Positions 1 to 64,000 of a stretch of 64,000 bases of DNA are shown here, piece after piece. The first letter of the stretch is position 1. Every line of letters begins with the position of its first letter. This DNA is from Halomicrobium urmianum. GTDB taxonomy: Archaea; Halobacteriota; Halobacteria; Halobacteriales; Haloarculaceae. The position numbers and the translations under genes are program-made. The notes under the pieces are model-generated. The model ran no database searches. It was given only the letters and a program-made list of their open reading frames with translations, and was not told the origin of the DNA. Where the stretch lies: assembly GCF_020217425.1 (NCBI RefSeq), contig NZ_CP084090.1, positions 992,001 to 1,056,000 on the forward strand. The letters are read 5' to 3'.

Positions 1-185
1 GGGTGGTCGGCGAAGGCCCCCTCGATGTCGTCGACGACCGCTCCGCGGACCCAGAAGTACGGCACCACCACGTCCTGCGCCGGGATGATGCGCTCCAGTT
101 CGACCGTCACGTCCGGCAGTCGGTCGAAGACGGTCCCTAGCGGGAACTCGTCCGACGGAATCGTGAACGTCGCCTCGGTAGCCAT
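1..185 (-). CDS. Bat-like (HTH-10 type) regulator, N-terminal fragment cut by window edge
   Basis: The reverse strand from the ATG at 183-185 reads 61 codons and runs off the left edge of the window. The start of the protein (MATEATFTIPSDEFPLG, then a run with ELERIIPAQDVVVPYFWV) resembles the opening of haloarchaeal bacterio-opsin-activator-like regulators. These carry an N-terminal sensor-like domain and a C-terminal HTH-10 DNA-binding domain. The HTH is outside the window, so the regulator call is inference from the N-terminus alone. It is transcribed leftwards, in the same direction as the DyP-like gene to its right. Confidence 0.6.
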   Translation of the reverse strand, partial: MATEATFTIPSDEFPLGTVFDRLPDVTVELERIIPAQDVVVPYFWVRGAVVDDIEGAFADH

Positions 186-245
186 TGGACAAGCCTGGGT
201 CTCGAGCCGTAAAGGCTCGTCACACGAGGCGGTGACGACGGCGCC

Positions 246-1523
246 TCACGCCGGCCGCGCCGGCGGCAGCGCCCGCAGCGAGCGCGGCGGCAGGAGGTAG
301 TTGCCGCGGCGCTCGACCGTCATGTACTGGAGGATGCCGTTGTTCGTCCGCTGGCCGACGCCGCTCTCGCCGGCGACGTCGGTGCCGTTCATCGCCTCGC
401 GCGTCTCGGCGAAGTCGCCGATGGTCTCCTGCAGCGAGACGAAGTGCAGCGACGCGCGGCCGTCGTCGGTGGCGTCGAAGTCCCGGCGGATCATCAGGGG
501 GGACCCGTCCTCGCGTGCGCGGGCGGACTTCTGGGAGTGGCCGACCTTGCCGTACTCTCGGGCGTGCTCCTCCGTGTGGGCGGGGCAACTGTGCTCCTCC
601 ATCCCCGTCGAGTCGCCCATGTTCTCGCCGGTGCCCTCCACGAGGCCCTCCTCGGCGTGGACGGGGCAGAACATCGTCGCCTCGCGGTGGTAGCGGCTGT
701 CCTGCTCGTACCACTGGTCGAGGTGCAGGCGGATCTTCGAGACGTGCTGGGTGGTGCCGCCGGCGAAGGGGCCCTCGCCGATAGTGACGAAGTCCTCGCT
801 GGCCTGGCTCTTCGAGAAGTCCGACTTGAAGCCCATGTACAGCGGTGCGTCCTCGGACACCTCGCCCTCGGGGACGCCGGCCGCGTCGTCGTTCTCGGCG
901 GGGAGGCCCTCGCCGACGAAGCCGGTCCGCCGGTCGGCCACGGAGAAGACGCCGGAAAGCGAGGCCGGCATCTCGACGCCGTTGAGCGTCGACACCTCGC
1001 CTTTCAGCGCCTCCTCGGCGGCCACGACGACCTGCCCGTGGTCGCTGGCCAGGTGGACGGCGGCGTCGGGCGTGTCGAACTCGGGCTCCTCGAAGGGAGC
1101 CATCGCTTCGGGTTCGGGCAGGTCGACGCTCCCGGGCAGGTCGGCCTCGAATCGGTCGAAGTAGGACGGCGTGTACCCGACGGTGAAGAGGAGGCCGTCG
1201 TTCGAGCGGCGGTAGGCCCGTTCCAGTCCGCGGAAGGACTGCTCGACCTGCTCGCGGTCGGCCTCGGTCGGCGCGCCGTCGCCCTCGTAGTCGAGCAGCA
1301 GGAGGGCGTGGTGGCGGGCCGCGGTCACGTTGCCGTGGTCGTCGGTCGAGAGAGACCCGTCCCAGGCGTGCTGGCGGTCCGGCAGCGTCGAGAGGTCTTC
1401 GGGCCCCTGCTCGACGTCCGGCTCGCCGAACCGGTCCACGCACGCCGAGAGGGCGGCGGTCCCCCCGATGGCGACCGCGGACTTCAGGAAGCTACGGCGC
1501 GGAATGCCACGCTGATCGCTCAT
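246..1523 (-). CDS. Tat-exported DyP-type peroxidase-like protein (haloarchaeal DUF7405-like)
   Basis: 425 aa. The N-terminus has a twin-arginine signal (RRSFLKSAVAIGG) followed by a small-residue stretch ending in SAC, so export by Tat, perhaps as a lipoprotein, is likely. The body resembles the ferredoxin-like dimeric fold of DyP peroxidases: a TGFVGEGLPAE loop sits where DyPs have the GxxDG haem motif, and the C-terminal part has SKIRLHLDQWY and a later IRRDFD...SLHFVSLQETIGDF block. The canonical Asp of GxxDG is not in its usual place, so haem peroxidase activity is uncertain. A T-rich box near 1545 (GGCTTTTCG on the minus strand) lies about 25 bases upstream of the ATG, consistent with a leaderless transcript. 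Confidence 0.7.
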   Translation of the reverse strand: MSDQRGIPRRSFLKSAVAIGGTAALSACVDRFGEPDVEQGPEDLSTLPDRQHAWDGSLSTDDHGNVTAARHHALLLLDYEGDGAPTEADREQVEQSFRGLERAYRRSNDGLLFTVGYTPSYFDRFEADLPGSVDLPEPEAMAPFEEPEFDTPDAAVHLASDHGQVVVAAEEALKGEVSTLNGVEMPASLSGVFSVADRRTGFVGEGLPAENDDAAGVPEGEVSEDAPLYMGFKSDFSKSQASEDFVTIGEGPFAGGTTQHVSKIRLHLDQWYEQDSRYHREATMFCPVHAEEGLVEGTGENMGDSTGMEEHSCPAHTEEHAREYGKVGHSQKSARAREDGSPLMIRRDFDATDDGRASLHFVSLQETIGDFAETREAMNGTDVAGESGVGQRTNNGILQYMTVERRGNYLLPPRSLRALPPARPA

Positions 1524-1663
1524 CGGGCGTGGTTAGGACCTGACTCGAAAAGCCGTTCTGGTACGGGCGTCGAAAGGGAGGCGCGCCCGGAGGGCGGGCC
1601 TCCGAGCGAGCGGGAGTGAGTGGAGCGAACGACACGCGAGCCGCGTGGATTGAGCGGAGCGAG

Positions 1664-1689
1664 CCGGTTCGAACCCGGTCGGTGCCACC
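1664..1689 (+). other. tRNA 3'-end-like fragment (T arm plus acceptor 3' strand)
   Basis: The sequence has a textbook T arm (CCGG-TTCGAAC-CCGG). It is followed by seven bases, CGGTGCC, and an A, as in the 3' half of a tRNA. No matching 5' acceptor strand (GGCACCG) or anticodon arm occurs in the preceding 150 bases, so this is not a complete tRNA. Such 3' fragments are typical of attachment sites left by tRNA-targeting integrases, but chance cannot be excluded. Confidence 0.35.
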
Positions 1690-1733
1690 GGTCACCGACG
1701 CGTTCAGGTGGCCCGAACCCGTTCGGTCGATGT

Positions 1734-2066
1734 ATGCACGGTGGACAGGCGCCCGCGGTGTACGAGCCGGGGTCGCTCGCGATGGTGGGCGTGATCACGC
1801 TCGCGGGACTCGGGGCGGCGGTTCTCCTGGGGCTGGCGCTGGCCGCGTTCGTCCGTCGGCGTTCCCAGCCGTACGTGCTGATCGTCGGCGCCATCGCCGC
1901 GCTCCTCGGGCGGTCGGCCGTCGCCGGCCTGTCGCTGGCCGGCCTCCTGCGGCCGGGCCCGCACCACTTCCTCGAACACGGGCTGGACGTCGTCATGGTC
2001 GCGCTCATCGTGGCGGCGGTGTACTACGCGCGGACGGTCGACGGCCACAGGGGGGCGAAGACGTGA
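1734..2066 (+). CDS. Small haloarchaeal membrane protein
   Basis: 110 aa from the ATG at 1734. It has about three hydrophobic segments (VGVITLAGLGAAVLLG; VLIVGAIAALLG; VVMVALIVAAVYYA) with a short basic loop (RRRSQ). No enzymatic motif is visible. Its stop overlaps the GTG start of the following winged-helix gene by four bases (GTGA), so the two are translationally coupled. In haloarchaea, small membrane proteins are often paired with such regulators, and a sensing or tethering role is an inference. An upstream in-frame ATG at 1620 would run through the tRNA-like fragment and is less likely. Confidence 0.7.
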   Translation: MHGGQAPAVYEPGSLAMVGVITLAGLGAAVLLGLALAAFVRRRSQPYVLIVGAIAALLGRSAVAGLSLAGLLRPGPHHFLEHGLDVVMVALIVAAVYYARTVDGHRGAKT

Positions 2067-2575
2067 GCGAGCAGCGCGACCGCATCCGCGAACACCTCGC
2101 CGAGTACCCCGGAGAGCACTTCAGCGGGCTGGCGCGGGCACTCGACCTCGCCCCCGGGCAGGTCCAGTACCACCTCAAGCGACTGACCCGAGCCGATCGC
2201 GTGGTCGCAGAGCAGCGCTACGGCCGGACCCACTACTACCCGCCCGAGTACGACGAGTGGGAGCGGGCGGCGCTGGCGCTCGTCCGGCGGGAGACGACCC
2301 GAGACGTCCTCATCTACCTCCTCGAACGCGGTCCCTCCGCGCCCGCGACGGTGGCCGACGATCTGGAGATCGCCCGGAGCACGCTGGAGTGGCACCTCGA
2401 CCGCCTCGTCGCCGAGGATGTCGTCGAGAAGGCGCGGGACGATCGGAACCGCGTGACGCTGGTGCTCTCGCGCCCGACGGAGACGGCCCGGCTCCTGCGA
2501 GAGGTCGAGCCCGCGCTGCCGGAGCGGCTGGTCGACCGGTTCGCCAGGCTCGTCGACAACCTGCTCTCGGAGTGA
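2063..2575 (+). CDS. Tandem winged-helix transcriptional regulator
   Basis: 170 aa from a GTG start that overlaps the stop of the membrane-protein gene. Two winged-helix units are visible. Residues about 1-60 read RIREHLAEYPGEHFSGLARALDLAPGQVQYHL, and residues about 75-140 read DVLIYLLERGPSAPATVADDLEIARSTLEWHL, followed by wing strands (RNRVTLVLS). This ArsR/MarR-like double wHTH layout is common in haloarchaeal regulators. There is no ligand domain, so input may come through the coupled membrane protein (inference). Confidence 0.8.
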   Translation: MSEQRDRIREHLAEYPGEHFSGLARALDLAPGQVQYHLKRLTRADRVVAEQRYGRTHYYPPEYDEWERAALALVRRETTRDVLIYLLERGPSAPATVADDLEIARSTLEWHLDRLVAEDVVEKARDDRNRVTLVLSRPTETARLLREVEPALPERLVDRFARLVDNLLSE

Positions 2576-2602
2576 CCGCGGCGACGCGCGGGACCGGGGC
2601 AG

Positions 2603-4075
2603 TCACTCGTCGGCGCCGACGTCACGCAGCGTCACGGAGTCCGGCACGATCGCGAGCGCGCTCGCCGGCCACTCGTAGTGCGCGAGCGTGAACCCCGCGT
2701 CGGGGTTGGCCTCGACCAGGCGCGCGACGCCGCGGGCCGCTGCCTCGTAGGCCTGGGGTGCCAGCCGCTCCGGCGTCTCGGCGTTGAGCGGGTAGGTCTC
2801 GGCGAGTGCCCGCGGATAGGGGCCGAAGGGCGCTGCGACCGACCAGCACTCGTCGTAGTCGTCGTCGCGATCGCCCTCGGTGAGCAACACGTCGCCCGAC
2901 AGGTCGAACCGGTCGAGGCGCTGTCGATGGCGCAGGACCTCCGGTCGGCGGGCGCTCTCGGCCGAGAGGTGGAAGAACGTGTCCTTCGAGACGTGGTCGG
3001 TCTCCTCCAGTTGCGCGGCGTGGTCCAGCAGGGCGCGGTAGCCGTCCAGCATGGCCGGGTGAGCGCGTGCGCGCCGATCCACGAGTTCCAGCAGGTCGCC
3101 GTCCCGTATGGCCTGCCGGATCGTCCGGATCTCGCCGTAGGTGACGTGGAGGTTATGCCGGGCCAGCAGCTCCTCGCGGCGTTCCTCGGGCGCCTCGCGG
3201 AGGTCGTCTGGCGTGTGCTCGACGCAGACGGGACAGTTGCAGGGGAACTGGTGGAGGTCCTCGAAGTGCTCGGTCCCGCCGACGGTGAGGTAGCGGCCGT
3301 CGCGGGCGTACAGCGCGTACGCGGCCGAGTCGAACAGGTCACACCCCAGCGCGACCGCCAGCGCGAACATCATGGGATGGCCCGCGCCGAACAGGTGAAC
3401 TGGCGCGTCCTCGCCCAGTCCGCGTTTACTCGCTGCCACGACGTCTACGAGGTCGTCGTAGCGGTACTCGTTCATCAGCGGGACGACCGCGCCGATCGGG
3501 AACACGTCGAGGCCGGTGTCGTGGGCGTGCGCGGCGGCCTCCTCGCGCAGGTCGGGGTAGGTCGATCCCTGGATCGGCGCCGTGACGAGCATGTCGCCCG
3601 CGTCGGCGTCTTCGGCGAGCGCGAGGCGCTCCTGCGTGGTGGCGAGCTCCGCCGCTGCCTGCTCGCGGTCGACGTCCGGCGGCGTCGGCACGTCCACCGG
3701 CGTCCCGATGTCGCTCCCAATCGCCCGCTGGAACTGGAGGATCTCCTCCGTCGTCACGTCTATCTCGCCGTACTCGGCCAGCTGGAACGAGCCGGAGTCG
3801 GTCATGATCGCGCCGTCGAAGTCGAGCAGGTCGTGCAGCCCCCGCTCCAGGGCCGGTTCCCGGAGCTCGTCGCTCCCGTGGAGGATGTAGCTGTTCGTGA
3901 TCAGGATCTCCGCGCCGAACTCCGCCTCGAGGGTCGCCGGGGAGATCGTCTGGACGTGCGGGTTGACGACCGGCATCAGCGCGGGCGTTCGCACCGTGAC
4001 GTCCGCCCGCGGGACCTCGAGTTCGCCCAGCCGCCCCGCCGCGTCGTACCGGCGGACCTCGAACGTGTCTCGCAT
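2603..4075 (-). CDS. tgtA: Archaeal tRNA-guanine(15) transglycosylase
   Basis: 490 aa from the ATG at 4073-4075. A longer in-frame reading exists but lacks homology-like sequence. The enzyme exchanges guanine for preQ0 at position 15 of tRNA, the first committed step to archaeosine. Visible hallmarks are the DSGSFQ motif with nucleophile-region Asp93, a [11 protein letters not shown] block, and the zinc motif CNCPVC with a downstream H (RHNLHVT). The C-terminal third matches the archaeal-specific extension, which lacks an obvious PUA domain here. The length fits haloarchaeal TgtA. Confidence 0.92.
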
Positions 4076-4152
4076 TGGCGGTACTCGGCCCAGCGCCCGC
4101 CTAAGGGTTGCGCTTGACCGTTCGCGGGCGGCCGGCTCGCTCTCGCCGCCGA

Positions 4153-5562
4153 TCAGGCGCTTGACTCTCGGTCCGCCGCCCCGTCTGAGGACTGCGCCCC
4201 GGCGAACAGTCCAGTCGGATCGTACTCGTCCCGCAGCGCCGCGAGTCGCTCGTAGGACGGCCCGAACGCCCCAGACGCGCCCTCCTCGAAGAAGCCGGGG
4301 AAGTTCAGGTACACCGTCCCGTCGGAGAACCGGCACATGTCGGCGACGCAGTCGCGGACCCACTGCACGTTGGCGTCGTCGGTCGCGGGGGCCTCCCAGT
4401 TGGCCTCGACGCCCAGGAGGAACGGGGCGCCCCGGCCGGCGAAGGCGCCGGCAGCGGGGTCGGTGCGGTCGATCGCTCCGCCGAGGTGCCAGACGTCGAC
4501 CGTCGACAGCGGCGAGGGCGCGGCTTCGGCCCAGTCGACGATTCGATCGATCGCTCCGTCGCTCAGGTCCGCCAGGAACAGTGACTTCCAGTAGTAGCGC
4601 AGGCCGTCCGGGTAGTCACCGTCGAGGACCTGCTGGAACTCGACGTAGGGCACCGTCCCGCTGACGTCGGCCATGGGCTCAGCGAGCTCTCGGAGGGGCG
4701 CCAACGCCCGCTTGCCCTCGTCGACGGGACCGGCGTAACAGGCCATGACGGCAAACTTCTGTCGGTGGAGATCAGTCCCCCGGAACAGGTCTTCCTCCGG
4801 CAGTTCGCCGGCGAAGACCAGCGTGCTGACCTCGTCGGGCGCGTCGACGGCGAACGACCGGAGCTTCCGGAGCGCCGACCGGAGCTCGGTCGCCGAGTAG
4901 AAGACCAGGCAGGTGGCGACGTCGGGGCCGACGGGGTGGCACTCGAACTCGAAGGCGGTCGCCACGCCGAGGCCCCCACCGCCGCCGCGCAGGCCCCAGA
5001 ACAGGTCCGGGTGCTCGTCGGCGCTCGCCGTGACGACGTCGCCGCCGGCTGTCACGAGGTCGACCGACAGGAGGTTGTCACAGCTGAGGCCGTGCGTCCG
5101 GCGCAGGTGGCCGATGCCCCCGCCGAGCGTGAGGCCGCCGACGCCGGTGTCGGAGACGACGCCGCCGGGAACCGCGAGGCCGAACGCCTGTGTCTCGCGG
5201 TCCACGTCGGCCCAGGTGGCGCCGCCCTCGACCCGCGCCGTCGGCCCGCCGGGGTCCACGGTCACGGCGTCCATCCGCGACAGGTCGACCACCAGGCCGC
5301 CGTCGCAGACCGCTGTGCCGGCGACGTTGTGCCCGCCGCCGCGGACCGTAGCGGTGAGGTCGTGCGCCCATGCGAACGCCAGCGCCGCGCGGACGTCGGC
5401 GACGCCACGACACCGGGCGATCACCGCGGGCCGCCTGTCGATCAGGCCGTTCCAGACGGCGCGCGCGTCGTCGTAGGCCGCGTCGTCCGGTCCGATCACG
5501 TCGCCGCGCAGGTCGGTCGCGAACTGTGCGAGTCGCTCGTCGTCGATCGTTCGGGTCGTCAT
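4153..5562 (-). CDS. FAD-linked oxidase, berberine-bridge/BBE family
   Basis: 469 aa. The N-terminal FAD_binding_4 (PCMH) domain covers residues about 40-210. It includes GGGHNVAG, whose His78 is the expected 8-alpha-histidyl FAD attachment, and [14 protein letters not shown]. The C-terminal BBE segment ([24 protein letters not shown]) closes the protein. Family members oxidise alcohols, sugars or amines with O2, but the substrate cannot be read from sequence. It is transcribed divergently from the FilR1-type regulator at 5.7 kb. Confidence 0.88.
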
Positions 5563-5691
5563 ATCCTACCAGACGTCGGCGCGGGTGATGGCCTCACTCA
5601 CGGCTCGATCATCCGGCGTGTGAACGAGCGTTCGCGGCGCGAGACGGTGGTCACGGTCCGGACGCTAGAGTTACGACCACCGGCCACTTCT

Positions 5692-5702
5692 ACTATGATA
5701 GT
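5692..5702. promoter_or_regulatory. Short palindrome ACTATGATAGT at the regulator start
   Basis: A perfect inverted repeat, ACTAT-G-ATAGT, lies directly at the start of the FilR1-type regulator gene and about 130 bases from the divergent oxidase gene. It could be an autoregulatory operator or part of a TATA element. Its function is inference only. Confidence 0.3.
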
Positions 5703-5709
5703 GATAACC

Positions 5710-6690
5710 ATGCAAGGTCCGGACGACAGATGGCGGAGCGACGATGGCCGTGAGCCGGGAGAACCGGAGCCGGACGGGCGCGAGGCGGACGCAGAGCGAG
5801 CGCGAGACGACGACCGCCCGCCGCCGAGTTCGCCGGTCCTCGAGGCGCTCCTCGAGAACGCGCGGAGCCGCCGGCACCTCGGGCGGCGCCTAGAAGCGGC
5901 GGGCGCGCGCGTCGACGCGGACCTGCTGGGCGACGTGGTCCGCCACGGGCCAGCACTGGAGGCCCTCCGTGCGGGCCCGCTGGACCGCAGGGAGATCGAG
6001 GACCGCCTCGACGTCTCTCGGGCGACGAGCCACCGCCTCACCCGCTGGCTCTGCGAACGCGGGTACGCGGAGAAGGCCGACGGCCGGTTCCGGCTGACCG
6101 GGACCGGGGAAGCAGTGGCCGACGAGGTGCTCCGCTTCGAGGCGAACGTCGGGACGGTCGAGCGCCTCGGCCCCCTCCTCGACGCGGTCTGCGAGGACCA
6201 CCAGGAGTTCGTCGTGGAACCGTTCGTCGACGCGACGGTCACGCTGGCCGGGCCCGACGACCCCTACCGTCCGGTCGACCGGTTCCTCGCGCTCGCCGCG
6301 GAGTCCGAGACGGTCCGCGGGTTCAACACCGCCCCCATGGCACCCACGGGCGCGGGCGAGTTCCACGAGCGGGTGTTCGACGGGGGCGACGTCGAGGTGA
6401 TCTACCACCCGGCAGCGGCCGAGCGCCTCGTCGAGGCCTACCCGGAGCGAGCGGCGGCGGCCGCCGAGCGGGGCGTCCTCGCCTTGCGGGCCCGAGCGGA
6501 CCTACCCTACGGGCTTGCGATCTTCGACGACCGCGTCGGGATCGGGGGATACGACGAGGCGACGGGACTGCCTCACGTGTTCGTCGATACGGACTCGCCC
6601 ATCGCCCGCGAGTGGGCCGAGCGGGTCTACGCCTCGGTCAGGGACGACTCGGTGCTTCTGGGTGTAGACCGCCCGGTCGACCGGGAGTGA
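5710..6690 (+). CDS. Winged-helix regulator with FilR1 domain
   Basis: 326 aa from the ATG at 5710. An in-frame ATG at 5695 would add five residues and cannot be excluded. After an acidic low-complexity N-terminus of about 35 residues comes a winged helix near residues 80-145 (ALRAGPLDRREIEDRLDVSRATSHRLTRWL). Next is a FilR1-like sensory domain of the type first seen in methanogen regulators, with RGFNTAPMAPTG...FHERVFDGGDVEVIYH and a terminal GIGGYDEATGLPHVFVDT. Such proteins are typically ligand-responsive repressors or activators. The divergent FAD-linked oxidase gene is a plausible target. Confidence 0.8.
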   Translation: MQGPDDRWRSDDGREPGEPEPDGREADAERARDDDRPPPSSPVLEALLENARSRRHLGRRLEAAGARVDADLLGDVVRHGPALEALRAGPLDRREIEDRLDVSRATSHRLTRWLCERGYAEKADGRFRLTGTGEAVADEVLRFEANVGTVERLGPLLDAVCEDHQEFVVEPFVDATVTLAGPDDPYRPVDRFLALAAESETVRGFNTAPMAPTGAGEFHERVFDGGDVEVIYHPAAAERLVEAYPERAAAAAERGVLALRARADLPYGLAIFDDRVGIGGYDEATGLPHVFVDTDSPIAREWAERVYASVRDDSVLLGVDRPVDRE

Positions 6691-6786
6691 CCGGACCCCC
6701 GACAGGGGACGAGTCGAACCTCGCGGCGGGACTCTCGCGTGCGGCGTCCCGACACCTTATTGCGCCCGTGCCTCCCTCTGTCACGC

Positions 6787-7845
6787 GTGATCCACGACGA
6801 GTTCCCGTCCGTCGCGCTGCACAACGTCGCCGAGACGGAGGCGCCGGAGTGGACGAGCGGCGGTCGCGCGCTCCGACGCGTCCCGAGGTCGGTCGGCGAG
6901 GAGCTAAACGTCGCGGCGCGGGACCGGATGCGACACCCCGCGGGCAGCGAGATCAGGTTCGTCCCGCGGGAGCCGATCGAAGTGACGCTCTCGGCGGCGG
7001 ACCCCGTCGACGTCTGGCCCTTCTGGGGCCCGTTCCAGGGTCAGGAGGTCGTCGAGATCGGACCGGAGCCGCGGACGATCGAACTGCCGGTTCCGGAGCG
7101 CGTGGCGAACCTGCGCGACGACGTCGACGCCGGCAGACTCGCTTCGCTCGACTCCCGGGCCCGGCCTCATTCAATTCGGCCGGACGCCGGCCCGTTCGAT
7201 CCGCGGGTCTGTCGCCTGCGGTTCGAGATGGGGACGCCGGTGGCGATCCACGGCGTCAGCGGCGACTGCCGACCGCCGCGGGACGAGGAGCTACCGGACC
7301 GGCGCTACCTCGCGCACGGCACGTCGATCACGGAGGGCGCGGACGCGTCGGGCCCGCACCTGACCTACGTCTCGCAGGCGGCGCGGGCGGCGAGCGTCGA
7401 CCCGATCAACCTCGGGGCGTCGGGGTCGGCCTTCTGCGAACCGGCGATGGCCGAACACGTCGCGGAACGGGACGACTGGGACGTCGCGACGCTGTCGCTG
7501 TCGGTGAACATGGCCAACCGCGGGTTCACGCTGGCACAGTTCGAAGAGCACGTCGAGCGGTTCGTCGCGACGGTCGCCGAAGCGAACCCGGAGAAGCCGG
7601 TCGTTTGCGTGACGCTGTTCCCCTACCACGCGGACGCCGTCGCGGGGGACGACGCCGACCGGGCGCGGGCGTTCCGGCGGGCGCTGCGCGAGGCGGCCGA
7701 CGGGCACGCGAACGCGAGCGTCGTCGAGGGGCCGGACCTGACGGACGCGACTGGGCTGACGACGGACCTCCTGCACCCCGGCGACGCGGGCATGACGGCC
7801 ATCGCTGACGGCCTCGCCAGCGAGATCGAGGCGGCGCTGGCGTGA
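6787..7845 (+). CDS. SGNH/GDSL-type hydrolase with N-terminal beta domain
   Basis: 352 aa from the GTG at 6787, chosen because a CTTATT box lies about 27 bases upstream (near 6758). The first 150 residues or so look like a beta-sandwich accessory domain. The C-terminal SGNH hydrolase has block I YLAHGTSITEG (candidate nucleophile Ser180), NLGASGSA (oxyanion Gly), a SVNMAN block with Asn, and DLLHPGDAG with Asp327/His330. The order fits SGNH esterases of the SsfX3-like kind. Carbohydrate or acyl ester substrates are likely but not determined. No signal peptide is seen, so it is probably cytoplasmic. Confidence 0.8.
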   Translation: MIHDEFPSVALHNVAETEAPEWTSGGRALRRVPRSVGEELNVAARDRMRHPAGSEIRFVPREPIEVTLSAADPVDVWPFWGPFQGQEVVEIGPEPRTIELPVPERVANLRDDVDAGRLASLDSRARPHSIRPDAGPFDPRVCRLRFEMGTPVAIHGVSGDCRPPRDEELPDRRYLAHGTSITEGADASGPHLTYVSQAARAASVDPINLGASGSAFCEPAMAEHVAERDDWDVATLSLSVNMANRGFTLAQFEEHVERFVATVAEANPEKPVVCVTLFPYHADAVAGDDADRARAFRRALREAADGHANASVVEGPDLTDATGLTTDLLHPGDAGMTAIADGLASEIEAALA

Positions 7846-7927
7846 TCGACCGCTCGGCGGCGGCGCGCTCGTCTGGTAACCGTTATAGTCCGGGCGGTGT
7901 GGGCTTGACGTACCGAAACACGTCGCC

Positions 7928-9214
7928 ATGAACGACAATGACAGGTCAATCGTCGCCTTCGCGAGCCTCTCGCACGCCATCGTCCACACCTACGAGCTCT
8001 CGATTCCCATCTTCGTGGTCGTCTGGCTCACGGAGTTCCCGGTGACCAGGGCGGTGCTGGGGACGGTCGTGGCCGTCGGCTACGCGCTGTTCGGCATCGG
8101 CGCGCTCCCCGGCGGAGTCCTGGCCGACCGCTACGGCTCCCGACGGGTGGTGACCGCGTGTCTGGTCGGGATGGGCGGCTCCTTCCTCCTGTTGAGCCTC
8201 ACCCAAGGCGTCGCGTCCGTCGCGCTCGCGCTGAGCGCGTGGGGGCTGGCGGCCAGCGTCTACCACCCGGCCGGCCTCGCGCTGCTGTCGACCGGCGTCG
8301 AGGAGCGCGGCACCGGCTTCGCCTATCACGGGATGGCCGGCAACGCCGGCATCGCGCTGGGCCCGCTCCTCACGGCGCTGCTCCTGCTCGCTTTCGACTG
8401 GCGCCTCGTCGCCGGCCTGCTGGCCGCGCCGGCGCTGCTGGCCGTCGGTTACGCGGCGGTCGCCGAGTTCGACGAGACGGCGGCCGTCGAGGCCACTGCG
8501 GAGGCCGACGGCGGATCGCCCGACGGCGACTCCGGAGACGGGACGGGCGAGAGCGGCGCGCCGGCCTCGATCGGGGGGTTCGTCGCGGACACCCGGGCGC
8601 TGTTCACCGTCGGGTTCACGCTCGCCCTGGCGGTCGTGCTGTTCAACGGGCTGTTCTACCGCGGGACGCTGACCTTCCTCCCGGACGTGCTGGGGGACTA
8701 CCTCCCGAACGTGGCCGACTCGCTCGGCCTCTTCGAGCCCGGTAGCCCGATGGCCGAGGAGTTCGACCTCGCGTCGTACGTGTACGCCGGGCTGCTGACG
8801 GTCGGCATCGGCGGCCAGTACGTCGGCGGACGGCTGACAGACCGGATCCCCGTGACGACGGGCATCGCCGTGGTCTTCGGGACCCTCGCCGTCCTCGCCG
8901 TCCTGTTCGTCCCCGCCGCGGAGGCCGGCCTGCTCCCGCTGCTGGTCGTCAGCGCGCTGCTGGGGTTCGTCCTGTTCGCGATCCAGCCGCTCTACCAGGC
9001 CGCCATCGCCGAGTACAGCCCGCCGGGCGACCGCGGGCTCTCCTACGGGTTCACGTACCTGGCCAACTTCGGCGTCGGGGCCGCGGGCGCGGCCCTCGCC
9101 GGCGTCCTGCTGTCGGCGCTCGACGTCGGCGGCACCTTCCTCGCGCTCGCGGCCATCCCCGCGCTCGGCGTGGTCGCCGCGCTGGCGCTGTCGCGGGCGG
9201 GCGGGCGGCGATAG
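7928..9214 (+). CDS. MFS transporter
   Basis: 428 aa with about 12 transmembrane helices. It has the MFS loop 2-3 motif GVLADRYGSRR and a long hydrophilic acidic loop (residues about 180-215, rich in E/D/G/S) between the two halves. A TATA-like CGTTATAGTC lies at 7881-7890. The protein resembles haloarchaeal MFS carriers annotated as fosmidomycin-resistance- or sugar-like, and the substrate is unknown. It sits upstream of ggt on the same strand with a 44-base gap, so co-transcription is possible. Confidence 0.85.
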   Translation: MNDNDRSIVAFASLSHAIVHTYELSIPIFVVVWLTEFPVTRAVLGTVVAVGYALFGIGALPGGVLADRYGSRRVVTACLVGMGGSFLLLSLTQGVASVALALSAWGLAASVYHPAGLALLSTGVEERGTGFAYHGMAGNAGIALGPLLTALLLLAFDWRLVAGLLAAPALLAVGYAAVAEFDETAAVEATAEADGGSPDGDSGDGTGESGAPASIGGFVADTRALFTVGFTLALAVVLFNGLFYRGTLTFLPDVLGDYLPNVADSLGLFEPGSPMAEEFDLASYVYAGLLTVGIGGQYVGGRLTDRIPVTTGIAVVFGTLAVLAVLFVPAAEAGLLPLLVVSALLGFVLFAIQPLYQAAIAEYSPPGDRGLSYGFTYLANFGVGAAGAALAGVLLSALDVGGTFLALAAIPALGVVAALALSRAGGRR

Positions 9215-9258
9215 TGGCGGCCCGAGACGTTTTGTCCCCGTGACGTGCCCATAGGGGC

Positions 9259-10884
9259 ATGGACGAGCAGCCGAACCTCGACCGGTTCACGTCGCGACGC
9301 GCCACCGCGTACGGCAGCCGCGGGACGGTGGCGACGAGCCAGCCCCTCGCCGCCGAAGCCGGGCTGGAGACGCTCAGAGACGGCGGCAACGCCTTCGACG
9401 CGGCCGTGGCGACCGCGGCCGTGCTGAACGTCGTCGAGCCGATGAGCACCGGGCTCGGCGGGGACGCCTTCGCGCTCTACCGGACCGCCGACGGCGACGT
9501 CGGGGCGATGCGGGCATGCGGCGGCGCGCCGGCGGACGCGACCCTGGAACGGACCCGCGAGGCCGTCGCCGAACAGACGGGCGTCGACCCGGCCGACGCG
9601 ACGATGCCGGATCGCGGTCCGCTGGCGGTCACCGTCCCGGGGGCCCCGAGGGGGTGGGAGGCGACCGTGGCGGAGTTCGGTCGCCGCTCGCTCGCCGACG
9701 TCCTCGCGCCCGCCGTCCGCTACGCGCGCGAGGGGTTCCCCGTGACCGAGGTCATCGCGTCTCACTGGGCCGACCTGGAGCCGGAACTGCGCAACGACGC
9801 CGCGCGCGAGACGTACCTCGTCGACGGCGAGCGAGCCCCGCAGGTCGGCGAGGTGGTGACGAACGAGCCGATGGCGCGCACCCTGGAGACGCTGGCGGCG
9901 GAGGGCGCCGACCCCTTCTACGAGGGGGCCATCGCCGAGGCGATCGCGGACGCGGTGCGGTCCCGCGGCGGGCTCCTGCGGCAGTCCGACCTCGCGGGAT
10001 TCAGCCCCGAGTTCCCCGAGCCCGTCTCGACCACGTACCGGGGCGCGGAGGTGTTCGAGCTCCCGCCGAACAACCAGGGGCTGATCGCGCTGGAGGCGCT
10101 CAACGTCGCCGAGGAGTTGGGCGTCCCCGACGCGACGGACCCGGTCGAGCGGACGCACCTGCTGGTCGAGGCGACGAAGCTGGCGTTCCACGACGGCCAC
10201 CACTACGTCACGGACCCGGAGTACGAGGAGGTCCCGCCGCTGGGATCGGAGTCGTGGGCCGCCGAGCGCGCGACGGCGGTCGGCGACGAGGCCCTGTCGC
10301 CGGACGAGGTCGGCGTGATGAACTCGCCGGCCGAGGACGCCGACACGGTCCTCCTGACCGTCGCCGACGACGATGGGAACGTCGTCTCGTTCATCAACTC
10401 CGTCTTCCAGGGGTTCGGGAGCGGCATCGTGGCCGGCGACACGGGGATCACGCTCCAGAACCGCGGGGCGTCGTTCTCGCTGGACCCGGACCACCCCAAC
10501 GTCGTCGAACCGGGCAAGCGGCCGTTCCACACGCTGCTGCCCGCGCTGGCCCGCTTCGACGACGAGGACTGGGCTGCCTTCGGCGTCATGGGCGGGTACA
10601 TGCAGCCACAGGGCCACGTCCAGGTGCTCTCGAACCTGCTCGACCGCGACATGCCGCTGCAGGCCGCGCTCGACGAACCGCGGTGGCGCTACGGGGCGGA
10701 CGGCTCGCTGGCGGTCGAGGCGCGGTTCGACGACGATCTGGCGTCGAAACTGGCCCGGCGCGGCCACGACGTCACGGTCGAACTGCCGATCCAGTTCGGC
10801 GGAGCGCAGGTCGCGCGGAACCGCGACGGCGTCCTCTCGGGCGCGACCGAACCCCGGAAGGACGGAACCGTGAGTACGTTCTGA
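9259..10884 (+). CDS. ggt: Gamma-glutamyltransferase
   Basis: 541 aa. It matches the Ntn-hydrolase gamma-glutamyltranspeptidase family: an N-terminal substrate region (GGNAFDAAVATAAVLNVVEPMSTGLGGDAFALY), then the self-cleavage site DTVLLTVADDDGN, where Thr363 aligns with the catalytic Thr of the mature small subunit. The C-terminal block includes GIVAGDTGITLQNRGASFS and GGYMQPQGHVQVL. It would hydrolyse or transfer gamma-glutamyl groups, in haloarchaea possibly from gamma-glutamylcysteine. There is no signal peptide, unlike many bacterial periplasmic enzymes. Confidence 0.9.
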   Translation: MDEQPNLDRFTSRRATAYGSRGTVATSQPLAAEAGLETLRDGGNAFDAAVATAAVLNVVEPMSTGLGGDAFALYRTADGDVGAMRACGGAPADATLERTREAVAEQTGVDPADATMPDRGPLAVTVPGAPRGWEATVAEFGRRSLADVLAPAVRYAREGFPVTEVIASHWADLEPELRNDAARETYLVDGERAPQVGEVVTNEPMARTLETLAAEGADPFYEGAIAEAIADAVRSRGGLLRQSDLAGFSPEFPEPVSTTYRGAEVFELPPNNQGLIALEALNVAEELGVPDATDPVERTHLLVEATKLAFHDGHHYVTDPEYEEVPPLGSESWAAERATAVGDEALSPDEVGVMNSPAEDADTVLLTVADDDGNVVSFINSVFQGFGSGIVAGDTGITLQNRGASFSLDPDHPNVVEPGKRPFHTLLPALARFDDEDWAAFGVMGGYMQPQGHVQVLSNLLDRDMPLQAALDEPRWRYGADGSLAVEARFDDDLASKLARRGHDVTVELPIQFGGAQVARNRDGVLSGATEPRKDGTVSTF

Positions 10885-11000
10885 CGACCGGCCGCGCCGG
10901 GTTCCGGACGCCGTGGACCACGCTGCCCTCCACCGGTTCCTCCTGACTACCAGTTAGCCACGTGAGGTTTATCCATGACTGTGACTGCCTTTCACACGGT

Positions 11001-11803
11001 ATGTCAGAACAGGTAGAACGCGAACTTGAGGTCGACCAGTACACGCTCGGTCTCGTCGGGCCGGACCAGGAGTGGGCGGGCACGGTCGCGGACGGCGGGA
11101 CGGTCAGGACGCACACGCCGGCGGGCTGCTGGGGGCCGATGATCACGCCGGAGTTCCGCGGCGGCCACGAGGTCACGCGGCCCATCGCCGTCGAGGGCGC
11201 GGAGGTCGGCGACGCCGTCGCCATCAAGATCAGAGATATCCAGGTGACGAGCATCGCGACCAGCACGGGGTCGATGAAGGAGCGCGACCGGGCCTTCGGC
11301 GACGACCCGTTCGTCGACCACAGGTGCCCCGACTGTGGCACGGAGTGGCCGGAGACGGTCGTCGAGGGCACCGGCGAGGACGCGGTCAAGTGCGCCGACT
11401 GCGGCGCGAACGCCTCCTCGTTCGGCTTCGAGTACGGCATCACGGCGGTGTTCGACGACGACTACGAGGTCGGCCTGACGGTCGACGCGGCGGCGGCCGA
11501 CGACCTCGCCGAGCGGGCCGACGAGGCGATGGCGCTGCCGGAGAACTCCCGCCAGCACGCACCCCTGCTGTACGCGCCCTCGGAGATGCCCGGCACGATG
11601 GGCCACCTCCGGCCGTTCCTCGGGAACGTCGGGACGACGCCGCCGACGGAGCTACCCGACTCGCACAACGCGGGCGACTTCGGCCAGTTCCTGATCGGCG
11701 CCGAGCACGACCAGGGCATGGAAGACGAGGACGAGCTCGAGGTCCGCACCGACGTCACATGGACGTCAACGAGGTCCGCGCGGGTGCGACGCTGCTCTGC
11801 CCC
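11001..11803 (+). pseudogene. Acetamidase/formamidase gene, 5' part, frameshifted and interrupted
   Basis: The ATG at 11001 opens an FmdA/AmdA-family amidase (LGLVGPDQEWAGTVADGG; HTPAGCWGPMITPEFRGGHE). The family normally cleaves short aliphatic amides to ammonia and the acid. The frame holds to about codon 252 (ELEVRTD), then shifts. The expected continuation HMDVNEVRAGATLLCPV is in another frame because the expected GAC-GGC-CAC reads GACGTCAC at 11751-11758. The gene then breaks after the CCC codon at 11803, where the tnpB element starts. A CxxC pair (DHRCPDCG; VKCADCG) sits in the middle, as in some haloarchaeal homologues. Confidence 0.85.
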
Positions 11804-11960
11804 GTCAACCGCCTCGGGGTCAAGCCCGAGGCTTGTCAGTGGACTCCCGTTCTAACCGAGTAACTCGGCAGGCGTGTACTCGCCGTTTACGTTCAACGCC
11901 CCTGACTTGAGGGCCAGTTGACTAGTGGCCCATCCACCGCGAGACTTCTGCCCGCGATGG
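11804..11960 (-). ncRNA. Candidate omega RNA overlapping the 3' end of tnpB
   Basis: In IS200/IS605 elements the guide-scaffold RNA of TnpB covers the end of tnpB and the right end. Here the corresponding stretch holds a strong GC hairpin at about 11811-11831, just inside the right end. The guide would begin at 11803 and read GGGGCAGAGCAGCGTC on the minus strand, which is amidase sequence. The extent is approximate and set by analogy. Sense-overlapping RNAs of this kind are known from Halobacterium tnpB genes. Confidence 0.4.
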
Positions 11961-13123
11961 ATATACCCACAGTATCGGTTGGCGACGTTCTTTGCCGCGT
12001 TGTAATCCGCGTTCACCTCATACCCACACGACTGGCACGCGAACTGCTTGTCGTCCCGGTTATCCTCGTGGGTAAACCCACAGTGTGAACACCGCTGGCT
12101 CGTGTATGCAGGATTCACGGAGTCCACGAACAACTCCGTTGATTCGACCTTGTACTCGACGAGTTCCACGAACTTGGCGTAGGCCCACTGTTGGAACTTC
12201 GACCCATTAGCGATGTTCTCACGGATGTGGTCAAGGTTCTCAAAAATGATGCCGTCCACATCTGCATCGTGCGCTTCGGCGATAAGGTCGTTGGCGTGGT
12301 TGTGCAACCAGTCCAGCGACCAATCACTGAACGTACTACCGATGGACTGAATCGTGAGGTGAGCCGACCGTGTACCTGTCTGTTGCAGACGGGCACGGCG
12401 TTGCTCGTACTGGTTACGCTTGTGAGTGAGATAGTCCGCACTGCCGATGAATGCGCCAGTGGAGGTGACGGCGAACGCGCCAGTCACGTTCAAGTCCACG
12501 CCGAGAACCACTCCGTTCTCGCGGGCGTCATCACGTGACTCGGCTTCTTGTCGTCCACTTGCGTCACCTTCGTAATCGGGGTTCTTCAAGGTGACGTGCA
12601 GGTAGAACGTGTCATCCTGCTCGTCGTATTGGAGCGTGGCGCTCGACGCGTCCCAGTCATCGCTCTCGTAGTATCTACCGAACGGCGTCTCCTCTCGCTC
12701 ACATTTAGGCGGGAAGACGTATTCGGCGGTGACTCTGCCGTTCGGCGTGGAGAGCGTGGCGTGATCGTCGTTGAACGTTGCGGAGCGTTTGTCGTACACG
12801 ACGCTCCACGAGTCAAACTCAGGTTGACTCGTCTTCTTGCCCTGCTTCAACTTCTCGACGCCTGCATCGACGGCGTCGATGGCGCGGTGGATGCCTTTCT
12901 GGACGAGGTTGGCGGTGAGGTCGGTTTCCTCCCGCAACCCGCTGTAGAGGGCGTCTTCGGCCTTGCTCTTGCTGGTGATGCAGAGGTCGTCGTAGCGCCA
13001 CGCCCACTCGCTCGTGTGGTTGGCGCAGTGCAGAAATTGTTGTTTGGTTTGATGGAGGTCGCTACGACGCTCCTCGGGTACGTCGAGTTTGATGGGTACG
13101 GTGCGCCGCGGCGCGTCGTCCAT
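11852..13123 (-). CDS. tnpB: TnpB RNA-guided endonuclease (IS1341-type)
   Basis: 423 aa from the ATG at 13121-13123; an upstream extension lacks family-like sequence. The RuvC catalytic residues are present in order: Asp in GVDLNVTGAFAV, Glu in IIFENLDHIRENI, and the last Asp in NADYNAAKNVANRY. A four-Cys zinc ribbon (RCSHCGF...FACQSCGY) lies between the last two, as in active TnpBs. TnpB is an omega-RNA-guided DNA nuclease, thought to favour element retention after excision. All key residues are intact, so the enzyme could be active. It is the only gene of the element. Confidence 0.92.
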   Translation of the reverse strand: MDDAPRRTVPIKLDVPEERRSDLHQTKQQFLHCANHTSEWAWRYDDLCITSKSKAEDALYSGLREETDLTANLVQKGIHRAIDAVDAGVEKLKQGKKTSQPEFDSWSVVYDKRSATFNDDHATLSTPNGRVTAEYVFPPKCEREETPFGRYYESDDWDASSATLQYDEQDDTFYLHVTLKNPDYEGDASGRQEAESRDDARENGVVLGVDLNVTGAFAVTSTGAFIGSADYLTHKRNQYEQRRARLQQTGTRSAHLTIQSIGSTFSDWSLDWLHNHANDLIAEAHDADVDGIIFENLDHIRENIANGSKFQQWAYAKFVELVEYKVESTELFVDSVNPAYTSQRCSHCGFTHEDNRDDKQFACQSCGYEVNADYNAAKNVANRYCGYIHRGQKSRGGWATSQLALKSGALNVNGEYTPAELLG

Positions 13124-13263
13124 CTGATATTCACATTTATCGCCAGTGCCTAATAAAGATTTAGGTGTGTGGGGAGTCGGCCTTGCTATCGAGCCTGGTT
13201 TGTCGATGGAGTGTCGGCTTCCTTCACGGGGGCAAGTCCCGTGGCATCCGCCTCGTACCACCT

Positions 13264-13764
13264 GTGAAGGTCGAGGGCGGCGGCATCTACGTCGGCGACA
13301 TGCACGCCAACCAGGGCGACGGCGAACTCGCGCTGCACACGACCGACGTCAGCGGCCACACCGAGTTCGACGTGGAGGTCGTGAAGGACCTCGACCTGGA
13401 CGGGCCGCTGCTCCTGCCCAACGAGGCGGACCTGCCCGACATCAGCGCGCCGTTCGACGACGAGGACGTCGAGAAAGCGGAGGCGCTCGGCGAGGAGTAC
13501 GGCGTCGACGTCGAGACCGACGTGGGTCCGATCCAGGTGATCGGCTCCGGCGCGACGATCAACGACGCGACGCAGAACGCCTTCGACCGCGCCGGCGAGT
13601 TGCTGGACATGAGCGAGGGCGAGGTCCGGACGCGCAGCACCTTCACCGGCGGCGTCGAGGTCGGCCGCCTGCCGGGGGTCGTCCAGCTCAACATGCTCGT
13701 GCCGATGGACAAACTGGAGGAGCTAGGGATGGCCCACCTCGTTCGCGAGCAGTACGACCTCTGA
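13264..13764 (+). pseudogene. Acetamidase/formamidase gene, 3' part beyond the insertion
   Basis: The amidase resumes exactly at the insertion border with VKVEGGGIYVGDMHANQGDG, the conserved metal-site region of the family (GDMHAxQGDGE). It continues through HTTDVSGHTEFDVEVV and GSGATINDATQNAFDRAG to the normal C-terminus ending in REQYDL. It is an open frame of 166 codons without lesions. It has no start of its own and is therefore a separated 3' fragment. Rejoining it with 11001-11803 gives a protein of about 434 residues, normal for the family. Confidence 0.85.
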
Positions 13765-13805
13765 GGCGAGGCCGGGATCTGGCCTTCTGAGAGGCGAGTC
13801 CCGGC

Positions 13806-14480
13806 TCAGACCCGGACGGAGACGAACAGGCCCTCGCCGACGGGGACGGTCGTCGTCTCGAAGTCGGGGTCGTCGTGGACGCGGCGGTAGTAGTCGATGA
13901 TCGACGCCAGCGAGGACTCGTCGTCCTCCGGCGGCCCGTCCTCCAGCGCCCGCTCGAGGTCCTCGGGCTCGAAGCCCGGGTCCCCCGAGGAGTGGAGGAC
14001 GTTGTCCGCGACGACGACGCCGCCCGGCGCGACCTTCTCGCGGACCGCCTCGAACCCCTCGACGTAGCGCTCGTTCTGGTGGTCCACGAGCACCAGGTCG
14101 AAGGGACCGTCGTACTCGGCCACGACGTCCAGCGCGTCGCCGTGCTCGAAGACGGCGCGGTCGGCGTAGCCGCCGCGCTCGAAGTACGCCCGCGCCTGGT
14201 CGAGTTCGTCCTCGTCGACCTCCGTGAGGACGATCTCACCGTCCGGGCCGACCGCGGGCGCCATCCAGTACGCGGAGTAGCCGAAGCCCGATCCGAGCTC
14301 GAACACCGAATCCGCGTCGGTGAGGCGGGCGCACAGCCGGAGGGCGGCTCCGACCTCGTGACCGATCGTCGGGAACCCCTCGCGGTCCGCCTGTGCTTCC
14401 ATCTCGTCGAGGACCTCGTCCGTCTCGGGACTGGTCGTCGAGAGCAGGCGATCGACGGCGTCGGTGTGCAGGAGAGACAC
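13806..14480 (-). CDS. Class I SAM-dependent O-methyltransferase
   Basis: 224 aa, caffeoyl-CoA/catechol O-methyltransferase type. The SAM-binding motif I is VFELGSGFGYSAYWMAPA. The acidic motif II is EIVLTEVDEDEL, and the metal/catechol segment LVLVDHQNERYVEGF is followed by GGVVVADNVLHSSG. The protein probably methylates a small diol or catechol-like substrate, but the substrate is not determined. Its 3' end faces the amidase remnant. Confidence 0.85.
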   Translation of the reverse strand: MSLLHTDAVDRLLSTTSPETDEVLDEMEAQADREGFPTIGHEVGAALRLCARLTDADSVFELGSGFGYSAYWMAPAVGPDGEIVLTEVDEDELDQARAYFERGGYADRAVFEHGDALDVVAEYDGPFDLVLVDHQNERYVEGFEAVREKVAPGGVVVADNVLHSSGDPGFEPEDLERALEDGPPEDDESSLASIIDYYRRVHDDPDFETTTVPVGEGLFVSVRV

Positions 14481-14578
14481 GCGTGATCACTGTGGCCGAA
14501 TCACAATGACGGTAGCGGAAGCGGCGGCGTTGTCCCCTGTCAGACAGCGGACGGCGTCCTCCCGGTCCGGACGGCCGC

Positions 14579-15808
14579 TCACCCGCGCGCGTCGTGGCTG
14601 ATCTGGTCCGTCTGCGGGTTGACGGTGCCGGTCTTGGCGTAGACGCCGCCCAGCAGGAGGACGCCGGCCAGCAGCGGGATCAGCGCGCAGGCGGCGTACA
14701 CCGGCTCGAACCCGACTGTCTCGATCAGCGGGAGCGAGACCATCGGCCCGAGGCCGCCGCCGACGTCGCCGAGGACGTTGTTGGTCGCCGTCGCCCGACC
14801 CATCCGGTCCTCGGGCGTCAGGTCGGCCAGCAGGGCCATGAGCGGGCCGCTGGTGCCGCCCTGTCCGGCGCCGATGAGGACGCAGGCACCGATCAGGACC
14901 GGGAGCGAGTCGGCCAGGGCGAGCCCGACGAAGCCGCCGAAGGAGACCACTAGGAACGTCAGCAGGATCGGCACGCGGCCGCCCCGGAGGTCGCTGATCT
15001 TCCCGCCGCCGAGCATGAACACCGACGCCGAGAGGACGGTGACCGCCATCAGCAGGCCGGAGGTGCCCTGCGGTCCGTAGCCGAACGCGGTGAGCGATCG
15101 GGCCTCCAGGAAGAGCACGAGCGTCGAGAACAGGGCACCCAGGTAGGCGAAGAAGAGGCCGAAGTTGACCAGCCCGACGGTCACCGCGGGGAGGCTCCGG
15201 TCGACGTGCCAGGGCTTGATCGACGACTGGACCTCGCTGACGTGGGTCTCCGGGATGGTGGCGTACGCGACGACGCCCGCCAGCATCGCGAAGCCGGCGG
15301 CGACGACGAACGCCGCGGTCACGCCGTAGACGTCGCTGACGACGCCGCCGAGCACGAGCCCGGCCGGGAAGCCCAGCGTGATGCCGCCGCGGACGACGCC
15401 CATGTTCGTGCCGCGGGAGCCGCCGTCGCTGACGTCGGCGGCGATGGTGTAGGCCGTCGCGAAGACGAACGCGCTGCCGAGGCCCCAGAGGACCCGGGCG
15501 GCGAGGAACCACGCCTCCGGGGCGGGCGCGCGGACGGCGACGACGTACCCCAGCGTCGCGAACCCCTCGACGAACAGGCCGGCGACGAACGGCGTCCGCG
15601 TCCCGAAGCGGTCGACCAGCGCGCCGGCCGGCGCGTTCGCCACGATGCGGGTGAAGCGGTTGGCGCTGAGGATCAGGCCGACCACGAACGGGGTGATCCC
15701 CAGGATGGCCCCGAGGTTCGGGAGGATGGGGAAGATCACCCCGCCGCCGAATCCGACGAAGAACGTGCTGGCGATGACGGCCAGCACGACCGTCCGCGGG
15801 CGGTGCAT
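14579..15808 (-). CDS. MFS transporter (DHA1/tetracycline-resistance type)
   Basis: 409 aa, about 12 transmembrane helices, with the MFS signature GALVDRFGTRTPF in the first cytoplasmic loop and a GGGKISDLRGGR repeat in the second half. The start is set at the ATG at 15806-15808, because a full Shine-Dalgarno sequence GGAGGTGATC (15815-15824, minus strand) lies six bases upstream. A GTG at 15820 falls inside that site. The gene therefore has a leader, unlike most neighbours. It is likely a drug/proton or metabolite antiporter; the substrate is unknown. Confidence 0.85.
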   Translation of the reverse strand: MHRPRTVVLAVIASTFFVGFGGGVIFPILPNLGAILGITPFVVGLILSANRFTRIVANAPAGALVDRFGTRTPFVAGLFVEGFATLGYVVAVRAPAPEAWFLAARVLWGLGSAFVFATAYTIAADVSDGGSRGTNMGVVRGGITLGFPAGLVLGGVVSDVYGVTAAFVVAAGFAMLAGVVAYATIPETHVSEVQSSIKPWHVDRSLPAVTVGLVNFGLFFAYLGALFSTLVLFLEARSLTAFGYGPQGTSGLLMAVTVLSASVFMLGGGKISDLRGGRVPILLTFLVVSFGGFVGLALADSLPVLIGACVLIGAGQGGTSGPLMALLADLTPEDRMGRATATNNVLGDVGGGLGPMVSLPLIETVGFEPVYAACALIPLLAGVLLLGGVYAKTGTVNPQTDQISHDARG

Positions 15809-15814
15809 CCGGTC

Positions 15815-15824
15815 GATCACCTCC
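15815..15824 (-). promoter_or_regulatory. Full-length Shine-Dalgarno site for the MFS gene
   Basis: GGAGGTGATC on the minus strand is the full complement of the 16S rRNA 3' tail. It lies six bases before the ATG at 15808. It decides the start codon and implies a 5' leader, which is unusual for a first gene in haloarchaea. Confidence 0.75.
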
Positions 15825-15900
15825 GGGGAGACGCCAGTGTCTGCATATCCGATAGAGGACAGTCAACCGGAAAAAAAGTGTACGAAGCGGCAGAAGTGAC

Positions 15901-15918
15901 AGTATAAGTTAATATACT
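15901..15918. promoter_or_regulatory. Inverted repeat AGTATA-N6-TATACT upstream of the MFS gene
   Basis: A 6-bp perfect inverted repeat with a six-base spacer in an AT-rich patch. On the minus strand it reads as a TATA-like element about 95 bases upstream of the MFS start. It could combine the promoter and a repressor operator for the efflux gene (inference). Confidence 0.35.
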
Positions 15919-16042
15919 CGGCGTCGTAGCAGCGGGCAAAAGAGCGGGGGACCGCTGCCGATCGGGTGGCCGTCCTGTAGTAGAACTGAAACTATTCACA
16001 CGCCGAACGGCATCCGAGTTCCCCTCGAGTGTGTCGGTGCGT

Positions 16043-17077
16043 TCAATTCCCACTAGAGACGTATTCAGCTCCAGCGTTGTACGCGAGGGGGTATGCGACG
16101 TCCATCGAGAGCCGGCGGAACTCCTCGGACAGGATCTCGAGTCCCCACGGCCCCTCGAACCCGGCCTCGCGGACGGCGTTGACCCAGTCCGAGATGGGGA
16201 ACTCGCCCTCGCCGGGGACCTTCCGGAGGTTGATCGTCTCCTCGAGGAAGGACATCTCCGTCTCGATGTACCCGTCCTGGAACTCGACGGCGGTGATGTC
16301 GTCGGCTGACAGGGCCCGGATGTTGTCGAAGTCGACCCCGAGCTTCACGAGGTGCCAGAGGTCCAGATAGAGGCCGCCGGTGCCCTCCTCGCGGGCGATC
16401 CGGGTGGCCTCCATCGCCTGCGAGATGTCCCGTACGTTGGGGTCGACGGGGAAGAACTCCATCCCGACCTGCGTGTCGACCTCCGAGAACTGCCGGCTGA
16501 TGTCGGCGAAGCGCTGCTGGAGCTGCTCCATCGATACCGGGTAGCCGTTGATGTTCCCGACCTTGACGTGGTTCGCGCCGAGGACGTCGGCGGCTTCTAG
16601 CAGGAGCTGTCGGTTCTCCTCGTTGTTCTGATACCGGTAGTCGTCCTCCCCCAGGGGCCACTCCGTGAGGAACTCGACCTCGACGAAGTCGATCCCGTTC
16701 TGCTGGAGAACGTTGTTCATCTGCTGGAGGCGCGCCCGCAGGTTGCCGTCCGTGAACTCGTGTTCGACCCGGTACCGGATGTCTTCGTGGTAGAGGCCGA
16801 TGGCGTTGAACCCGACCTCGCCGAGGCCCTCGGCCCGCCGCTCGAGGCTCCAGGGACTCCACTCGCGGTGACCGTGCGCGCCCTTGAACGGCGTGGTGCC
16901 GCCCGAGTGCATCCAGCAGTTGGCCAGCAAGTCCGCCGACTGGTCGCCGCCGCCCTCCGTTTCAGTTCCCTGCTGGGAGTCGCTGCCGTCTTCCTGAGCC
17001 GCCGCCTGTCCGATAGCGCCGGTCCCAATCGCGAATGCGCCGCCCGCCTTGAGTACGTCGCGTCGGTTGTGTTCCAT
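16043..17077 (-). CDS. Tat-exported sugar phosphate isomerase/epimerase-like TIM-barrel protein
   Basis: 344 aa. The N-terminus (NRRDVLKAGGAFAIGTGAIGQAAAQ) is a Tat signal with a likely cleavage site after AAAQ. The mature part is an AP-endonuclease-2/xylose-isomerase-like TIM barrel. It has candidate metal-site residues in EVEFLTEW, HVKVGN, GMEFFPVD, LDLWHLVKLG and VEFQDGYIETE. Secreted members of this fold are known in haloarchaea, but their substrate is rarely established. The likely promoter is an AT-rich TTAAAT element near 17199-17211, giving a leader of about 100 bases. Confidence 0.75.
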   Translation of the reverse strand: MEHNRRDVLKAGGAFAIGTGAIGQAAAQEDGSDSQQGTETEGGGDQSADLLANCWMHSGGTTPFKGAHGHREWSPWSLERRAEGLGEVGFNAIGLYHEDIRYRVEHEFTDGNLRARLQQMNNVLQQNGIDFVEVEFLTEWPLGEDDYRYQNNEENRQLLLEAADVLGANHVKVGNINGYPVSMEQLQQRFADISRQFSEVDTQVGMEFFPVDPNVRDISQAMEATRIAREEGTGGLYLDLWHLVKLGVDFDNIRALSADDITAVEFQDGYIETEMSFLEETINLRKVPGEGEFPISDWVNAVREAGFEGPWGLEILSEEFRRLSMDVAYPLAYNAGAEYVSSGN

Positions 17078-17269
17078 AGGATGTGTTTCGGTGTCGATGT
17101 CGTTGGAACCGCTCTGTACACAGTCGTGTGCCGGCCCGATCTCGCCCGGCGCGTCCCGTCCCGTCGTCGCTGGGCACGTAGGAACCGACTAACCCCATGA
17201 TTTAATATGTACTTTTTAGTTGCTATCCAGATCGGACCGATGCTAACGAGAGGAATATCGCTGAGTGCG

Positions 17270-17801
17270 AACGGTTATATGCGGAGCAGGCGCAATACCA
17301 CGCCGTTGACGGCGTGGATACGCGCCGTCACTCCTCGAAAGAGACCACCGTTCGAACGCCTCCCCGAGTTCCCCACAGTGATGTTTAAGTGACAGACCGC
17401 CTTCCAGTGCTGTAGGAATCGGTCGGAACGGAGCGGATTCTGAACCGTCCTTCGGAGGCGGCCTGTCCGCCCACGTAACGAGGTAGTATCCGAAAGAACA
17501 GTCGGTGAACGCCACATCCTCGACGGGTGTGCCAACGTGCCGACTGCTCAAAGCGAGCAAGACGATACCCCCAACTCTGCTGACGCTTGCTGGCATCCCC
17601 GTGGCAAAAACAACACTGGAACGCCGTACACGGTCGAGGAGAGGGGTAACGGCCAGTTGGCATGGCCAGCAGTCCGCCAGTCCGACGCTGTGGGACGACC
17701 CGCGCCCGAAAGGGCTGGTAGTCCGATGATTGGACTGCACACCTGAAACTCCCACCGCTCGGGATTCCTCCGCGTGAACGCGGAGGAGGATGTCAACAGC
17801 G
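17270..17801 (+). mobile_element. IS200/IS605-type remnant (ends without a working tnpB)
   Basis: The stretch begins with a perfect hairpin, CCACGCCG-TTGA-CGGCGTGG (17298-17317). It ends with another, TCCTCCGCG-TGAA-CGCGGAGGA (17766-17787), followed by GGATGTCAAC. These look like the left- and right-end hairpins of haloarchaeal tnpB elements. The 450 bases between them hold no RuvC or zinc-finger motif. The only open stretches are under 180 codons and resemble no family I recognise. It is best read as a non-autonomous or internally deleted element. The borders are approximate. Confidence 0.55.
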
Positions 17802-17878
17802 TAAATACTCTCGTACAGCGAGCGACGCGTCCAGAACAGTGCTCTCGCGGCACCACTCCCGTCGCCGGAACGAACCCG

Positions 17879-18226
17879 TTACTTGGGCGTGATCTTCGCG
17901 GCCAGCGTCTGGGCGACGATCTCCCCGTCGCGGATCACGAAGGTGTCGGTGGCGTACTCGTACTCGTTCTCGGGCGTCTCCGCGTGCCAGACGATGTACG
18001 CCACGTCGTCGACCGTCTTCTGCTCGTCCAGCGAGAACGTCACGACGTCGTCGTCGAACTCCGGGAGCAGCTGCTCGTACATCGCCCTGATCTCGTCGCG
18101 GCCCTCGAAGGTGTCCGTCTCCGTCATCAGGACGGCGTCCGCCGCGTAGTCCTCCATGATCCCGTCGAGGTCCCCCTCTCCGAACATCGCGAGGTGGTGA
18201 TCCAGAACGGATTCCGTCGCGCTCAT
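17879..18226 (-). CDS. SnoaL-like/NTF2-fold protein
   Basis: 115 aa. Its pattern is that of DUF4440/SnoaL-like cone-shaped folds: an N-terminal helix pair (LDHHLAMFGEGDLDGIMEDYAADAVLM), a TFEGRDEIRAMYEQLLPEF block, then four strands (YIVWHAETPENEYEYATDTFVIRDGEIVAQTL). Such proteins act as small isomerases, hydrolases or stress-linked binding proteins, and the activity here is unknown. The gene is divergent from the dehydrogenase operon. Its start codon abuts an 18-bp perfect palindrome. Confidence 0.75.
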   Translation of the reverse strand: MSATESVLDHHLAMFGEGDLDGIMEDYAADAVLMTETDTFEGRDEIRAMYEQLLPEFDDDVVTFSLDEQKTVDDVAYIVWHAETPENEYEYATDTFVIRDGEIVAQTLAAKITPK

Positions 18227-18228
18227 GC

Positions 18229-18246
18229 AATATAGTTAACTATATT
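18229..18246. promoter_or_regulatory. 18-bp perfect palindrome in the divergent promoter region
   Basis: AATATAGTTAACTATATT is perfectly self-complementary and starts two bases upstream of the SnoaL-like ATG. A second half-like TTATAGTT follows at 18250-18257. It lies between divergent genes, the SnoaL-like gene leftwards and the 2-oxoacid dehydrogenase operon rightwards. It is probably the operator of an unlinked dimeric repressor, overlapping the leaderless transcript start (inference). Confidence 0.55.
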
Positions 18247-18370
18247 ACATTATAGTTCTACCGGTGGTGATCGCTGTACCCGGAACGCCCGCTGACGTTC
18301 ACGACTGGAACGTAACCGGCCGGACCTGGCACTCAGGATTAATAGGCGACGATTCGGGCACTCAAAGGTG

Positions 18371-19414
18371 ATGGGTGCTAGCACGAATCAGCTACAGGAG
18401 ATGTACGACGACATGGTAACGGCCAGGTACTACGAGGAGCGGTTGCAGGAGGAGTACCTGGAGGGGAAACAGCCCGCCTTCGACATCTCGGCGGGCCCGA
18501 TTCCCGGCGAGCTCCACCTCGCTGCCGGGCAGGAGGCGGCCGCCGCGGGGGTCTGTCAGCACCTGCGCGACGACGACGTCGTGACGGCGCCCCACCGCCC
18601 GCACCACATCGCCATCGCGAAGGGCGTCGACCTGAAGCGCATGACGGCGGAGATATTCGGTCGCGAGACGGGCCTCAGCGGGGGCAAGGGCGGTCACATG
18701 CACCTGTTCGATCCGGACGTCCACTTCGCCTGCAGCGGGATCATCGCGGAGGGCGTCCCGCCGGCCGTCGGCGCGGGCCTGGCCGCGAAGAAGCGAAACG
18801 AGGACAGCGTCGCGGTCGCCTTCCTCGGCGAGGGCGCCGTCGACCAGGGCGCCTTCCTCGAGTCGCTGAACCTCGCCGCCGTCCGCGACCTCCCGGTCGC
18901 GTTCGTCGTTGAGGACAACGACTGGGCGATCAGCATGCCCAAGGACCGCGTGACCGACGTCGAGGACGCCTCCCAGCGGGCCGACGGGTTCGACCTGCCC
19001 GGCAGGCGCGTCGACCACGACGACGCCCTGGCCGTCTACGACGCGGCGGACGAGGCGATCGGCCGCGCCCGCCACAGGAACGGGCCGACGCTCCTGGAGG
19101 TACAGACCCATCGCCGGATGGGCCACTTCATGGGCGACCCGGAGGGCTACCGCCCGGAGGAGGATCAGGAGGCGGCGGCCCAGCGGGACTCGATCGAGAG
19201 CCTCTCCGAGGACCTGCGGGACCGCGACATAGACCGGGAGACGCTCGGTGAGATCGAGTCCGAGGCCCAGGAGCGCGTCGACGAGGCCATCGAGTGGGCC
19301 AAGGAGCAGCCCGAACCGGAGCCCGAGGACGCATACGACGACGTGTTCGTCAACCCGCCCTCGGGCGTGACCGACAGCGAACCCGACCACACGCTCGCGG
19401 GAGGTGACGACTGA
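18371..19414 (+). CDS. 2-oxoacid dehydrogenase complex E1 component, alpha subunit
   Basis: 347 aa. Thiamine-diphosphate-dependent E1-alpha of the pyruvate/branched-chain/acetoin dehydrogenase family. The ThDP motif is GEGAVDQGAF...VVEDNDWA, and GLSGGKGGHMHLFDP is the loop typical of the acetoin/OADHC subgroup. The phosphate-binding start is TAPHRPHHIAIAKG. A TATA-like ATTAATAGG lies about 32 bases upstream of the ATG. The stop shares a base with the E1-beta start (TGATG). With the next three genes it forms an operon; no E3 (dihydrolipoamide dehydrogenase) is nearby, so E3 must be supplied in trans. Confidence 0.9.
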   Translation: MGASTNQLQEMYDDMVTARYYEERLQEEYLEGKQPAFDISAGPIPGELHLAAGQEAAAAGVCQHLRDDDVVTAPHRPHHIAIAKGVDLKRMTAEIFGRETGLSGGKGGHMHLFDPDVHFACSGIIAEGVPPAVGAGLAAKKRNEDSVAVAFLGEGAVDQGAFLESLNLAAVRDLPVAFVVEDNDWAISMPKDRVTDVEDASQRADGFDLPGRRVDHDDALAVYDAADEAIGRARHRNGPTLLEVQTHRRMGHFMGDPEGYRPEEDQEAAAQRDSIESLSEDLRDRDIDRETLGEIESEAQERVDEAIEWAKEQPEPEPEDAYDDVFVNPPSGVTDSEPDHTLAGGDD

Positions 19415-20439
19415 TGGCACAACAGGAACGCGACCAGGCGGTCGACCGGGAACTGACAATGAGCAGGGCGATGGTCGAGGCCATCGCCCACGAGATGCGC
19501 GAGGACGAGGAGGTCTTCTACATGGGCGAGGACGTCGCCGACTACGGCGGCATCTTCGACTCCACGGAGGGCCTGCTCGACGAGTTCGGCCACGACCGGA
19601 TCATGGACGTCCCGATCAGCGAGACGGCCTACGTCGGGGCCGCCGTCGGCGCCGCTCAGGAGGGGATGCGTCCGATTGCCGAGCTGATGTTCGTCGACTT
19701 CTTCGGCGTCGGCATGGACCAGATCTACAACCAGATGGCGAAGAACACGTACATGAGCGGCGGCAACGTGTCGGTTCCGATGGTGTTGACCGCCGCCGTG
19801 GGCGGCACCTACAACGACGCCGCCCAGCACTCCCAGACCCTGTACGGCACCTTCGCCCACCTGCCCGGCATGAAGGTCGTCGTCCCCTCGACGGCCTACG
19901 AAGCCAAGGGCCTGATGCACAACGCGATCCGCGACGACGACCCCGTCGTCTACCTGTTCCACAAGCGCCTGATGGGCATCGGCTGGCTGCCCGCCCCGGA
20001 CGGCCCGAAGACGCCCGTCCCCGAGGAGGACTACACCATCCCCTTCGGCAGCGCCGACGTCAAGCGCGAAGGGTCGGACGTGACCATCGTCACGCTCGGC
20101 CTCCACGTCCACCGGGCGCTGGACGCCGCCGAGGACCTGGACGACGACGGCGTCGACGCGGAGGTCATCGACCTCCGGACGCTCGTGCCCCTCGACACGG
20201 AGACGGTCGTCGAGTCGGTCCGGAAGACCGGCCGCCTCGTGGTCGTCGACGAGGACTACCGCTCGTTCGGCGTCACCGGCGAGGTCGTCTCCCGCGTGGC
20301 CGACGAGGCGCTCGACGACCTCGAGGCCGTCGAGCGGGTCGCCGTCCCCGACGTGCCCATCCCGTACTCCCGGCCCATGGAGAACGAGGTCATCCCGGAC
20401 GGCGAGGACATCAAAGCGGCCGTCGAAGCCACCGAATAG
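19414..20439 (+). CDS. 2-oxoacid dehydrogenase complex E1 component, beta subunit
   Basis: 341 aa. It matches E1-beta: the pyrimidine-binding domain starts MSRAMVEAIAHEMREDEEVFYMGEDVADYGG. It continues with DVPISETAYVGAAVGAAQEGMRPIAE and FVDFFGVGMDQIYNQMAKNTYM. The C-terminal transketolase-like domain has VIDLRTLVPLDTETVVESVRKTGRLVVVDE. With E1-alpha it decarboxylates a 2-oxoacid and passes the acyl group to lipoyl-lysine. The stop codon TAG is directly followed by the ATG of the lipoyl gene, so translation is tightly coupled. Confidence 0.9.
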   Translation: MAQQERDQAVDRELTMSRAMVEAIAHEMREDEEVFYMGEDVADYGGIFDSTEGLLDEFGHDRIMDVPISETAYVGAAVGAAQEGMRPIAELMFVDFFGVGMDQIYNQMAKNTYMSGGNVSVPMVLTAAVGGTYNDAAQHSQTLYGTFAHLPGMKVVVPSTAYEAKGLMHNAIRDDDPVVYLFHKRLMGIGWLPAPDGPKTPVPEEDYTIPFGSADVKREGSDVTIVTLGLHVHRALDAAEDLDDDGVDAEVIDLRTLVPLDTETVVESVRKTGRLVVVDEDYRSFGVTGEVVSRVADEALDDLEAVERVAVPDVPIPYSRPMENEVIPDGEDIKAAVEATE

Positions 20440-20703
20440 ATGAGCGGAGACGACGACCGCGTCGCGGTGACCGCCGACGGCGCGTGGACCGACGACGTCG
20501 ACAGCGAGGAGGGCGTCGTCGTCAACTGGTTCGCCGGCGAGGGCGGCGCCGTCGACGAGGGCGAGAGCCTCTGCGAGGTCCAGGTCGAGAAGGTCAGCGT
20601 CGACGTCGAGGCGCCCGTCGCCGGGACGCTGGACGAGATCGTCCTCGGCGAGGACGACGAGTTCACGATCGGCGACACGGTCGCCTGGATCGACCCGGAG
20701 TGA
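20440..20703 (+). CDS. Stand-alone lipoyl-domain protein
   Basis: 87 aa and a single biotinyl/lipoyl-attachment domain. The lipoylation site is Lys51 in EVQVEKVSVDVEAPV, flanked by the usual beta-turn glycines (AGEGGAVDEGESL; GDTVAWIDPE). There is no catalytic or subunit-binding domain. In most complexes this domain is the N-terminus of E2; here it is a separate gene directly before the E2 core. It must therefore work as a mobile acyl carrier, like GcvH in the glycine cleavage system (analogy, inference). Confidence 0.88.
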   Translation: MSGDDDRVAVTADGAWTDDVDSEEGVVVNWFAGEGGAVDEGESLCEVQVEKVSVDVEAPVAGTLDEIVLGEDDEFTIGDTVAWIDPE

Positions 20704-20707
20704 GACC

Positions 20708-21433
20708 ATGAGCGACGACAACCAGGACGACGACACCAGCTCCGACGGGCCCGCGCCCCGCACCGTCGCCGAGGAGCGGACGCTGAGCCCGATGCGGCGG
20801 ACCATCGCGGACCGCCTCCAGGAGAGTTCGCGCAACGCCGTCCAGTTCACGCTCAGTCGCGAGGTCGACGCCGAGGCGCTCGCCGCGGCTGCCGACGCCG
20901 CAGGCGGGGTCGTCACCGTCACGGACGTCCTCCTCTGTGCGCTCTCCGACGCGCTCGACGAGCACCCCGCGTTCAACGCGACGTTCGAGGACGGAACCCA
21001 CCTGATCTACGAGGAGCACAACGTCAGCGTCGCCGTCGCCGTCGAGGCCGGCCTCGTGACGCCCGTGCTCGCCGACGCCGCCTCGCTGTCGCTCGCCGAG
21101 GTGGCCGACGAGCGTCGGCGCCTCACCGAGGCCGTCCGGTCGGGCGACTACGCCATGAGCGACCTGAAGGGCGGCACGTTCACGCTGTCGAACCTCGGCC
21201 CGCTGGGCGTGGACTCATTCTCCCCCGTGATCAACCCGCCGCAGATCGCTATCCTCGGCGTCAACCGGATCCGCGAGCGGGCCGTCCCCCGCGACGGCGA
21301 GGTCGAGGGACGCCGGCGACTGAACCTCGACCTGACGCTCGACCACCGCGTCGTCGACGGCGCCGACGGCGCCCGGTTCCTGCGGACGCTCGACGAGCGC
21401 CTGCAGGACGCCGAGTCGTACGTCGAGGGGTGA
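20708..21433 (+). CDS. 2-oxoacid dehydrogenase E2 acyltransferase core lacking a lipoyl domain
   Basis: 241 aa, versus more than 400 for a full E2. After a short acidic leader, TLSPMRRTIADRLQESSRNAVQFTLSREVD begins the 2-oxoacid dehydrogenase acyltransferase domain directly. It includes FTLSNLGPLGVDSFSPVINPPQIAILG and the catalytic LDHRVVDG (His213, Asp217). The lipoyl domain and most of the peripheral-subunit-binding domain are missing; the lipoyl domain is encoded by the preceding gene. It would transfer the acyl group to CoA. It ends the operon, and the EamA gene converges on it. Confidence 0.88.
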   Translation: MSDDNQDDDTSSDGPAPRTVAEERTLSPMRRTIADRLQESSRNAVQFTLSREVDAEALAAAADAAGGVVTVTDVLLCALSDALDEHPAFNATFEDGTHLIYEEHNVSVAVAVEAGLVTPVLADAASLSLAEVADERRRLTEAVRSGDYAMSDLKGGTFTLSNLGPLGVDSFSPVINPPQIAILGVNRIRERAVPRDGEVEGRRRLNLDLTLDHRVVDGADGARFLRTLDERLQDAESYVEG

Positions 21434-21453
21434 GACGAGCGGGCAACGCGCGC

Positions 21454-22353
21454 TCAGGAGAGCGTCACGAGCACGGTACCGAGGACCACGACCACCGCGG
21501 CGGCGACGAGCCGCGGCGTGACCCGTTCGAGACGCCGCGGCAGGAACGCGGCTGAGAGCCCGAGGACGAGCAGCGGTCCGGTCTGGAGGATCGGCATCAC
21601 GATCGATACCGGCGCCGCTTCGAGCGCGGCGAAGTAGAGCCCGATACCGGCCGTATTGGCCAGTCCCGCTCCCAGGTAGTACCGGAGCCCCGGGCGTCCG
21701 AAGACGTCCGCCATCGGGTCAGCCCGGGTGGCCCACCGGTACCCGGCGAACCCGACGAGGCCCGCGACGACCTTGATCGCGATCCCGGACGCGACGGAGG
21801 TCCCCTCGGCGTAGCCCACGGCCACGACGATCGGTTCCAGTGCGATGAAGAGCGCCGCCGACAGCGGGACGACCAGTGCGAGTCCCGCCTCGCGAAACGA
21901 TCGAGTCGCGGCGTCGGCGGCGGCCATCTCCCAGGAGAGCGCCGCGACGCCGGCGACGACCAGAACGATTCCGGCGAGGTGGAGCGACGAGATGGACTCG
22001 TCGAGGAACACCACCGCGAACACCGTCGCGAACAGGACGTTCGCCGCCAGGACCGGCGACGTCCGGCTCGCTCCGAGTTCCTCGACGCTCTTGAACTCCA
22101 GGACCCGCGCCAGCAGCGAGCCGACGACCCCGGCGGCGACGAACGACAGGAGCGACACGGACGTGATCCGGCCGAACCCGAGATAGACGGCCGCCGGGAC
22201 GACGATCGCGACGTTACAGACCAGCGAAACGAGCATCACGTCCGAGACGCTGCCGTCGGTCGTGCCGACCCGGACGAACAGGTACTGGATCGCGAACGCC
22301 AGCGCGGCTCCCGTAGCCAGGCTGACACCCACTAGCGGCACCGTACCGATCAT
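21454..22353 (-). CDS. EamA/DMT-family transporter
   Basis: 299 aa from the ATG at 22351-22353, with about ten transmembrane helices in two EamA repeats (GAALAFAIQYLFVRVG; PVLAANVLFATVFAVVFLDESI; ANTAGIGLYFAALEAAPVSIVMPI). The start is chosen because a TATA box (CCTTTTATGC, 22377-22386) lies 28 bases upstream. A longer in-frame start at 22380 would overlap that box. Family members export metabolites or amino acids; the substrate is unknown. Confidence 0.85.
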   Translation of the reverse strand: MIGTVPLVGVSLATGAALAFAIQYLFVRVGTTDGSVSDVMLVSLVCNVAIVVPAAVYLGFGRITSVSLLSFVAAGVVGSLLARVLEFKSVEELGASRTSPVLAANVLFATVFAVVFLDESISSLHLAGIVLVVAGVAALSWEMAAADAATRSFREAGLALVVPLSAALFIALEPIVVAVGYAEGTSVASGIAIKVVAGLVGFAGYRWATRADPMADVFGRPGLRYYLGAGLANTAGIGLYFAALEAAPVSIVMPILQTGPLLVLGLSAAFLPRRLERVTPRLVAAAVVVVLGTVLVTLS

Positions 22354-22376
22354 CACTGGGCTATCAGCCGGCGGCC

Positions 22377-22386
22377 GCATAAAAGG
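22377..22386 (-). promoter_or_regulatory. TATA box of the EamA gene
   Basis: CCTTTTATGC on the minus strand, centred 28 bases upstream of the ATG at 22353. The spacing fits a leaderless transcript and decides the start. Confidence 0.6.
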
Positions 22387-22469
22387 TCGCGGGCACGACC
22401 AGACCGGTCGGTACCGTGGCCGAGGTGGGGCAATCGAGCGCGAGAGCCGAGGGCGGACGTCCGAACCTG

Positions 22470-22718
22470 CTAGTCGTCGCTCCGCTCCCGACCGTGGTCC
22501 TCGCAGAGGATCTCGCCGGCGTCGGTGTCGAAGCAGAACCCCTCTCCGGGCGCGATGCGGTGGCCGTCGACGCCGCAGCCGTCGGCGTGCTGCAGGAAGT
22601 ACTTACCCTCCTCGCGGCCGGTCTCTAACCGGCCCGCCTGCGCGGCGAAGCGGACGATGCCCTCTCCGATCTGGGTGCGCTCCGTCGAGTCGGCCGACTC
22701 GAAGTGGATGAGCGGCAT
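22470..22718 (-). CDS. Conserved small haloarchaeal protein, unknown function
   Basis: 82 aa from the ATG at 22716-22718 (MPLIHFESADSTERTQIGEG); an upstream GTG at 22733 is possible. It has three Cys and several His (FLQHADGCGVDGHRIAPGEGFC, then ILCEDHG), which could bind a metal. The compact, well-ordered composition suggests a real conserved gene, though I cannot name the family. Confidence 0.6.
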   Translation of the reverse strand: MPLIHFESADSTERTQIGEGIVRFAAQAGRLETGREEGKYFLQHADGCGVDGHRIAPGEGFCFDTDAGEILCEDHGRERSDD

Positions 22719-22787
22719 GGGAATCACTCGCACGGACCTTCGGCCGTCGATCCGATAAACCCTCCTCCGGCTACCGACCGGGGTCCA

Positions 22788-23183
22788 TCAGCACCCGGCG
22801 ACCGCCGCGACGACGTCGGCGGCCGACGACACCTCGTCCGCGTCCTCGACGAACGCGAGCGTCCGGGGCGGCCGCACCGCCTTCGGCCGGACGCGGAGGC
22901 CGGCGTCCGTCGCGGCCTCGGCGACGACGTCGGGAACGGCTGTGAACTCCAGACGGACCCGGTCAGGCTGGACATAGCCCTCGGCGACGAGTGCGTCTCC
23001 GTCCTCTCCCGGTCGCACCACGGTGAGTGCGAGGGTCCCATCGGCGGTGGGGTCCGGATCCCCGTCGATCCGCTCCACGGTGAGGCCGCCGCGCTCGTCG
23101 AGCCTCGCCGCCAGGCCCCGGGCGATTTCTGGTCCCCGTCGATTCGGCGAAGTCACGTCCGCTGCTTCGACCGGCACCGACAA
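22788..23183 (-). CDS. Hypothetical protein
   Basis: 131 aa, acidic, with an alternating strand/helix pattern (GTLALTVVRPGEDGDALVAEGYVQPDRVRLEFTAVP) and no motif I recognise. It lies 104 bases upstream of, and divergent from, the sulfite-oxidase-type gene. Codon use and composition match real haloarchaeal genes. No function can be assigned. Confidence 0.55.
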   Translation of the reverse strand: MSVPVEAADVTSPNRRGPEIARGLAARLDERGGLTVERIDGDPDPTADGTLALTVVRPGEDGDALVAEGYVQPDRVRLEFTAVPDVVAEAATDAGLRVRPKAVRPPRTLAFVEDADEVSSAADVVAAVAGC

Positions 23184-23287
23184 GGAGTCGACGGTCGCGT
23201 CCGTCGGCCGACCACCCGCCGAGGACCGTCCCTCGCCCCTCTATCGCTGACCGACAACTATTGTGGCCGCGCGCCCTACGGCGTGGC

Positions 23288-23884
23288 ATGCGAGACGTCA
23301 CCTCGCTCTACGAGGAGTTCGGCGAGGAGCGCCTGCCGCCGGGCCAGCGGAAGACCGAGCGCTTCCCCGTCCTCTCGAAGAGCGGCGTCCCCCGGCCGGA
23401 CGTGGACGAGTGGGAGTTCACCGTCACCGGCGCGGTCGAGGAGGAACTGTCCCTCTCGTGGGAGGAGTTCAGAGAGCTGCCCAGCGAGACCCAGCGCCAG
23501 GACTTCCACTGCGTGACGGGTTGGAGCCGGTTCGACAACGAGTTCGCGGGCGTCACGTTCCCCGAGATCGCCGAACGCGCAGGCGTGCGAGACGACGCCG
23601 AGCACGTCATGTTCGGCGCGTTAGACGACTACACGACGAACCTGCCGCTCGACGAGTGCGACCGGCCGGAGGTCCTGTTCGCCTACGAGCTGGACGGCGA
23701 GCCGCTGCCATCGGATCACGGCGGCCCGCTGCGCGTGGTGACGCCCCACAAGTACGCATACAAGGGGGCGAAGTGGGTCGACAGCGTCGCGTTCCTCACT
23801 GAACCCGAGCGCGGGTATTGGGAGAAGCGCGGGTACTCGAACGCGGCGAACCCCTGGAACGAGGAGCGATACAGCTCGATGTGA
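23288..23884 (+). CDS. Molybdopterin-dependent oxidoreductase (sulfite oxidase/YedY family)
   Basis: 198 aa from the ATG at 23288. It is a single oxidoreductase molybdopterin-binding domain. Cys75 in RQDFHCVTGWS is the expected Mo ligand. The substrate-side segments are YTTNLPLDEC, ELDGEPLPSDHGGPLRVVTPHKYAYKGAKWV and GYWEKRGYSN. There is no signal peptide and no C-terminal dimerisation domain, so it is closer to the short YedY-like/MsrP-type forms. A TATA-like AACTATTG is at about 23258. The electron acceptor and substrate are unknown. Confidence 0.85.
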   Translation: MRDVTSLYEEFGEERLPPGQRKTERFPVLSKSGVPRPDVDEWEFTVTGAVEEELSLSWEEFRELPSETQRQDFHCVTGWSRFDNEFAGVTFPEIAERAGVRDDAEHVMFGALDDYTTNLPLDECDRPEVLFAYELDGEPLPSDHGGPLRVVTPHKYAYKGAKWVDSVAFLTEPERGYWEKRGYSNAANPWNEERYSSM

Positions 23885-23917
23885 CCGCCCGGTGTCCTAC
23901 CGCGCCCGCGGAGCGGT

Positions 23918-24985
23918 TCACGAACACCGGGCCGCGCAGGGCTCGCCCTCGGGACAGGAAAGCGGCGTTCGAACGCGGTCCTCGGCGACGAAGGCCCACT
24001 CGTCGCGGCCGACCGCGTCGTCGCCCGTGGAGTACGATAGCTGCTCGTAGAGGCCGTTGTAGTTCATGACGCTGTCGTACTCCGCGGCCGTGTAGCGCTC
24101 CTCGTCGATTCCCTTCTGGCCGGCGTCCAGTCCGAGCGCGTGGCCGAACTCGTGCATGAACAGCGAGGCGTCGGTCATCCCGCGGTGGAACGTCTCCATC
24201 GCGGCGACGCCGGGTCGCCCGGCGCCGACGTAGCGGGCCTCGCCGTCGTAGGCGACCTCCTCGGTCAGGAGCAGGTAGTAGTAGCCGTCACCGCGGTGGT
24301 CGAAGAAGCGGTCGCGGTAGTCGTAGACGTCCGCCGCGTCGCTGCGGTTGGCCGAGTAGACGGTCTCGGCGTCCGGCAGGTCGGCGTCGTCGAAGCGGAG
24401 GTGGAGGTCGATTCCCCGGTCCCCGTCGGGGTTCTCGACGGGCGCGTCGGCGTAGGTCGCCCGGATCGCGTCGACGGTGTCCTCGCTGACGTTCGTCCCG
24501 GCCGTCCCGTCGACCTCGACGTAGATGTCCTGGTGGAGCGGGTCGGCGCCGGGGAAGGTCCCGTCGCACTCGACCTCGACGCCGTCGGGGATGCCGTCGC
24601 CGTCCGTGTCGGGATCGGTCGGATCGGTCCCGTGGAGCCGCTCCTCGCGGTCCGTGAGGCCGTCGCCGTCCCGGTCCGGATCGTTCGCCGCCGCGTCGGT
24701 CAGCGTCGCCGGCGCGGGCGCTCCCGCCGACCCGTTCGCGACGGTCTCGGCCCCGACGGGCGCGCGCTGGATCGAGGTCGCGCCGGCGGCGGCCGTGACG
24801 ACGGTGACGACCGCCAGTGCGGCGGCCGCGACGGCGAGCACACTGGCCACGCGGGGCGTGGTCGGGGGCCGTCCGATCGTCCGCCCGCCGGTCCGGTCTC
24901 CCGGATTGCTATCAGAATCAGTATCTAAAATGGTAGCCGAAATGACAGCGGAGGCGGACCACAGACGGGGCGGTTCGACGCGCAT
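23918..24985 (-). CDS. Exported zinc metalloprotease with Ca-binding TSP3-like repeats
   Basis: 355 aa. A hydrophobic N-terminal segment (VASVLAVAAAALAVVTVVTAAAGA, residues about 46-70) serves as signal or anchor. Next come thrombospondin-3-like calcium repeats (DPDRDGDGLTD, DPDTDGDGIPDG). The catalytic region has FMHEFGHALGLD (HExxH at residues 278-282), typical of metzincin-like proteases. Several Cys near the C-terminus (LSCPEGEPCAARC) may form disulfides or bind metal. A TATA-like CTATATGC near 25014-25022 supports the ATG at 24985. It is probably a cell-surface protease; the target is unknown. Confidence 0.75.
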   Translation of the reverse strand: MRVEPPRLWSASAVISATILDTDSDSNPGDRTGGRTIGRPPTTPRVASVLAVAAAALAVVTVVTAAAGATSIQRAPVGAETVANGSAGAPAPATLTDAAANDPDRDGDGLTDREERLHGTDPTDPDTDGDGIPDGVEVECDGTFPGADPLHQDIYVEVDGTAGTNVSEDTVDAIRATYADAPVENPDGDRGIDLHLRFDDADLPDAETVYSANRSDAADVYDYRDRFFDHRGDGYYYLLLTEEVAYDGEARYVGAGRPGVAAMETFHRGMTDASLFMHEFGHALGLDAGQKGIDEERYTAAEYDSVMNYNGLYEQLSYSTGDDAVGRDEWAFVAEDRVRTPLSCPEGEPCAARCS

Positions 24986-25252
24986 CAATCGCCATATCGT
25001 CTCAAATTGTGACGCATATAGCTACCCATCCAAATCTCATTCTCGAAAATAAGACTCAGGATACGATAGACCGCGATCGAACGTCGCTCCGCGCGCGGCG
25101 GCGGCGAGAATCGACGGCGGGCGCGCCCGCCGCGGAGCGCGGTAACCCCGGGCACGTCGACGTCGCGTCGCTGTCGGAGCGGCGAGCGGTGACGCCCGGA
25201 CCAGTCGGTGACGACGGTCGGGGTCACTCGCAGTGGCGTCGCGACGGCCGAC

Positions 25253-26908
25253 CTACCGGCAGCTCCCGGACGCGTTCCGTGGAATCGTCAGCGCCAGCGG
25301 GTCGCGACCGGAGGCGGCGTAGACGAGGTGTCGCTCCGCTTGCCAGCGGTCGTAGGCGTTCTGGGAGATCGTCGCCGGCGCGGCCGGGAACAGGTGGGCG
25401 CCGGTCGTCGTCCACGAGCGCTCGGAGAGGACGGGACAGTCGGGCGTGGGACCGCCGTCGCCGCGGAGCCACGTCACCGTCGACCGGTACGTGGCGTTCC
25501 CGCCGAAGTAGAACCCGCCGACGCGGTGCAGCGTGTGCGAGCTCGTCCACGGCCCGTCGACGTGGGTCGCGGCGAATCCAGAGCCGGCGAACTCTGCCGC
25601 CGTCGTCGTGCTCGGGTGCGCGCCCGTGTCGAGGTCGACGTAGGCGACGGGGAGCGTGGCGGCCACGCTGACGACCAGCGCGACGGCCAGCGCGGGGCCC
25701 GCGTAGCGGGCGAGAGCGATCCGGGGCCGCCCGGCGCCGGCGACGCGGCCGGCGACGACGCCCGCGGCCAGCACCAGCACGGGGACGTGGAGGTGCGTCT
25801 GCGCCCGCATCGCCGTCGCCCAGAACTCCGGCGTCAGCGACGCCGTCAGCGAGAACAGCACCTGCGCGATCGGCGCGGCGAGCAGCGCCAGCAGGACCGT
25901 CGCGGCCGAGCGCCGGCCGGCCAGCAGCGGACTCCCCCAGGCCCCCAGGAGGGCGGCCACCGAAAGCGGCGCCACCAGCAGGAGCAGGAGCCGCGGCGTC
26001 CGGGCCGTCCCCGGGAAGACGGTGACCCGCGCGTTCGCCGCGACGACGGCGAAGAACAGGGCCAGCGGCGCGAGGACCGCCAGCCGCTGGGCGGGCGTCG
26101 ACCAGCGACGGAACCACAGCGCCAGCGCGACCACGAGGACGACCCACGCGACGAACAGCCCCGGATGACTCGCGACCCGGCCGACGTAGGGCACCGTCAG
26201 GCCGAGCCGCTCGGCCCACTCGTAATAGGCCGCGGCGTACCCCCAGAACCCGACCACCAGCGCGCCGGCCGGCAGCGTCCCGCCGCGCTCGCCCGGTTCG
26301 AGCAGGCGAACGGCCAGCAGCGCCGCCAGCGCCAGCGCGAGCACGAGCGTGCTGAACGTGTGGGTCAGCGGGACGACGAAAAGCAGCGCGGCCAGCGGGA
26401 CGGCCCACCGGAGCCGCCCGGTCCGGGTGAGCCGGTGGGCGACCAGCACCGTCAGCGGAATCAGCAGTAGCGTGAGCGCGTCGTCGTCGGGCACGCCCGT
26501 CCGGCGGACGTAGAGTCCCTCGACGGCGACGGCGAGGGCGGCGAGGACGCCCGCGGTGTGGATCCGCGACGGCGTCCAGCCCCAGGCCCGGCCCAGCCGC
26601 CGGGCGAAGACGAACCTGAGCAGGACCGTCGCGCCCCCGGCCAGCGCGTACAGCGGCTGGACCAGCCGGACGGGCGCCGTGGCCGTGACCTCCGCGGCCG
26701 TCGAGACCAGCAGTGTGGATGCGATCGAGTCGGCCCGTAACTGGCCGAGCGGGAGGCGACCCAGCGCGAGCGCGCTCCCGGCCCGGCGCGCGTACTCGAA
26801 CCCGTCCAGCGTCGCCGGGTACGGGCTCCACCCGAGCGGGGCCAGCCGCGTCAGTAGGCCCAGCGCCAGCGTCGCGACGACCGCGACGGGCCGACCGCCG
26901 CGAGTCAC
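25253..26908 (-). CDS. Polytopic membrane protein at the end of the ABC export operon
   Basis: 551 aa with 10-12 transmembrane helices and a C-terminal extracellular domain of about 110 residues (from DLDTGAHPSTTT to the end). The layout resembles large membrane glycosyltransferase- or mannosyltransferase-like proteins (an early acidic loop, TLDGFEYARR, then many helices), but no catalytic motif is certain. The GTG start overlaps the stop of the broken permease gene (GTGA), so it is the last gene of the leftward operon. Its function is unknown. Confidence 0.65.
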   Translation of the reverse strand: MTRGGRPVAVVATLALGLLTRLAPLGWSPYPATLDGFEYARRAGSALALGRLPLGQLRADSIASTLLVSTAAEVTATAPVRLVQPLYALAGGATVLLRFVFARRLGRAWGWTPSRIHTAGVLAALAVAVEGLYVRRTGVPDDDALTLLLIPLTVLVAHRLTRTGRLRWAVPLAALLFVVPLTHTFSTLVLALALAALLAVRLLEPGERGGTLPAGALVVGFWGYAAAYYEWAERLGLTVPYVGRVASHPGLFVAWVVLVVALALWFRRWSTPAQRLAVLAPLALFFAVVAANARVTVFPGTARTPRLLLLLVAPLSVAALLGAWGSPLLAGRRSAATVLLALLAAPIAQVLFSLTASLTPEFWATAMRAQTHLHVPVLVLAAGVVAGRVAGAGRPRIALARYAGPALAVALVVSVAATLPVAYVDLDTGAHPSTTTAAEFAGSGFAATHVDGPWTSSHTLHRVGGFYFGGNATYRSTVTWLRGDGGPTPDCPVLSERSWTTTGAHLFPAAPATISQNAYDRWQAERHLVYAASGRDPLALTIPRNASGSCR

Positions 26909-29840
26909 GGCTCCCCTCCCCCCGGGCGCTCGTCGCTGACGTCGGGCCCGGTCGCGAACAGCCGGTAGGGATCGACCCGGAGCAGCGCCGCGGTCGCCAG
27001 CCCGCCCCCCAGCGCGGTCACGACGAGCGCGCCGAGGACGACGCCCGCCAGCAGGGCCGGCGAGGGCGTCGTCGACAGGCGCACGCCGAAGACGGTGAGG
27101 TAGTCGGCGCGCGCGAGTCCCCGCAGCGCGAGCAGTCCGGCCGGGACGGCGAGAGCGGTCCCCAGAGCGCCGACGACGAGCGCGTCGCGGAACACGATCG
27201 CCGCCACCCGGACCGGCGAGGCCCCGGTCGCCCGGTAGACGCCGATCGTCCGCCGCCGGGCGTGGACCGCGCGGGCGAACGACGCCGTCGTCCCGCCGAC
27301 AGTCATCAGCGTCGCCAGGCCGAGCACGACGGCAACCACCAGCCGGAGGTTGCCGAAGGCCGCCTCGACGGCCTGTCCGATGCCCGACTGGCCGCTCGCG
27401 CCGCCGCTGGCCAGCGCCGACGCGAGGCGGTCGTCGCCGGTCACTGTGTAAGATAGCTCCCGCGTCGTCCCCGCCGACGATCGGACGGTCACGTCGTAGC
27501 TCCCCGGCGGCTGGCGGGCCAGCGGGACCTCGACCGTCCGGTTCGTCCCGGGCGCGACGCGTACGGTCCGCTCCGACGAGTCGCCCGGTCCGGAGACCTC
27601 GTAGCGCCGTTCGACCGTCCGGTTCCAGGGGTTCGTCGCGCGCAGGCGGACGGTCGGGCGGGTCAGCGCGTCCGGGCGGTCCGGTCGGACCTCGGCCGTC
27701 AGGGGGAGCCGACGCGTCGCATCAGGCGCGACGGCAATCGGCCGCGACGCCGCCCGGTCGCCCGCCCGGACTTCGATCCGGCGCTCGCCCGGTCCGCCCG
27801 GTTCGATCCACGCGGCTCCGTCGGCACCCGTCCGGACTGACCGGTCCCCGACGGCGACCGTGGCGTTCCGGACGGGATCACCGTACGGCGTCCGGGCGCG
27901 GACCCGCAGCGTCGCGTTCGGCGGGGTGCGCTCCGGGAGCGGTCCCAGGCGAACGGCGTCGCGCGGCGCGACGGTCACAGTCCGGCTCAAATCGCCGACT
28001 CGGACCGCGTGCCGGCCCGGCGGCGGCGCTGAGAACTCGACGGTAACCGTCCGCTCGTCGCCGGCGGGCACGGTCACCGACTCCTCGGCAGACTGGTTTC
28101 CGAGCGTGACGGCGACCGGAATCGATCGCTCCGCGTCCTCGGCGTTGCGCACGGTCACCTCGACGGGGACGCTCCCGTTCGGCGGGACCGGCGACGGGGC
28201 CGAAAGTGTGACGACCGCACCCTGCCGGTCGAACGGGTCGCCCTCGGGGAGCCGGTCGGCCCGGACGAAGTGGACCTGTCCGGAAGCGCGGTTCGCGAGG
28301 TGGCGCGCGACGGGCAGGGGGACGAGCACCTAGTCGTCGTACGGCCCCGGCGCGGCGAAGACGCCGACGATCCGCACGCGGTGGAGGCCGGCGTCGGTGC
28401 TCCCGCCCATCGTGACCGAGTCGCCCGGGCCGACGTCGAGCGTCGCCGCGAGGTCACGCCCGACGACGGCCTCGCCGGTCCCGTTCGGCGGTCGGCCGGC
28501 GACCAGCTCGGCGTCGGTGACCGACGCGAACGCCGAGTAGTTGGCCCCCCGCGCGGCGTACGGCTGGCCGTCGCTGGCCTCGAACAGCAGAACCTCCGGG
28601 CTGGCGTCGATCCCGCGGTCCCGCAGTGCGGCCGCGTAGGTCGCAGGCACCGAACTGGCGATGGGGTGGACCGCCCCGGGCTCTGAGACGGTCGCGCCGC
28701 CGGCCGTCAGCGGGCCGACCACGCCGGCGACGCCCGCCACGAGCACGACGAAGGCCACGAAGACCGTCAGCGTCGCCGCCGTCGGGACCAGCGCGCGGGC
28801 GTCGAGAATCGAGAGGCGAGCGGCGAGGCGGCCGTCCCGTCGGCGCTCGGTTCCGACGTCGGCCGGGTCGCAGCGGGCGGCCGGCCACGCCGCGAGCCCG
28901 CCGCTGACCGCGCCGATCAGGGCCGCAGCGCCCCCGCCGGCCGCGACGACGGCGGCCACGGTCGGCGTGACCCGCGGCGCGAGGCTCGTCGGCAGGCCCG
29001 CGAACACCGCGACGTTCACCGCGGCGTTGACGGCGACGACGCCGACGGCGTAGCCCAGCGCGACCCCGGCGACTACCAGCAGGCCGGCCCGGGCGGCGAA
29101 CAGCCCTAACACTACCTGCGGCGGCGCGCCCGTCGACCGGACGATCCGGATCGCCGCCCGCCGGTCCCGCACGGTCATCCGTGTGACGCTGTAGACCACG
29201 ACCGCGACCAGCAGCGCGCTCCCCCCGGCGACGACGGCCAGCGCCCCGAGCGCCTCCTCGGTCCCGAACGCGAAGAAGGCCAGCGCCGCCCGCAGCGGGA
29301 CGCCGTCCCGCGGGACCGTCCCCTCGGGCGCGTCTCTGACGACGAACGCCCCCGTCGTCCCCAGTTGCTCGACGGTGTCGGACGGCGCGACGTACCACTC
29401 CGGCGGCACCGGACCGCGGCCGCCCCTGGGGGCCACCGTCGCCTCGACGGCCCCGTCCGACCCGCGAAGTTCGACCGTCGCGCGCTCGTCCGCCGCTCCG
29501 AGCGTGACGACCGCCTCGCTGCCCCCGTCGCCGCCGTCGCTGCCGCCGCCGTCAGCGGGCAGCAGTCCGGCCGCGCGGGCGTCCCCTCCGTCGAGGGCGT
29601 ACCGTCGCTCCCCGTCGGCTCCGTCGACGACGGCGAAGGGCACGACGGCCGCGCCGTCGCCGGTCGCCGCCGCCGCGGCGACAGAGCCGTGAGTCGCGAC
29701 CGTCGACCCGGCGTCGTAGCCGGCGGCGACGGCGGTGGTCCGGTCGCCGGCCGTGACCACCAGCAGGACCGTCCCGGTGAGGAAGGCGATGGCCAGGGCG
29801 ACGACGACCACCGCGCCAGGAGCGCGCGTCGGTAGCTCAT
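26905..29840 (-). pseudogene. FtsX/MacB-type ABC permease, broken by a frameshift and an in-frame amber codon
   Basis: Two open stretches (28330-29811 and 26905-28329) lie in the same frame. Only a TAG at 28330-28332 separates them, in the middle of a typical FtsX sequence (RIVGVFAAPGPYDD, stop, VLVPLPVARHLANRA). The N-terminus is also shifted: the ATG at 29840 overlaps the previous stop (ATGA) and reads MSYRRALLARW, while the helix AIAFLTGTVLLVVTAG is in another frame from about 29811. Intact, it would be some 970 residues: an N-terminal helix, an extracellular domain, FtsX helices, a long beta-rich extracellular insert, and a C-terminal FtsX domain (TVGGTTASFARAVHARRRTIGVYRATGAS). Confidence 0.8.
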
Positions 29841-31090
29841 CGATCGAAGTGGTCGGTCGGGTTCATCGAGGCCACGCGGTAGCCGGCCACGGTCGCGCCG
29901 AGCAGGCCGATGACGAGTCCGACGGCCACGCCGGCCGCGTACACGTCGGGCGGTAGCTTCACCAGGTCCGGGAACCCGACGAGGTCCTCGACGACGCCGT
30001 TGATGGCGTCCGCGGCGACGGGCGTGAGCGCGATCCCGACGGCGACGCCGCCGAGCGCCAGCGAGAGCCCCTGGAGGCCGACCAGCGACAGCAGCGTCCG
30101 CGCCCGGAGGCCGATGGCGCGCAGGGCCGCAAGCTCCCGGCGCTGCTGGTAGACGACGAGCCCGAGCGTGTTGGCCACCAGCCCGGTCCCGACGACGACC
30201 GCCAGCGTCACGAGCGTCACCGCGCTGGCCAAGACGGCGCCCTGGTTCTCGAAGACCGACCGGAACTGCTGGCGCTGGGTCCTGATCGAGAGGTCGGGAT
30301 GCTCGGCCGACAGCGACTCGGCCGTCGCGTCGTGGTCGGCGTCCCGCTCGACCCGGATGCCGATCATCGACGCCCGGTCGGAGCCCGCCGTCCCCGTCAC
30401 CGTCTGGAGCTCGGAGAGGTGGACGACCGCCGTGGGCGCGCCGAGGAACGTCGAGAACCGCCCGGTCGTGCCGACCACGGTGAACTCGTTCGCCCGGGCG
30501 TCCGCGAGCGTCCCGCCCACGTACACCGAATCCCCGCGCGAGACGTTCAGCTGCTCCGCGAGGTCCCGGTCGAGGACCACCTCGTGGGTCATCGGCCCGC
30601 CGTAGCTGCCGCTGTCGTAGTGGACGTCCGATCTGTTGAAGCGCTCGCCCTCCCCGAGGCCGACGCCGCTGCCGTTGCCGGTGACGCCGACGCCGACGAC
30701 GGTGTCGAACTCCGTGGTGGTGGGGCTGAGGTAGACAGACTGGAAGGTGAGCGCGTCGGCCCCCTGCACGTCCGGGTGGGTGGCGATGTCGTCGGAGCGC
30801 TCGTGGGCGTCGAGCAGCGAGTTCTCGATGCCGCCGACCCGGCCGGGCGCCAGCTGGAGCGGGCCGGCCGTCGCCCACAGGTCCTGGTCGATGTAGGTCA
30901 GCGCCTCCGTCCCGGCCTCGGTCATGCCGTGGCCGAGGCCGGCCATCAGCGTGATCAGCAGGACGGCCGTCGCGACGCCGGCGACCGCGAGAACGATCCG
31001 CCCGCGCGCGGCGGCCAGCTGGCGCACCGCGACGCCGACCGCGCCCGCGGACCGCGCCAGTACGCGTCTCGGTTTGCTCGCTCCCGTCAT
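29837..31090 (-). CDS. FtsX-family ABC transporter permease
   Basis: 417 aa. MacB-like layout: an N-terminal helix (GRIVLAVAGVATAVLLITLMAG), a large extracellular MacB_PCD domain (residues about 50-260, with SMIGIRVERDADHDATAESL), then three helices with the conserved VYQQRRELAALRAIGLRARTLLSLVGLQGL. Both ends overlap their neighbours (ATGA type). It should pair with the other permeases and an ATPase for export or envelope remodelling. The gene is intact. Confidence 0.85.
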   Translation of the reverse strand: MTGASKPRRVLARSAGAVGVAVRQLAAARGRIVLAVAGVATAVLLITLMAGLGHGMTEAGTEALTYIDQDLWATAGPLQLAPGRVGGIENSLLDAHERSDDIATHPDVQGADALTFQSVYLSPTTTEFDTVVGVGVTGNGSGVGLGEGERFNRSDVHYDSGSYGGPMTHEVVLDRDLAEQLNVSRGDSVYVGGTLADARANEFTVVGTTGRFSTFLGAPTAVVHLSELQTVTGTAGSDRASMIGIRVERDADHDATAESLSAEHPDLSIRTQRQQFRSVFENQGAVLASAVTLVTLAVVVGTGLVANTLGLVVYQQRRELAALRAIGLRARTLLSLVGLQGLSLALGGVAVGIALTPVAADAINGVVEDLVGFPDLVKLPPDVYAAGVAVGLVIGLLGATVAGYRVASMNPTDHFDR

Positions 31091-32328
31091 CTCGGTAGTG
31101 CCTCCACGAGCGACGATCTCCGGGCGAACAGCAGCAGGAACGGCAGCGACAGCAGTCCCACGAGGACGGCCAGGACGAGCCCGTAGGCCGCCAGTTCCGG
31201 CCGTGCGACCGCAGTCGGGACGGCGGCGCCGCTTTCACCGGCCGCGGCGACGACGCCGACGACCGCCAGCCACCCGGCGATGCCGACGAGGCCGCCCAGC
31301 GCGGCCGTCGCGACCGTCTCCGTGACGATCAGTCCGAGCCTCGTCGATCGGGAGACGCCCATCGCCGCCAGCACGGCCCGGGACTCGCCGTCGTCGGCCA
31401 CCTCGAACCCGGTCGTCGTGACGATGGTGAGCACGCCGGCGACGACGGCGATCAGCCCGGCGGCGACGCTCATCGCCAGCGGGAGGTCCGACGTCTGGAG
31501 GTTGTGTGCCATCAGCCCGCGCTGGGAGACGACCTCGGACTCGGGGTAGAGCCCGGTCAGCGCCTCGCGGACCGCGGGGTCCGTCGAGTCGACGAGGAAC
31601 CGGTCGGCGTTGTCGCTGCCGGCGGCCCCGGTCAGCCGCTGGGCCTCCGAGAGGTGGACGACGGCGACGGGGAACTGCGCGAGCCCCGGCGCCTGCGCGG
31701 GGTGGCTCTCCTCGACCCGCAGCTGGTAGGTCCGCTCGTCGCTCCCCACGGCCCGCAGGCGGTCGCCGTCGCTGACGTTCAGCGTCGTCGCCGCGCTCTT
31801 CGAGAGGACCGCCTGCCCCGTCCAGCGGCCGTCGTAGCTCCCGTTCGCGTAGTAGGGGTCGCCCGGCGAGAGGGCGTCGGTCGGCAGGCCGACGACGCTG
31901 CCGCCCTCCGCCGCCGGGACGACCCCGACGACGAACACCTGCGTCGGCTCGCCGCCGTCGCCGGCCCGGACGCGCGCGATGTCCGAGAGCACCGGCGTCG
32001 CGTGGGCCACGTCGTCGCGGGCGTTCAGCCGCTCGGCGACCGGGTGGACCCGCCCGAAGCGCGTCCCCTCGACGCCGACGATGGCGCTGCCCTGGTTCTC
32101 CGCGGGGACGACCCAGAAGTCGGCCGCCTCGGTCCGCACCTCGCCCTGCGAGGCCAGCCCGAGGCTCACGCTGGTCACGGACAGCACCAGCGTGACGGCC
32201 AGCGCGACGCCGAGTACGGACAGCAGCGTCTGCCGGGTCCCGCCGGCCAGCAGGCGGTAGCGGACGCGCGCGACTCCGAGCCGGACGAGGCCCGCGGTCC
32301 GGGCGCGTCGCGTCCCGTCGGCGCTCAT
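31087..32328 (-). CDS. FtsX-family ABC transporter permease
   Basis: 413 aa. The first helix is QTLLSVLGVALAVTLVLSVTSVSLGLAS. It is followed by an extracellular MacB_PCD-like domain of about 200 residues and a C-terminal FtsX block (EVADDGESRAVLAAMGVSRSTRLGLIVTETV). The start overlaps the stop of the broken ATPase gene (ATGA), and its stop overlaps the next permease. It is intact. With the ATPase encoded upstream it would form a MacB-type exporter. Confidence 0.85.
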   Translation of the reverse strand: MSADGTRRARTAGLVRLGVARVRYRLLAGGTRQTLLSVLGVALAVTLVLSVTSVSLGLASQGEVRTEAADFWVVPAENQGSAIVGVEGTRFGRVHPVAERLNARDDVAHATPVLSDIARVRAGDGGEPTQVFVVGVVPAAEGGSVVGLPTDALSPGDPYYANGSYDGRWTGQAVLSKSAATTLNVSDGDRLRAVGSDERTYQLRVEESHPAQAPGLAQFPVAVVHLSEAQRLTGAAGSDNADRFLVDSTDPAVREALTGLYPESEVVSQRGLMAHNLQTSDLPLAMSVAAGLIAVVAGVLTIVTTTGFEVADDGESRAVLAAMGVSRSTRLGLIVTETVATAALGGLVGIAGWLAVVGVVAAAGESGAAVPTAVARPELAAYGLVLAVLVGLLSLPFLLLFARRSSLVEALPR

Positions 32329-33067
32329 CCGGAATCACTGACGACGGAGCCGTCCCGTAGTTCGATCACCCTGTCGGCCGCCGCGATGACCCGCTCGTCG
32401 TGGCTGGCGACGACTACCGAGCGGTACTCGGCGACCTCGCCCAGCAGTTCGATGATGCGGGCCCCGGTGGTCGTGTCGAGTTCGCCCGTGGGCTCGTCGG
32501 CGATCAGCACGTCCGGGTCGGTGACCAGCGCGCGGGCCACGGCGACCCGCTGCTGCTCGCCGCCGCTCAGTTCCCCGGGCCGGTGGGAGACGCGGTCGCC
32601 CATCCCGACCGCTTCAAGCCGCCCCTCGGCGCGGGAGCGGCGCTCGCTCCGCGGCACGCCCTGCTCCAGTAGCGGCAGGGCGACGTTTGACCGCGCCGTC
32701 AGCGCGGGCAGCAGGTGGAACCGCTGGAAGACGATGCCGACCCGACGGAGCCGCAGCGCCGCCCGCTCGCTCTCCGAGAGGTCGGCCGTGTCGACACGCC
32801 GTCGACGAGCACGCGTCCCTCGCTGGGGACGTCCAGCGCCCCGAGCAGGTGCAACAGCGTGGACTTGCCGCTGCCGCTGGCGCCGGCGACGACCGTCAGC
32901 TCGCCCGGATAGACGCCGAGGCTCACGTCGTCCAGCGCCCGGACGTCCAGCCGGTCGGCGTCGCCGCCGAAGAGCCCGCCGCCGCGGCGATAGACGCGGC
33001 TGACGCCCTCACAGACGACCGTCCGGTCGGCGGCGGCAGCCGCCGCGTCCCCCTCGACAGTAGTCAC
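32325..33067 (-). pseudogene. ABC transporter ATPase (MacB/LolD type), frameshifted
   Basis: The GTG at 33065-33067, 29 bases below a TATTATACCG box, opens an ATPase with Walker A GASGSGKST and VPSEGRVLVDGV. There the frame breaks. A repeated GT (GTGT at 32794-32797, minus strand) moves the rest (VDTADLSESERAALRLRRVG, a Q-loop IVFQRFH, LSGGEQQR, Walker B VLIADEPTGELD) into another frame. Rejoined, it is a normal ATPase of about 245 residues. It heads the permease operon. The loss could be compensated by the intact ATPase just upstream (inference). Confidence 0.8.
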
Positions 33068-33090
33068 GTTGCCGGAGTCGACGACGGCAT

Positions 33091-33100
33091 CGGTATAATA
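33091..33100 (-). promoter_or_regulatory. TATA box of the ABC export operon
   Basis: TATTATACCG on the minus strand, centred 29 bases before the GTG at 33067. It marks an operon start separate from the upstream ATPase gene and supports the GTG as a leaderless start. Confidence 0.6.
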
Positions 33101-33170
33101 TCTTGCCACTTGTCGCGCAAACAACCAGTCGTCGCGGTGTGGCGTCCGAGAGCGGCTCGCACCGCCGCCG

Positions 33171-33833
<663 letters not shown>

Positions 33834-33855
33834 CGCCGGGTGCCGGGAGTCGCGT

Positions 33856-34938
33856 TCATCCGCGCCGGCGGAGGCGCAGCGCGGCCAGCGCGGTGGCCAG
33901 CGCGCTCAGCATCCCCGGGAGGCCGACCGGACCGTCGCCGGACGTTGTCTCCGTGTCTGCGGGCTCGTCCGGCTCGGTCGTGTCCGCGGGCGTAACGACG
34001 CCGCCGTCGTCGGTCTCCGTGTCGTCGGGCTCGGCCCCGCCGCCCTCGCCCCCGGTGGTCGTCTCGGTGGCCGTGGCGTCGCCGTCGGCCGCTTCGGTGG
34101 CGGTGGCGTTGCCGTCCACCGCCTCGGTGGCCGTGGCGGTGGCGTTGTCGTCGCTCTCGTCGCCGTCGCCGGCGGAGGCACCGGAGTCTCCGCCGCCGGA
34201 GTCCCCGTCGTCGGAGTCGTCCTCGGCGGCGTCGACGCTCACCCCGTGGCGCTCGCTGAGCGCGAGCAGTTCGTTCTCGCCGTCGATGGTCTGCTCGCCG
34301 CGGACGGCCGCGTGCGCGGCGAAGTCACCGGGTTCGTCGACGGTCACCGTGGCGTTGTACCGGCCCTCGCCGTCCCCGTCGAGCGTGACGGTCTGGTTGT
34401 AGCCGTCGTCCCACAGCACGACCTCGACGGACTCGACGTCTTTCTCGGTGTCCTCGCGGCGTTCGACGTCGACCGTCGCGTTCACGGGCTCGCCCTCGGT
34501 CGCGTTCTCCGGCATCGACAGGGAGACGTCGTATCCCTCGACGACGACGGGCTGGAGGCGCTCGCGCTCGCCGTCGACGTTCAGCACGAGGTAGTACGTT
34601 CCCGGCGCGTAGCTCACGTCGTAGTCGACGGTCGCGTCGCCGGAGATGGACGTCGAATTGACGATCTGCTCGTCGCTGTTGTAGAGGTAGAGGTCGTACC
34701 CGTCGCTCGGGCCGGAGCTGTGCGCCTGCAGGGTTCCGCCGGGATCGACCACGCCGTCGGTCGAGATCTCGAAGGTGCCGTTCCCGAGTTCGACGGTCTG
34801 GGTCGGGACCTCGACCGCGTCCGCGACCGTCAGGGAGTAGTCCGCTTGCGCCACCACCGGGCTCGCGGTCGCGGCCGCGCCGACCGCGAGCAGACAGAGC
34901 GTCACACCCACCAGAAGGCGTTTAATACGGACCGGCAC
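33856..34938 (-). CDS. Secreted surface protein with Thr/Asp-rich stalk and C-terminal anchor
   Basis: 360 aa from the GTG at 34936-34938. A Sec signal (IKRLLVGVTLCLLAVGAAATASPVVAQA) precedes beta-rich domains (residues about 30-230) with strands such as YYLVLNVDGERERLQPVVVEGYDVSL. A low-complexity A/T/E/D/G stalk (residues about 235-335) ends in a helix plus basic tail (GLPGMLSALATALAALRLRRRG). The ending resembles PGF-CTERM-type sorting signals cut by archaeosortase but is not a perfect match. It is the first gene before the ABC ATPase, so it may be a partner or cargo of that exporter (inference). Confidence 0.75.
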   Translation of the reverse strand: MPVRIKRLLVGVTLCLLAVGAAATASPVVAQADYSLTVADAVEVPTQTVELGNGTFEISTDGVVDPGGTLQAHSSGPSDGYDLYLYNSDEQIVNSTSISGDATVDYDVSYAPGTYYLVLNVDGERERLQPVVVEGYDVSLSMPENATEGEPVNATVDVERREDTEKDVESVEVVLWDDGYNQTVTLDGDGEGRYNATVTVDEPGDFAAHAAVRGEQTIDGENELLALSERHGVSVDAAEDDSDDGDSGGGDSGASAGDGDESDDNATATATEAVDGNATATEAADGDATATETTTGGEGGGAEPDDTETDDGGVVTPADTTEPDEPADTETTSGDGPVGLPGMLSALATALAALRLRRRG

Positions 34939-35065
34939 CCCTCGAATCCTAATAAATGACTGGGATCCAGCATGTATCGTGTGAGTATCCGAGGGCCCTG
35001 CCGGCGTGCGATTCGGTGGGGCAAGCACAACGCTTGTGTACCCGGCGGGAGCAGCGTAAATTACC

Positions 35066-35341
35066 ATGGCGACGCGACGCCGACAGCAGTTCATCGCGGG
35101 GCAGGTAGCGTGGATGCTCGCCGCAGTCGTGGGCCTCGCGGCCCTGGGCGCGCTCTCGCTGGAGCTGTTTTTCGTCGTGTCGCTGATCGGCTTCCTGATT
35201 GTGGTCGAACTGACCGCGCCGTTCGCGGTGACGCCGCGGTGGCGCCGTCGACTGGTCTGGCTCGTCGCGCTCGGGCTAGTGGGCTTCGGGTACGTCGTGA
35301 TCCGGCGCATCCTCGAGATCCTCCCGCCGGGGGTGATCTGA
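35066..35341 (+). CDS. Small membrane protein of the MoxR locus
   Basis: 91 aa with three hydrophobic segments (GQVAWMLAAVVGLAALGALSL; FFVVSLIGFLIVVEL; LVWLVALGLVGFGYVVI) and basic loops. No family motif is recognised. Its stop is directly followed by the GTG of the DUF4350 gene, so it heads a three-gene operon with DUF4350 and MoxR. It probably assists membrane assembly of that system (inference). Confidence 0.75.
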   Translation: MATRRRQQFIAGQVAWMLAAVVGLAALGALSLELFFVVSLIGFLIVVELTAPFAVTPRWRRRLVWLVALGLVGFGYVVIRRILEILPPGVI

Positions 35342-36412
35342 GTGGCGCTGTCCGACCGGGCCAGCCCGCGGCTGGCGCTGTACGCCTTCGCCGCGGTGGT
35401 GGCCGTCGCGCTGTTCGTCGCCGGCACCACGTCGGGCGCCGCCTTCGGCACGTTCAACCCGGGCTGGGACGGCGCCTCGTCGCTCCAGTCGCTGGCCGAG
35501 GATACGGCGGCCGACGGCGAGGTCCTCCGGAACGCCTCGCGCTACGACGGGTTCGACGCCGAGGGGACGGTCGCGTTCGCCCTCTCGCCCGACGAGCCCT
35601 ACGGCGATCGAGAGGCGGCGTCGGTCCGCCGGTTCGTCGAGGGCGGCGGGACGCTGCTGGTCGCGGCCGACTTCGGGGCCGGGGGTAACCGCCTGCTCGA
35701 CGCGGTGGGCGCCGACGCGCGCGTCGACGGCCGGCTCGTCCGCGACGAGCGCCACTACGCGGACGGTCCGGCGCTGCCGGTCGCGACTAACGTCAGCGAC
35801 CACCGCTACACCGACGGAGTCGACCGGCTGACGCTGAACCACGGGAGCGTCGTCCGGGCCGGGGGCAACGCGACGCCGCTGGTCACTACCTCCTCGTTCG
35901 CCTACCTCGACGAGGACCGGGACGGCGAACTCGACGACGACGAGGTGCTCGCGAGCCGGCCGGTGGCGACCGTCGAACCGGTCGGCGAGGGCCGCGTGGT
36001 CGTCGTCAGCGACCCCAGCCTCTTCATCAACGCGATGCTGGAGAAACCGGACAACGAGCGGTTCGCCCGGGCGCTGCTTTCGGACCACGAGCGCGCCGTC
36101 TTCGACGTCTCGCACGCCGGCGGCGTCCCGCCGCTGACCGGCGCGGTGCTCGCGATCCGGGGCTCGGCGGCCGTACAGGCCCTGGTCGGGCTCTCCGGCC
36201 TGCTGCTGATCGCCGGCTGGCCGCGGCTCCGGGCGGGCGTCGCCGCGGTCCGGTCGCGCCGCCGGTCCGCTCCGGCCGCCGACCCGGAGGTCCGTCCCGA
36301 CGCCGTCGTCGACCGGCTTCGCGAGCGCCACCCCGAGTGGGACGAGGGACGACTCGAACGCGTAACGCAAGGCATTATGACAACGGAGGAGAAAACGAAT
36401 GGCGATGACTGA
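35342..36412 (+). CDS. DUF4350-domain membrane protein
   Basis: 356 aa from the GTG at 35342. An N-terminal helix (LALYAFAAVVAVALFVAG) is followed by a Rossmann-like extracytoplasmic domain of DUF4350/GATase-like type (YGDREAASVRRFVEGGGTLLVAADFG; GEGRVVVVSDPSLFINAML). A second helix (residues about 285-305) and a basic cytoplasmic tail follow. Such proteins accompany MoxR ATPases and DUF58 proteins. The last 14 bases overlap the MoxR gene. Confidence 0.8.
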   Translation: MALSDRASPRLALYAFAAVVAVALFVAGTTSGAAFGTFNPGWDGASSLQSLAEDTAADGEVLRNASRYDGFDAEGTVAFALSPDEPYGDREAASVRRFVEGGGTLLVAADFGAGGNRLLDAVGADARVDGRLVRDERHYADGPALPVATNVSDHRYTDGVDRLTLNHGSVVRAGGNATPLVTTSSFAYLDEDRDGELDDDEVLASRPVATVEPVGEGRVVVVSDPSLFINAMLEKPDNERFARALLSDHERAVFDVSHAGGVPPLTGAVLAIRGSAAVQALVGLSGLLLIAGWPRLRAGVAAVRSRRRSAPAADPEVRPDAVVDRLRERHPEWDEGRLERVTQGIMTTEEKTNGDD

Positions 36413-37418
36413 TCCAGCCGGCCTCCACGAGGCGATCGACGAGGAGGTCTCGACCGTCCTCGTCGGTACCGATGACCTGGTCGAGCACCTCTCGATCGCC
36501 CTGCTGACCCACGGACACGTCCTCCTCGAGGGCGTCCCGGGCGTCGCCAAGACGACTCTGGCCAACGTCTTCGCCCGCGCGACGGGCCTGGAGTACACCC
36601 GCATCCAGATGACGCCGGACATCCTCCCGGCGGACATCACCGGCAGCGCCGTCTACCGCGAGGGGACCGGCGAGTTCGAGCTGCGGAAGGGCCCGGTGTT
36701 CGCGAACGTCGTCGTCGCCGACGAGATCAACCGCGCGACGCCGAAGGCCCAGTCGGCCCTGCTGGAGGCCATGGCCGAGTCCCAGGTCTCCATCGAGGGG
36801 GAGACGCTCGCCCTGCCCGTGCCGTTCATGGTCGTCGCCACGCAGAACCCCATCGAGATGGAGGGCACCTTCGAGCTCCCGGAGGCCCAGCGCGACCGCT
36901 TCCAGCAGAAGCTGACCGTCGACCTGCCCGACCGGGCGGCCGAGCGGGAGATCGTCGACCGCTTCGACGACGCACCGTCGCTGGGCGCGGACGACGTCGA
37001 GCAGGTCGTCACCCCGGCGGAGATCCGCGAGGCGCGCGAGGCCGTCGCGGACGTCCACGTCGACGACGCCGTCCGGGAGTACCTCCTCGACGTGGTGGCC
37101 GCGACGCGGGACCACCCGGACGTGGTCCACGGGGCGTCCCCGCGCGCGTCGATCGCCTTCCTCAACACGGCCAAGGCCCGGGCCGCCATCGACGGCCGCG
37201 ACTACGTCATTCCGGACGACGTCAAGGCGCTGGCCGAACCGGTCCTGATCCACCGGCTGGTGCTGGGCACCGACGCCGACCTCAGCGACGTGACGCCCGC
37301 GGCGGTCGTCCGATCGGTCCTCGAGTCCGTGACGCCGCCCGGCGGCGACCCCGACCGCTCGACCACCTCGGCCGACCGGGCGGCGAGCGACGGCGGCGTG
37401 ACCGACGACGGCGCGTAG
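36399..37418 (+). CDS. MoxR-family AAA+ ATPase
   Basis: 339 aa. Walker A GVPGVAKTT, Walker B VVVADEINRA, sensor 1 ATQNPIE, Arg finger region LPEAQRDRF, and the MoxR lid with HGASPRASIAFLNTAKARAAI. MoxR ATPases act as chaperones that insert metals or mature complexes, usually together with DUF58/VWA partners. The partner DUF58 gene is not next door but 10 kb away at 47.6-49.0 kb on the other strand. The acidic C-terminal tail is dispensable-looking. Confidence 0.9.
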   Translation: MAMTDPAGLHEAIDEEVSTVLVGTDDLVEHLSIALLTHGHVLLEGVPGVAKTTLANVFARATGLEYTRIQMTPDILPADITGSAVYREGTGEFELRKGPVFANVVVADEINRATPKAQSALLEAMAESQVSIEGETLALPVPFMVVATQNPIEMEGTFELPEAQRDRFQQKLTVDLPDRAAEREIVDRFDDAPSLGADDVEQVVTPAEIREAREAVADVHVDDAVREYLLDVVAATRDHPDVVHGASPRASIAFLNTAKARAAIDGRDYVIPDDVKALAEPVLIHRLVLGTDADLSDVTPAAVVRSVLESVTPPGGDPDRSTTSADRAASDGGVTDDGA

Positions 37419-37610
37419 AGCGGGACGGCGCGTCGGGCGGCGAGTCCTTCGTAGCTGTGATGCGTTCTACACCCGCCGTCACTCTGTTCTCCGCCTCGAT
37501 TCGCGGATCCGTCGATGCTGCTCCCCGTATCTGACGCCACGTATCAAGCCTGATAATTAAATCAGTGATACCGTATGACTGTTTTCGCGTGATGAAAACG
37601 CTCGAATGAC

Positions 37611-37620
37611 GTTTATTATC
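37611..37620 (+). promoter_or_regulatory. TATA box of the response-regulator kinase gene
   Basis: GTTTATTATC lies about 25 bases upstream of the ATG at 37640. It supports that ATG over the GTG nine bases earlier. Confidence 0.6.
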
Positions 37621-37639
37621 TGGGGTTGAGGTGCTAGGT

Positions 37640-39940
37640 ATGGAAGATGGAACGAAGTCGGTCTCTATTCTTGTTATCGATGATGACTCCGACGTCGCGG
37701 AACTGACGGCACGGTCCCTCGAGCGTCGTCGGGACCGGTTCTCAGCCGATGTAACTACCGACGCACGCGACGGGCTAGATCTGCTGGACGACGGGGACTT
37801 TGACTGCGTCGTCTCCGACTACAAGATGCCGGACATGGACGGCCTCGCTCTGCTTGCGTCTGTGCGAAAGGAGTACGGTGACCTCCCGTTCGTCCTCTTT
37901 ACCGGCCACGGTGGAACAGACATAGCGAGCGAGGCAATCGCACGCGGCGCCACCGACTACCTCCGGAAGGAGCCCGGGCCGGAGCGCCTTGAACTGCTCG
38001 CCGAACGCGTCGAAGACGCCGTCCGGAAACACCGAGCTACTGAGCGGATCGACGGGCTCGAGCGTGCCCTGTCCGTCAGTCAGGCAGTCCATCGGACGCT
38101 GATGGAGTCGGGGACACGAAGTGAGATCGAACGGGAGATCTGTGAGGCTCTCGTCGACGCCGGACCGTATGCCAGTGCGTGGATCGACGACCGCGATCCA
38201 GAATCCAGCGACGACGAACCACGGGCGAAGTCCGGTATCGACCGCGGAGGGCCCGGCCTGAGGGGACCATCGACCGACGGGCCTGACGTCGGTGGCACCG
38301 GCGCTCGAGCGGCAATTCAGACCCGAGATACAGACGTCGGGGAGGGCGTCCAGGACGCTGACGAACCGGCGCAGACGGTAGCCCCCGATCTGGACGGTGG
38401 TTCAGTCGTGGCCGTTCCCCTCGACCACGACGGGACGCGGTACGGTGACCTGTACGTGTACGCGGACGGGCCTGCTGCCTTCGATCTGTCTGAACGTGAT
38501 CTGCTGACGGAACTCGGCAGTGACATCGCTCGCGCGCTCGACCGCGCCGAAACGAAGACGGAGCGAGCGCAGTACGAGCGGGTCGTGGAGGCCCTCCCGA
38601 TCGGGGTATTTCGAACGGTGTCCGAGCCCGACGGCGAGATTGTCGATGCAGACCAGACCCTCGCTGAAACCTTCGGCCGCGATTCGGCCGAGGCTCTGCT
38701 CGGATGCGAGCTCGGGGACCTCTTTCGCCAGGACGGGGACGGGGACTCATTCGGGGAGCGATTCGACGGCGAAGGTGTCGTCGGCGAAGTAGAGCGCTGC
38801 CACGAGACGGCGGACGGCGACGAGGTCCAGTTGTCAGTCACCGCAGTGCGTACCGAGGTCGACGGCCAGGCGTACTTCGACGGGGCTGTCCGCGACGTCA
38901 CCCACCACAGAGAGCGGCAGTCGAAACTCCGTCAGTTCCGGAGTGCAGTCGAGCACGCCGGGCACGTCGTCTTGATCACGGACGCCGACGGGCAGATCGA
39001 ATACGTCAACGACGCGTTCGAGGACGTGACGGGATACGACGCCGCCGAAGCGGTCGGCGAGACGCCGCGGCTGCTCAACTCCGGAGAGCACGACGAGGGG
39101 TTCTACGAGGATCTGTGGTCGACGATCAGCGACGGCGACGTCTGGCAGGGTGAGATCGTCAACGAGCGCAAGGACGGCAGCCAGTACGTGATCGACCAGA
39201 CCATTGCACCGATCAAGCACGGCGACGAGGTCGACGGATACGTCGCTATCAACCGCGACGTGACGACGCTCAAGGAGTACGAGCGCGAACTCGAGGCGCA
39301 AAACGAGCGGCTCAAGCGGTACGGCCACAACGTCGCGCACGATCTCAGGAACCCGCTGACGCGGTTGAACGGAGAGATCGACAGGATCCAGGCGGCGCTG
39401 GGCGGCGAAGTCGATCCCGACGCCGCGCGAGCGGGCAGTCGGCGGATCTCCGACATCGTCGGCGAGATGGAGACGCTGATCGACGACCTGCTGGCGATGG
39501 CCGAGCTGGGGCAACTGGTGATCGACCCCGAGCGGATCTCCCTCGAGGGCGTCGCGCGAGAGGCGTGGCGGCAAGTCGATACCGAGGCCGCCGAGCTGAC
39601 GGTTCAGGACGCTGCCGTTCGGGCGGACCACGACCGGCTTCGGGAACTCCTCTCGAACCTGTTCCGGAACGCCGTCGAACACGCCGGTCCCGACGTCCGA
39701 GTCCGGGTGGCTCCGCTCGACCGCGACGAGGGATTCCTCGTCGAAGACGACGGGCCGGGCATCTCTCCGGACGAGCGTGACCGAGTGTTCGATCGCGGGT
39801 TCACGACCAGCGACGACGGGACCGGGTTCGGACTGGCGATCGTCGAGCAGATCGCGGAGGCCCACGGCTGGACGACGGTCGTGGTCGACGGCTCCGACGG
39901 CGGGGCGCGCTTCGAGTTCCGCGACGTCGATCAGCCCTGA
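37640..39940 (+). CDS. Hybrid sensor histidine kinase: receiver-GAF-PAS-PAS-HisKA-HATPase
   Basis: 766 aa. An N-terminal receiver domain (ILVIDDDSD; phosphoacceptor Asp in DCVVSDYKMPDMDG; Thr in LFTGHGG; Lys in DYLRKE) is followed by a GAF-like region (residues about 145-310) broken by a low-complexity insert. Two PAS domains follow (about 315-430 and 435-555; the second has YVNDAFEDVTGYDAAEAVGETPRLLNSG). HisKA has the phospho-His in NVAHDLRNPLTRLNGEI. HATPase has LSNLFRNAVEHA, EDDGPGI and GTGFGLAI. Haloarchaeal kinases of this type signal through phosphorelay. No input ligand or partner regulator is evident nearby. Confidence 0.88.
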   Translation: MEDGTKSVSILVIDDDSDVAELTARSLERRRDRFSADVTTDARDGLDLLDDGDFDCVVSDYKMPDMDGLALLASVRKEYGDLPFVLFTGHGGTDIASEAIARGATDYLRKEPGPERLELLAERVEDAVRKHRATERIDGLERALSVSQAVHRTLMESGTRSEIEREICEALVDAGPYASAWIDDRDPESSDDEPRAKSGIDRGGPGLRGPSTDGPDVGGTGARAAIQTRDTDVGEGVQDADEPAQTVAPDLDGGSVVAVPLDHDGTRYGDLYVYADGPAAFDLSERDLLTELGSDIARALDRAETKTERAQYERVVEALPIGVFRTVSEPDGEIVDADQTLAETFGRDSAEALLGCELGDLFRQDGDGDSFGERFDGEGVVGEVERCHETADGDEVQLSVTAVRTEVDGQAYFDGAVRDVTHHRERQSKLRQFRSAVEHAGHVVLITDADGQIEYVNDAFEDVTGYDAAEAVGETPRLLNSGEHDEGFYEDLWSTISDGDVWQGEIVNERKDGSQYVIDQTIAPIKHGDEVDGYVAINRDVTTLKEYERELEAQNERLKRYGHNVAHDLRNPLTRLNGEIDRIQAALGGEVDPDAARAGSRRISDIVGEMETLIDDLLAMAELGQLVIDPERISLEGVAREAWRQVDTEAAELTVQDAAVRADHDRLRELLSNLFRNAVEHAGPDVRVRVAPLDRDEGFLVEDDGPGISPDERDRVFDRGFTTSDDGTGFGLAIVEQIAEAHGWTTVVVDGSDGGARFEFRDVDQP

Positions 39941-40108
39941 TCCCGCGGACCGGGACTCGCTCTACCCGCTCGGCCGCGAGGCCACCGGACTCGGCAGGCG
40001 CCTGCGGCCGGCATGGCCCGGTGCGGGCCAGTACGCCTGTCACCGTCGCTCAAAGCCGGTTTTGATCGAAGCGAGTCTTGACTATCGCTCCCGCGGAACC
40101 GGTCTCGT

Positions 40109-40906
40109 ATGCAACGACGCGAACTGCTCGCTGCGACGGCCGGTGCCGCTGCGGCTGCGGTGTCCGGCTGCCTCGGAATGGACGGCGGAAGCGCCGCCGC
40201 ACAGACGGGAACGCCGACGGTCGAACGCCATACCTCGCGATCGATCGTCGTCAGCAACACCGGCGAGGCGCGGGGCGACCCCGACCTCGCGGTCCTGAAC
40301 GTGGCCGTGGAGGCCAGCGGCGACGCCGCGAGCGACGTGCGCGACGAACTGGCCACCCGGGCGGACGAGCTGCGCCAGGCGCTGCTCGACTTCGGCCTCG
40401 AGGAGGACGCCGTGACGACTGAGGACTTCTACATCCGCGAGCGGCACGACCGCCGGGCGATGGAGGAGGAGGGCGTCCGCCCGGGTTCCGAGGAGGCCGA
40501 GGAGTACGTCACCTACCAGGGAACCCACGCCTTCAGGGCCGAGGTTTCGACGATCGACGACGTCGGAGCGGTGATCGACGCGGCCGTCGACGGCGGGGCC
40601 GACCGGGTCGGCCGGGTGACGTTCACGCTCTCGGACGAGAAGCGGGCGACCCTCAGGGAGGAGGCGATCCGGGCGGCGATCCAGGGGGCGCGCGCCGAGG
40701 CCGAGACGGTCGCGGACGAGATCGGCGCGTCGATCGACGAGGCGACCGTCGTCGACACCGCCGGCGGCGGGGTCACGCCCGTCCAGCGCGAGGTGTCCTA
40801 CGCCGCTGACGCGGCCGCGACGGCGACGGAGGCCGCGTCGACCGGCGTGGAACCCGGCGAGGTGACCGTCACCGCCAGCGTCGAGGTCCGGTACGCCATC
40901 GAGTGA
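40109..40906 (+). CDS. SIMPL-domain (DUF541) lipoprotein
   Basis: 265 aa. A Tat/lipoprotein leader (QRRELLAATAGAAAAAVSGC, lipobox Cys21) is followed by an SIMPL/DUF541 domain: SIVVSNTGEARGDPDLAVLNVAVEA..., a helical middle, and TVTASVEVRYAIE at the end. It should be tethered outside the membrane. The family forms oligomeric envelope proteins of uncertain function. It lies between the hybrid kinase and a GNAT gene without clear operon links. Confidence 0.85.
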   Translation: MQRRELLAATAGAAAAAVSGCLGMDGGSAAAQTGTPTVERHTSRSIVVSNTGEARGDPDLAVLNVAVEASGDAASDVRDELATRADELRQALLDFGLEEDAVTTEDFYIRERHDRRAMEEEGVRPGSEEAEEYVTYQGTHAFRAEVSTIDDVGAVIDAAVDGGADRVGRVTFTLSDEKRATLREEAIRAAIQGARAEAETVADEIGASIDEATVVDTAGGGVTPVQREVSYAADAAATATEAASTGVEPGEVTVTASVEVRYAIE

Positions 40907-40943
40907 GGCCGGGTTGTTAATTCAGGAATCTACCGCAGTTGAG

Positions 40944-41483
40944 TCACGCCGGATCCGGAATCTCGGCCAGATCGACGAACATGAGTCTCGGATACCCCTC
41001 CGTACTTTCACTCGCCACGAATCCATGTCGCTCGTAGAAATCGACCACGTCCTCCTGGGCGTGCAGCAGGAGAACGCGAAACGGGATGTCGGCCTGTTTG
41101 CTCCGCGCGATAGCGCGAAAGAGTAGAAATCGTCCCAGTCCCCGATCCTGATACTCTTCTGCGACGGCCAGATGTCCGAGAAGATACGCCGGCACGTCGT
41201 ACGGATAGCTGGACAGTTCGTCGACGCTGTCCATCTCGCTTCCCTGATAGTCGGCATCGCGAAGTGCGTTAGCGGAGAGCGAGAAGAATGCCGCCAGCTC
41301 ACCCTCAAAGTACACTAGTCTCGTTACGCCAAACTGCTCCTCGTGGTACTCGTCGACCTCATCAGTGTTGATGAACTCGTGAAACCAGTCTTTCCCACAG
41401 TCGAATTCGGGTAGCTCCCCGTCTATGTCCGGATACGGAACTATCTCCGTACGCGATGCGATGTCCTCTGTCTCGTCAGCCAC
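40944..41483 (-). CDS. GNAT N-acetyltransferase, TacT-like toxin candidate
   Basis: 179 aa. The GNAT fold shows LPEFDCGKDWFHEFI at the N-terminus, close to the FxCG...W pattern of TacT/AtaT toxins. It is followed by TRLVYFEGELAAFFSLSANAL, and the acetyl-CoA motif A is LLGHLAVAEEYQDRGLGRFLL. FYERHGFVASE is motif B. TacT-type enzymes acetylate aminoacyl-tRNA and stop translation. A 46-residue acidic protein is encoded 33 bases upstream on the same strand, the position expected for an antitoxin. Toxin activity is inference from motif and neighbourhood. Confidence 0.8.
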   Translation of the reverse strand: MADETEDIASRTEIVPYPDIDGELPEFDCGKDWFHEFINTDEVDEYHEEQFGVTRLVYFEGELAAFFSLSANALRDADYQGSEMDSVDELSSYPYDVPAYLLGHLAVAEEYQDRGLGRFLLFRAIARSKQADIPFRVLLLHAQEDVVDFYERHGFVASESTEGYPRLMFVDLAEIPDPA

Positions 41484-41516
41484 AGCGCAGTATTGCCCCG
41501 CATACGAACAAAAATA

Positions 41517-41657
41517 CTAGTCTTCTTCTTCGATTAGCTCCATGTGCCTGAGGACGCCGTTCTCAACGTCCTCGGGGAGCTCGAATTCGTCTAGCTCCTC
41601 GCGGAACCGGGCGAATTCCTCCTCGTCGAGCGAGGGGACTGGTTTCGGGAACGCCAT
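41517..41657 (-). CDS. 46-residue acidic protein, candidate antitoxin of the GNAT pair
   Basis: The ATG at 41655-41657 opens 46 codons (MAFPKPVPSLDEEEFARFRE, then helix-rich acidic sequence ending in EEED and TAG). It precedes the GNAT gene by 33 bases on the same strand. A TATA-like GAATAGTTAAG lies about 30 bases upstream (41688-41698). Small size, helix-turn pattern and position fit an antitoxin, but there is no recognisable ribbon-helix-helix core. It is too short for typical gene callers. Confidence 0.6.
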   Translation of the reverse strand: MAFPKPVPSLDEEEFARFREELDEFELPEDVENGVLRHMELIEEED

Positions 41658-41915
41658 TCGTATCGCATTCTTTCGTCTGATACCACTTAACTATTCGCGA
41701 CACGAGGCCTCACGACGGCAGAGCCCGAAGCATTCGTTCTGCTGAGCGTTGCGCAGTTTTCTCGACCGGCGTCGTTCCGTCAGTTTCGGCCGTAAAACCC
41801 CCCAGGAGTGGCTCTCTCCCGGCGTATCACTCGACTCCGGCCGTCTCGAGTGCCCGGTCCAGCGACATAGACCGAGCGCTTAAGGCCCCCGCGAAACGAC
41901 GCTCTCCGGACTCCC

Positions 41916-42671
41916 GTGCCAGCAATTCACATCGAGGGACTACAGAAGGCGTACGGCGACGTCAGGGCGGTCGACGGGCTCTCGCTGGAGATCGGCGAGG
42001 GCGAGCTGTTCGGCCTGCTCGGGCCCAACGGGGCCGGGAAGACCACGACGATGGAGGTCCTGACCGGCCAGCTCGTGCCGGACGGCGGCACCGTTTCGGT
42101 GCTGGGCGTCGACCCGGCCGAGCGGCCGACGGCGGTCCGCGAGCGGGTCGGGATCCTGCCCGAGAAGGAGTCGCCGCCGAGCTTCGTGACGCCGCGCGAG
42201 TACTTCGCCTTCGTCGGCGCGATTCGCGGGCTCGACGAGGAGCGGGTCGACGAGCGGACGGCGACGTGGGCCGATCGGCTCGGCTTCGCCGAGCAGCTGG
42301 ACACGCTCTCCTCGGACCTCTCGCGTGGCCAGCAGCAGAAGGTCATGATCGTCGGCGCGTTCCTCCACGAGCCGGACCTGGTGTTCATCGACGAGCCGCT
42401 GGCCAACCTCGACCCGATCGTCCAGGAGCGGGTCAAGCGGTTCCTCCGCGAGTACCGGGCCGCCGGCAACACGCTCGTCCTCACGACGCACGACGTGGAC
42501 GTGGCGGCCGAGCTGTGCTCGCGCGTGGGCGTCGTCTACGGCGGCGAGCTCGTGGCCGACGTCCGGCCGTCGGAGCTGGCCGACGGCGAGCGCCTGCTGG
42601 ACGTCTTCCTCGACCGCGTGGACGCGAGCGTCGAGGCGGACGGTCCCGCGCGCCGGGTGAGCCATGACTGA
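41916..42671 (+). CDS. ABC-2-type transporter ATPase
   Basis: 251 aa from the GTG at 41916. Walker A GPNGAGKTTT, Q-loop ILPEKESPPSF (with Glu in place of the common Gln), signature LSRGQQQK, Walker B LVFIDEPLANLD and switch His LTTHD. The type is that of multidrug or ABC-2 exporters. The C-terminal 40 residues have the usual regulatory extension. The stop overlaps the permease gene by eight bases. Confidence 0.88.
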   Translation: MPAIHIEGLQKAYGDVRAVDGLSLEIGEGELFGLLGPNGAGKTTTMEVLTGQLVPDGGTVSVLGVDPAERPTAVRERVGILPEKESPPSFVTPREYFAFVGAIRGLDEERVDERTATWADRLGFAEQLDTLSSDLSRGQQQKVMIVGAFLHEPDLVFIDEPLANLDPIVQERVKRFLREYRAAGNTLVLTTHDVDVAAELCSRVGVVYGGELVADVRPSELADGERLLDVFLDRVDASVEADGPARRVSHD

Positions 42672-44112
42672 CGGGCGGACGCGTCGCCTCTTCGTCGAGA
42701 TGCTCCGGGAGGAGTGGCGGCTCCACGACCGCCTGTTCCGCGGGCGGCGGTTCGAGCTGTTCCCGCTGGTCGTCGCCGCCCTCGTCGCCGGCGCGGGGGC
42801 GCTGCTGGTCGCCACCGGCACGACGCCCGACGCCGTCGTCGCCGGCCTCCACGCGCTGGCGTTCGTCTTCGGGCTCCACACCGGCTCCATCGGCTTCGTC
42901 GGGCGGGACGCGCTCCGGAACCTGCTGGGCGACGTGACGCTGCTGGTCTTCTCCGCCCGGACGCTGCCGCTCTCGCGGCCGCGGGTCCTGGCCGTCTTCG
43001 TCGTCAAGGACGTCGTCTACTACGCCGTGCTCTTCCTGCTCCCGATCGCAGCCGGCGCCACGCCGACGCTCGTCGGCGGCGGCGGTGCCGTCGAGGGCAT
43101 CGGAGCGGCGGTCGGGACCGCCCTCCTGCTGTGGGCGACCCTGACGCTGACGTTCGTCCTCGGTCTGGGCACGACGATCGCGGCCATCGGGCTCGCCCGG
43201 CGAGGGGTTCACGGGCTGGCGCTGGCGGCCGCCGTCACCGCGGGGGTCGGCGCCGCGTGGGCCGGCGGCGTCAACCTGGCCGCCTACACCCCGTACGGCG
43301 CGTTCCGCTCGCCGACGTTGCTCCGCGCCGGGACGTCGCTGGCCGTTCTCGGAGCGGTGTTCGCCCTCGCGGCGGCGACGTTCGACGCGACCGGCCGCGA
43401 ACGCGCCCGCACCGCGGGGCCCGCCTTCCGCCGCTGGCTCGACCGGGTCGGCGAGCCGCTGGCGACCCGGACGCTGCTGGACGTCCACCGCAGCTCCGGC
43501 GGCTTCGGGAAGGTGCTGTTCTCGGCGGCGGTCCTCTTCGGCGTCACCGCCGGCCTGGTCGACCTGGCCGGCCGGATCACGGGCGTCGCGCCGTCGGTCG
43601 GCGTCTCGTTCGGGGCCGTCCTCGGGCTCTCGGGGTTCACCACGTACAACTGGCTCACGCAGGCGGACGGCGTCGACGCCTCCCTGGTCCACCCGGTGAC
43701 GACCGCCGACGTCCTCGACGCGAAGTTCAGGGCCTTCCTGCTGCTGGGCCCGCTCGTCGGACTGGGGTTCTACGCGGCCGCGCTCGCCTGGCGCGGCGGT
43801 CCGCTCGCCGAGGCGGTCGTCGGCGCCGCGCTGCTCGTCGGCGTCGCCTGCTACGTCTTCGGGACGACCGTCTACCTCGCCGGGCTCTCGCCGGACGAGC
43901 TCCTCTTCGACGGCGCGCTGTTCGCCGTCTTCGGCGCCGCCACGGCCGTCCCGCTGGTCCCGGTCCTCGTCGCCGGGTTCGCGCTCGCGCCGCTCTCCGC
44001 GGGGCTGCTCGCCGCGCTCGGCGCCGGCGGCGTCTGCCTCGGCCTCGCCGGCGTCGGGCTCTACCGGCGCGCGCGGCCGAAGTGGACGGCCCGCTATCGG
44101 AACGGTGCCTGA
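42664..44112 (+). CDS. ABC-2-type membrane protein, partner of the ATPase
   Basis: 482 aa with about 12 hydrophobic segments, in line with haloarchaeal ABC-2 permeases encoded next to such ATPases. The cytoplasmic start (RRLFVEMLREEWRLHDRLF) is followed by paired helices. A central amphipathic stretch, WLDRVGEPLATRTLLDVHRSSGGF, lies between the halves. The substrate is unknown. Coupling with the ATPase gene makes a two-gene exporter. Confidence 0.8.
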   Translation: MTDGRTRRLFVEMLREEWRLHDRLFRGRRFELFPLVVAALVAGAGALLVATGTTPDAVVAGLHALAFVFGLHTGSIGFVGRDALRNLLGDVTLLVFSARTLPLSRPRVLAVFVVKDVVYYAVLFLLPIAAGATPTLVGGGGAVEGIGAAVGTALLLWATLTLTFVLGLGTTIAAIGLARRGVHGLALAAAVTAGVGAAWAGGVNLAAYTPYGAFRSPTLLRAGTSLAVLGAVFALAAATFDATGRERARTAGPAFRRWLDRVGEPLATRTLLDVHRSSGGFGKVLFSAAVLFGVTAGLVDLAGRITGVAPSVGVSFGAVLGLSGFTTYNWLTQADGVDASLVHPVTTADVLDAKFRAFLLLGPLVGLGFYAAALAWRGGPLAEAVVGAALLVGVACYVFGTTVYLAGLSPDELLFDGALFAVFGAATAVPLVPVLVAGFALAPLSAGLLAALGAGGVCLGLAGVGLYRRARPKWTARYRNGA

Positions 44113-44153
44113 TCGGGCCGGAGGGGTGCTCGTCGCGGTGCCGCCCGGGTCCG

Positions 44154-44845
44154 TCAGCGCCCGTCCAGCGTCAGTTCCCCGCGCGCGGACAGCGTTCCCT
44201 CCGAATCGACGTCGACGGTGAGCGCGAAGACCGCGCCCTGCCACTCGTCTAGTCGCACCCCGCCCACGTCCTCGAAGCGGTAGGATCCCTCCGGGAGACA
44301 GGGGCGTTCGGTCCCGCGCGTGTACACGTCGTACGCCACGCCCCGGCTCTCTCCGGGGGAGAGCGTCCGTTTCTGCAGTACGTTCTAGACGGGCGTCCGG
44401 CCGTCGGCCGGGAACCGCCAGCACCCGTCGCCGCTCAGGACCGGTTCGTCCCACGGGCCGACGTGCGTCACGGGGTCGAGCACCAGCGCCTCGGGCCAGG
44501 CGGGGGCCCGTGATCCTCGTGGTTCCCGCGGTCGTCGTGGTCCGAGTGGTCCGTGAACAGCAGCGTCGCCCCGTACCGGAGTTCGACGCTCTCGGAGCGG
44601 GGGTTCCGTACGGTGGCCCGCACCCGCGCGGGCTCGTCGCGCGCGGCCTGCCGGACGACGCTGGCGGCCATCGACGGCGACCGGTTCGGCGTCGGCGACG
44701 CCCCCGCGACCGGCGAGCGACCCCCCGCTCCCGGACCGGTCGTGTCGGGCGACGCCTCGTCGTCATGCGCCGGCCCGGAACACCCCGGGAGACCGACCGC
44801 GAACGCGCCTCCCGCCGTCCGGAGGAGGTCCCGGCGAGTGACCAT
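44154..44845 (-). pseudogene. Tat lipoprotein gene with a frameshift and an amber codon
   Basis: The ATG at 44843-44845 opens a Tat/lipoprotein leader (TRRDLLRTAGGAFAVGLPGC) and an Ig-like start (RVRATVRNPRSESVELRYGATLLF). In a G/C run at 44500-44510 the frame is lost. The continuation AWPEALVLDPVTHVGPWDEP is in another frame, and that frame meets a TAG at 44385-44387 before NVLQKRTLSPGESRGVAYDVYT and the final EWQGAVFALTVDVDSEG. Without lesions it would be about 230 residues. A TATA-like AAAGTATTTA (44871-44880) is still present. Confidence 0.75.
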
Positions 44846-45001
44846 CGCGTTGCCCTGTCCGCTCCGCGGATAAATACTTTCTCAAGAATAGTGGAAATGT
44901 CAACTCGCTCGAAGTTGAAACAGAAGCGCCACCGCTCGGTCGGTGAGAGCGGATTTTGAGCGACCAGCGCCGTTATACCCGTACCGCCGGAACGACGGGG
45001 T

Positions 45002-45523
45002 ATGAACGGACGACACGTCGCCGCGGTCCTGGCCGCTGTCGCGCTCGTCGCGACCGCCGGCGTCGGGAGCGCGCTCGCCGGCGTCGGTCCGGCAGCGAGC
45101 GTGTTCGGCGGGGAGGAACACCCGCCGGCGCTGCTGGGCTTCGAATCGACCGGAGCGCACTGCACCGACGACGTCACGACGAACAGCTCGACCGCGGTCG
45201 CCGGGGACGGCGCGAACACGGAGATCACTCACTCGCAGAACATCTCGCTACCGGACCCCTCCTACGCCGTCGGCGGACCGACCTTCGAGCGGCTGAACGA
45301 GACGACCTACGTCCTCTCGGTGCCGACGGAGGCGACCGACACGGAGGCGCGGGACTGCCCCGCGTACGCCCGATACGAGGCGCGGATGCGGATCCCGGCC
45401 GGCGACGATCCGTGGCAGGTGATCGTCGAGCACGACGACGAAACCGCGATGACGCTGTTCGGCGATTCGGACAGCTCGGGGGCCTCGGGGTCGGCCAGCG
45501 GCGGCGCCCGGGTCTCCGAGTGA
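45002..45523 (+). CDS. Secreted protein, unknown function
   Basis: 173 aa. A Sec-type signal (RHVAAVLAAVALVATAGVGSALAG) precedes a beta-rich domain with two Cys, TGAHCTDD and RDCPAYARYEARMRIP, that could form a disulfide. The tail is rich in Ser/Gly/Ala. A TATA box (CGTTATACCC, 44971-44980) lies 27 bases upstream of the ATG, so the transcript is leaderless. I do not recognise the family; Cys plus signal suggest an envelope protein. Confidence 0.7.
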   Translation: MNGRHVAAVLAAVALVATAGVGSALAGVGPAASVFGGEEHPPALLGFESTGAHCTDDVTTNSSTAVAGDGANTEITHSQNISLPDPSYAVGGPTFERLNETTYVLSVPTEATDTEARDCPAYARYEARMRIPAGDDPWQVIVEHDDETAMTLFGDSDSSGASGSASGGARVSE

Positions 45524-45566
45524 GTCGATCGGAACGGCTAACTGCCGCGTTTTCCCACCGGAGTAC

Positions 45567-46036
45567 GTGCATCCGAGGGCCGAGGAGTTCTGCGAGCGGG
45601 CGAGCGACGAGTTCGGGTTCGAGCCGACCGTCCGGGAGTTCGGCGAGGGCACCAGAACGGCCCGGCGGCTGCCGCCGACTGCGACGTCGCCCGAATCGTC
45701 GAGAGCGTCGTGCTGCGGGTCGGCGACCGGACCGTCCTCGCGCTCACGAGCGGCGACCACCGCGTCGACGAGGAGGCGCTGGCCGCGGCGTTCGACGTCG
45801 ACCCCGGCGCGGTCCGGACCGCGAACCCAGACGAGGTGACGGAAGCGACCGGGTGGAGCATCGGCGGGGTGCCGCCGTTCTGCCACGAGGAGGACCTCCC
45901 CGTCCTGGTCCATCCGGCGTTCCGCTCGTTCGACGAGCTGTGGGCCGCCGCCGGGACGCCGGAGGCGGTGTTCCCGCTGACGCCGGCGCGGCTCGAGGCG
46001 GTCGCCGACCCCGAGTATGTCGACGGCTACGAGTAG
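45567..46036 (+). pseudogene. YbaK/aminoacyl-tRNA deacylase-like gene with a frameshift
   Basis: The GTG at 45567 starts MHPRAEEFCERASDEFGFEP and VREFGEGTRTA. The expected AAADCDVARIVESVVLRVGDR is in another frame from about 45665, so a base is lost or added at 45660-45665. After the shift the YbaK core follows (TVLALTSGDHRVDEEALAAAF; GWSIGGVPPFCHEEDLPVLVHPAF). YbaK/EbsC proteins clear mischarged tRNA such as Cys-tRNAPro. Rejoined length is about 156 residues, normal for the family. It is the fifth broken gene in this window. Confidence 0.7.
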
Positions 46037-46177
46037 GGCGGCGAGACGCGATGGTATCTGATGGCATCTAATGGCACTCATAACCACCTTGTCACGCTTA
46101 ATACCACTAAATACCATTCCCCGGCGAGGCCAAAGCGTCGCCGACGGCGAGTCGGTCCCGATCCCGGTCCGCCGTGA

Positions 46178-47149
46178 TCAGCGTCGCGTCGCCGACCCGC
46201 TCTCGACGTGGCCGTCCGCACCCGCCCTCGCGTCCCCGCCGCCGGTCGCGCCGTCGCCGTCGAGGTCCTCCTCGTCCTCGGTGCCCTCCCCGTCCTCGGT
46301 GTCCCAGCGGAACGCGGCCACCGGATCGCCGCCGGTCCGGGGCGTCGCGACCCGTATCGGCCGGTCGAGCCCGCGCGCGAGGCCGACGGCGACGAAGGAG
46401 ACGACGGGGTGGTCGAACCGGTCGAGCGGGCCGTAGGCGTTGTCCGGCGCGGCCAGTTCGAGCCGGCCGGCCTCGGCGTCGAAGTCGACCGCCAGGCGGT
46501 CGGCGACCTCGAACTGCTCGACGAGGCTCTCCCGGAGCGCCGCCACGAGCGGGCCGGCCTCGTCCGGCAGCGGCCCCTGACTGGCGTCCGCGAACGCCTC
46601 GAAGAGGGACTCGCCGCTGGGCTCCAGCGCGACGCCGCGCTCGCGCTCGTCGTCGGTGACGACGAACGTGTCTGCAAGGGCGTCCGGACCGGGGACGGCG
46701 AAGTCGGCCCGCTGGGGGACGAACAGGCGCACGCCGGTGGCGGTCCGGCCGGTCGGGACGTAGCACCGCTCTTCGCGCAGGCCGAGCTCGGCGACCAGCG
46801 CCTCGTAGTTGGCGGCCAGCGCGTCGTACACGCCCCGGCCGACCGTGGCCGCGACGAACCGCTCGGGCGTGACGAACCACGCCAGGAGCCCGGCGAACGC
46901 GCCCGTCCCGCCGAGCGCGAGCAGGACGGTCCGGACCTCGGGGAAGAGGACGGCGCCGGCGGTCGCCACGGCGCCCAGGAGGACGAACCCGCGCGCAGTC
47001 CGGCGGTACCGGGCGGTCCTGGCCCGCGCGTACGAGCGCCGCAGCCGGGCGTTCTCCGCCCGGAGGCGCTCGACCTCGACGGCGAGCTCGTCGGGGTCGC
47101 TGTCCGCGAGCGGTTCGTCCTCCGCGAGTGGTGACTGATCAGTACTCAT
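46178..47149 (-). CDS. Conserved haloarchaeal membrane protein, last gene of the DUF58 group
   Basis: 323 aa. A coiled-coil start (DELAVEVERLRAENARLRRSYARARTARYRR) is followed by two helices (residues about 53-90) and a mixed alpha/beta domain (CYVPTGRTATGVRLFVPQR...). The tail is acidic and low in complexity. It overlaps the preceding membrane-protein gene by 11 bases. Family and role are not recognised, but its place behind DUF58 is consistent with an accessory part of that system. Confidence 0.7.
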   Translation of the reverse strand: MSTDQSPLAEDEPLADSDPDELAVEVERLRAENARLRRSYARARTARYRRTARGFVLLGAVATAGAVLFPEVRTVLLALGGTGAFAGLLAWFVTPERFVAATVGRGVYDALAANYEALVAELGLREERCYVPTGRTATGVRLFVPQRADFAVPGPDALADTFVVTDDERERGVALEPSGESLFEAFADASQGPLPDEAGPLVAALRESLVEQFEVADRLAVDFDAEAGRLELAAPDNAYGPLDRFDHPVVSFVAVGLARGLDRPIRVATPRTGGDPVAAFRWDTEDGEGTEDEEDLDGDGATGGGDARAGADGHVESGSATRR

Positions 47150-47603
47150 GGGTGAGCTCGAAGCGAACGACGGTGTAGCGGTGCGCGGCGTAGCCCGCGA
47201 GCGCCAGGAGGGCGGCCACGACCAGGGTCGCGAGCCACAGGGCGTCGAGCAGGCCAGTCGCGGCGAGCGCGACGGCGGCGGCGCCCCCGACGCCCCCCAG
47301 GGCGAGTGCGACCGACGGCGCGTCGCGACGGTGATCGACCAGATCGCCGACCAGCACGGCCAGCAGGAGTCCCTCGAGGGCGAGCAGCCATCCGGGACCG
47401 GGATTCGGTCCCGCCACCGCCGCGACGACGACCTGGCCGGCTGCGACGGCGTAGACGGGCCCGGCGACGAGTCGAACCGCGAGGACGACCAGGCCGACCA
47501 GCGCGCCGGGGAGGCCGGCGACGGCCGCGCCGCCGGCCAGCAGCGCGAGGGCGGCCGCCGCGGTGGCCGGCGACGAGCGCAGCGGGGCGGCGATTCCGTT
47601 CAC
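47139..47603 (-). CDS. Membrane protein encoded downstream of the DUF58 gene
   Basis: 154 aa from the GTG at 47601-47603, which overlaps the DUF58 stop (GTGA). It has four to five hydrophobic helices (ATAAAALALLAGGAAVAGLP; VGLVVLAVRLVAGPVYAVA; ALLALAGYAAHRYTVV). The ending is short and polar (RFELTHEY). No motif is recognised. Tight overlap implies that it works with DUF58. Confidence 0.75.
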   Translation of the reverse strand: MNGIAAPLRSSPATAAAALALLAGGAAVAGLPGALVGLVVLAVRLVAGPVYAVAAGQVVVAAVAGPNPGPGWLLALEGLLLAVLVGDLVDHRRDAPSVALALGGVGGAAAVALAATGLLDALWLATLVVAALLALAGYAAHRYTVVRFELTHEY

Positions 47604-49048
47604 GCCGCATCCCTCCGTCTGGCGCGACCGGCCTCGAGGACCGCCGTCAGGCGGTCGCCCGGACCGACCTCGTAGGCCTCGACGCCGTCCATGGCGGCCA
47701 GCTCGCGGCGGAACTCCTCGAAGGAGACGTAGCGGTCGTAGGTGGCCTCGACGTCGGCCAGGTCGCCGTCGAACAGGGCCGTCGGCGTCAGGAAGACGGC
47801 GACCCGGCCCTCGCCGCGGCTCGCCACCCGGACCGCCTCGCGGAGCTCGGCCCGGTGGGCGTCGTCGGTGACGACGACCGTCCGGACGGCCGACCCGGCC
47901 GCGGCGTGCGTCCGGACCGCCCGGAACAGCGGCCGCTCGTCGAACCGCCTGACGTAGGACCGGCGGGCGCCCAGGAAGGGGGTGAGCGTCTCGGCGAAGG
48001 CCGAGTCCTCGTCCGCGAGGGCGTCGGCGCGGCGCTGCGCCGTCGCCACCTCCATGCCCCGGCCGGTGACGGTCCGGTCGGCGCTCGTCGCCGCGGCGCC
48101 GACCCCGTCGCCGCCCGCCGTGGGCGTCGCCCCGGTCACCGTCGTCCGGACCGCCCCCAGCGTGGCGTCGCTGGCCCCGGGTTCGCTGGTCGTCAGGATG
48201 CCCCCGTCGCCGACCGCACAGATCCCGAGCGGGTCGCGTAGCTCCTGGGCGCTGCGGACGAACGCGAGCGCGACCGCGCGGGCGTAGTCGAGCTTTCGCT
48301 CGCCGTCCGGCCCGTCGGCCATGCCGGCCCGCTGGTCGAGGAAGAGCATCGTCTCCCGGTCCGTTGCGGCCTCGAACTCCCGGACGTGGGGCTCGCCGAG
48401 GCGGGCCGTCGCCTTCCAGTCGATCTGCCGAACGGAGTCCCCGGGGACGTACTGCCGGACCTCGACGGGCTCGACGCCCGACCCGAACCGGCCGGCGTCG
48501 TGCTCGCCGAACCCGGGCGCCATGGGCTCGCCGCCCTCGCCGACGTGGACGTTCCGGGGCGCGCGCGGCTCGACGCGAACGGTCGGCCCGACACCCCGAT
48601 CGATCGACTGCTCGAACAGCTCCGCGTCGTCGGCGACGGTCACCGTCACGTCCCCGAGGGCGTACTCGCCCGCGACGGGCCAGGAGGGCCTCGCCACGTC
48701 GGAGGCCCACGTCTCCCCCGGCGCCAGTTCGACGGTGACCGGGTCGTTGGTCGGTCGGCCGTCGACCGTCACCGCGAGCGCCACCGGCGAGGGGCGCTCC
48801 ACCTCGGCGGCGACCGTCACCGAGACCGACTCGCCGTCGGCGACGCGCCGACGCACCGGCCGCAGCGTCAGCGTCAGTTCGTCGTCGACCGCTGCGGCCG
48901 CGCGCGCGAACCGGACCTGGCGGGCGACGAGCCAGCCGCCGATTCCCGCGCCCCCGACGAGGTACAGCGGCTCCGCGGCGACGACTCCCAGCAGCGCGAG
49001 GAAGCCGCCGACCGCCGTCACCGCCCGACTTCGCCGGGTCAGCTGCAT
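47600..49048 (-). CDS. DUF58-domain protein (VWA-like)
   Basis: 482 aa from the ATG at 49046-49048. Two N-terminal helices (VTAVGGFLALLGVVAAEPLYLVGGAGIGGWLVARQ) are followed by an Ig-like part. The DUF58 signature is VEVRQYVPGDSVRQIDWKATARLGEPHVREFEA, with TMLFLDQRAGM as the VWA-like strand. DUF58 proteins work with MoxR ATPases. Here the MoxR gene is 10 kb away on the other strand. A TATA box (CTTTAAATTG, 49071-49080) lies 27 bases upstream of the ATG. Confidence 0.88.
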   Translation of the reverse strand: MQLTRRSRAVTAVGGFLALLGVVAAEPLYLVGGAGIGGWLVARQVRFARAAAAVDDELTLTLRPVRRRVADGESVSVTVAAEVERPSPVALAVTVDGRPTNDPVTVELAPGETWASDVARPSWPVAGEYALGDVTVTVADDAELFEQSIDRGVGPTVRVEPRAPRNVHVGEGGEPMAPGFGEHDAGRFGSGVEPVEVRQYVPGDSVRQIDWKATARLGEPHVREFEAATDRETMLFLDQRAGMADGPDGERKLDYARAVALAFVRSAQELRDPLGICAVGDGGILTTSEPGASDATLGAVRTTVTGATPTAGGDGVGAAATSADRTVTGRGMEVATAQRRADALADEDSAFAETLTPFLGARRSYVRRFDERPLFRAVRTHAAAGSAVRTVVVTDDAHRAELREAVRVASRGEGRVAVFLTPTALFDGDLADVEATYDRYVSFEEFRRELAAMDGVEAYEVGPGDRLTAVLEAGRARRRDAA

Positions 49049-49070
49049 GCTTCGAGTCTCCCCCCGCCGC

Positions 49071-49080
49071 CAATTTAAAG
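49071..49080 (-). promoter_or_regulatory. TATA box of the DUF58 operon
   Basis: CTTTAAATTG on the minus strand, about 27 bases before the ATG at 49048. It supports this ATG over longer in-frame readings and a leaderless transcript. Confidence 0.6.
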
Positions 49081-49698
49081 TACTGGTTCTGACAGTCGAG
49101 CGATAGCTCTGGGGCGTCGACGAGCGCGACTGAGACCCCCGTCGGTCGGAACGGAGTACCCCGTGGCCGCTTTCGCTCTCGTTCTCCGGGGTCGTCGAAC
49201 GCAAACCGTCGATGCGGGCCTGCCGTCCTCCCACGGCTAAAGCCGTGCTTTACAGGCTGTCGAGGCGAATGCCCCGGGGCTTTACCCCGCCGTGAGACGC
49301 CTGGAGCGGCCACTGCCCCGCGGTCTTACATCATCTATAATAATGTTCATAATTCACCGGTAATTATTTGTACCGGACAACACAAAGACTCGATGGCGGA
49401 ATTCCCGCCATCCCAAGTACCTGTCGGAGGGTGCCATGGTCCACATGGCGGAGGGGCTCGCTAGATGCCAACTCTCCCCCCGACGTGCCCCTCTTATCGC
49501 GCCTCTGATCCGTCCACCGTCGAGCAGCTGCGGCCGTCGCGGAACCGGCGAGTCGCTCGCGGGACGGCCACCGACGACCGAACGATCTGTAGATCGTCGC
49601 GTGACTGCGATCGCATCCGGCGGACGGCACCCGGTCCGGTCGTCTCGATCACCTCCGGTCACGGGACTTATCCCCTCTGGTGGCTATCGTGGACGTGT
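49081..49698. other. Intergenic region with IS-end hairpins and no gene
   Basis: About 600 bases between the divergent DUF58 and kinase genes. It holds the IS-end-like hairpins at 49230-49290 and an AT-rich patch at about 49325-49380. A GATGGCGG/CCGCCATC inverted repeat is at 49393-49413, and the kinase promoter (CTTATC near 49668) is at the right end. The open stretches here do not look coding. Confidence 0.5.
49220..49306 (-). repeat. Short element made of two IS200/IS605-like end hairpins
   Basis: On the minus strand a GGGG-TAAA-GCCCC hairpin is followed within 40 bases by a CACGGCTTTAGCCGTGGGAGG hairpin-type end. These look like the left and right ends of a haloarchaeal tnpB element with nothing between them. 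It is about 85 bp, so a MITE-like relic or a deletion product. Confidence 0.4.
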
Positions 49699-52600
49699 AT
49701 GAGCGACGGACTGGCCGCCCCTGGGTTCTGGGGGGACGCCGACGGTGCCGAAGCGCTCCAGCGCTATCAGGCCCTCGTGACGGCGGTGGACGACGGGATC
49801 TATCAGCTCGACGCCGGCGGCAGATTCGTCGCTGTCAACGAGGCGATCGTCGAGGCGACCGGATACAGTCGCGACGAACTCCTGGGCGAGCACGTCTCGC
49901 GACTCCTCGCCCCGGAGGACGTCGAGCGCATCGAACGTGCGATCGGCGACCGGCTGTCCGCAGACGGGACCGACGTCGGCACGTTCGAGGTGACTATCGA
50001 GGCGGCCGACGGCGAGCGCGTCCCGTTCGAGGTCCGGGTGACCCTCCTCGTCGAGGACGGGACGTTCAGCGGGACGGTCGGCGTCGCGCGCGAACTCCCC
50101 GACGGAACGGGACGCCGGGAGGCGCCGGTGTTCAACGACACGATCACCACGCTGCTCGACGAGGCCGACGTCGGGGTCTTCGTCCTCGACGAGGCGTTCG
50201 ACGTCGTCTGGGCCGACGCGACCGTCGCGCGCTACTTCGGATTCGATCGAGCGGACGCCGTCGGACGCGACAAGCGCGAACTGATCGAGGAGTCCATCGC
50301 GGACCGCGTGGCGGACGGCGAGGCGTTCGCCGACATCGTCCTGGGGACCTACGAGGACAACAGCTCCGTCGAGCGCTTCCAGTGCCGGGTCACGCACGGC
50401 GACGGGGAGCGCTGGCTCGAACACCGGAGCAGACCGATCGAGTCGGGACGCTACGCGGGCGGCCGGATCGAACTGTACTACGACGTCACCGATCGCCATC
50501 GGCACGTCTCCCAGCTCAAGCGGCTGAACGAGGCCGTCAACGACTGGCTCGAGGAGTCCTCGCACGACGCCGTCGCCCGGCAGGCGTCGGGCCACCTCCG
50601 CACCATCCTCGACATGGAGATCAACGGGATCTACCGCTACGACCCCGAGACGGACGCGCTCCGGCCGGCGAGCTGGACCGAGCGGGCCGAGGCCCTGTTC
50701 GGTGACCTCCCGGTCTTCGAGCGGGGCGAGGGCATCGCCTGGCGCGTCTTCGAGTCCGGACAGCCCGAGGTGTACGACGACGTCAGCGAGGTGCCGGGCG
50801 CGTACGACCCCGACACGCCGGCTCGGAGCGAGATCGTTCTACCGATCGGCGACCACGGCGTCGCCATCATCGGGTCCGAGCAGCCGGGCGAGTTCGACGA
50901 CGGCGACCTGACGCTGGCGAAGGTCGTCGCGTCGAGCCTCGAGGCGACGTTCGATCGCCTCGACCGCGAGCGGGACCTCAGGCGCGAGCGGGACCTGATC
51001 GACGAGATCATCGAGGCGACGCCCGTCGGGACGCTGGTCCGGGACGCGGACGGCAAGCTCACCCGGATGAACGAGCGCGCCGCGGCGCTGTTCGACGTCG
51101 ACGATCCGGCCGAGTACTCCCCGCCGGACAGACCGATGTACGACGAGTCCGACGAGCGGATCCCGACCGAGGAGTACCCGTTCGCGCGGGCGCTCGCGAC
51201 GGGCGAACCGGTCTCCGACCGGGTGGTACAGGTGGAGCGGTCGGACGGCGACCGCCGGTGGCTGTCGATCGACGCCGTCCCGCTCACTGACGAGTCGGGC
51301 GACGTCGACCGCATCGTCACGACCGGCGAGGACGTCACGGACCTCAAGGAGCGCGAGCGGACGCTCGAGAGCGAACTGAGCGAGGTGTTCGGCCGGGTGT
51401 CCGACGCGTTCTACGCGGTCGACGAGGAGTACCGCTTCACGCACCTCAACGAGCGCGCGGCGTCGTTCCTCGGGTACGACGGGGACGAGGTTCTGGGACG
51501 ACGCCTCGAGGACGTGTTCTCCGAGATGGAGGAGGTCGAACGGATCCGGGCGGCCGTCGACGAGGCGATGGACACCCAGGAGCCGGTGACCCTGGATCAC
51601 TACTCGCCGCCGGTCGAGTCGTGGTTCGAGGCGCGGATCTACCCGTCCGAGAGCGGCGTGTCGGTGTACTTCCGCGACGTCACGGAGCGCAAGGAGCGCG
51701 AGCGGGAGCTCGAGCAGTACGAGCGCATCCTGGAGACCATCGACGACGGCGTCTACGTGCTCGACGCCGACAGCCGGTTCCTCACGGTGAACGGCGCCTT
51801 CGCGGACATGCTGGGCCGCGACCGGGACGACCTGCTCGGCGAACCCGCGTCGACCGCCTTTGCCGACGAGAAGGTCGACCGGGCCGAGCGGCTCCAGCGG
51901 GAGCTGATCGAGGGCGAGACCGACATCGCCGAGCTGGAGGAACACGTCGAGGCCGCGGACGGGCCAGTCCCGGTCGTCACCCGGTTCGCCCTCTTCGAGA
52001 TCGACGGCGAGTTCGGCCGCGTCGGGGTGGTGCGCGACGTGACCGAGCGGCGCGAGCGGGAGCGCGAACTCGAGCAGTCCGAGCGGCGCTACCGGACGCT
52101 GGCGGAGCACTTCCCCGGCGTCGTCACGCTGTTCGACCGCGACCTCAGGTACGAACTGGCCGCCGGGCGGGGCTTCGAGGACGTCTCGGTCGACCCCGAC
52201 GACGTCGAGGGGCACCACGTCCGGGACGCCTGGAACGAGGCGACTGCGGACGCGCTCGAACCGCGGCTCGAGGCCGCGCTGTCTGGCGAAGACTGCACGT
52301 TCGACCTCGAACACGAGGGGCGCGAGTGGATCCTCCGCGTAGTGCCGGTCACCGACGAACGCGGGGACGTCTTCGCCGGCATGACGGTCGCGCAGGACAT
52401 CAGCGAACGTAAGGAGTACGAGCGCCAGCTCGAGGCGTCCAACGAGCGACTCGAACAGTTCGCCTACGCGGCCTCCCACGACCTCCAGGAGCCCCTTCGG
52501 ATGGTATCCAGCTACCTCCGGTTGATCGAGTCGCGCTACGCCGACGAACTGGACCAGGACGGTCGGGAGTTCCTCGAATTCGCCGTCGACGGCGCTGACC

Positions 52601-53118
52601 GCATGCGCGACATGATCGAGGGACTGCTCGAGTACTCCCGCGTCGAGACGCGGGGCGAGCCGTTCGAGCCCGTCGACCTCGACGACGTCCTCGCCGACGC
52701 TCGCCGTGACCTCCAGATGAAGGTCGCCGAGAGCGACGCCGAGATCAGCGCCGAGTCGCTGCCGACGGTCGAGGGCGACGGGGATCAGCTCCGACAGGTG
52801 TTCCAGAACCTGCTGGACAACGCCATCGAGTACAGTGGCGACGCGCCGCCGCGCGTCCGCGTCGACGCGGAGCGGGCGGGCGATCAGTGGGTGATCTCCG
52901 TCAGCGACGAGGGGATCGGCATCGACGCCGACGACGCCGACCGCGTCTTCGAGGTGTTCCAGCGGTTGCACACTCGCGACGAACACGAGGGCACGGGCAT
53001 CGGGCTGGCGCTGTGTCGACGCATCGTCGAGCGCCACGGCGGCGCCATCCGCGTCGAGTCCGACGCCAGCGACGGGACCACGTTCTCGTTCACGCTGCCG
53101 GCTACCGAGGGCCAGTAG
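49699..53118 (+). CDS. Large sensor histidine kinase with six PAS and one GAF domain
   Basis: 1139 aa from the ATG at 49699 (TATA-like CTTATC about 30 bases upstream). Domain order: PAS (about 18-135), PAS (about 145-265), GAF (about 275-425), PAS (about 430-545), PAS (about 550-660), PAS (about 665-780), PAS (about 785-895), then HisKA (phospho-His in AYAASHDLQEPLRMVSSYL) and HATPase (FQNLLDNAIEYSG; SDEGIGID; EGTGIGLALCRRI). No transmembrane segment is present, so it senses in the cytoplasm. The DLQEPLRMV type is close to bacteriophytochrome-like kinases. Repeated RERELEQ linkers form coiled coils. Confidence 0.9.
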   Translation: MSDGLAAPGFWGDADGAEALQRYQALVTAVDDGIYQLDAGGRFVAVNEAIVEATGYSRDELLGEHVSRLLAPEDVERIERAIGDRLSADGTDVGTFEVTIEAADGERVPFEVRVTLLVEDGTFSGTVGVARELPDGTGRREAPVFNDTITTLLDEADVGVFVLDEAFDVVWADATVARYFGFDRADAVGRDKRELIEESIADRVADGEAFADIVLGTYEDNSSVERFQCRVTHGDGERWLEHRSRPIESGRYAGGRIELYYDVTDRHRHVSQLKRLNEAVNDWLEESSHDAVARQASGHLRTILDMEINGIYRYDPETDALRPASWTERAEALFGDLPVFERGEGIAWRVFESGQPEVYDDVSEVPGAYDPDTPARSEIVLPIGDHGVAIIGSEQPGEFDDGDLTLAKVVASSLEATFDRLDRERDLRRERDLIDEIIEATPVGTLVRDADGKLTRMNERAAALFDVDDPAEYSPPDRPMYDESDERIPTEEYPFARALATGEPVSDRVVQVERSDGDRRWLSIDAVPLTDESGDVDRIVTTGEDVTDLKERERTLESELSEVFGRVSDAFYAVDEEYRFTHLNERAASFLGYDGDEVLGRRLEDVFSEMEEVERIRAAVDEAMDTQEPVTLDHYSPPVESWFEARIYPSESGVSVYFRDVTERKERERELEQYERILETIDDGVYVLDADSRFLTVNGAFADMLGRDRDDLLGEPASTAFADEKVDRAERLQRELIEGETDIAELEEHVEAADGPVPVVTRFALFEIDGEFGRVGVVRDVTERRERERELEQSERRYRTLAEHFPGVVTLFDRDLRYELAAGRGFEDVSVDPDDVEGHHVRDAWNEATADALEPRLEAALSGEDCTFDLEHEGREWILRVVPVTDERGDVFAGMTVAQDISERKEYERQLEASNERLEQFAYAASHDLQEPLRMVSSYLRLIESRYADELDQDGREFLEFAVDGADRMRDMIEGLLEYSRVETRGEPFEPVDLDDVLADARRDLQMKVAESDAEISAESLPTVEGDGDQLRQVFQNLLDNAIEYSGDAPPRVRVDAERAGDQWVISVSDEGIGIDADDADRVFEVFQRLHTRDEHEGTGIGLALCRRIVERHGGAIRVESDASDGTTFSFTLPATEGQ

Positions 53119-53165
53119 CGGCGAATCCACCGCCACCCCGTCAGACGACGGTTCTCACCGCCGCG

Positions 53166-53504
53166 TCAGTCCCCGACCACGTTTCCGACGGTCGCCGACA
53201 GATCGGCCGGCCGGACGGCCTCGTACACCTCGATCGAACCGTCGCCGTGGATGTGGACGTTCCACTCGTCGATCCCGAAGGTGAGGGTCATCGGCCCGGC
53301 GATGTCGTCGTCCCGCTGGAACAGTCGCTCCACCGCGTCGAAGTCGATGACGTCGTAGAGCGGTTCGATCTCCCACGGGTCGGTCCCCTCCACCGTCGCG
53401 AGCGCCTCCGAGATAGTCACCGCGAGGGACTGCTCGGTGCCGGCCTCGTACTCCGTCTCGTACGCCGGCGCACACCCGGTTGGTTGTCGGCTTGCGGTCA
53501 TCAT
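53166..53504 (-). CDS. HalOD1 output-domain protein
   Basis: 112 aa from the ATG at 53502-53504. A HalOD1 domain is visible: SLAVTISEALATVEGTDPWE, IEPLYDVIDFDAVERLF, and MTLTFGIDEWNVHIHGDGSI. HalOD1 proteins are small output modules linked to haloarchaeal signalling. A TATA box (TTATTTTAA, 53528-53536) lies 28 bases upstream. The gene converges on the large kinase gene, whose pathway it may serve (inference). Confidence 0.85.
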   Translation of the reverse strand: MMTASRQPTGCAPAYETEYEAGTEQSLAVTISEALATVEGTDPWEIEPLYDVIDFDAVERLFQRDDDIAGPMTLTFGIDEWNVHIHGDGSIEVYEAVRPADLSATVGNVVGD

Positions 53505-54389
53505 GTACCCAAAAGATGTTGATGTACTTAAAATAATGTCAGACAAACATCTAAATGCGTATGAATTTAGGGCGGTATCGGTGGCATGGTTACTCCCCAC
53601 CTGGAAGACCGCTGCTATTCCCGCTTCTCAGGGTATCAGACGCTCATTGCGGTCGGTGCGACGGCACGTAGGTTCCGGCACGTCGTCGCGATCCGCCGTC
53701 GGGTCCCCGACGGACCGGTACGCCGAACGTCGTGTTCCGGCAGCTCGGCCGGGCCGGCGGAACCATATAACAGAATACAATTATAATAAGATATATTATT
53801 CATCCGGCCGAGAAACTCGTTTCGGCCGCTGTGAGTGACGACAGTGTTCGCGCTGCCGGTCGTCGCCGTGGTCCGACGACTCCGCCCGCAAGAAGCGCCG
53901 ATATCCGGCCGGAGGACCGTGTACTCCCGCTTCCAGGACGTTCTCGCCTGACGACGACGGTCGCCGCCGGGCTATTTCGGAATGATCGGTTCCGATAGTC
54001 CGGTCACCGAACGGTTCGACGCAAATCGGCCACGAGGCCGCGTATCACGACGTTACGCGGGCTTTTCCTGGCTATCGGGCCGCCGTCTCGAACGACAAGT
54101 CGTTCACCCCTTCGATCCCGGTCCCGGACTGGCCGCTCGCCGTAGCCGGAGCGCCAGATATCCACAATATTTCTTATACTTATATCGTCTAGTAAGACTT
54201 CTTACCTATACGGCCTGGGCGGATGGTCCGAGAGAGTCCGTGTCGGACCGCCGACTCGCGGCGCCCGGGCGAGGACCGCGGCGGCCGCCACCACCGCCGA
54301 GGCCGCTACCGACCGCCGGCGACGCCTCTCTCGGTCCGGCGCGACGGGCGTCGCGGACCAGCGTGTGCGTCGAGGGATTCGTCCTCCGG
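53505..54389. other. 885-base gene-free stretch with two AT-rich patches
   Basis: No credible coding sequence was found; the open frames are short or antisense. AT-rich patches lie at 53764-53801 and 54155-54210. The left end holds the promoter of the HalOD1 gene. The rest may hide a small RNA, a decayed gene or a replicon-specific spacer. Confidence 0.4.
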
Positions 54390-55415
54390 TCAGTCGAGCG
54401 TGACGACGCCCTTGACGACGTCCGGCTCCATCGCGCGCTGGAAGGCGTCCTCGACGTCCGCCAGCGGGGCCTCGAAGTCGACGATGCCTTCCACGTCGAC
54501 GCCCTCGGCGAGGAGGTCGACGGCGGCGTCGTAGGTGTTCGCGTAGCGGAACGAGCCGTGGACGTCGAGTTCGTTGTCGATGACCTCGAGGACGTCGAAC
54601 GGGACCTCGGCCTCGTCGGCGAGTCCGACGAGGACGACGGTGCCGCCCCGGCGGACGACGTCGATGGTCGATCGGATCGACGGCTCGGCGCCCGACGCCT
54701 CGATGACGACGTCGACCCCCTCGCCGTCGGTGTACTCGTCGACCGCGGCTTCGAGGTCGCGCTCGGCGGCGTCGACCGCAAGGTCGGCCCCGCGCTCCGC
54801 GGCGAACTCGATCTTCTCGTCGACCACGTCGGAGACGACGACGTCCGTCGCCCCCGCGGCCCTGGCGGCCTCCATCGCCAGCAGCCCGATCGGTCCCGCC
54901 CCGGTGATCAGCACCGAGTCGCCCGTCCCGACGTCGCCCCGGCGGCAGGCGTGGATGCCGACGGAGAGCGGTTCGCACAGAGCGCCCTCGACCGTCGAGA
55001 CGTCGTCGGGGAGCTCGTAGGCGAAGTCTGCCGGCCAGGCGACGTACTCGGCGAAGGCGCCGTCGTGGGGCGGCGTCGCCATGAAGCGGACGTCCTCGCA
55101 GAGGTGGTAGTCGCCCCGCTTGCAGTGCGCGCAGCGCCGGCAGGGGACGCCCGGTTCGAGCGCGACGCGGTCGCCCGGTTCGAGCCCGGTGACCCGCTCC
55201 CCGACCTCGACGACCTCGCCCGCGCTCTCGTGGCCCAGTATCAGCGGGTCCTCGACGACGTAGTCGCCGATGCGGCCGTGCTCGTAGTAGTGGACGTCGG
55301 AGCCGCAGATCCCCACGTCGCTGATCGCCACGAGGACGTCGTCCGGACCGGGAGCCGGTCGGTCGCGCTCCTCGAGTTCGAACTGCCCGGGTTCAGCTAA
55401 CACAGCGGATCGCAT
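54390..55415 (-). CDS. Zinc-dependent polyol/sorbitol-type dehydrogenase
   Basis: 341 aa from the ATG at 55413-55415. Catalytic zinc motif ICGSDVHYYEHGRIGDY with GHESAGEV; structural zinc loop CRRCAHCKRGDYHLC; NAD-binding GAGPIGLLAMEAARAAGA. The set fits the sorbitol/xylitol/L-threonine dehydrogenase branch of medium-chain dehydrogenases. It would oxidise a sugar alcohol or sugar in the adjacent carbohydrate locus. A TATA-like CTTTTGTGG (55437-55445) lies 26 bases upstream. Confidence 0.88.
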   Translation of the reverse strand: MRSAVLAEPGQFELEERDRPAPGPDDVLVAISDVGICGSDVHYYEHGRIGDYVVEDPLILGHESAGEVVEVGERVTGLEPGDRVALEPGVPCRRCAHCKRGDYHLCEDVRFMATPPHDGAFAEYVAWPADFAYELPDDVSTVEGALCEPLSVGIHACRRGDVGTGDSVLITGAGPIGLLAMEAARAAGATDVVVSDVVDEKIEFAAERGADLAVDAAERDLEAAVDEYTDGEGVDVVIEASGAEPSIRSTIDVVRRGGTVVLVGLADEAEVPFDVLEVIDNELDVHGSFRYANTYDAAVDLLAEGVDVEGIVDFEAPLADVEDAFQRAMEPDVVKGVVTLD

Positions 55416-55485
55416 GGGAGAGACCACGGCAGGGGACCACAAAAGCGTACGGGACGGGCCGGCGTCGCGAGCGAGCGCCGGGCCG

Positions 55486-56637
55486 TCACCACTCGGCGAC
55501 GCTGCCGTCCTCGTGGTGCCAGACCGGGTTGTGCCAGTTGACCTGCGCCCGGGCCTTCTCGCGGACGGTGTCCTCGTCGATCTCGACGCCGAGCCCCGGC
55601 CCGGTCGGCCGCTCGACGTACCCGTCCGCGAAGGTGAACTGGTCGGGGTCCTCCAGCAGGGCGAGGCGCGGGCTGGCGTCGGGGTCGTGTAGTTCGAGGT
55701 CCTGCTCCTGCATGACGACGTTCTGCGAGCAGAAGCCCACCTGGAGGCTGGCCGCGAACGCGACCGGGCCCAGCGGGCAGTGGGGCACGACGGCGACGTC
55801 GAACGCCTCCGCCATCGCGGCCAGCTTGTGCATCTCGCTGATGCCGCCGACGTGGGTGACGTCGGGCTGGACGACGGAGACGACGTCGTCGACGAACAGC
55901 CGCTTGAAGTCGTACCGGGAGTAGAGCCGCTCGCCCGTGGCGATCGGGATGGTCGTGTCGTCGGCGATCCGCGCGAAGCCGTCGGCCTGCTCCGGCAGCA
56001 GCGGCTGGTCGACGAACATCAGGCCGTACGGTTCGAGCCGCCGGGCGATCTCCGCGGCCATCGCCTTCGAGACGCGCCCGTGGAAGTCCACGCCGATGAA
56101 GGCGTCGTCGCCGACGGCGTCCCGGATCGCGGCGACGCGCTCGACGGCCCGGTCGACGGCGCCGGTGGTCTCGATCGGGCGGAACTCCTGGGTGAAGTTG
56201 AGCTTGAACGCCTGGTAGTCGCGGTCGGCGTACTGCTGGGCCGTATCGGCGACGTCCGCCGGGTCGTCGCCGCCGATCCACTGGTAGACGAGCATCCGGT
56301 CGCGGACGTGCCCGCCGAGCAGCTCGTGGACCGGCGCGTCGTGGTGCCGCCCCTTGATGTCCCACAGCGCGTGGTCGATGCCCGCCAGCGCGCTCATCAG
56401 GACCGGGCCGCCGCGGAAGTAGCCGCTCTGGTAGAGCTTCCGCCAGTGGTACTCCGTCCGGAGCGGGTCCGCCCCCAGCAGGTACCCCTCGATGAGCTCG
56501 GTGACGGCCGCACGGACTGTCTCCAGGCGCCCCTGGATGATCGGCTCCCCCCAGCCGACGATCCCCTCGCTGGTCTCCAGCCTGAGCAGCAGCCACCGGG
56601 GCGGAACGGCGAACAGTTCGTAGTCCGTGATTTTCAT
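55486..56637 (-). CDS. Enolase-superfamily sugar-acid dehydratase (galactonate-dehydratase type)
   Basis: 383 aa. Mandelate racemase/galactonate dehydratase subgroup: N-terminal lid ETSEGIVGWGEPI, then the barrel. Likely catalytic and metal residues are Asp/His in IGVDFHGRVSKAMA, Glu in TGERLYSR, Asp in QPDVTHVGGISEM and His in VVPHCPLGPVAFAAS. At the second metal-ligand position the usual EEP is VDQP, a conservative change. It would dehydrate an aldonate to a 2-keto-3-deoxy acid, fitting the sugar locus. The exact sugar (galactonate, xylonate, arabinonate or rhamnonate) is not determined. Confidence 0.85.
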   Translation of the reverse strand: MKITDYELFAVPPRWLLLRLETSEGIVGWGEPIIQGRLETVRAAVTELIEGYLLGADPLRTEYHWRKLYQSGYFRGGPVLMSALAGIDHALWDIKGRHHDAPVHELLGGHVRDRMLVYQWIGGDDPADVADTAQQYADRDYQAFKLNFTQEFRPIETTGAVDRAVERVAAIRDAVGDDAFIGVDFHGRVSKAMAAEIARRLEPYGLMFVDQPLLPEQADGFARIADDTTIPIATGERLYSRYDFKRLFVDDVVSVVQPDVTHVGGISEMHKLAAMAEAFDVAVVPHCPLGPVAFAASLQVGFCSQNVVMQEQDLELHDPDASPRLALLEDPDQFTFADGYVERPTGPGLGVEIDEDTVREKARAQVNWHNPVWHHEDGSVAEW

Positions 56638-56763
56638 AGATACGGTATCCAGTCACGCACACTTGAATGACCGGCCTCGTGCGCGGCTGGCACGACGGGG
56701 GACGCCCGCGACGTGGGAGCCGCGTGTGCTGTCGCCGCGATTCCGGAGAGAGGGCGGATTCGG

Positions 56764-57936
56764 TTACTCCGCGGCGCCGTTGACCGTCTCGACCCGGTCG
56801 TCGAGGGCCACTCTGGCCTCCTCGTCGAGCTGGCGCTGGTGGACGGTCTCGCCGGTCCCGACGTCGAAGAGGTGGACGTCCCGGCCGGGGATCTCGACGT
56901 AGACGTGCTCGCCCTCGGTGATGGGGCGCTGGCCGTCCGTCTCGACCACGAACGTCCGGTCGCTCTCCTGGGACCGTGCCCGCAGGTAGACGTAGGAGAC
57001 GCTCCCCATCGGCTCGACGACGTCGACGACGGCCTCGAACTCGTGGCCGGAGTTGGCCCTGTCATGGAGCCTGACGTCCTCGGGGCGGACGCCCAGCGTG
57101 AGTTCGTTGCGCCCGTCCGCGGAGACCTGCATCTCCTCGGACAGGTCGTAGTCGAACCCGTCGACGCGGAGCGTCCCGCCCTCGACGTGGCCCTCGAAGA
57201 AGTTCATCGAGGGCGAGCCGAGGAAGCCCGCGACGAACCGGTTGGCCGGACGGTAGAAACACTCCAGGGGCGTGCCGACCTGCTGGAGCTCGCCGTGGTT
57301 GAGGACGACCAGCCGGTCGCCCATCGTCATCGCCTCCGTCTGGTCGTGGGTGACGTACAGCGTCGTCACGTCCAGGTCGCTCTGGAGGCGGTTGATCTCG
57401 GTGCGCATCTCCGTCCGGAGCTTCGCGTCCAGGTTCGACAGCGGCTCGTCCATCAGGAACACGTTGGGGTCCCTGACGATGGCCCGGCCGAGCGCGACGC
57501 GCTGCTGCTGACCGCCGGACATCTCGCCGGGCGTGTTGTCCAGCAGGTCGTCGATGCCCATCATCTCCGCCGCGTCGGTGACGCGCTCGTCGATCTCGCC
57601 GTCCGAGAGGTCGGTCGACATCTTCAGGCCGAAGGACATGTTCTCTCGGACGGTCATGTTCGGGTACAGTGCGTAGTTCTGGAACACCATCGCGATGTCC
57701 CGGGCGCGGGGCCCGAGCTCGTTGACGATGGTGTCGCCGATGACGACGTCGCCCTCGGTCTGTTCCTCGAGGCCGGCGACCATCCGCAGCAGCGTCGACT
57801 TGCCGCTGCCGGACGGGCCGACGAAGACGACGAACTCGCCGTCCTCGATGTCGAGCGAGACGTCGTCGACCGCGACGATCCCGCTGTCTCCCTCTCCGAA
57901 CTGCTTCGTGACGTCGTCGATGGTGATTCGTGCCAT
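56764..57936 (-). CDS. ABC sugar importer ATPase (MalK/UgpC type)
   Basis: 390 aa. Walker A GPSGSGKST, signature MSGGQQQR, Walker B VFLMDEPLSNLD, switch His YVTHD, then a C-terminal OB-type regulatory domain (GVRPEDVRLHD; VVDVVEPMGSVSYVY). It is a cytoplasmic energiser for CUT1-type sugar import. It ends the leftward operon binding lipoprotein, permease, permease, ATPase. Confidence 0.92.
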   Translation of the reverse strand: MARITIDDVTKQFGEGDSGIVAVDDVSLDIEDGEFVVFVGPSGSGKSTLLRMVAGLEEQTEGDVVIGDTIVNELGPRARDIAMVFQNYALYPNMTVRENMSFGLKMSTDLSDGEIDERVTDAAEMMGIDDLLDNTPGEMSGGQQQRVALGRAIVRDPNVFLMDEPLSNLDAKLRTEMRTEINRLQSDLDVTTLYVTHDQTEAMTMGDRLVVLNHGELQQVGTPLECFYRPANRFVAGFLGSPSMNFFEGHVEGGTLRVDGFDYDLSEEMQVSADGRNELTLGVRPEDVRLHDRANSGHEFEAVVDVVEPMGSVSYVYLRARSQESDRTFVVETDGQRPITEGEHVYVEIPGRDVHLFDVGTGETVHQRQLDEEARVALDDRVETVNGAAE

Positions 57937-58048
57937 TAGCGTGCCTCCGTGGTCCGCGTGTCGACCCTCGCCGCGGGGATCCCGTCCGGGTACCCCGGCG
58001 AAGGGCCGTGGTCGGTGAACGATGCCCGTCGCGCGGTGACTGGGGCGA

Positions 58049-58939
58049 TCATTCTTTCAGCACCACCCCGAAGCTGAGGCCGGCGGCGAGGTACTTGTTG
58101 ACCGCGATGAGGAACACCAGCACCGGCACGATGACGGCCGTCGAGGCCGCCGCGAGCATGCCCCACTCGATCTGTCGGACACCGATGAACTGGTAGACCT
58201 GCACCGCCACCGTGGCCGCCTGCTGGTTCGTCAGCACGAGGCTGAACAGGAGTTCGATCCACGCGAAGATGAAGCTGATGATGGCGACCGAGATGATCCC
58301 CGGTTTGGCCGACGGGAGTATGACCTTCCGGAACGCCTGGAACCGGGTCGCGCCGTCGACGTTCGCGGCCTCCTCCAGCGTCTCCGGGATGCCGTCGAAG
58401 AAGGCCTTCATCACCCAGACGACCAGCGAGATGTTGATCGTCACGTACATGAAGATCATCGCGATCCGGGTGTCGAAGAGGTTCAGCTCCCGGAAGATGA
58501 CGAAGAAGGGGATGACGACCGCGATCGGCGGCAGCATCCGCGAGGAGAGGATCCACACGAGGACGTCCCGCTGGTGGGGCACGTCGTACCGCGAGAGGAC
58601 GTACGCCGCGGGCACCCCGATGAGGAGGACCAGGATCACCGACGCGGACACCATCAACACGGTGTTGAAGAACGCGTAGACGAACTCGCCGTTCTGAGCC
58701 AGTTCGATGTAGTGGATGACGGTCGGCAGGAAGATCCACTTCGGCGGCAGGGAGATGGCCTCCCGCGCCGGCTTCAGCGACATCGACACGATCCAGTAGA
58801 ACGGGAACAGGACGACGACGCTCCACGCGAGCAACACGGCGTGGCGACCGATCGCGGTCAGGCGTTCCCGCGTGTCCTTCGAGAGGCGGGTGTCGGGGCG
58901 TTCGGCGTCGAGGTCCCGCTCGGCGTCGGTCGCCGCCAT
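58049..58939 (-). CDS. ABC sugar importer permease (MalG/UgpE type)
   Basis: 296 aa from the ATG at 58937-58939. Six helices, the first being AVLLAWSVVVLFPFYWIVSMSL. The cytoplasmic EAA loop reads LEEAANVDGATRFQAFRKVILPSAKPG. The start overlaps the stop of the upstream permease gene by one base (TAATG), so the two permeases are translated together. It forms the membrane pore with its partner. Confidence 0.92.
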   Translation of the reverse strand: MAATDAERDLDAERPDTRLSKDTRERLTAIGRHAVLLAWSVVVLFPFYWIVSMSLKPAREAISLPPKWIFLPTVIHYIELAQNGEFVYAFFNTVLMVSASVILVLLIGVPAAYVLSRYDVPHQRDVLVWILSSRMLPPIAVVIPFFVIFRELNLFDTRIAMIFMYVTINISLVVWVMKAFFDGIPETLEEAANVDGATRFQAFRKVILPSAKPGIISVAIISFIFAWIELLFSLVLTNQQAATVAVQVYQFIGVRQIEWGMLAAASTAVIVPVLVFLIAVNKYLAAGLSFGVVLKE

Positions 58940-59871
58940 TACTCCCACACCCCCTCGAAGCCGACTTTGGCGATCAGGACGTTAGCCACGGCGATGACGA
59001 AGAGCAGGTAGACGACAGCGATCGCCGCGGCGGCACCGAGGTCGACGAACCGGAACCCCTGTTCGTAGACGTTGAGGCTCACGAGCTGCGTTGCCGTGCC
59101 GGGGCCACCGCCGGTGAGGGTGAACGCGAGTCCGAAGTGGCGGAACAGGTCGATCATCCGGATGAGGACGGCCACGAACAGGACCGGCTTCATGTACGGG
59201 AGGATGACGTGCACGTAGCGGCGCCACAGCGGCGCGCCGTCGACGCGCGAGGCCTCGACGAGCGTGTCGGGGATCGACGAGAGCCCGGCGTAGAAGATGA
59301 TGAACATGAACGGCGTCCAGTGCCACGTGTCGACGAGCATGAGCGTGAGCAGCGGGAAGTCGCTGAGGAAGGTCGGCGCGGCGAACGGCGTGAGCTCCCG
59401 GACGAGGTACGGGATGATGCCGACCTCGGTGTTGAGCATGACGCGGGAAATCGTGGCCAGCGACACCGGGGCGACGGCCATCGGCAGGATGAACACGACG
59501 CGGTAGAAGGCCTCCGCCCGGTCGGACTTCACGCCGTGGAGCAGTGCCGCCATCGCGAATCCCAGCACCGTCTGCATCGCCAGTGCGCCGCCGACGAACG
59601 TGAGGGTGACGCCGAAGGACTTCAGTGCGCCCGCCTCGGTGAACGCCGTCCGGTAGTTACTCAGACCGGCGAACTCGCCGATCGAGCCCGGACTCGACAT
59701 CTTGTACTCGACGAGACTCAGGTACAGGTCGTAAGCGCCGGGGAACAGCGTAATGACCAGCATCACCAGGACCATCGGCGTCGCGAGCCAGTACGGGAGA
59801 TACTGGTCCCACAGCTCCCGGAGGCGGGCGAGCCCGGACTCGTTCGATTGTTCCGCCGTGATCGTACTCAT
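58939..59871 (-). CDS. ABC sugar importer permease (MalF/UgpA type)
   Basis: 310 aa. Six helices, beginning YWLATPMVLVMLVITLFPGAYDLYLSL. The EAA loop is LVEASRVDGAPLWRRYVHVILPYMKP. A long LTGGGPGTATQLVSLNVYEQGFRFVDLG segment follows, typical of the MalF side. It is encoded nine bases below the binding-protein gene. With the MalG-type partner it imports a sugar or oligosaccharide. Confidence 0.92.
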   Translation of the reverse strand: MSTITAEQSNESGLARLRELWDQYLPYWLATPMVLVMLVITLFPGAYDLYLSLVEYKMSSPGSIGEFAGLSNYRTAFTEAGALKSFGVTLTFVGGALAMQTVLGFAMAALLHGVKSDRAEAFYRVVFILPMAVAPVSLATISRVMLNTEVGIIPYLVRELTPFAAPTFLSDFPLLTLMLVDTWHWTPFMFIIFYAGLSSIPDTLVEASRVDGAPLWRRYVHVILPYMKPVLFVAVLIRMIDLFRHFGLAFTLTGGGPGTATQLVSLNVYEQGFRFVDLGAAAAIAVVYLLFVIAVANVLIAKVGFEGVWE

Positions 59872-59880
59872 CTCTGTCCC

Positions 59881-61332
59881 TCAGAAGGTGTCCTCGGCGG
59901 CCTTCGCCGCCGCCTCCATCGCTTCCTGGGGGCTCTTGTCCCCGCTGATCGCGAGCTGGACCTCCTCGGAGTACAGCTGACCCCACTCGGGGTAGTGGCG
60001 GTCGAACGAGATGGGGTCGGCGGCCTGCTGGGATTTGATCGTGGCGTCGGCGAACGTCTCGCCGACGCGCGAGCGGAAGTCGTCGTTCTCCCAGATCCCC
60101 TGGCGGACCGAGAACCCGGCGCCCTGGTCCAGGTGCATCCAGTTGTTCGTGGGCTTCGACGTCGCCCAGATCATGAACAGGAACGCCTCCGCCGAGTTGT
60201 CGGCGAACTTCGACGTGTTCATCTGCCAGGTGGACTGGTTGGGGCCCAGCGAACCGCCTTCGGGGTACGGCACCGGAGCGACTCCGACCGTATCGGCGAC
60301 GTCCGACGCCTCCGGGTCGGTGAGGCCGGGCCAGAACAGGTTCGCGTCGGAGACGATGTGTCCGGCCCGCCCCGACTGCATCGTCGACAGGACGTCGTTC
60401 CAGGTCTGCGATCCGGCGCCGTCGGGACCGTACTCCTGCAGGACGTCGACGTAGAACTGGGCCGCCTCGACGGCCTCGGCCGAGTCGAGGCCGGAGTCGT
60501 CCGGCTTGCTGTCCCAGATGTCCGCGCCGAACTCCTGGACGAAGGTGTTGAGGACGTAGACGTTCATGCCGTAGCCCTTCTGTCCGCGGCCGACGGCGCC
60601 GACGACGTCCGACTCGTTCTCGTGGATGGTCCGCGCGTTCTCGACGAACTGCTCGGTGGTCTCGGCCACCTCGAGACCGTACTCGTCGTACAGGTCCGTC
60701 CGGTAGAACTGCACCTGCACCTCGGTGTTGAGCGGCAGTCCGCTCCACTTGTCCCACTGGCCGTCGGCGTGACAGCGCCACCGGACCGTCTCGAAGATGT
60801 CCTCGCGGTCGTACCAGTCCCCGTCGTAGAGGCTGTCGTCCTCGAAGAACTGGTCAAGCGGTTCGAGCCAGCCGGCCTCGCGGTACTGGTTGACGGTCCG
60901 GACGTTCCAGAAGGCGTCGTACTCGCCGGCCCCGGTGTTGAGGTCCGTGAGCCGCTTCGTCCGGAACTGCTGTTCCGGGAACGTGTTTATGTTGACCGAC
61001 ATCCCCGTCAGTTCCTCGAAGACGGGGATGGCGGGCTCGACCATGTCGACCCACGTGTGCTGGGGCGCCAGGACGTTGACTTCCGACCCCTCGAACTGCC
61101 GCCACTCGATGTCGGCGTCCTCGTACTCGCTCAGCGGGACGACGAGCTCGTCGCCGCTGCTCCCGTCGGTGCTGGTGCTGCCGGTCCCGTCGCTTCCGTT
61201 ACCGCCGTCGCCGCTGGCGCCGTCCCCGCTGCCGCCTCGCGTACAGCCCGCGAGGCCGCCGAGGAGGCCCACGCCAGATGCTTTGAGGAACGACCGCCGG
61301 TACCGGTTGCGCGGAGTGCGCTCTTCGCTCAT
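59881..61332 (-). CDS. ABC sugar importer binding lipoprotein (family 1)
   Basis: 483 aa from the ATG at 61330-61332. A Tat-like/lipoprotein leader (NRYRRSFLKASGVGLLGGLAGC; Cys30 is the anchor) is followed by a Gly/Ser/Asp linker. The mature extracellular solute-binding family 1 fold has WVDMVEPAIPVFEELTGMSV, SGLPLNTEVQVQFYRTDLY and GRAGHIVSDANLFWPGL. It captures the substrate at the membrane outside face. It is the first gene of the operon. Confidence 0.92.
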   Translation of the reverse strand: MSEERTPRNRYRRSFLKASGVGLLGGLAGCTRGGSGDGASGDGGNGSDGTGSTSTDGSSGDELVVPLSEYEDADIEWRQFEGSEVNVLAPQHTWVDMVEPAIPVFEELTGMSVNINTFPEQQFRTKRLTDLNTGAGEYDAFWNVRTVNQYREAGWLEPLDQFFEDDSLYDGDWYDREDIFETVRWRCHADGQWDKWSGLPLNTEVQVQFYRTDLYDEYGLEVAETTEQFVENARTIHENESDVVGAVGRGQKGYGMNVYVLNTFVQEFGADIWDSKPDDSGLDSAEAVEAAQFYVDVLQEYGPDGAGSQTWNDVLSTMQSGRAGHIVSDANLFWPGLTDPEASDVADTVGVAPVPYPEGGSLGPNQSTWQMNTSKFADNSAEAFLFMIWATSKPTNNWMHLDQGAGFSVRQGIWENDDFRSRVGETFADATIKSQQAADPISFDRHYPEWGQLYSEEVQLAISGDKSPQEAMEAAAKAAEDTF

Positions 61333-61647
61333 AGTAACTGGCCTCAACGTACATCAATTCCCCCACCAACAATAAAGGTAATGATAGGCCATGTGATACC
61401 CTTTTGACCTGGCCGCCGACTGGTACCTATCTATGGGCAAGGGTTTAATAGGGCGTCTGAATAGTCGCTCACGTACGATCGTGACGGGCGCCACCGGCGT
61501 CTCGACCATCGGTCGAGACCGGTCGAGACGCGAGAGACAGCGTCCACCACGAGCGGCCAGCGAGAGATCCATGACGTACGATACCGCCACACACGAGGCG
61601 ACACGAACCGTGCCGACGACCGACTGCAGACGGGGGGCGGCCTGACG
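61333..61647. promoter_or_regulatory. Divergent control region of the sugar locus with inverted repeats
   Basis: 315 bases between the importer operon and the second dehydrogenase gene. Inverted repeats include GTCTCGACC-ATC-GGTCGAGAC (about 61499-61519), followed by another CGGTCGAGAC. A TTTAATAGG box near 61444-61452 could serve the rightward gene. It is a good candidate for IclR binding (inference). Confidence 0.5.
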
Positions 61648-62679
61648 ATGCGCGCGACGACCCTGACCGACGTCGGCGAAGTGACCGTCCGGGACCGCGA
61701 CCGGCCGACGCCCGGCGACGACGAGGTGCTGGTCCGCGTCGGCGCCTGCGGCGTGTGCATGACCGACTACCACATGTACCACGGCACCTTCGACGTGGAG
61801 ATGCCGCTGGTACTGGGCCACGAGAGCGCCGGCAAGGTCGTCGAGGTCGGCGAGTCGGTGACCGCCGTCGAGTCCGGCGATCGCGTGGCCATCAACCCGA
61901 CCGTCCCCTGCAACGCCTGCTCGTACTGCAAGCGCGGGGAGACGCACCTCTGTGAGAACAACACGAGCATCGGCGGGGCCGCCGACACCGTCATCGACGG
62001 CGCGTTCGCCGAGTACGTGCGCGTCCCCGAGACCAACGTCGAGGACATCGGCGAGCTGTCCTTCGAGCAGGCCGCGCTCGCCGAGCCGCTGGCCTGCTGC
62101 GTCCACGGCGTCGACCAGGTCGACCTCCGGCAGGGCGACAGCGTCGCCATCGTCGGTGCCGGACCGATCGGTCTGCTGCTGCTGCAGGCGTTCCGCAGCG
62201 CCGGCGCGGCCCCCATCGTCGTCTCCGAGCCAGACGACGAGCGCCGCGAACTCGCCGCCGAGCTGGGCGCGGACGCCGTCGTCGACCCGGACGAGACCGA
62301 CCCCGTCGAGGCCGTCCCCGCGGCCGCGGGCGGGCCGGTCGACGTCGGCGTTGAGGCCATCGGCCTCGTGCCCACCGTCGAGCAGGCCAACGCGGTGACC
62401 GCGAAGGGCGGCGCGACGCTCGTCTTCGGCGTCCCGGCGGAGGACGCGACGATGGAGATCAGCCCCTTCGACGTCTTCTTCGACGAGGTGGGGTACCGCG
62501 GCTCGTACTCGCTGACCACCGAGGACTTCGAGCGGGCGGTGACGCTGCTGCAGCACGGACGCATCGACGCCGATCGCCTGATCTCCCACCGCATCGGCCT
62601 CGACGACCTGCCGTCCGCGTTCGACCGGATGGAGCGGACCGACGGCCTGAAGAACGTCGTCGTCCCCGACTCGGAGTAG
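61648..62679 (+). CDS. Zinc-dependent alcohol/polyol dehydrogenase
   Basis: 343 aa. Catalytic zinc motif ACGVCMTDYHMYHG, GHESAGKV, structural zinc loop CNACSYCKRGETHLC, NAD-binding GAGPIGLLLLQAFRSAGA. It is the second dehydrogenase of the locus, related to the one at 54.4 kb but clearly distinct (about one third identical by eye). It would oxidise another sugar or alcohol of the pathway. Confidence 0.88.
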   Translation: MRATTLTDVGEVTVRDRDRPTPGDDEVLVRVGACGVCMTDYHMYHGTFDVEMPLVLGHESAGKVVEVGESVTAVESGDRVAINPTVPCNACSYCKRGETHLCENNTSIGGAADTVIDGAFAEYVRVPETNVEDIGELSFEQAALAEPLACCVHGVDQVDLRQGDSVAIVGAGPIGLLLLQAFRSAGAAPIVVSEPDDERRELAAELGADAVVDPDETDPVEAVPAAAGGPVDVGVEAIGLVPTVEQANAVTAKGGATLVFGVPAEDATMEISPFDVFFDEVGYRGSYSLTTEDFERAVTLLQHGRIDADRLISHRIGLDDLPSAFDRMERTDGLKNVVVPDSE

Positions 62680-62948
62680 CCCTTCTCTCCGGAACCCCTC
62701 TCGGCGCCCCCAGTCTGCGTCTGGGGCCGCTTGCTCTACGCGGCCCGTCGACAGCCGCCGGTAGCGGATCCCGCCGCCCCGTTCACCTCTGCAGAACGAG
62801 ATGATTGCCGAAACGGGAGCCGGAAATGATCCGGCTCGATCAAAGACCGTGACGTATGCGGTCCGGCCGCGACGCCGCCATACGCCCCCGGTCCGTTCTG
62901 CTGTAGAGAACAGCGTTTTACCGGCCGCCCCCGTAGCCGCTGGTACGA

Positions 62949-63710
62949 ATGACCGAAAGCGGCCGATACGAGGTCGAGGCGACCGGGACGTCCATCGCGA
63001 TATTCGAGGCGCTGGTGGCCGCGGAGGACGGGCTCGGCGTGACGGCCCTCGCGCGGGAGACCGACCTCTCGAAGAGCGTCGTCCACAACCACCTGTCGAC
63101 GCTCCAGGCGCACGGCTACGTGGTCAAGCGAGACGGGACGTACGAACCGTCGCTTCGGCCGCTCGCACAGGGAGATCAGACTCGGGAGAACCTGGCCGTC
63201 TACGGCGCCGCCAGGGGCGAAATCGACAACCTCGCGTCGGCGACCGGAGAGACGACGGCCCTGTTCGTCAGGGAGGCGGACAGCGCCGTCCCGGTCTACG
63301 TCGCCCGGGGGGGCGAGAACTGGTCCCCGCCGTTCCGGGAGGGCGAGCGGTTCCCCCTCCACGCGACAGCGCCCGGCAAGTCGCTCATGACGTCAGTCCC
63401 GGCGGAGCGGCTCACCGAACTGATCGACGGGATGGATCTGTCGGCGGCCGACGACGCCTCCGACCCGGAGGAGTTCCGGGAGCAACTCCGGCAGGTCCGC
63501 GACGACGGCATCGCGTTCAGCAGAGCAGAACACCTCGACGGGGTCGTCGGCGTCGCGGCGCCGATCCCGTCGACGAACGGCAGCCGGCCCGCCGCCCTCG
63601 CCGTCTGCGGCCCGATCGAGCGCCTGAACGGCCGCTACCTGGAGGAGGACATCGCGGGCCAGGTCCTGAGCACGTCGACGTCGATCCAGGTCGCGCTGAC
63701 CAGCGAGTGA
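62949..63710 (+). CDS. IclR-family transcriptional regulator
   Basis: 253 aa. The N-terminal winged helix (IAIFEALVAAEDGLGVTALARETDLSKSVVHNHLSTLQAHGYV, residues about 15-75) is followed by the IclR effector domain (residues about 85-250, with LHATAPGKSLM). Family members sense small organic acids or sugars. Its place at the end of the sugar locus makes it the likely regulator of the importer, dehydratase and dehydrogenases. A TATA-like GTTTTACC is about 31 bases upstream. Confidence 0.88.
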   Translation: MTESGRYEVEATGTSIAIFEALVAAEDGLGVTALARETDLSKSVVHNHLSTLQAHGYVVKRDGTYEPSLRPLAQGDQTRENLAVYGAARGEIDNLASATGETTALFVREADSAVPVYVARGGENWSPPFREGERFPLHATAPGKSLMTSVPAERLTELIDGMDLSAADDASDPEEFREQLRQVRDDGIAFSRAEHLDGVVGVAAPIPSTNGSRPAALAVCGPIERLNGRYLEEDIAGQVLSTSTSIQVALTSE

Positions 63711-64000
63711 ACCGGATCGGTTCCGGATAACGCCTGTACTCACGTTACGTGGAGACGGACCCGCTGACCAGTCGACGGTTTTAGTATAACAGAGGTACTG
63801 TCGTTACAATACAACCTATTTCGGTGACCGACGTCGGAGCGACCGTCGGTCGAGTTCTGGTCCGAAGGAACACCGGCACTGTACGTTCCCGGGAAGCACG
63901 TCCGTCGATATCCCCTTCGTCAGCAGATCGAGTCCGCATCGCCGCATCGGAACCGCCGCGGATACTGCGGCCGATCCTCCTCCCGAAAGCCGGGAAAGAA
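63711..64000. other. Intergenic end of the window
   Basis: No coding sequence is evident in the last 290 bases. An AT-rich patch at 63779-63818 (TTTTAGTATAAC; TTACAATACAACC) looks like a promoter for a gene outside the window. Confidence 0.4.

What the first reader, a model, noticed from the sequence alone, without database searches (positions are those of the whole stretch)
11804..13263. tnpB-only element whose flanks rebuild a TAM and a guide match to the empty site
Seen: removing 11804-13263 restores the amidase codons CCC-GTG-AAG. In tnpB orientation the left flank ends in TTCAC, and the right end is followed by GGGGCAGAGCAGCGTC. In the empty allele these two join as TTCAC-GGGGCAGAGC. Established: TnpB uses an omega RNA whose guide is the flank next to the right end and cuts targets next to a TAM equal to the left-flank target. 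Inference: this element encodes a guide against the intact amidase allele, and TnpB has all RuvC residues. It could be a natural example of TnpB-driven retention in a halophile.
Basis: partly seen in the sequence, partly recalled or inferred. Interest (0 to 1): 0.75.

Follow-up and report, generated by a model that had tools for sequence, protein, structure and literature searches.

The report
tnpB-only insertion with guide to amidase
A 1,460-base mobile element that carries only a guide-RNA DNA cutter (TnpB) sits inside an amidase gene of a salt-loving archaeon, and its flanks would form a cutting target if it left; this is a well-supported but ordinary member of a known family of selfish elements.

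Summary
Window 11804-13263 (minus strand) is a complete 1,460-bp tnpB-only IS200/IS605 element (IS1341 group) in an acetamidase/formamidase gene. Its exact ends recur in independent copies across Halobacteriales. TTCAC precedes 35 of 37 distinct insertion sites. Twenty-two amidase orthologues run uninterrupted across the junction. The 3' end encodes a covarying omega-RNA-like scaffold that reads directly into amidase sequence (GGGGCAGAGCAGCGTCGCAC). TnpB keeps D210/E295/D373 and is under purifying selection (median dN/dS 0.14). The genome holds no second TTCAC+guide site; the occupied locus reads TTGAC+guide, so it should be spared. Retention by cutting the empty allele is the best reading, but no RNA or cleavage was tested. 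Two corrections: the amidase also has a separate 1-nt deletion about 50 nt from the insertion, so removing the element does not restore the gene; and no sampled orthologue has TTCAC plus a perfect guide match, so the guide fits only the host lineage's own allele. The cognate TnpA is not identified. New member of a known kind; the most interesting inference is a gene drive among the many chromosome copies of a polyploid haloarchaeon.

The parts
11804..13263 (-). complete tnpB-only IS200/IS605 (IS1341-group) element, 1,460 bp
   Evidence: both ends recur exactly in independent copies; GC 0.56-0.60 against about 0.70 around it
11852..13123 (-). tnpB gene, 423 aa; RuvC triad D210, E295, D373 and CxxC...CxxC zinc ribbon
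   Evidence: NCBIfam guided_TnpB 143.5 bits (cutoff 100); Pfam Cas12f1-like_TNB; triad invariant in 25 stop-free copies, median dN/dS 0.14
13264..13268 (-). TTCAC, target pentamer left of the element; inferred TAM and left cleavage site
   Evidence: TTCAC at 35 of 37 distinct insertion sites
13225..13243 (-). left-end palindrome CACGGG-ACTTGCC-CCCGTG
   Evidence: read from the sequence; equivalent palindrome in other copies
11804..12003 (-). inferred omega-RNA scaffold region (last 200 nt, overlapping the tnpB 3' end); mature 5' end not determined
   Evidence: 18 of 55 pairs with compensatory changes, 97.7% of cells paired, 0/500 shuffles as high
11811..11832 (-). right-end hairpin GCCTCGGG-CTTGAC-CCCGAGGC
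   Evidence: 7 of 9 pairs have changes on both sides across 36 copies
11804..11808 (-). right terminus TTGAC; one base from the TAM, so the guide template itself is not next to TTCAC
   Evidence: TTGAC or TTTAC in nearly all copies with intact right ends; own-genome search
11784..11803 (-). inferred guide and target GGGGCAGAGCAGCGTCGCAC (amidase sequence)
   Evidence: position next to the scaffold 3' end; right flanks differ at each insertion
11001..11803 (+). 5' part of the interrupted acetamidase/formamidase gene, with a 1-nt deletion near 11753
   Evidence: Pfam FmdA_AmdA; deletion absent in 22 orthologues
13264..13764 (+). 3' part of the interrupted acetamidase/formamidase gene
   Evidence: Pfam FmdA_AmdA; orthologues contiguous

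Best explanation
A tnpB-only IS200/IS605 element (IS1341 group) inserted as single-stranded DNA 3' of a TTCAC in an amidase gene, probably mobilised in trans by a Y1 TnpA. Its 3' end is transcribed with tnpB and processed to an omega RNA whose guide is the adjoining amidase sequence. When a sister chromosome copy lacks the element, TTCAC and the guide match are rejoined, TnpB cuts there, and repair from an occupied copy restores the insertion. The occupied locus is spared because its guide template follows TTGAC, not TTCAC. Shown here: ends, target pentamer, empty-site junction, RNA-structure covariation, conserved catalytic residues, purifying selection, no second target in the genome. Inferred: transcription, processing, cleavage, retention, and the TnpA in trans.
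For: Exact ends and TTCAC at 35 of 37 sites. 22 orthologues contiguous at the junction. Covarying 3' scaffold ending at the guide. guided_TnpB family hit and intact RuvC triad, median dN/dS 0.14 over 24 comparisons. In the whole genome the only match to TTCAC+guide with fewer than 3 mismatches is the guide template itself, with TTGAC. A related tnpB-only element has two copies 99.93% identical over 1,404 bp, both 3' of TTCAC, in the same genome, so such elements moved here recently. Five TnpA genes present. Literature: TnpB cuts next to a TAM equal to the TnpA target, and the donor joint is the proposed substrate (PMC8612924); AmaTnpB has TAM TCAC (PMC10278001); H. salinarum makes such omega RNAs (PMC12558985).
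Against: No RNA or cleavage data. No Rfam match in the region. Two of 37 sites lack TTCAC (TGTAC, TACAC). No TnpA with this target was found; the tnpA elements with similar end hairpins use TCTAC. Part of the covariation lies inside coding sequence. The amidase was already, or became, a pseudogene by another route.
Confidence: 0.85

Rival explanations
1. An inert relic: the element inserted at TTCAC in the past but TnpB or its RNA no longer works, so nothing is cut or retained.
For: No near-identical copy in the genome; the closest DNA relatives are about 86% identical. The right-end hairpin lost one base against the consensus. TnpB proteins are very low or undetected in H. salinarum (PMC12558985).
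Against: Open 423-aa frame, triad intact, median dN/dS 0.14; hairpin still pairs.
Confidence: 0.12
2. An exapted guided regulator or defence nuclease (TldR-like or antiviral) whose guide serves a host purpose.
For: The protein is under purifying selection; a fixed guide would be needed for such a role and is present in this genome.
Against: Triad intact, unlike nuclease-dead TldR. Right flanks differ at every insertion of the family, so the guide is simply the flank. Only one 17-nt match among IMG/VR viral contigs, no more than chance by my estimate, and no phage record resembles the element.
Confidence: 0.02
3. The apparent junction is a coincidence or assembly artefact.
For: A 1-nt frameshift lies near the insertion, which might be a sequencing error.
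Against: Both ends and TTCAC are reproduced by dozens of independent copies in other assemblies; 22 empty orthologues agree.
Confidence: 0.01

Closest known systems
ISDra2 TnpB (Deinococcus radiodurans, IS200/IS605)
   Same: RuvC TnpB guided by right-end RNA; TAM equals the insertion target; insertion 3' of the pentamer without target duplication (PMC8612924)
   Different: TAM TTGAT instead of TTCAC; carries its own tnpA; distant sequence (E 1.4e-5 to 8bf8)
AmaTnpB
   Same: experimentally determined TAM TCAC (PMC10278001), contained in TTCAC
   Different: different host; relationship to this TnpB not tested
H. salinarum sotRNA / omega-RNA tnpB loci and haloarchaeal IS1341-type elements
   Same: haloarchaeal tnpB with 3' overlapping RNA, right-end hairpin and guide in the flank (PMC12558985); many tnpB copies without tnpA (PMC3119063)
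   Different: this particular family, its TTCAC target and the amidase guide were not found described in the library searched
Divergent tnpA-tnpB elements in the same genome (G000:C1:2406839-2408869)
   Same: same right-end hairpin AAGCCTCGGGGCTTGACCCCGAGGCGGTT and similar left end
   Different: target TCTAC, right end TTCAC, carries tnpA

Membership tests
IS200/IS605 family | subterminal palindromes, no target duplication, insertion 3' of a short fixed target | tested here: met
   TTCAC at 35/37 sites, no duplication at the junction, hairpins at both ends
IS200/IS605 family | mobilised by a Y1 TnpA | tested here: inconclusive
   five TnpA genes in the genome, none shown to use TTCAC ends; the tnpA elements resolved have other targets or ends
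IS1341 group (tnpB only) | element encodes TnpB and no TnpA | tested here: met
   1,460 bp with one gene; most full-length copies are about 1.39-1.52 kb
TnpB RNA-guided nuclease (OMEGA) | RuvC D/E/D triad and zinc ribbon | tested here: met
   D210, E295, D373 and Cys4 motif
TnpB RNA-guided nuclease (OMEGA) | right-end structured RNA adjoining a guide | tested here: met
   structure and covariation only; expression not tested
TnpB RNA-guided nuclease (OMEGA) | TAM-dependent guided cleavage | not testable with these tools
   needs a cleavage or interference assay
TldR (nuclease-dead TnpB repressor) | loss of RuvC catalytic residues | tested here: not met
   triad intact

The most novel reading that the evidence does not exclude
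In a polyploid haloarchaeon the element acts as a gene drive among chromosome copies: after one copy gains the insertion, TnpB cuts the remaining TTCAC-amidase copies and gene conversion makes the insertion homozygous, which would help explain how tnpB-only elements persist without their own transposase.
Probability: 0.3. Interest if true: 0.6.

Novelty: new member of a known kind. Interest (0 to 1): 0.33.

Why it matters
Retention of IS200/IS605 elements by guided cutting is known from bacteria, and in plasmids the same activity acts as a gene drive (PMC11870625). Haloferax volcanii carries about 20 chromosome copies that gene conversion equalises (PMC11276520), and haloarchaea hold many tnpB genes without tnpA whose movement is unexplained (PMC3119063). 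This locus gives a defined TAM, guide and empty allele with which to test drive among chromosome copies.

Tried and rejected
The AlphaFold model of TnpB was unusable (mean pLDDT 36), so no fold search was run. Rfam gave no match. Frameshift as a TnpB cut scar: rejected, since it lies about 50 nt from the TAM while cuts fall at 15-21 nt (PMC8612924). Guide aimed at viruses: one 17-nt match in IMG/VR, not followed up. Domesticated TnpB in a plasmid lineage with a constant right flank (L077, L078, L117-L120, L140, L142, L143): conservation runs on past the guide into what reads as an interrupted gene, so it looks like an old insertion inherited with the plasmid. The Meers 2023 paper on retention is not in the library; it is cited through PMC11870625.

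Full report
Observation. The window belongs to an unnamed Halobacteriales genome of 4.25 Mb. The element at 11804-13263, minus strand, interrupts a gene of the acetamidase/formamidase family, whose two halves both match Pfam FmdA_AmdA. Joining the flanks gives CCC-GTG-AAG, and 22 distinct orthologues, the eleven protein-matched ones 71-82% identical, run through this point without a gap. The six other genomes of the genus that were searched have no match to this amidase.

Every one of these orthologues has one more base near window position 11753 than the focal gene. Joining the flanks therefore leaves the amidase out of frame: one frame reads up to RTDV, another from HMDVNE onward. The gene carries two lesions, or the deletion is a sequencing error; I cannot decide which. 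It lies about 50 nt from the TAM, outside the 15-21 nt range of TnpB cuts (PMC8612924).

Ends and target. A DNA search of 392 genomes of the order found many copies, the closest ones mostly matching from base 1 to base 1460; a protein search of GTDB genomes added others. Of 37 distinct insertion sites with a resolvable left end, 35 have TTCAC directly before the element, against a background frequency of 0.0012. The exceptions read TGTAC (L073, a copy whose tnpB has internal stops) and TACAC (L080). Sequence before TTCAC and after the right end differs between sites. Nearly all right ends finish in TTGAC, or TTTAC in the more distant copies of this genome; one (L064) reads TTGGC. Since orthologues without the element can carry TTCAC at this codon pair (L030, L031, L037, L039, L151, L154), TTCAC belongs to the target.

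The nuclease. The 423-aa protein scores 143.5 bits on NCBIfam guided_TnpB (cutoff 100) and matches solved Cas12f and TnpB chains. D210, E295 and D373 are invariant in 25 stop-free copies, and dN/dS between the focal gene and 24 others has median 0.14; part of the gene also encodes the RNA, which may lower dS there.

The RNA. An alignment of the last 200 nt of 36 copies gives a structure with 55 pairs, 18 of them with changes on both sides; 97.7% of cells pair, none of 500 shuffles reaches the observed measures, and sliding the partners destroys the pairing. The right-end hairpin alone has 7 of 9 pairs with compensatory changes. The structure was derived from this alignment, which favours it. 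Rfam has no matching family. The scaffold leads straight into amidase sequence GGGGCAGAGCAGCGTCGCAC.

Self and non-self. In the whole genome the pattern TTCAC+GGGGCAGAGCAGC occurs with fewer than three mismatches only at the guide template itself, where TTGAC replaces TTCAC. So the occupied locus should be spared and the excised locus exposed. Among orthologues in other genomes, those with TTCAC have 3-7 mismatches in 20, and those with only 2 mismatches have TTGAC or TCGAC instead. The guide is therefore directed at the allele of the host lineage, and homing into sampled relatives is unlikely.

Mobility. Most full-length copies are about 1.4-1.5 kb with tnpB alone. The genome holds 24 tnpB matches and five Y1 tnpA genes. 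A related tnpB-only element (50% protein identity) occurs twice with 99.93% identity over 1,404 bp at two TTCAC sites, so such elements moved recently. The tnpA-tnpB elements at G000:C1:2406839 and relatives share the right-end hairpin but insert after TCTAC and end in TTCAC. They are the best candidates for a helper, not a demonstrated one.

Mechanism. By analogy with ISDra2, where the donor joint made of TAM and 3' flank is the proposed substrate and repair from the sister restores the element (PMC8612924), I infer retention. In plasmids the same activity works as a gene drive (PMC11870625). Haloferax volcanii has about 20 chromosome copies equalised by gene conversion (PMC11276520), so drive among chromosome copies is plausible here and untested.

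Verdict. The finding is real and correctly read in outline; it is a new member of a known kind. The anatomy is close to certain, the retention function likely but not shown.

Noticed in passing
window about 11753: 1-nt deletion in the amidase, absent from 22 orthologues; a second lesion besides the insertion or a sequencing error.
   Followed up: partly
L140, L141, L142, L143 (plasmids), L077, L078, L117-L120: A tnpB of the same family sits at one conserved place on haloarchaeal megaplasmids of several genera, beside a small ORF and near a TFB gene, with an almost constant right flank (C/G)AAGTGCCGCTTTCCCATACT (the flank of L141 was not resolved). Probably one old insertion inherited with the plasmid, which might arm it against element-free relatives.
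   Followed up: partly
L101, L103 (right ends); similar stretch in L086, L121, L159, L165, L177: A short hairpin-rich stretch (GTCGT...CGTGATGACGAGACGC...GCGTCTCGAACCAC) is inserted in the terminal hairpins of several elements, reminiscent of the small mobile repeats reported to attack IS605-type ends in Haloquadratum (PMC3119063).
   Followed up: no
G000:C1:804802-805992 and 1080949-1082139 (L135, L136): Two copies of a tnpB-only element 99.93% identical over 1,404 bp, both 3' of TTCAC: recent transposition without an own tnpA.
   Followed up: partly
G381:C1:218046-218190, G043:C1:497172-497335, G238:C26:48709-48883: Matches to only the last 145-180 nt of the element (scaffold and right end) without a listed match to the tnpB body; possibly omega-RNA-only remnants with their own guides.
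   Followed up: no
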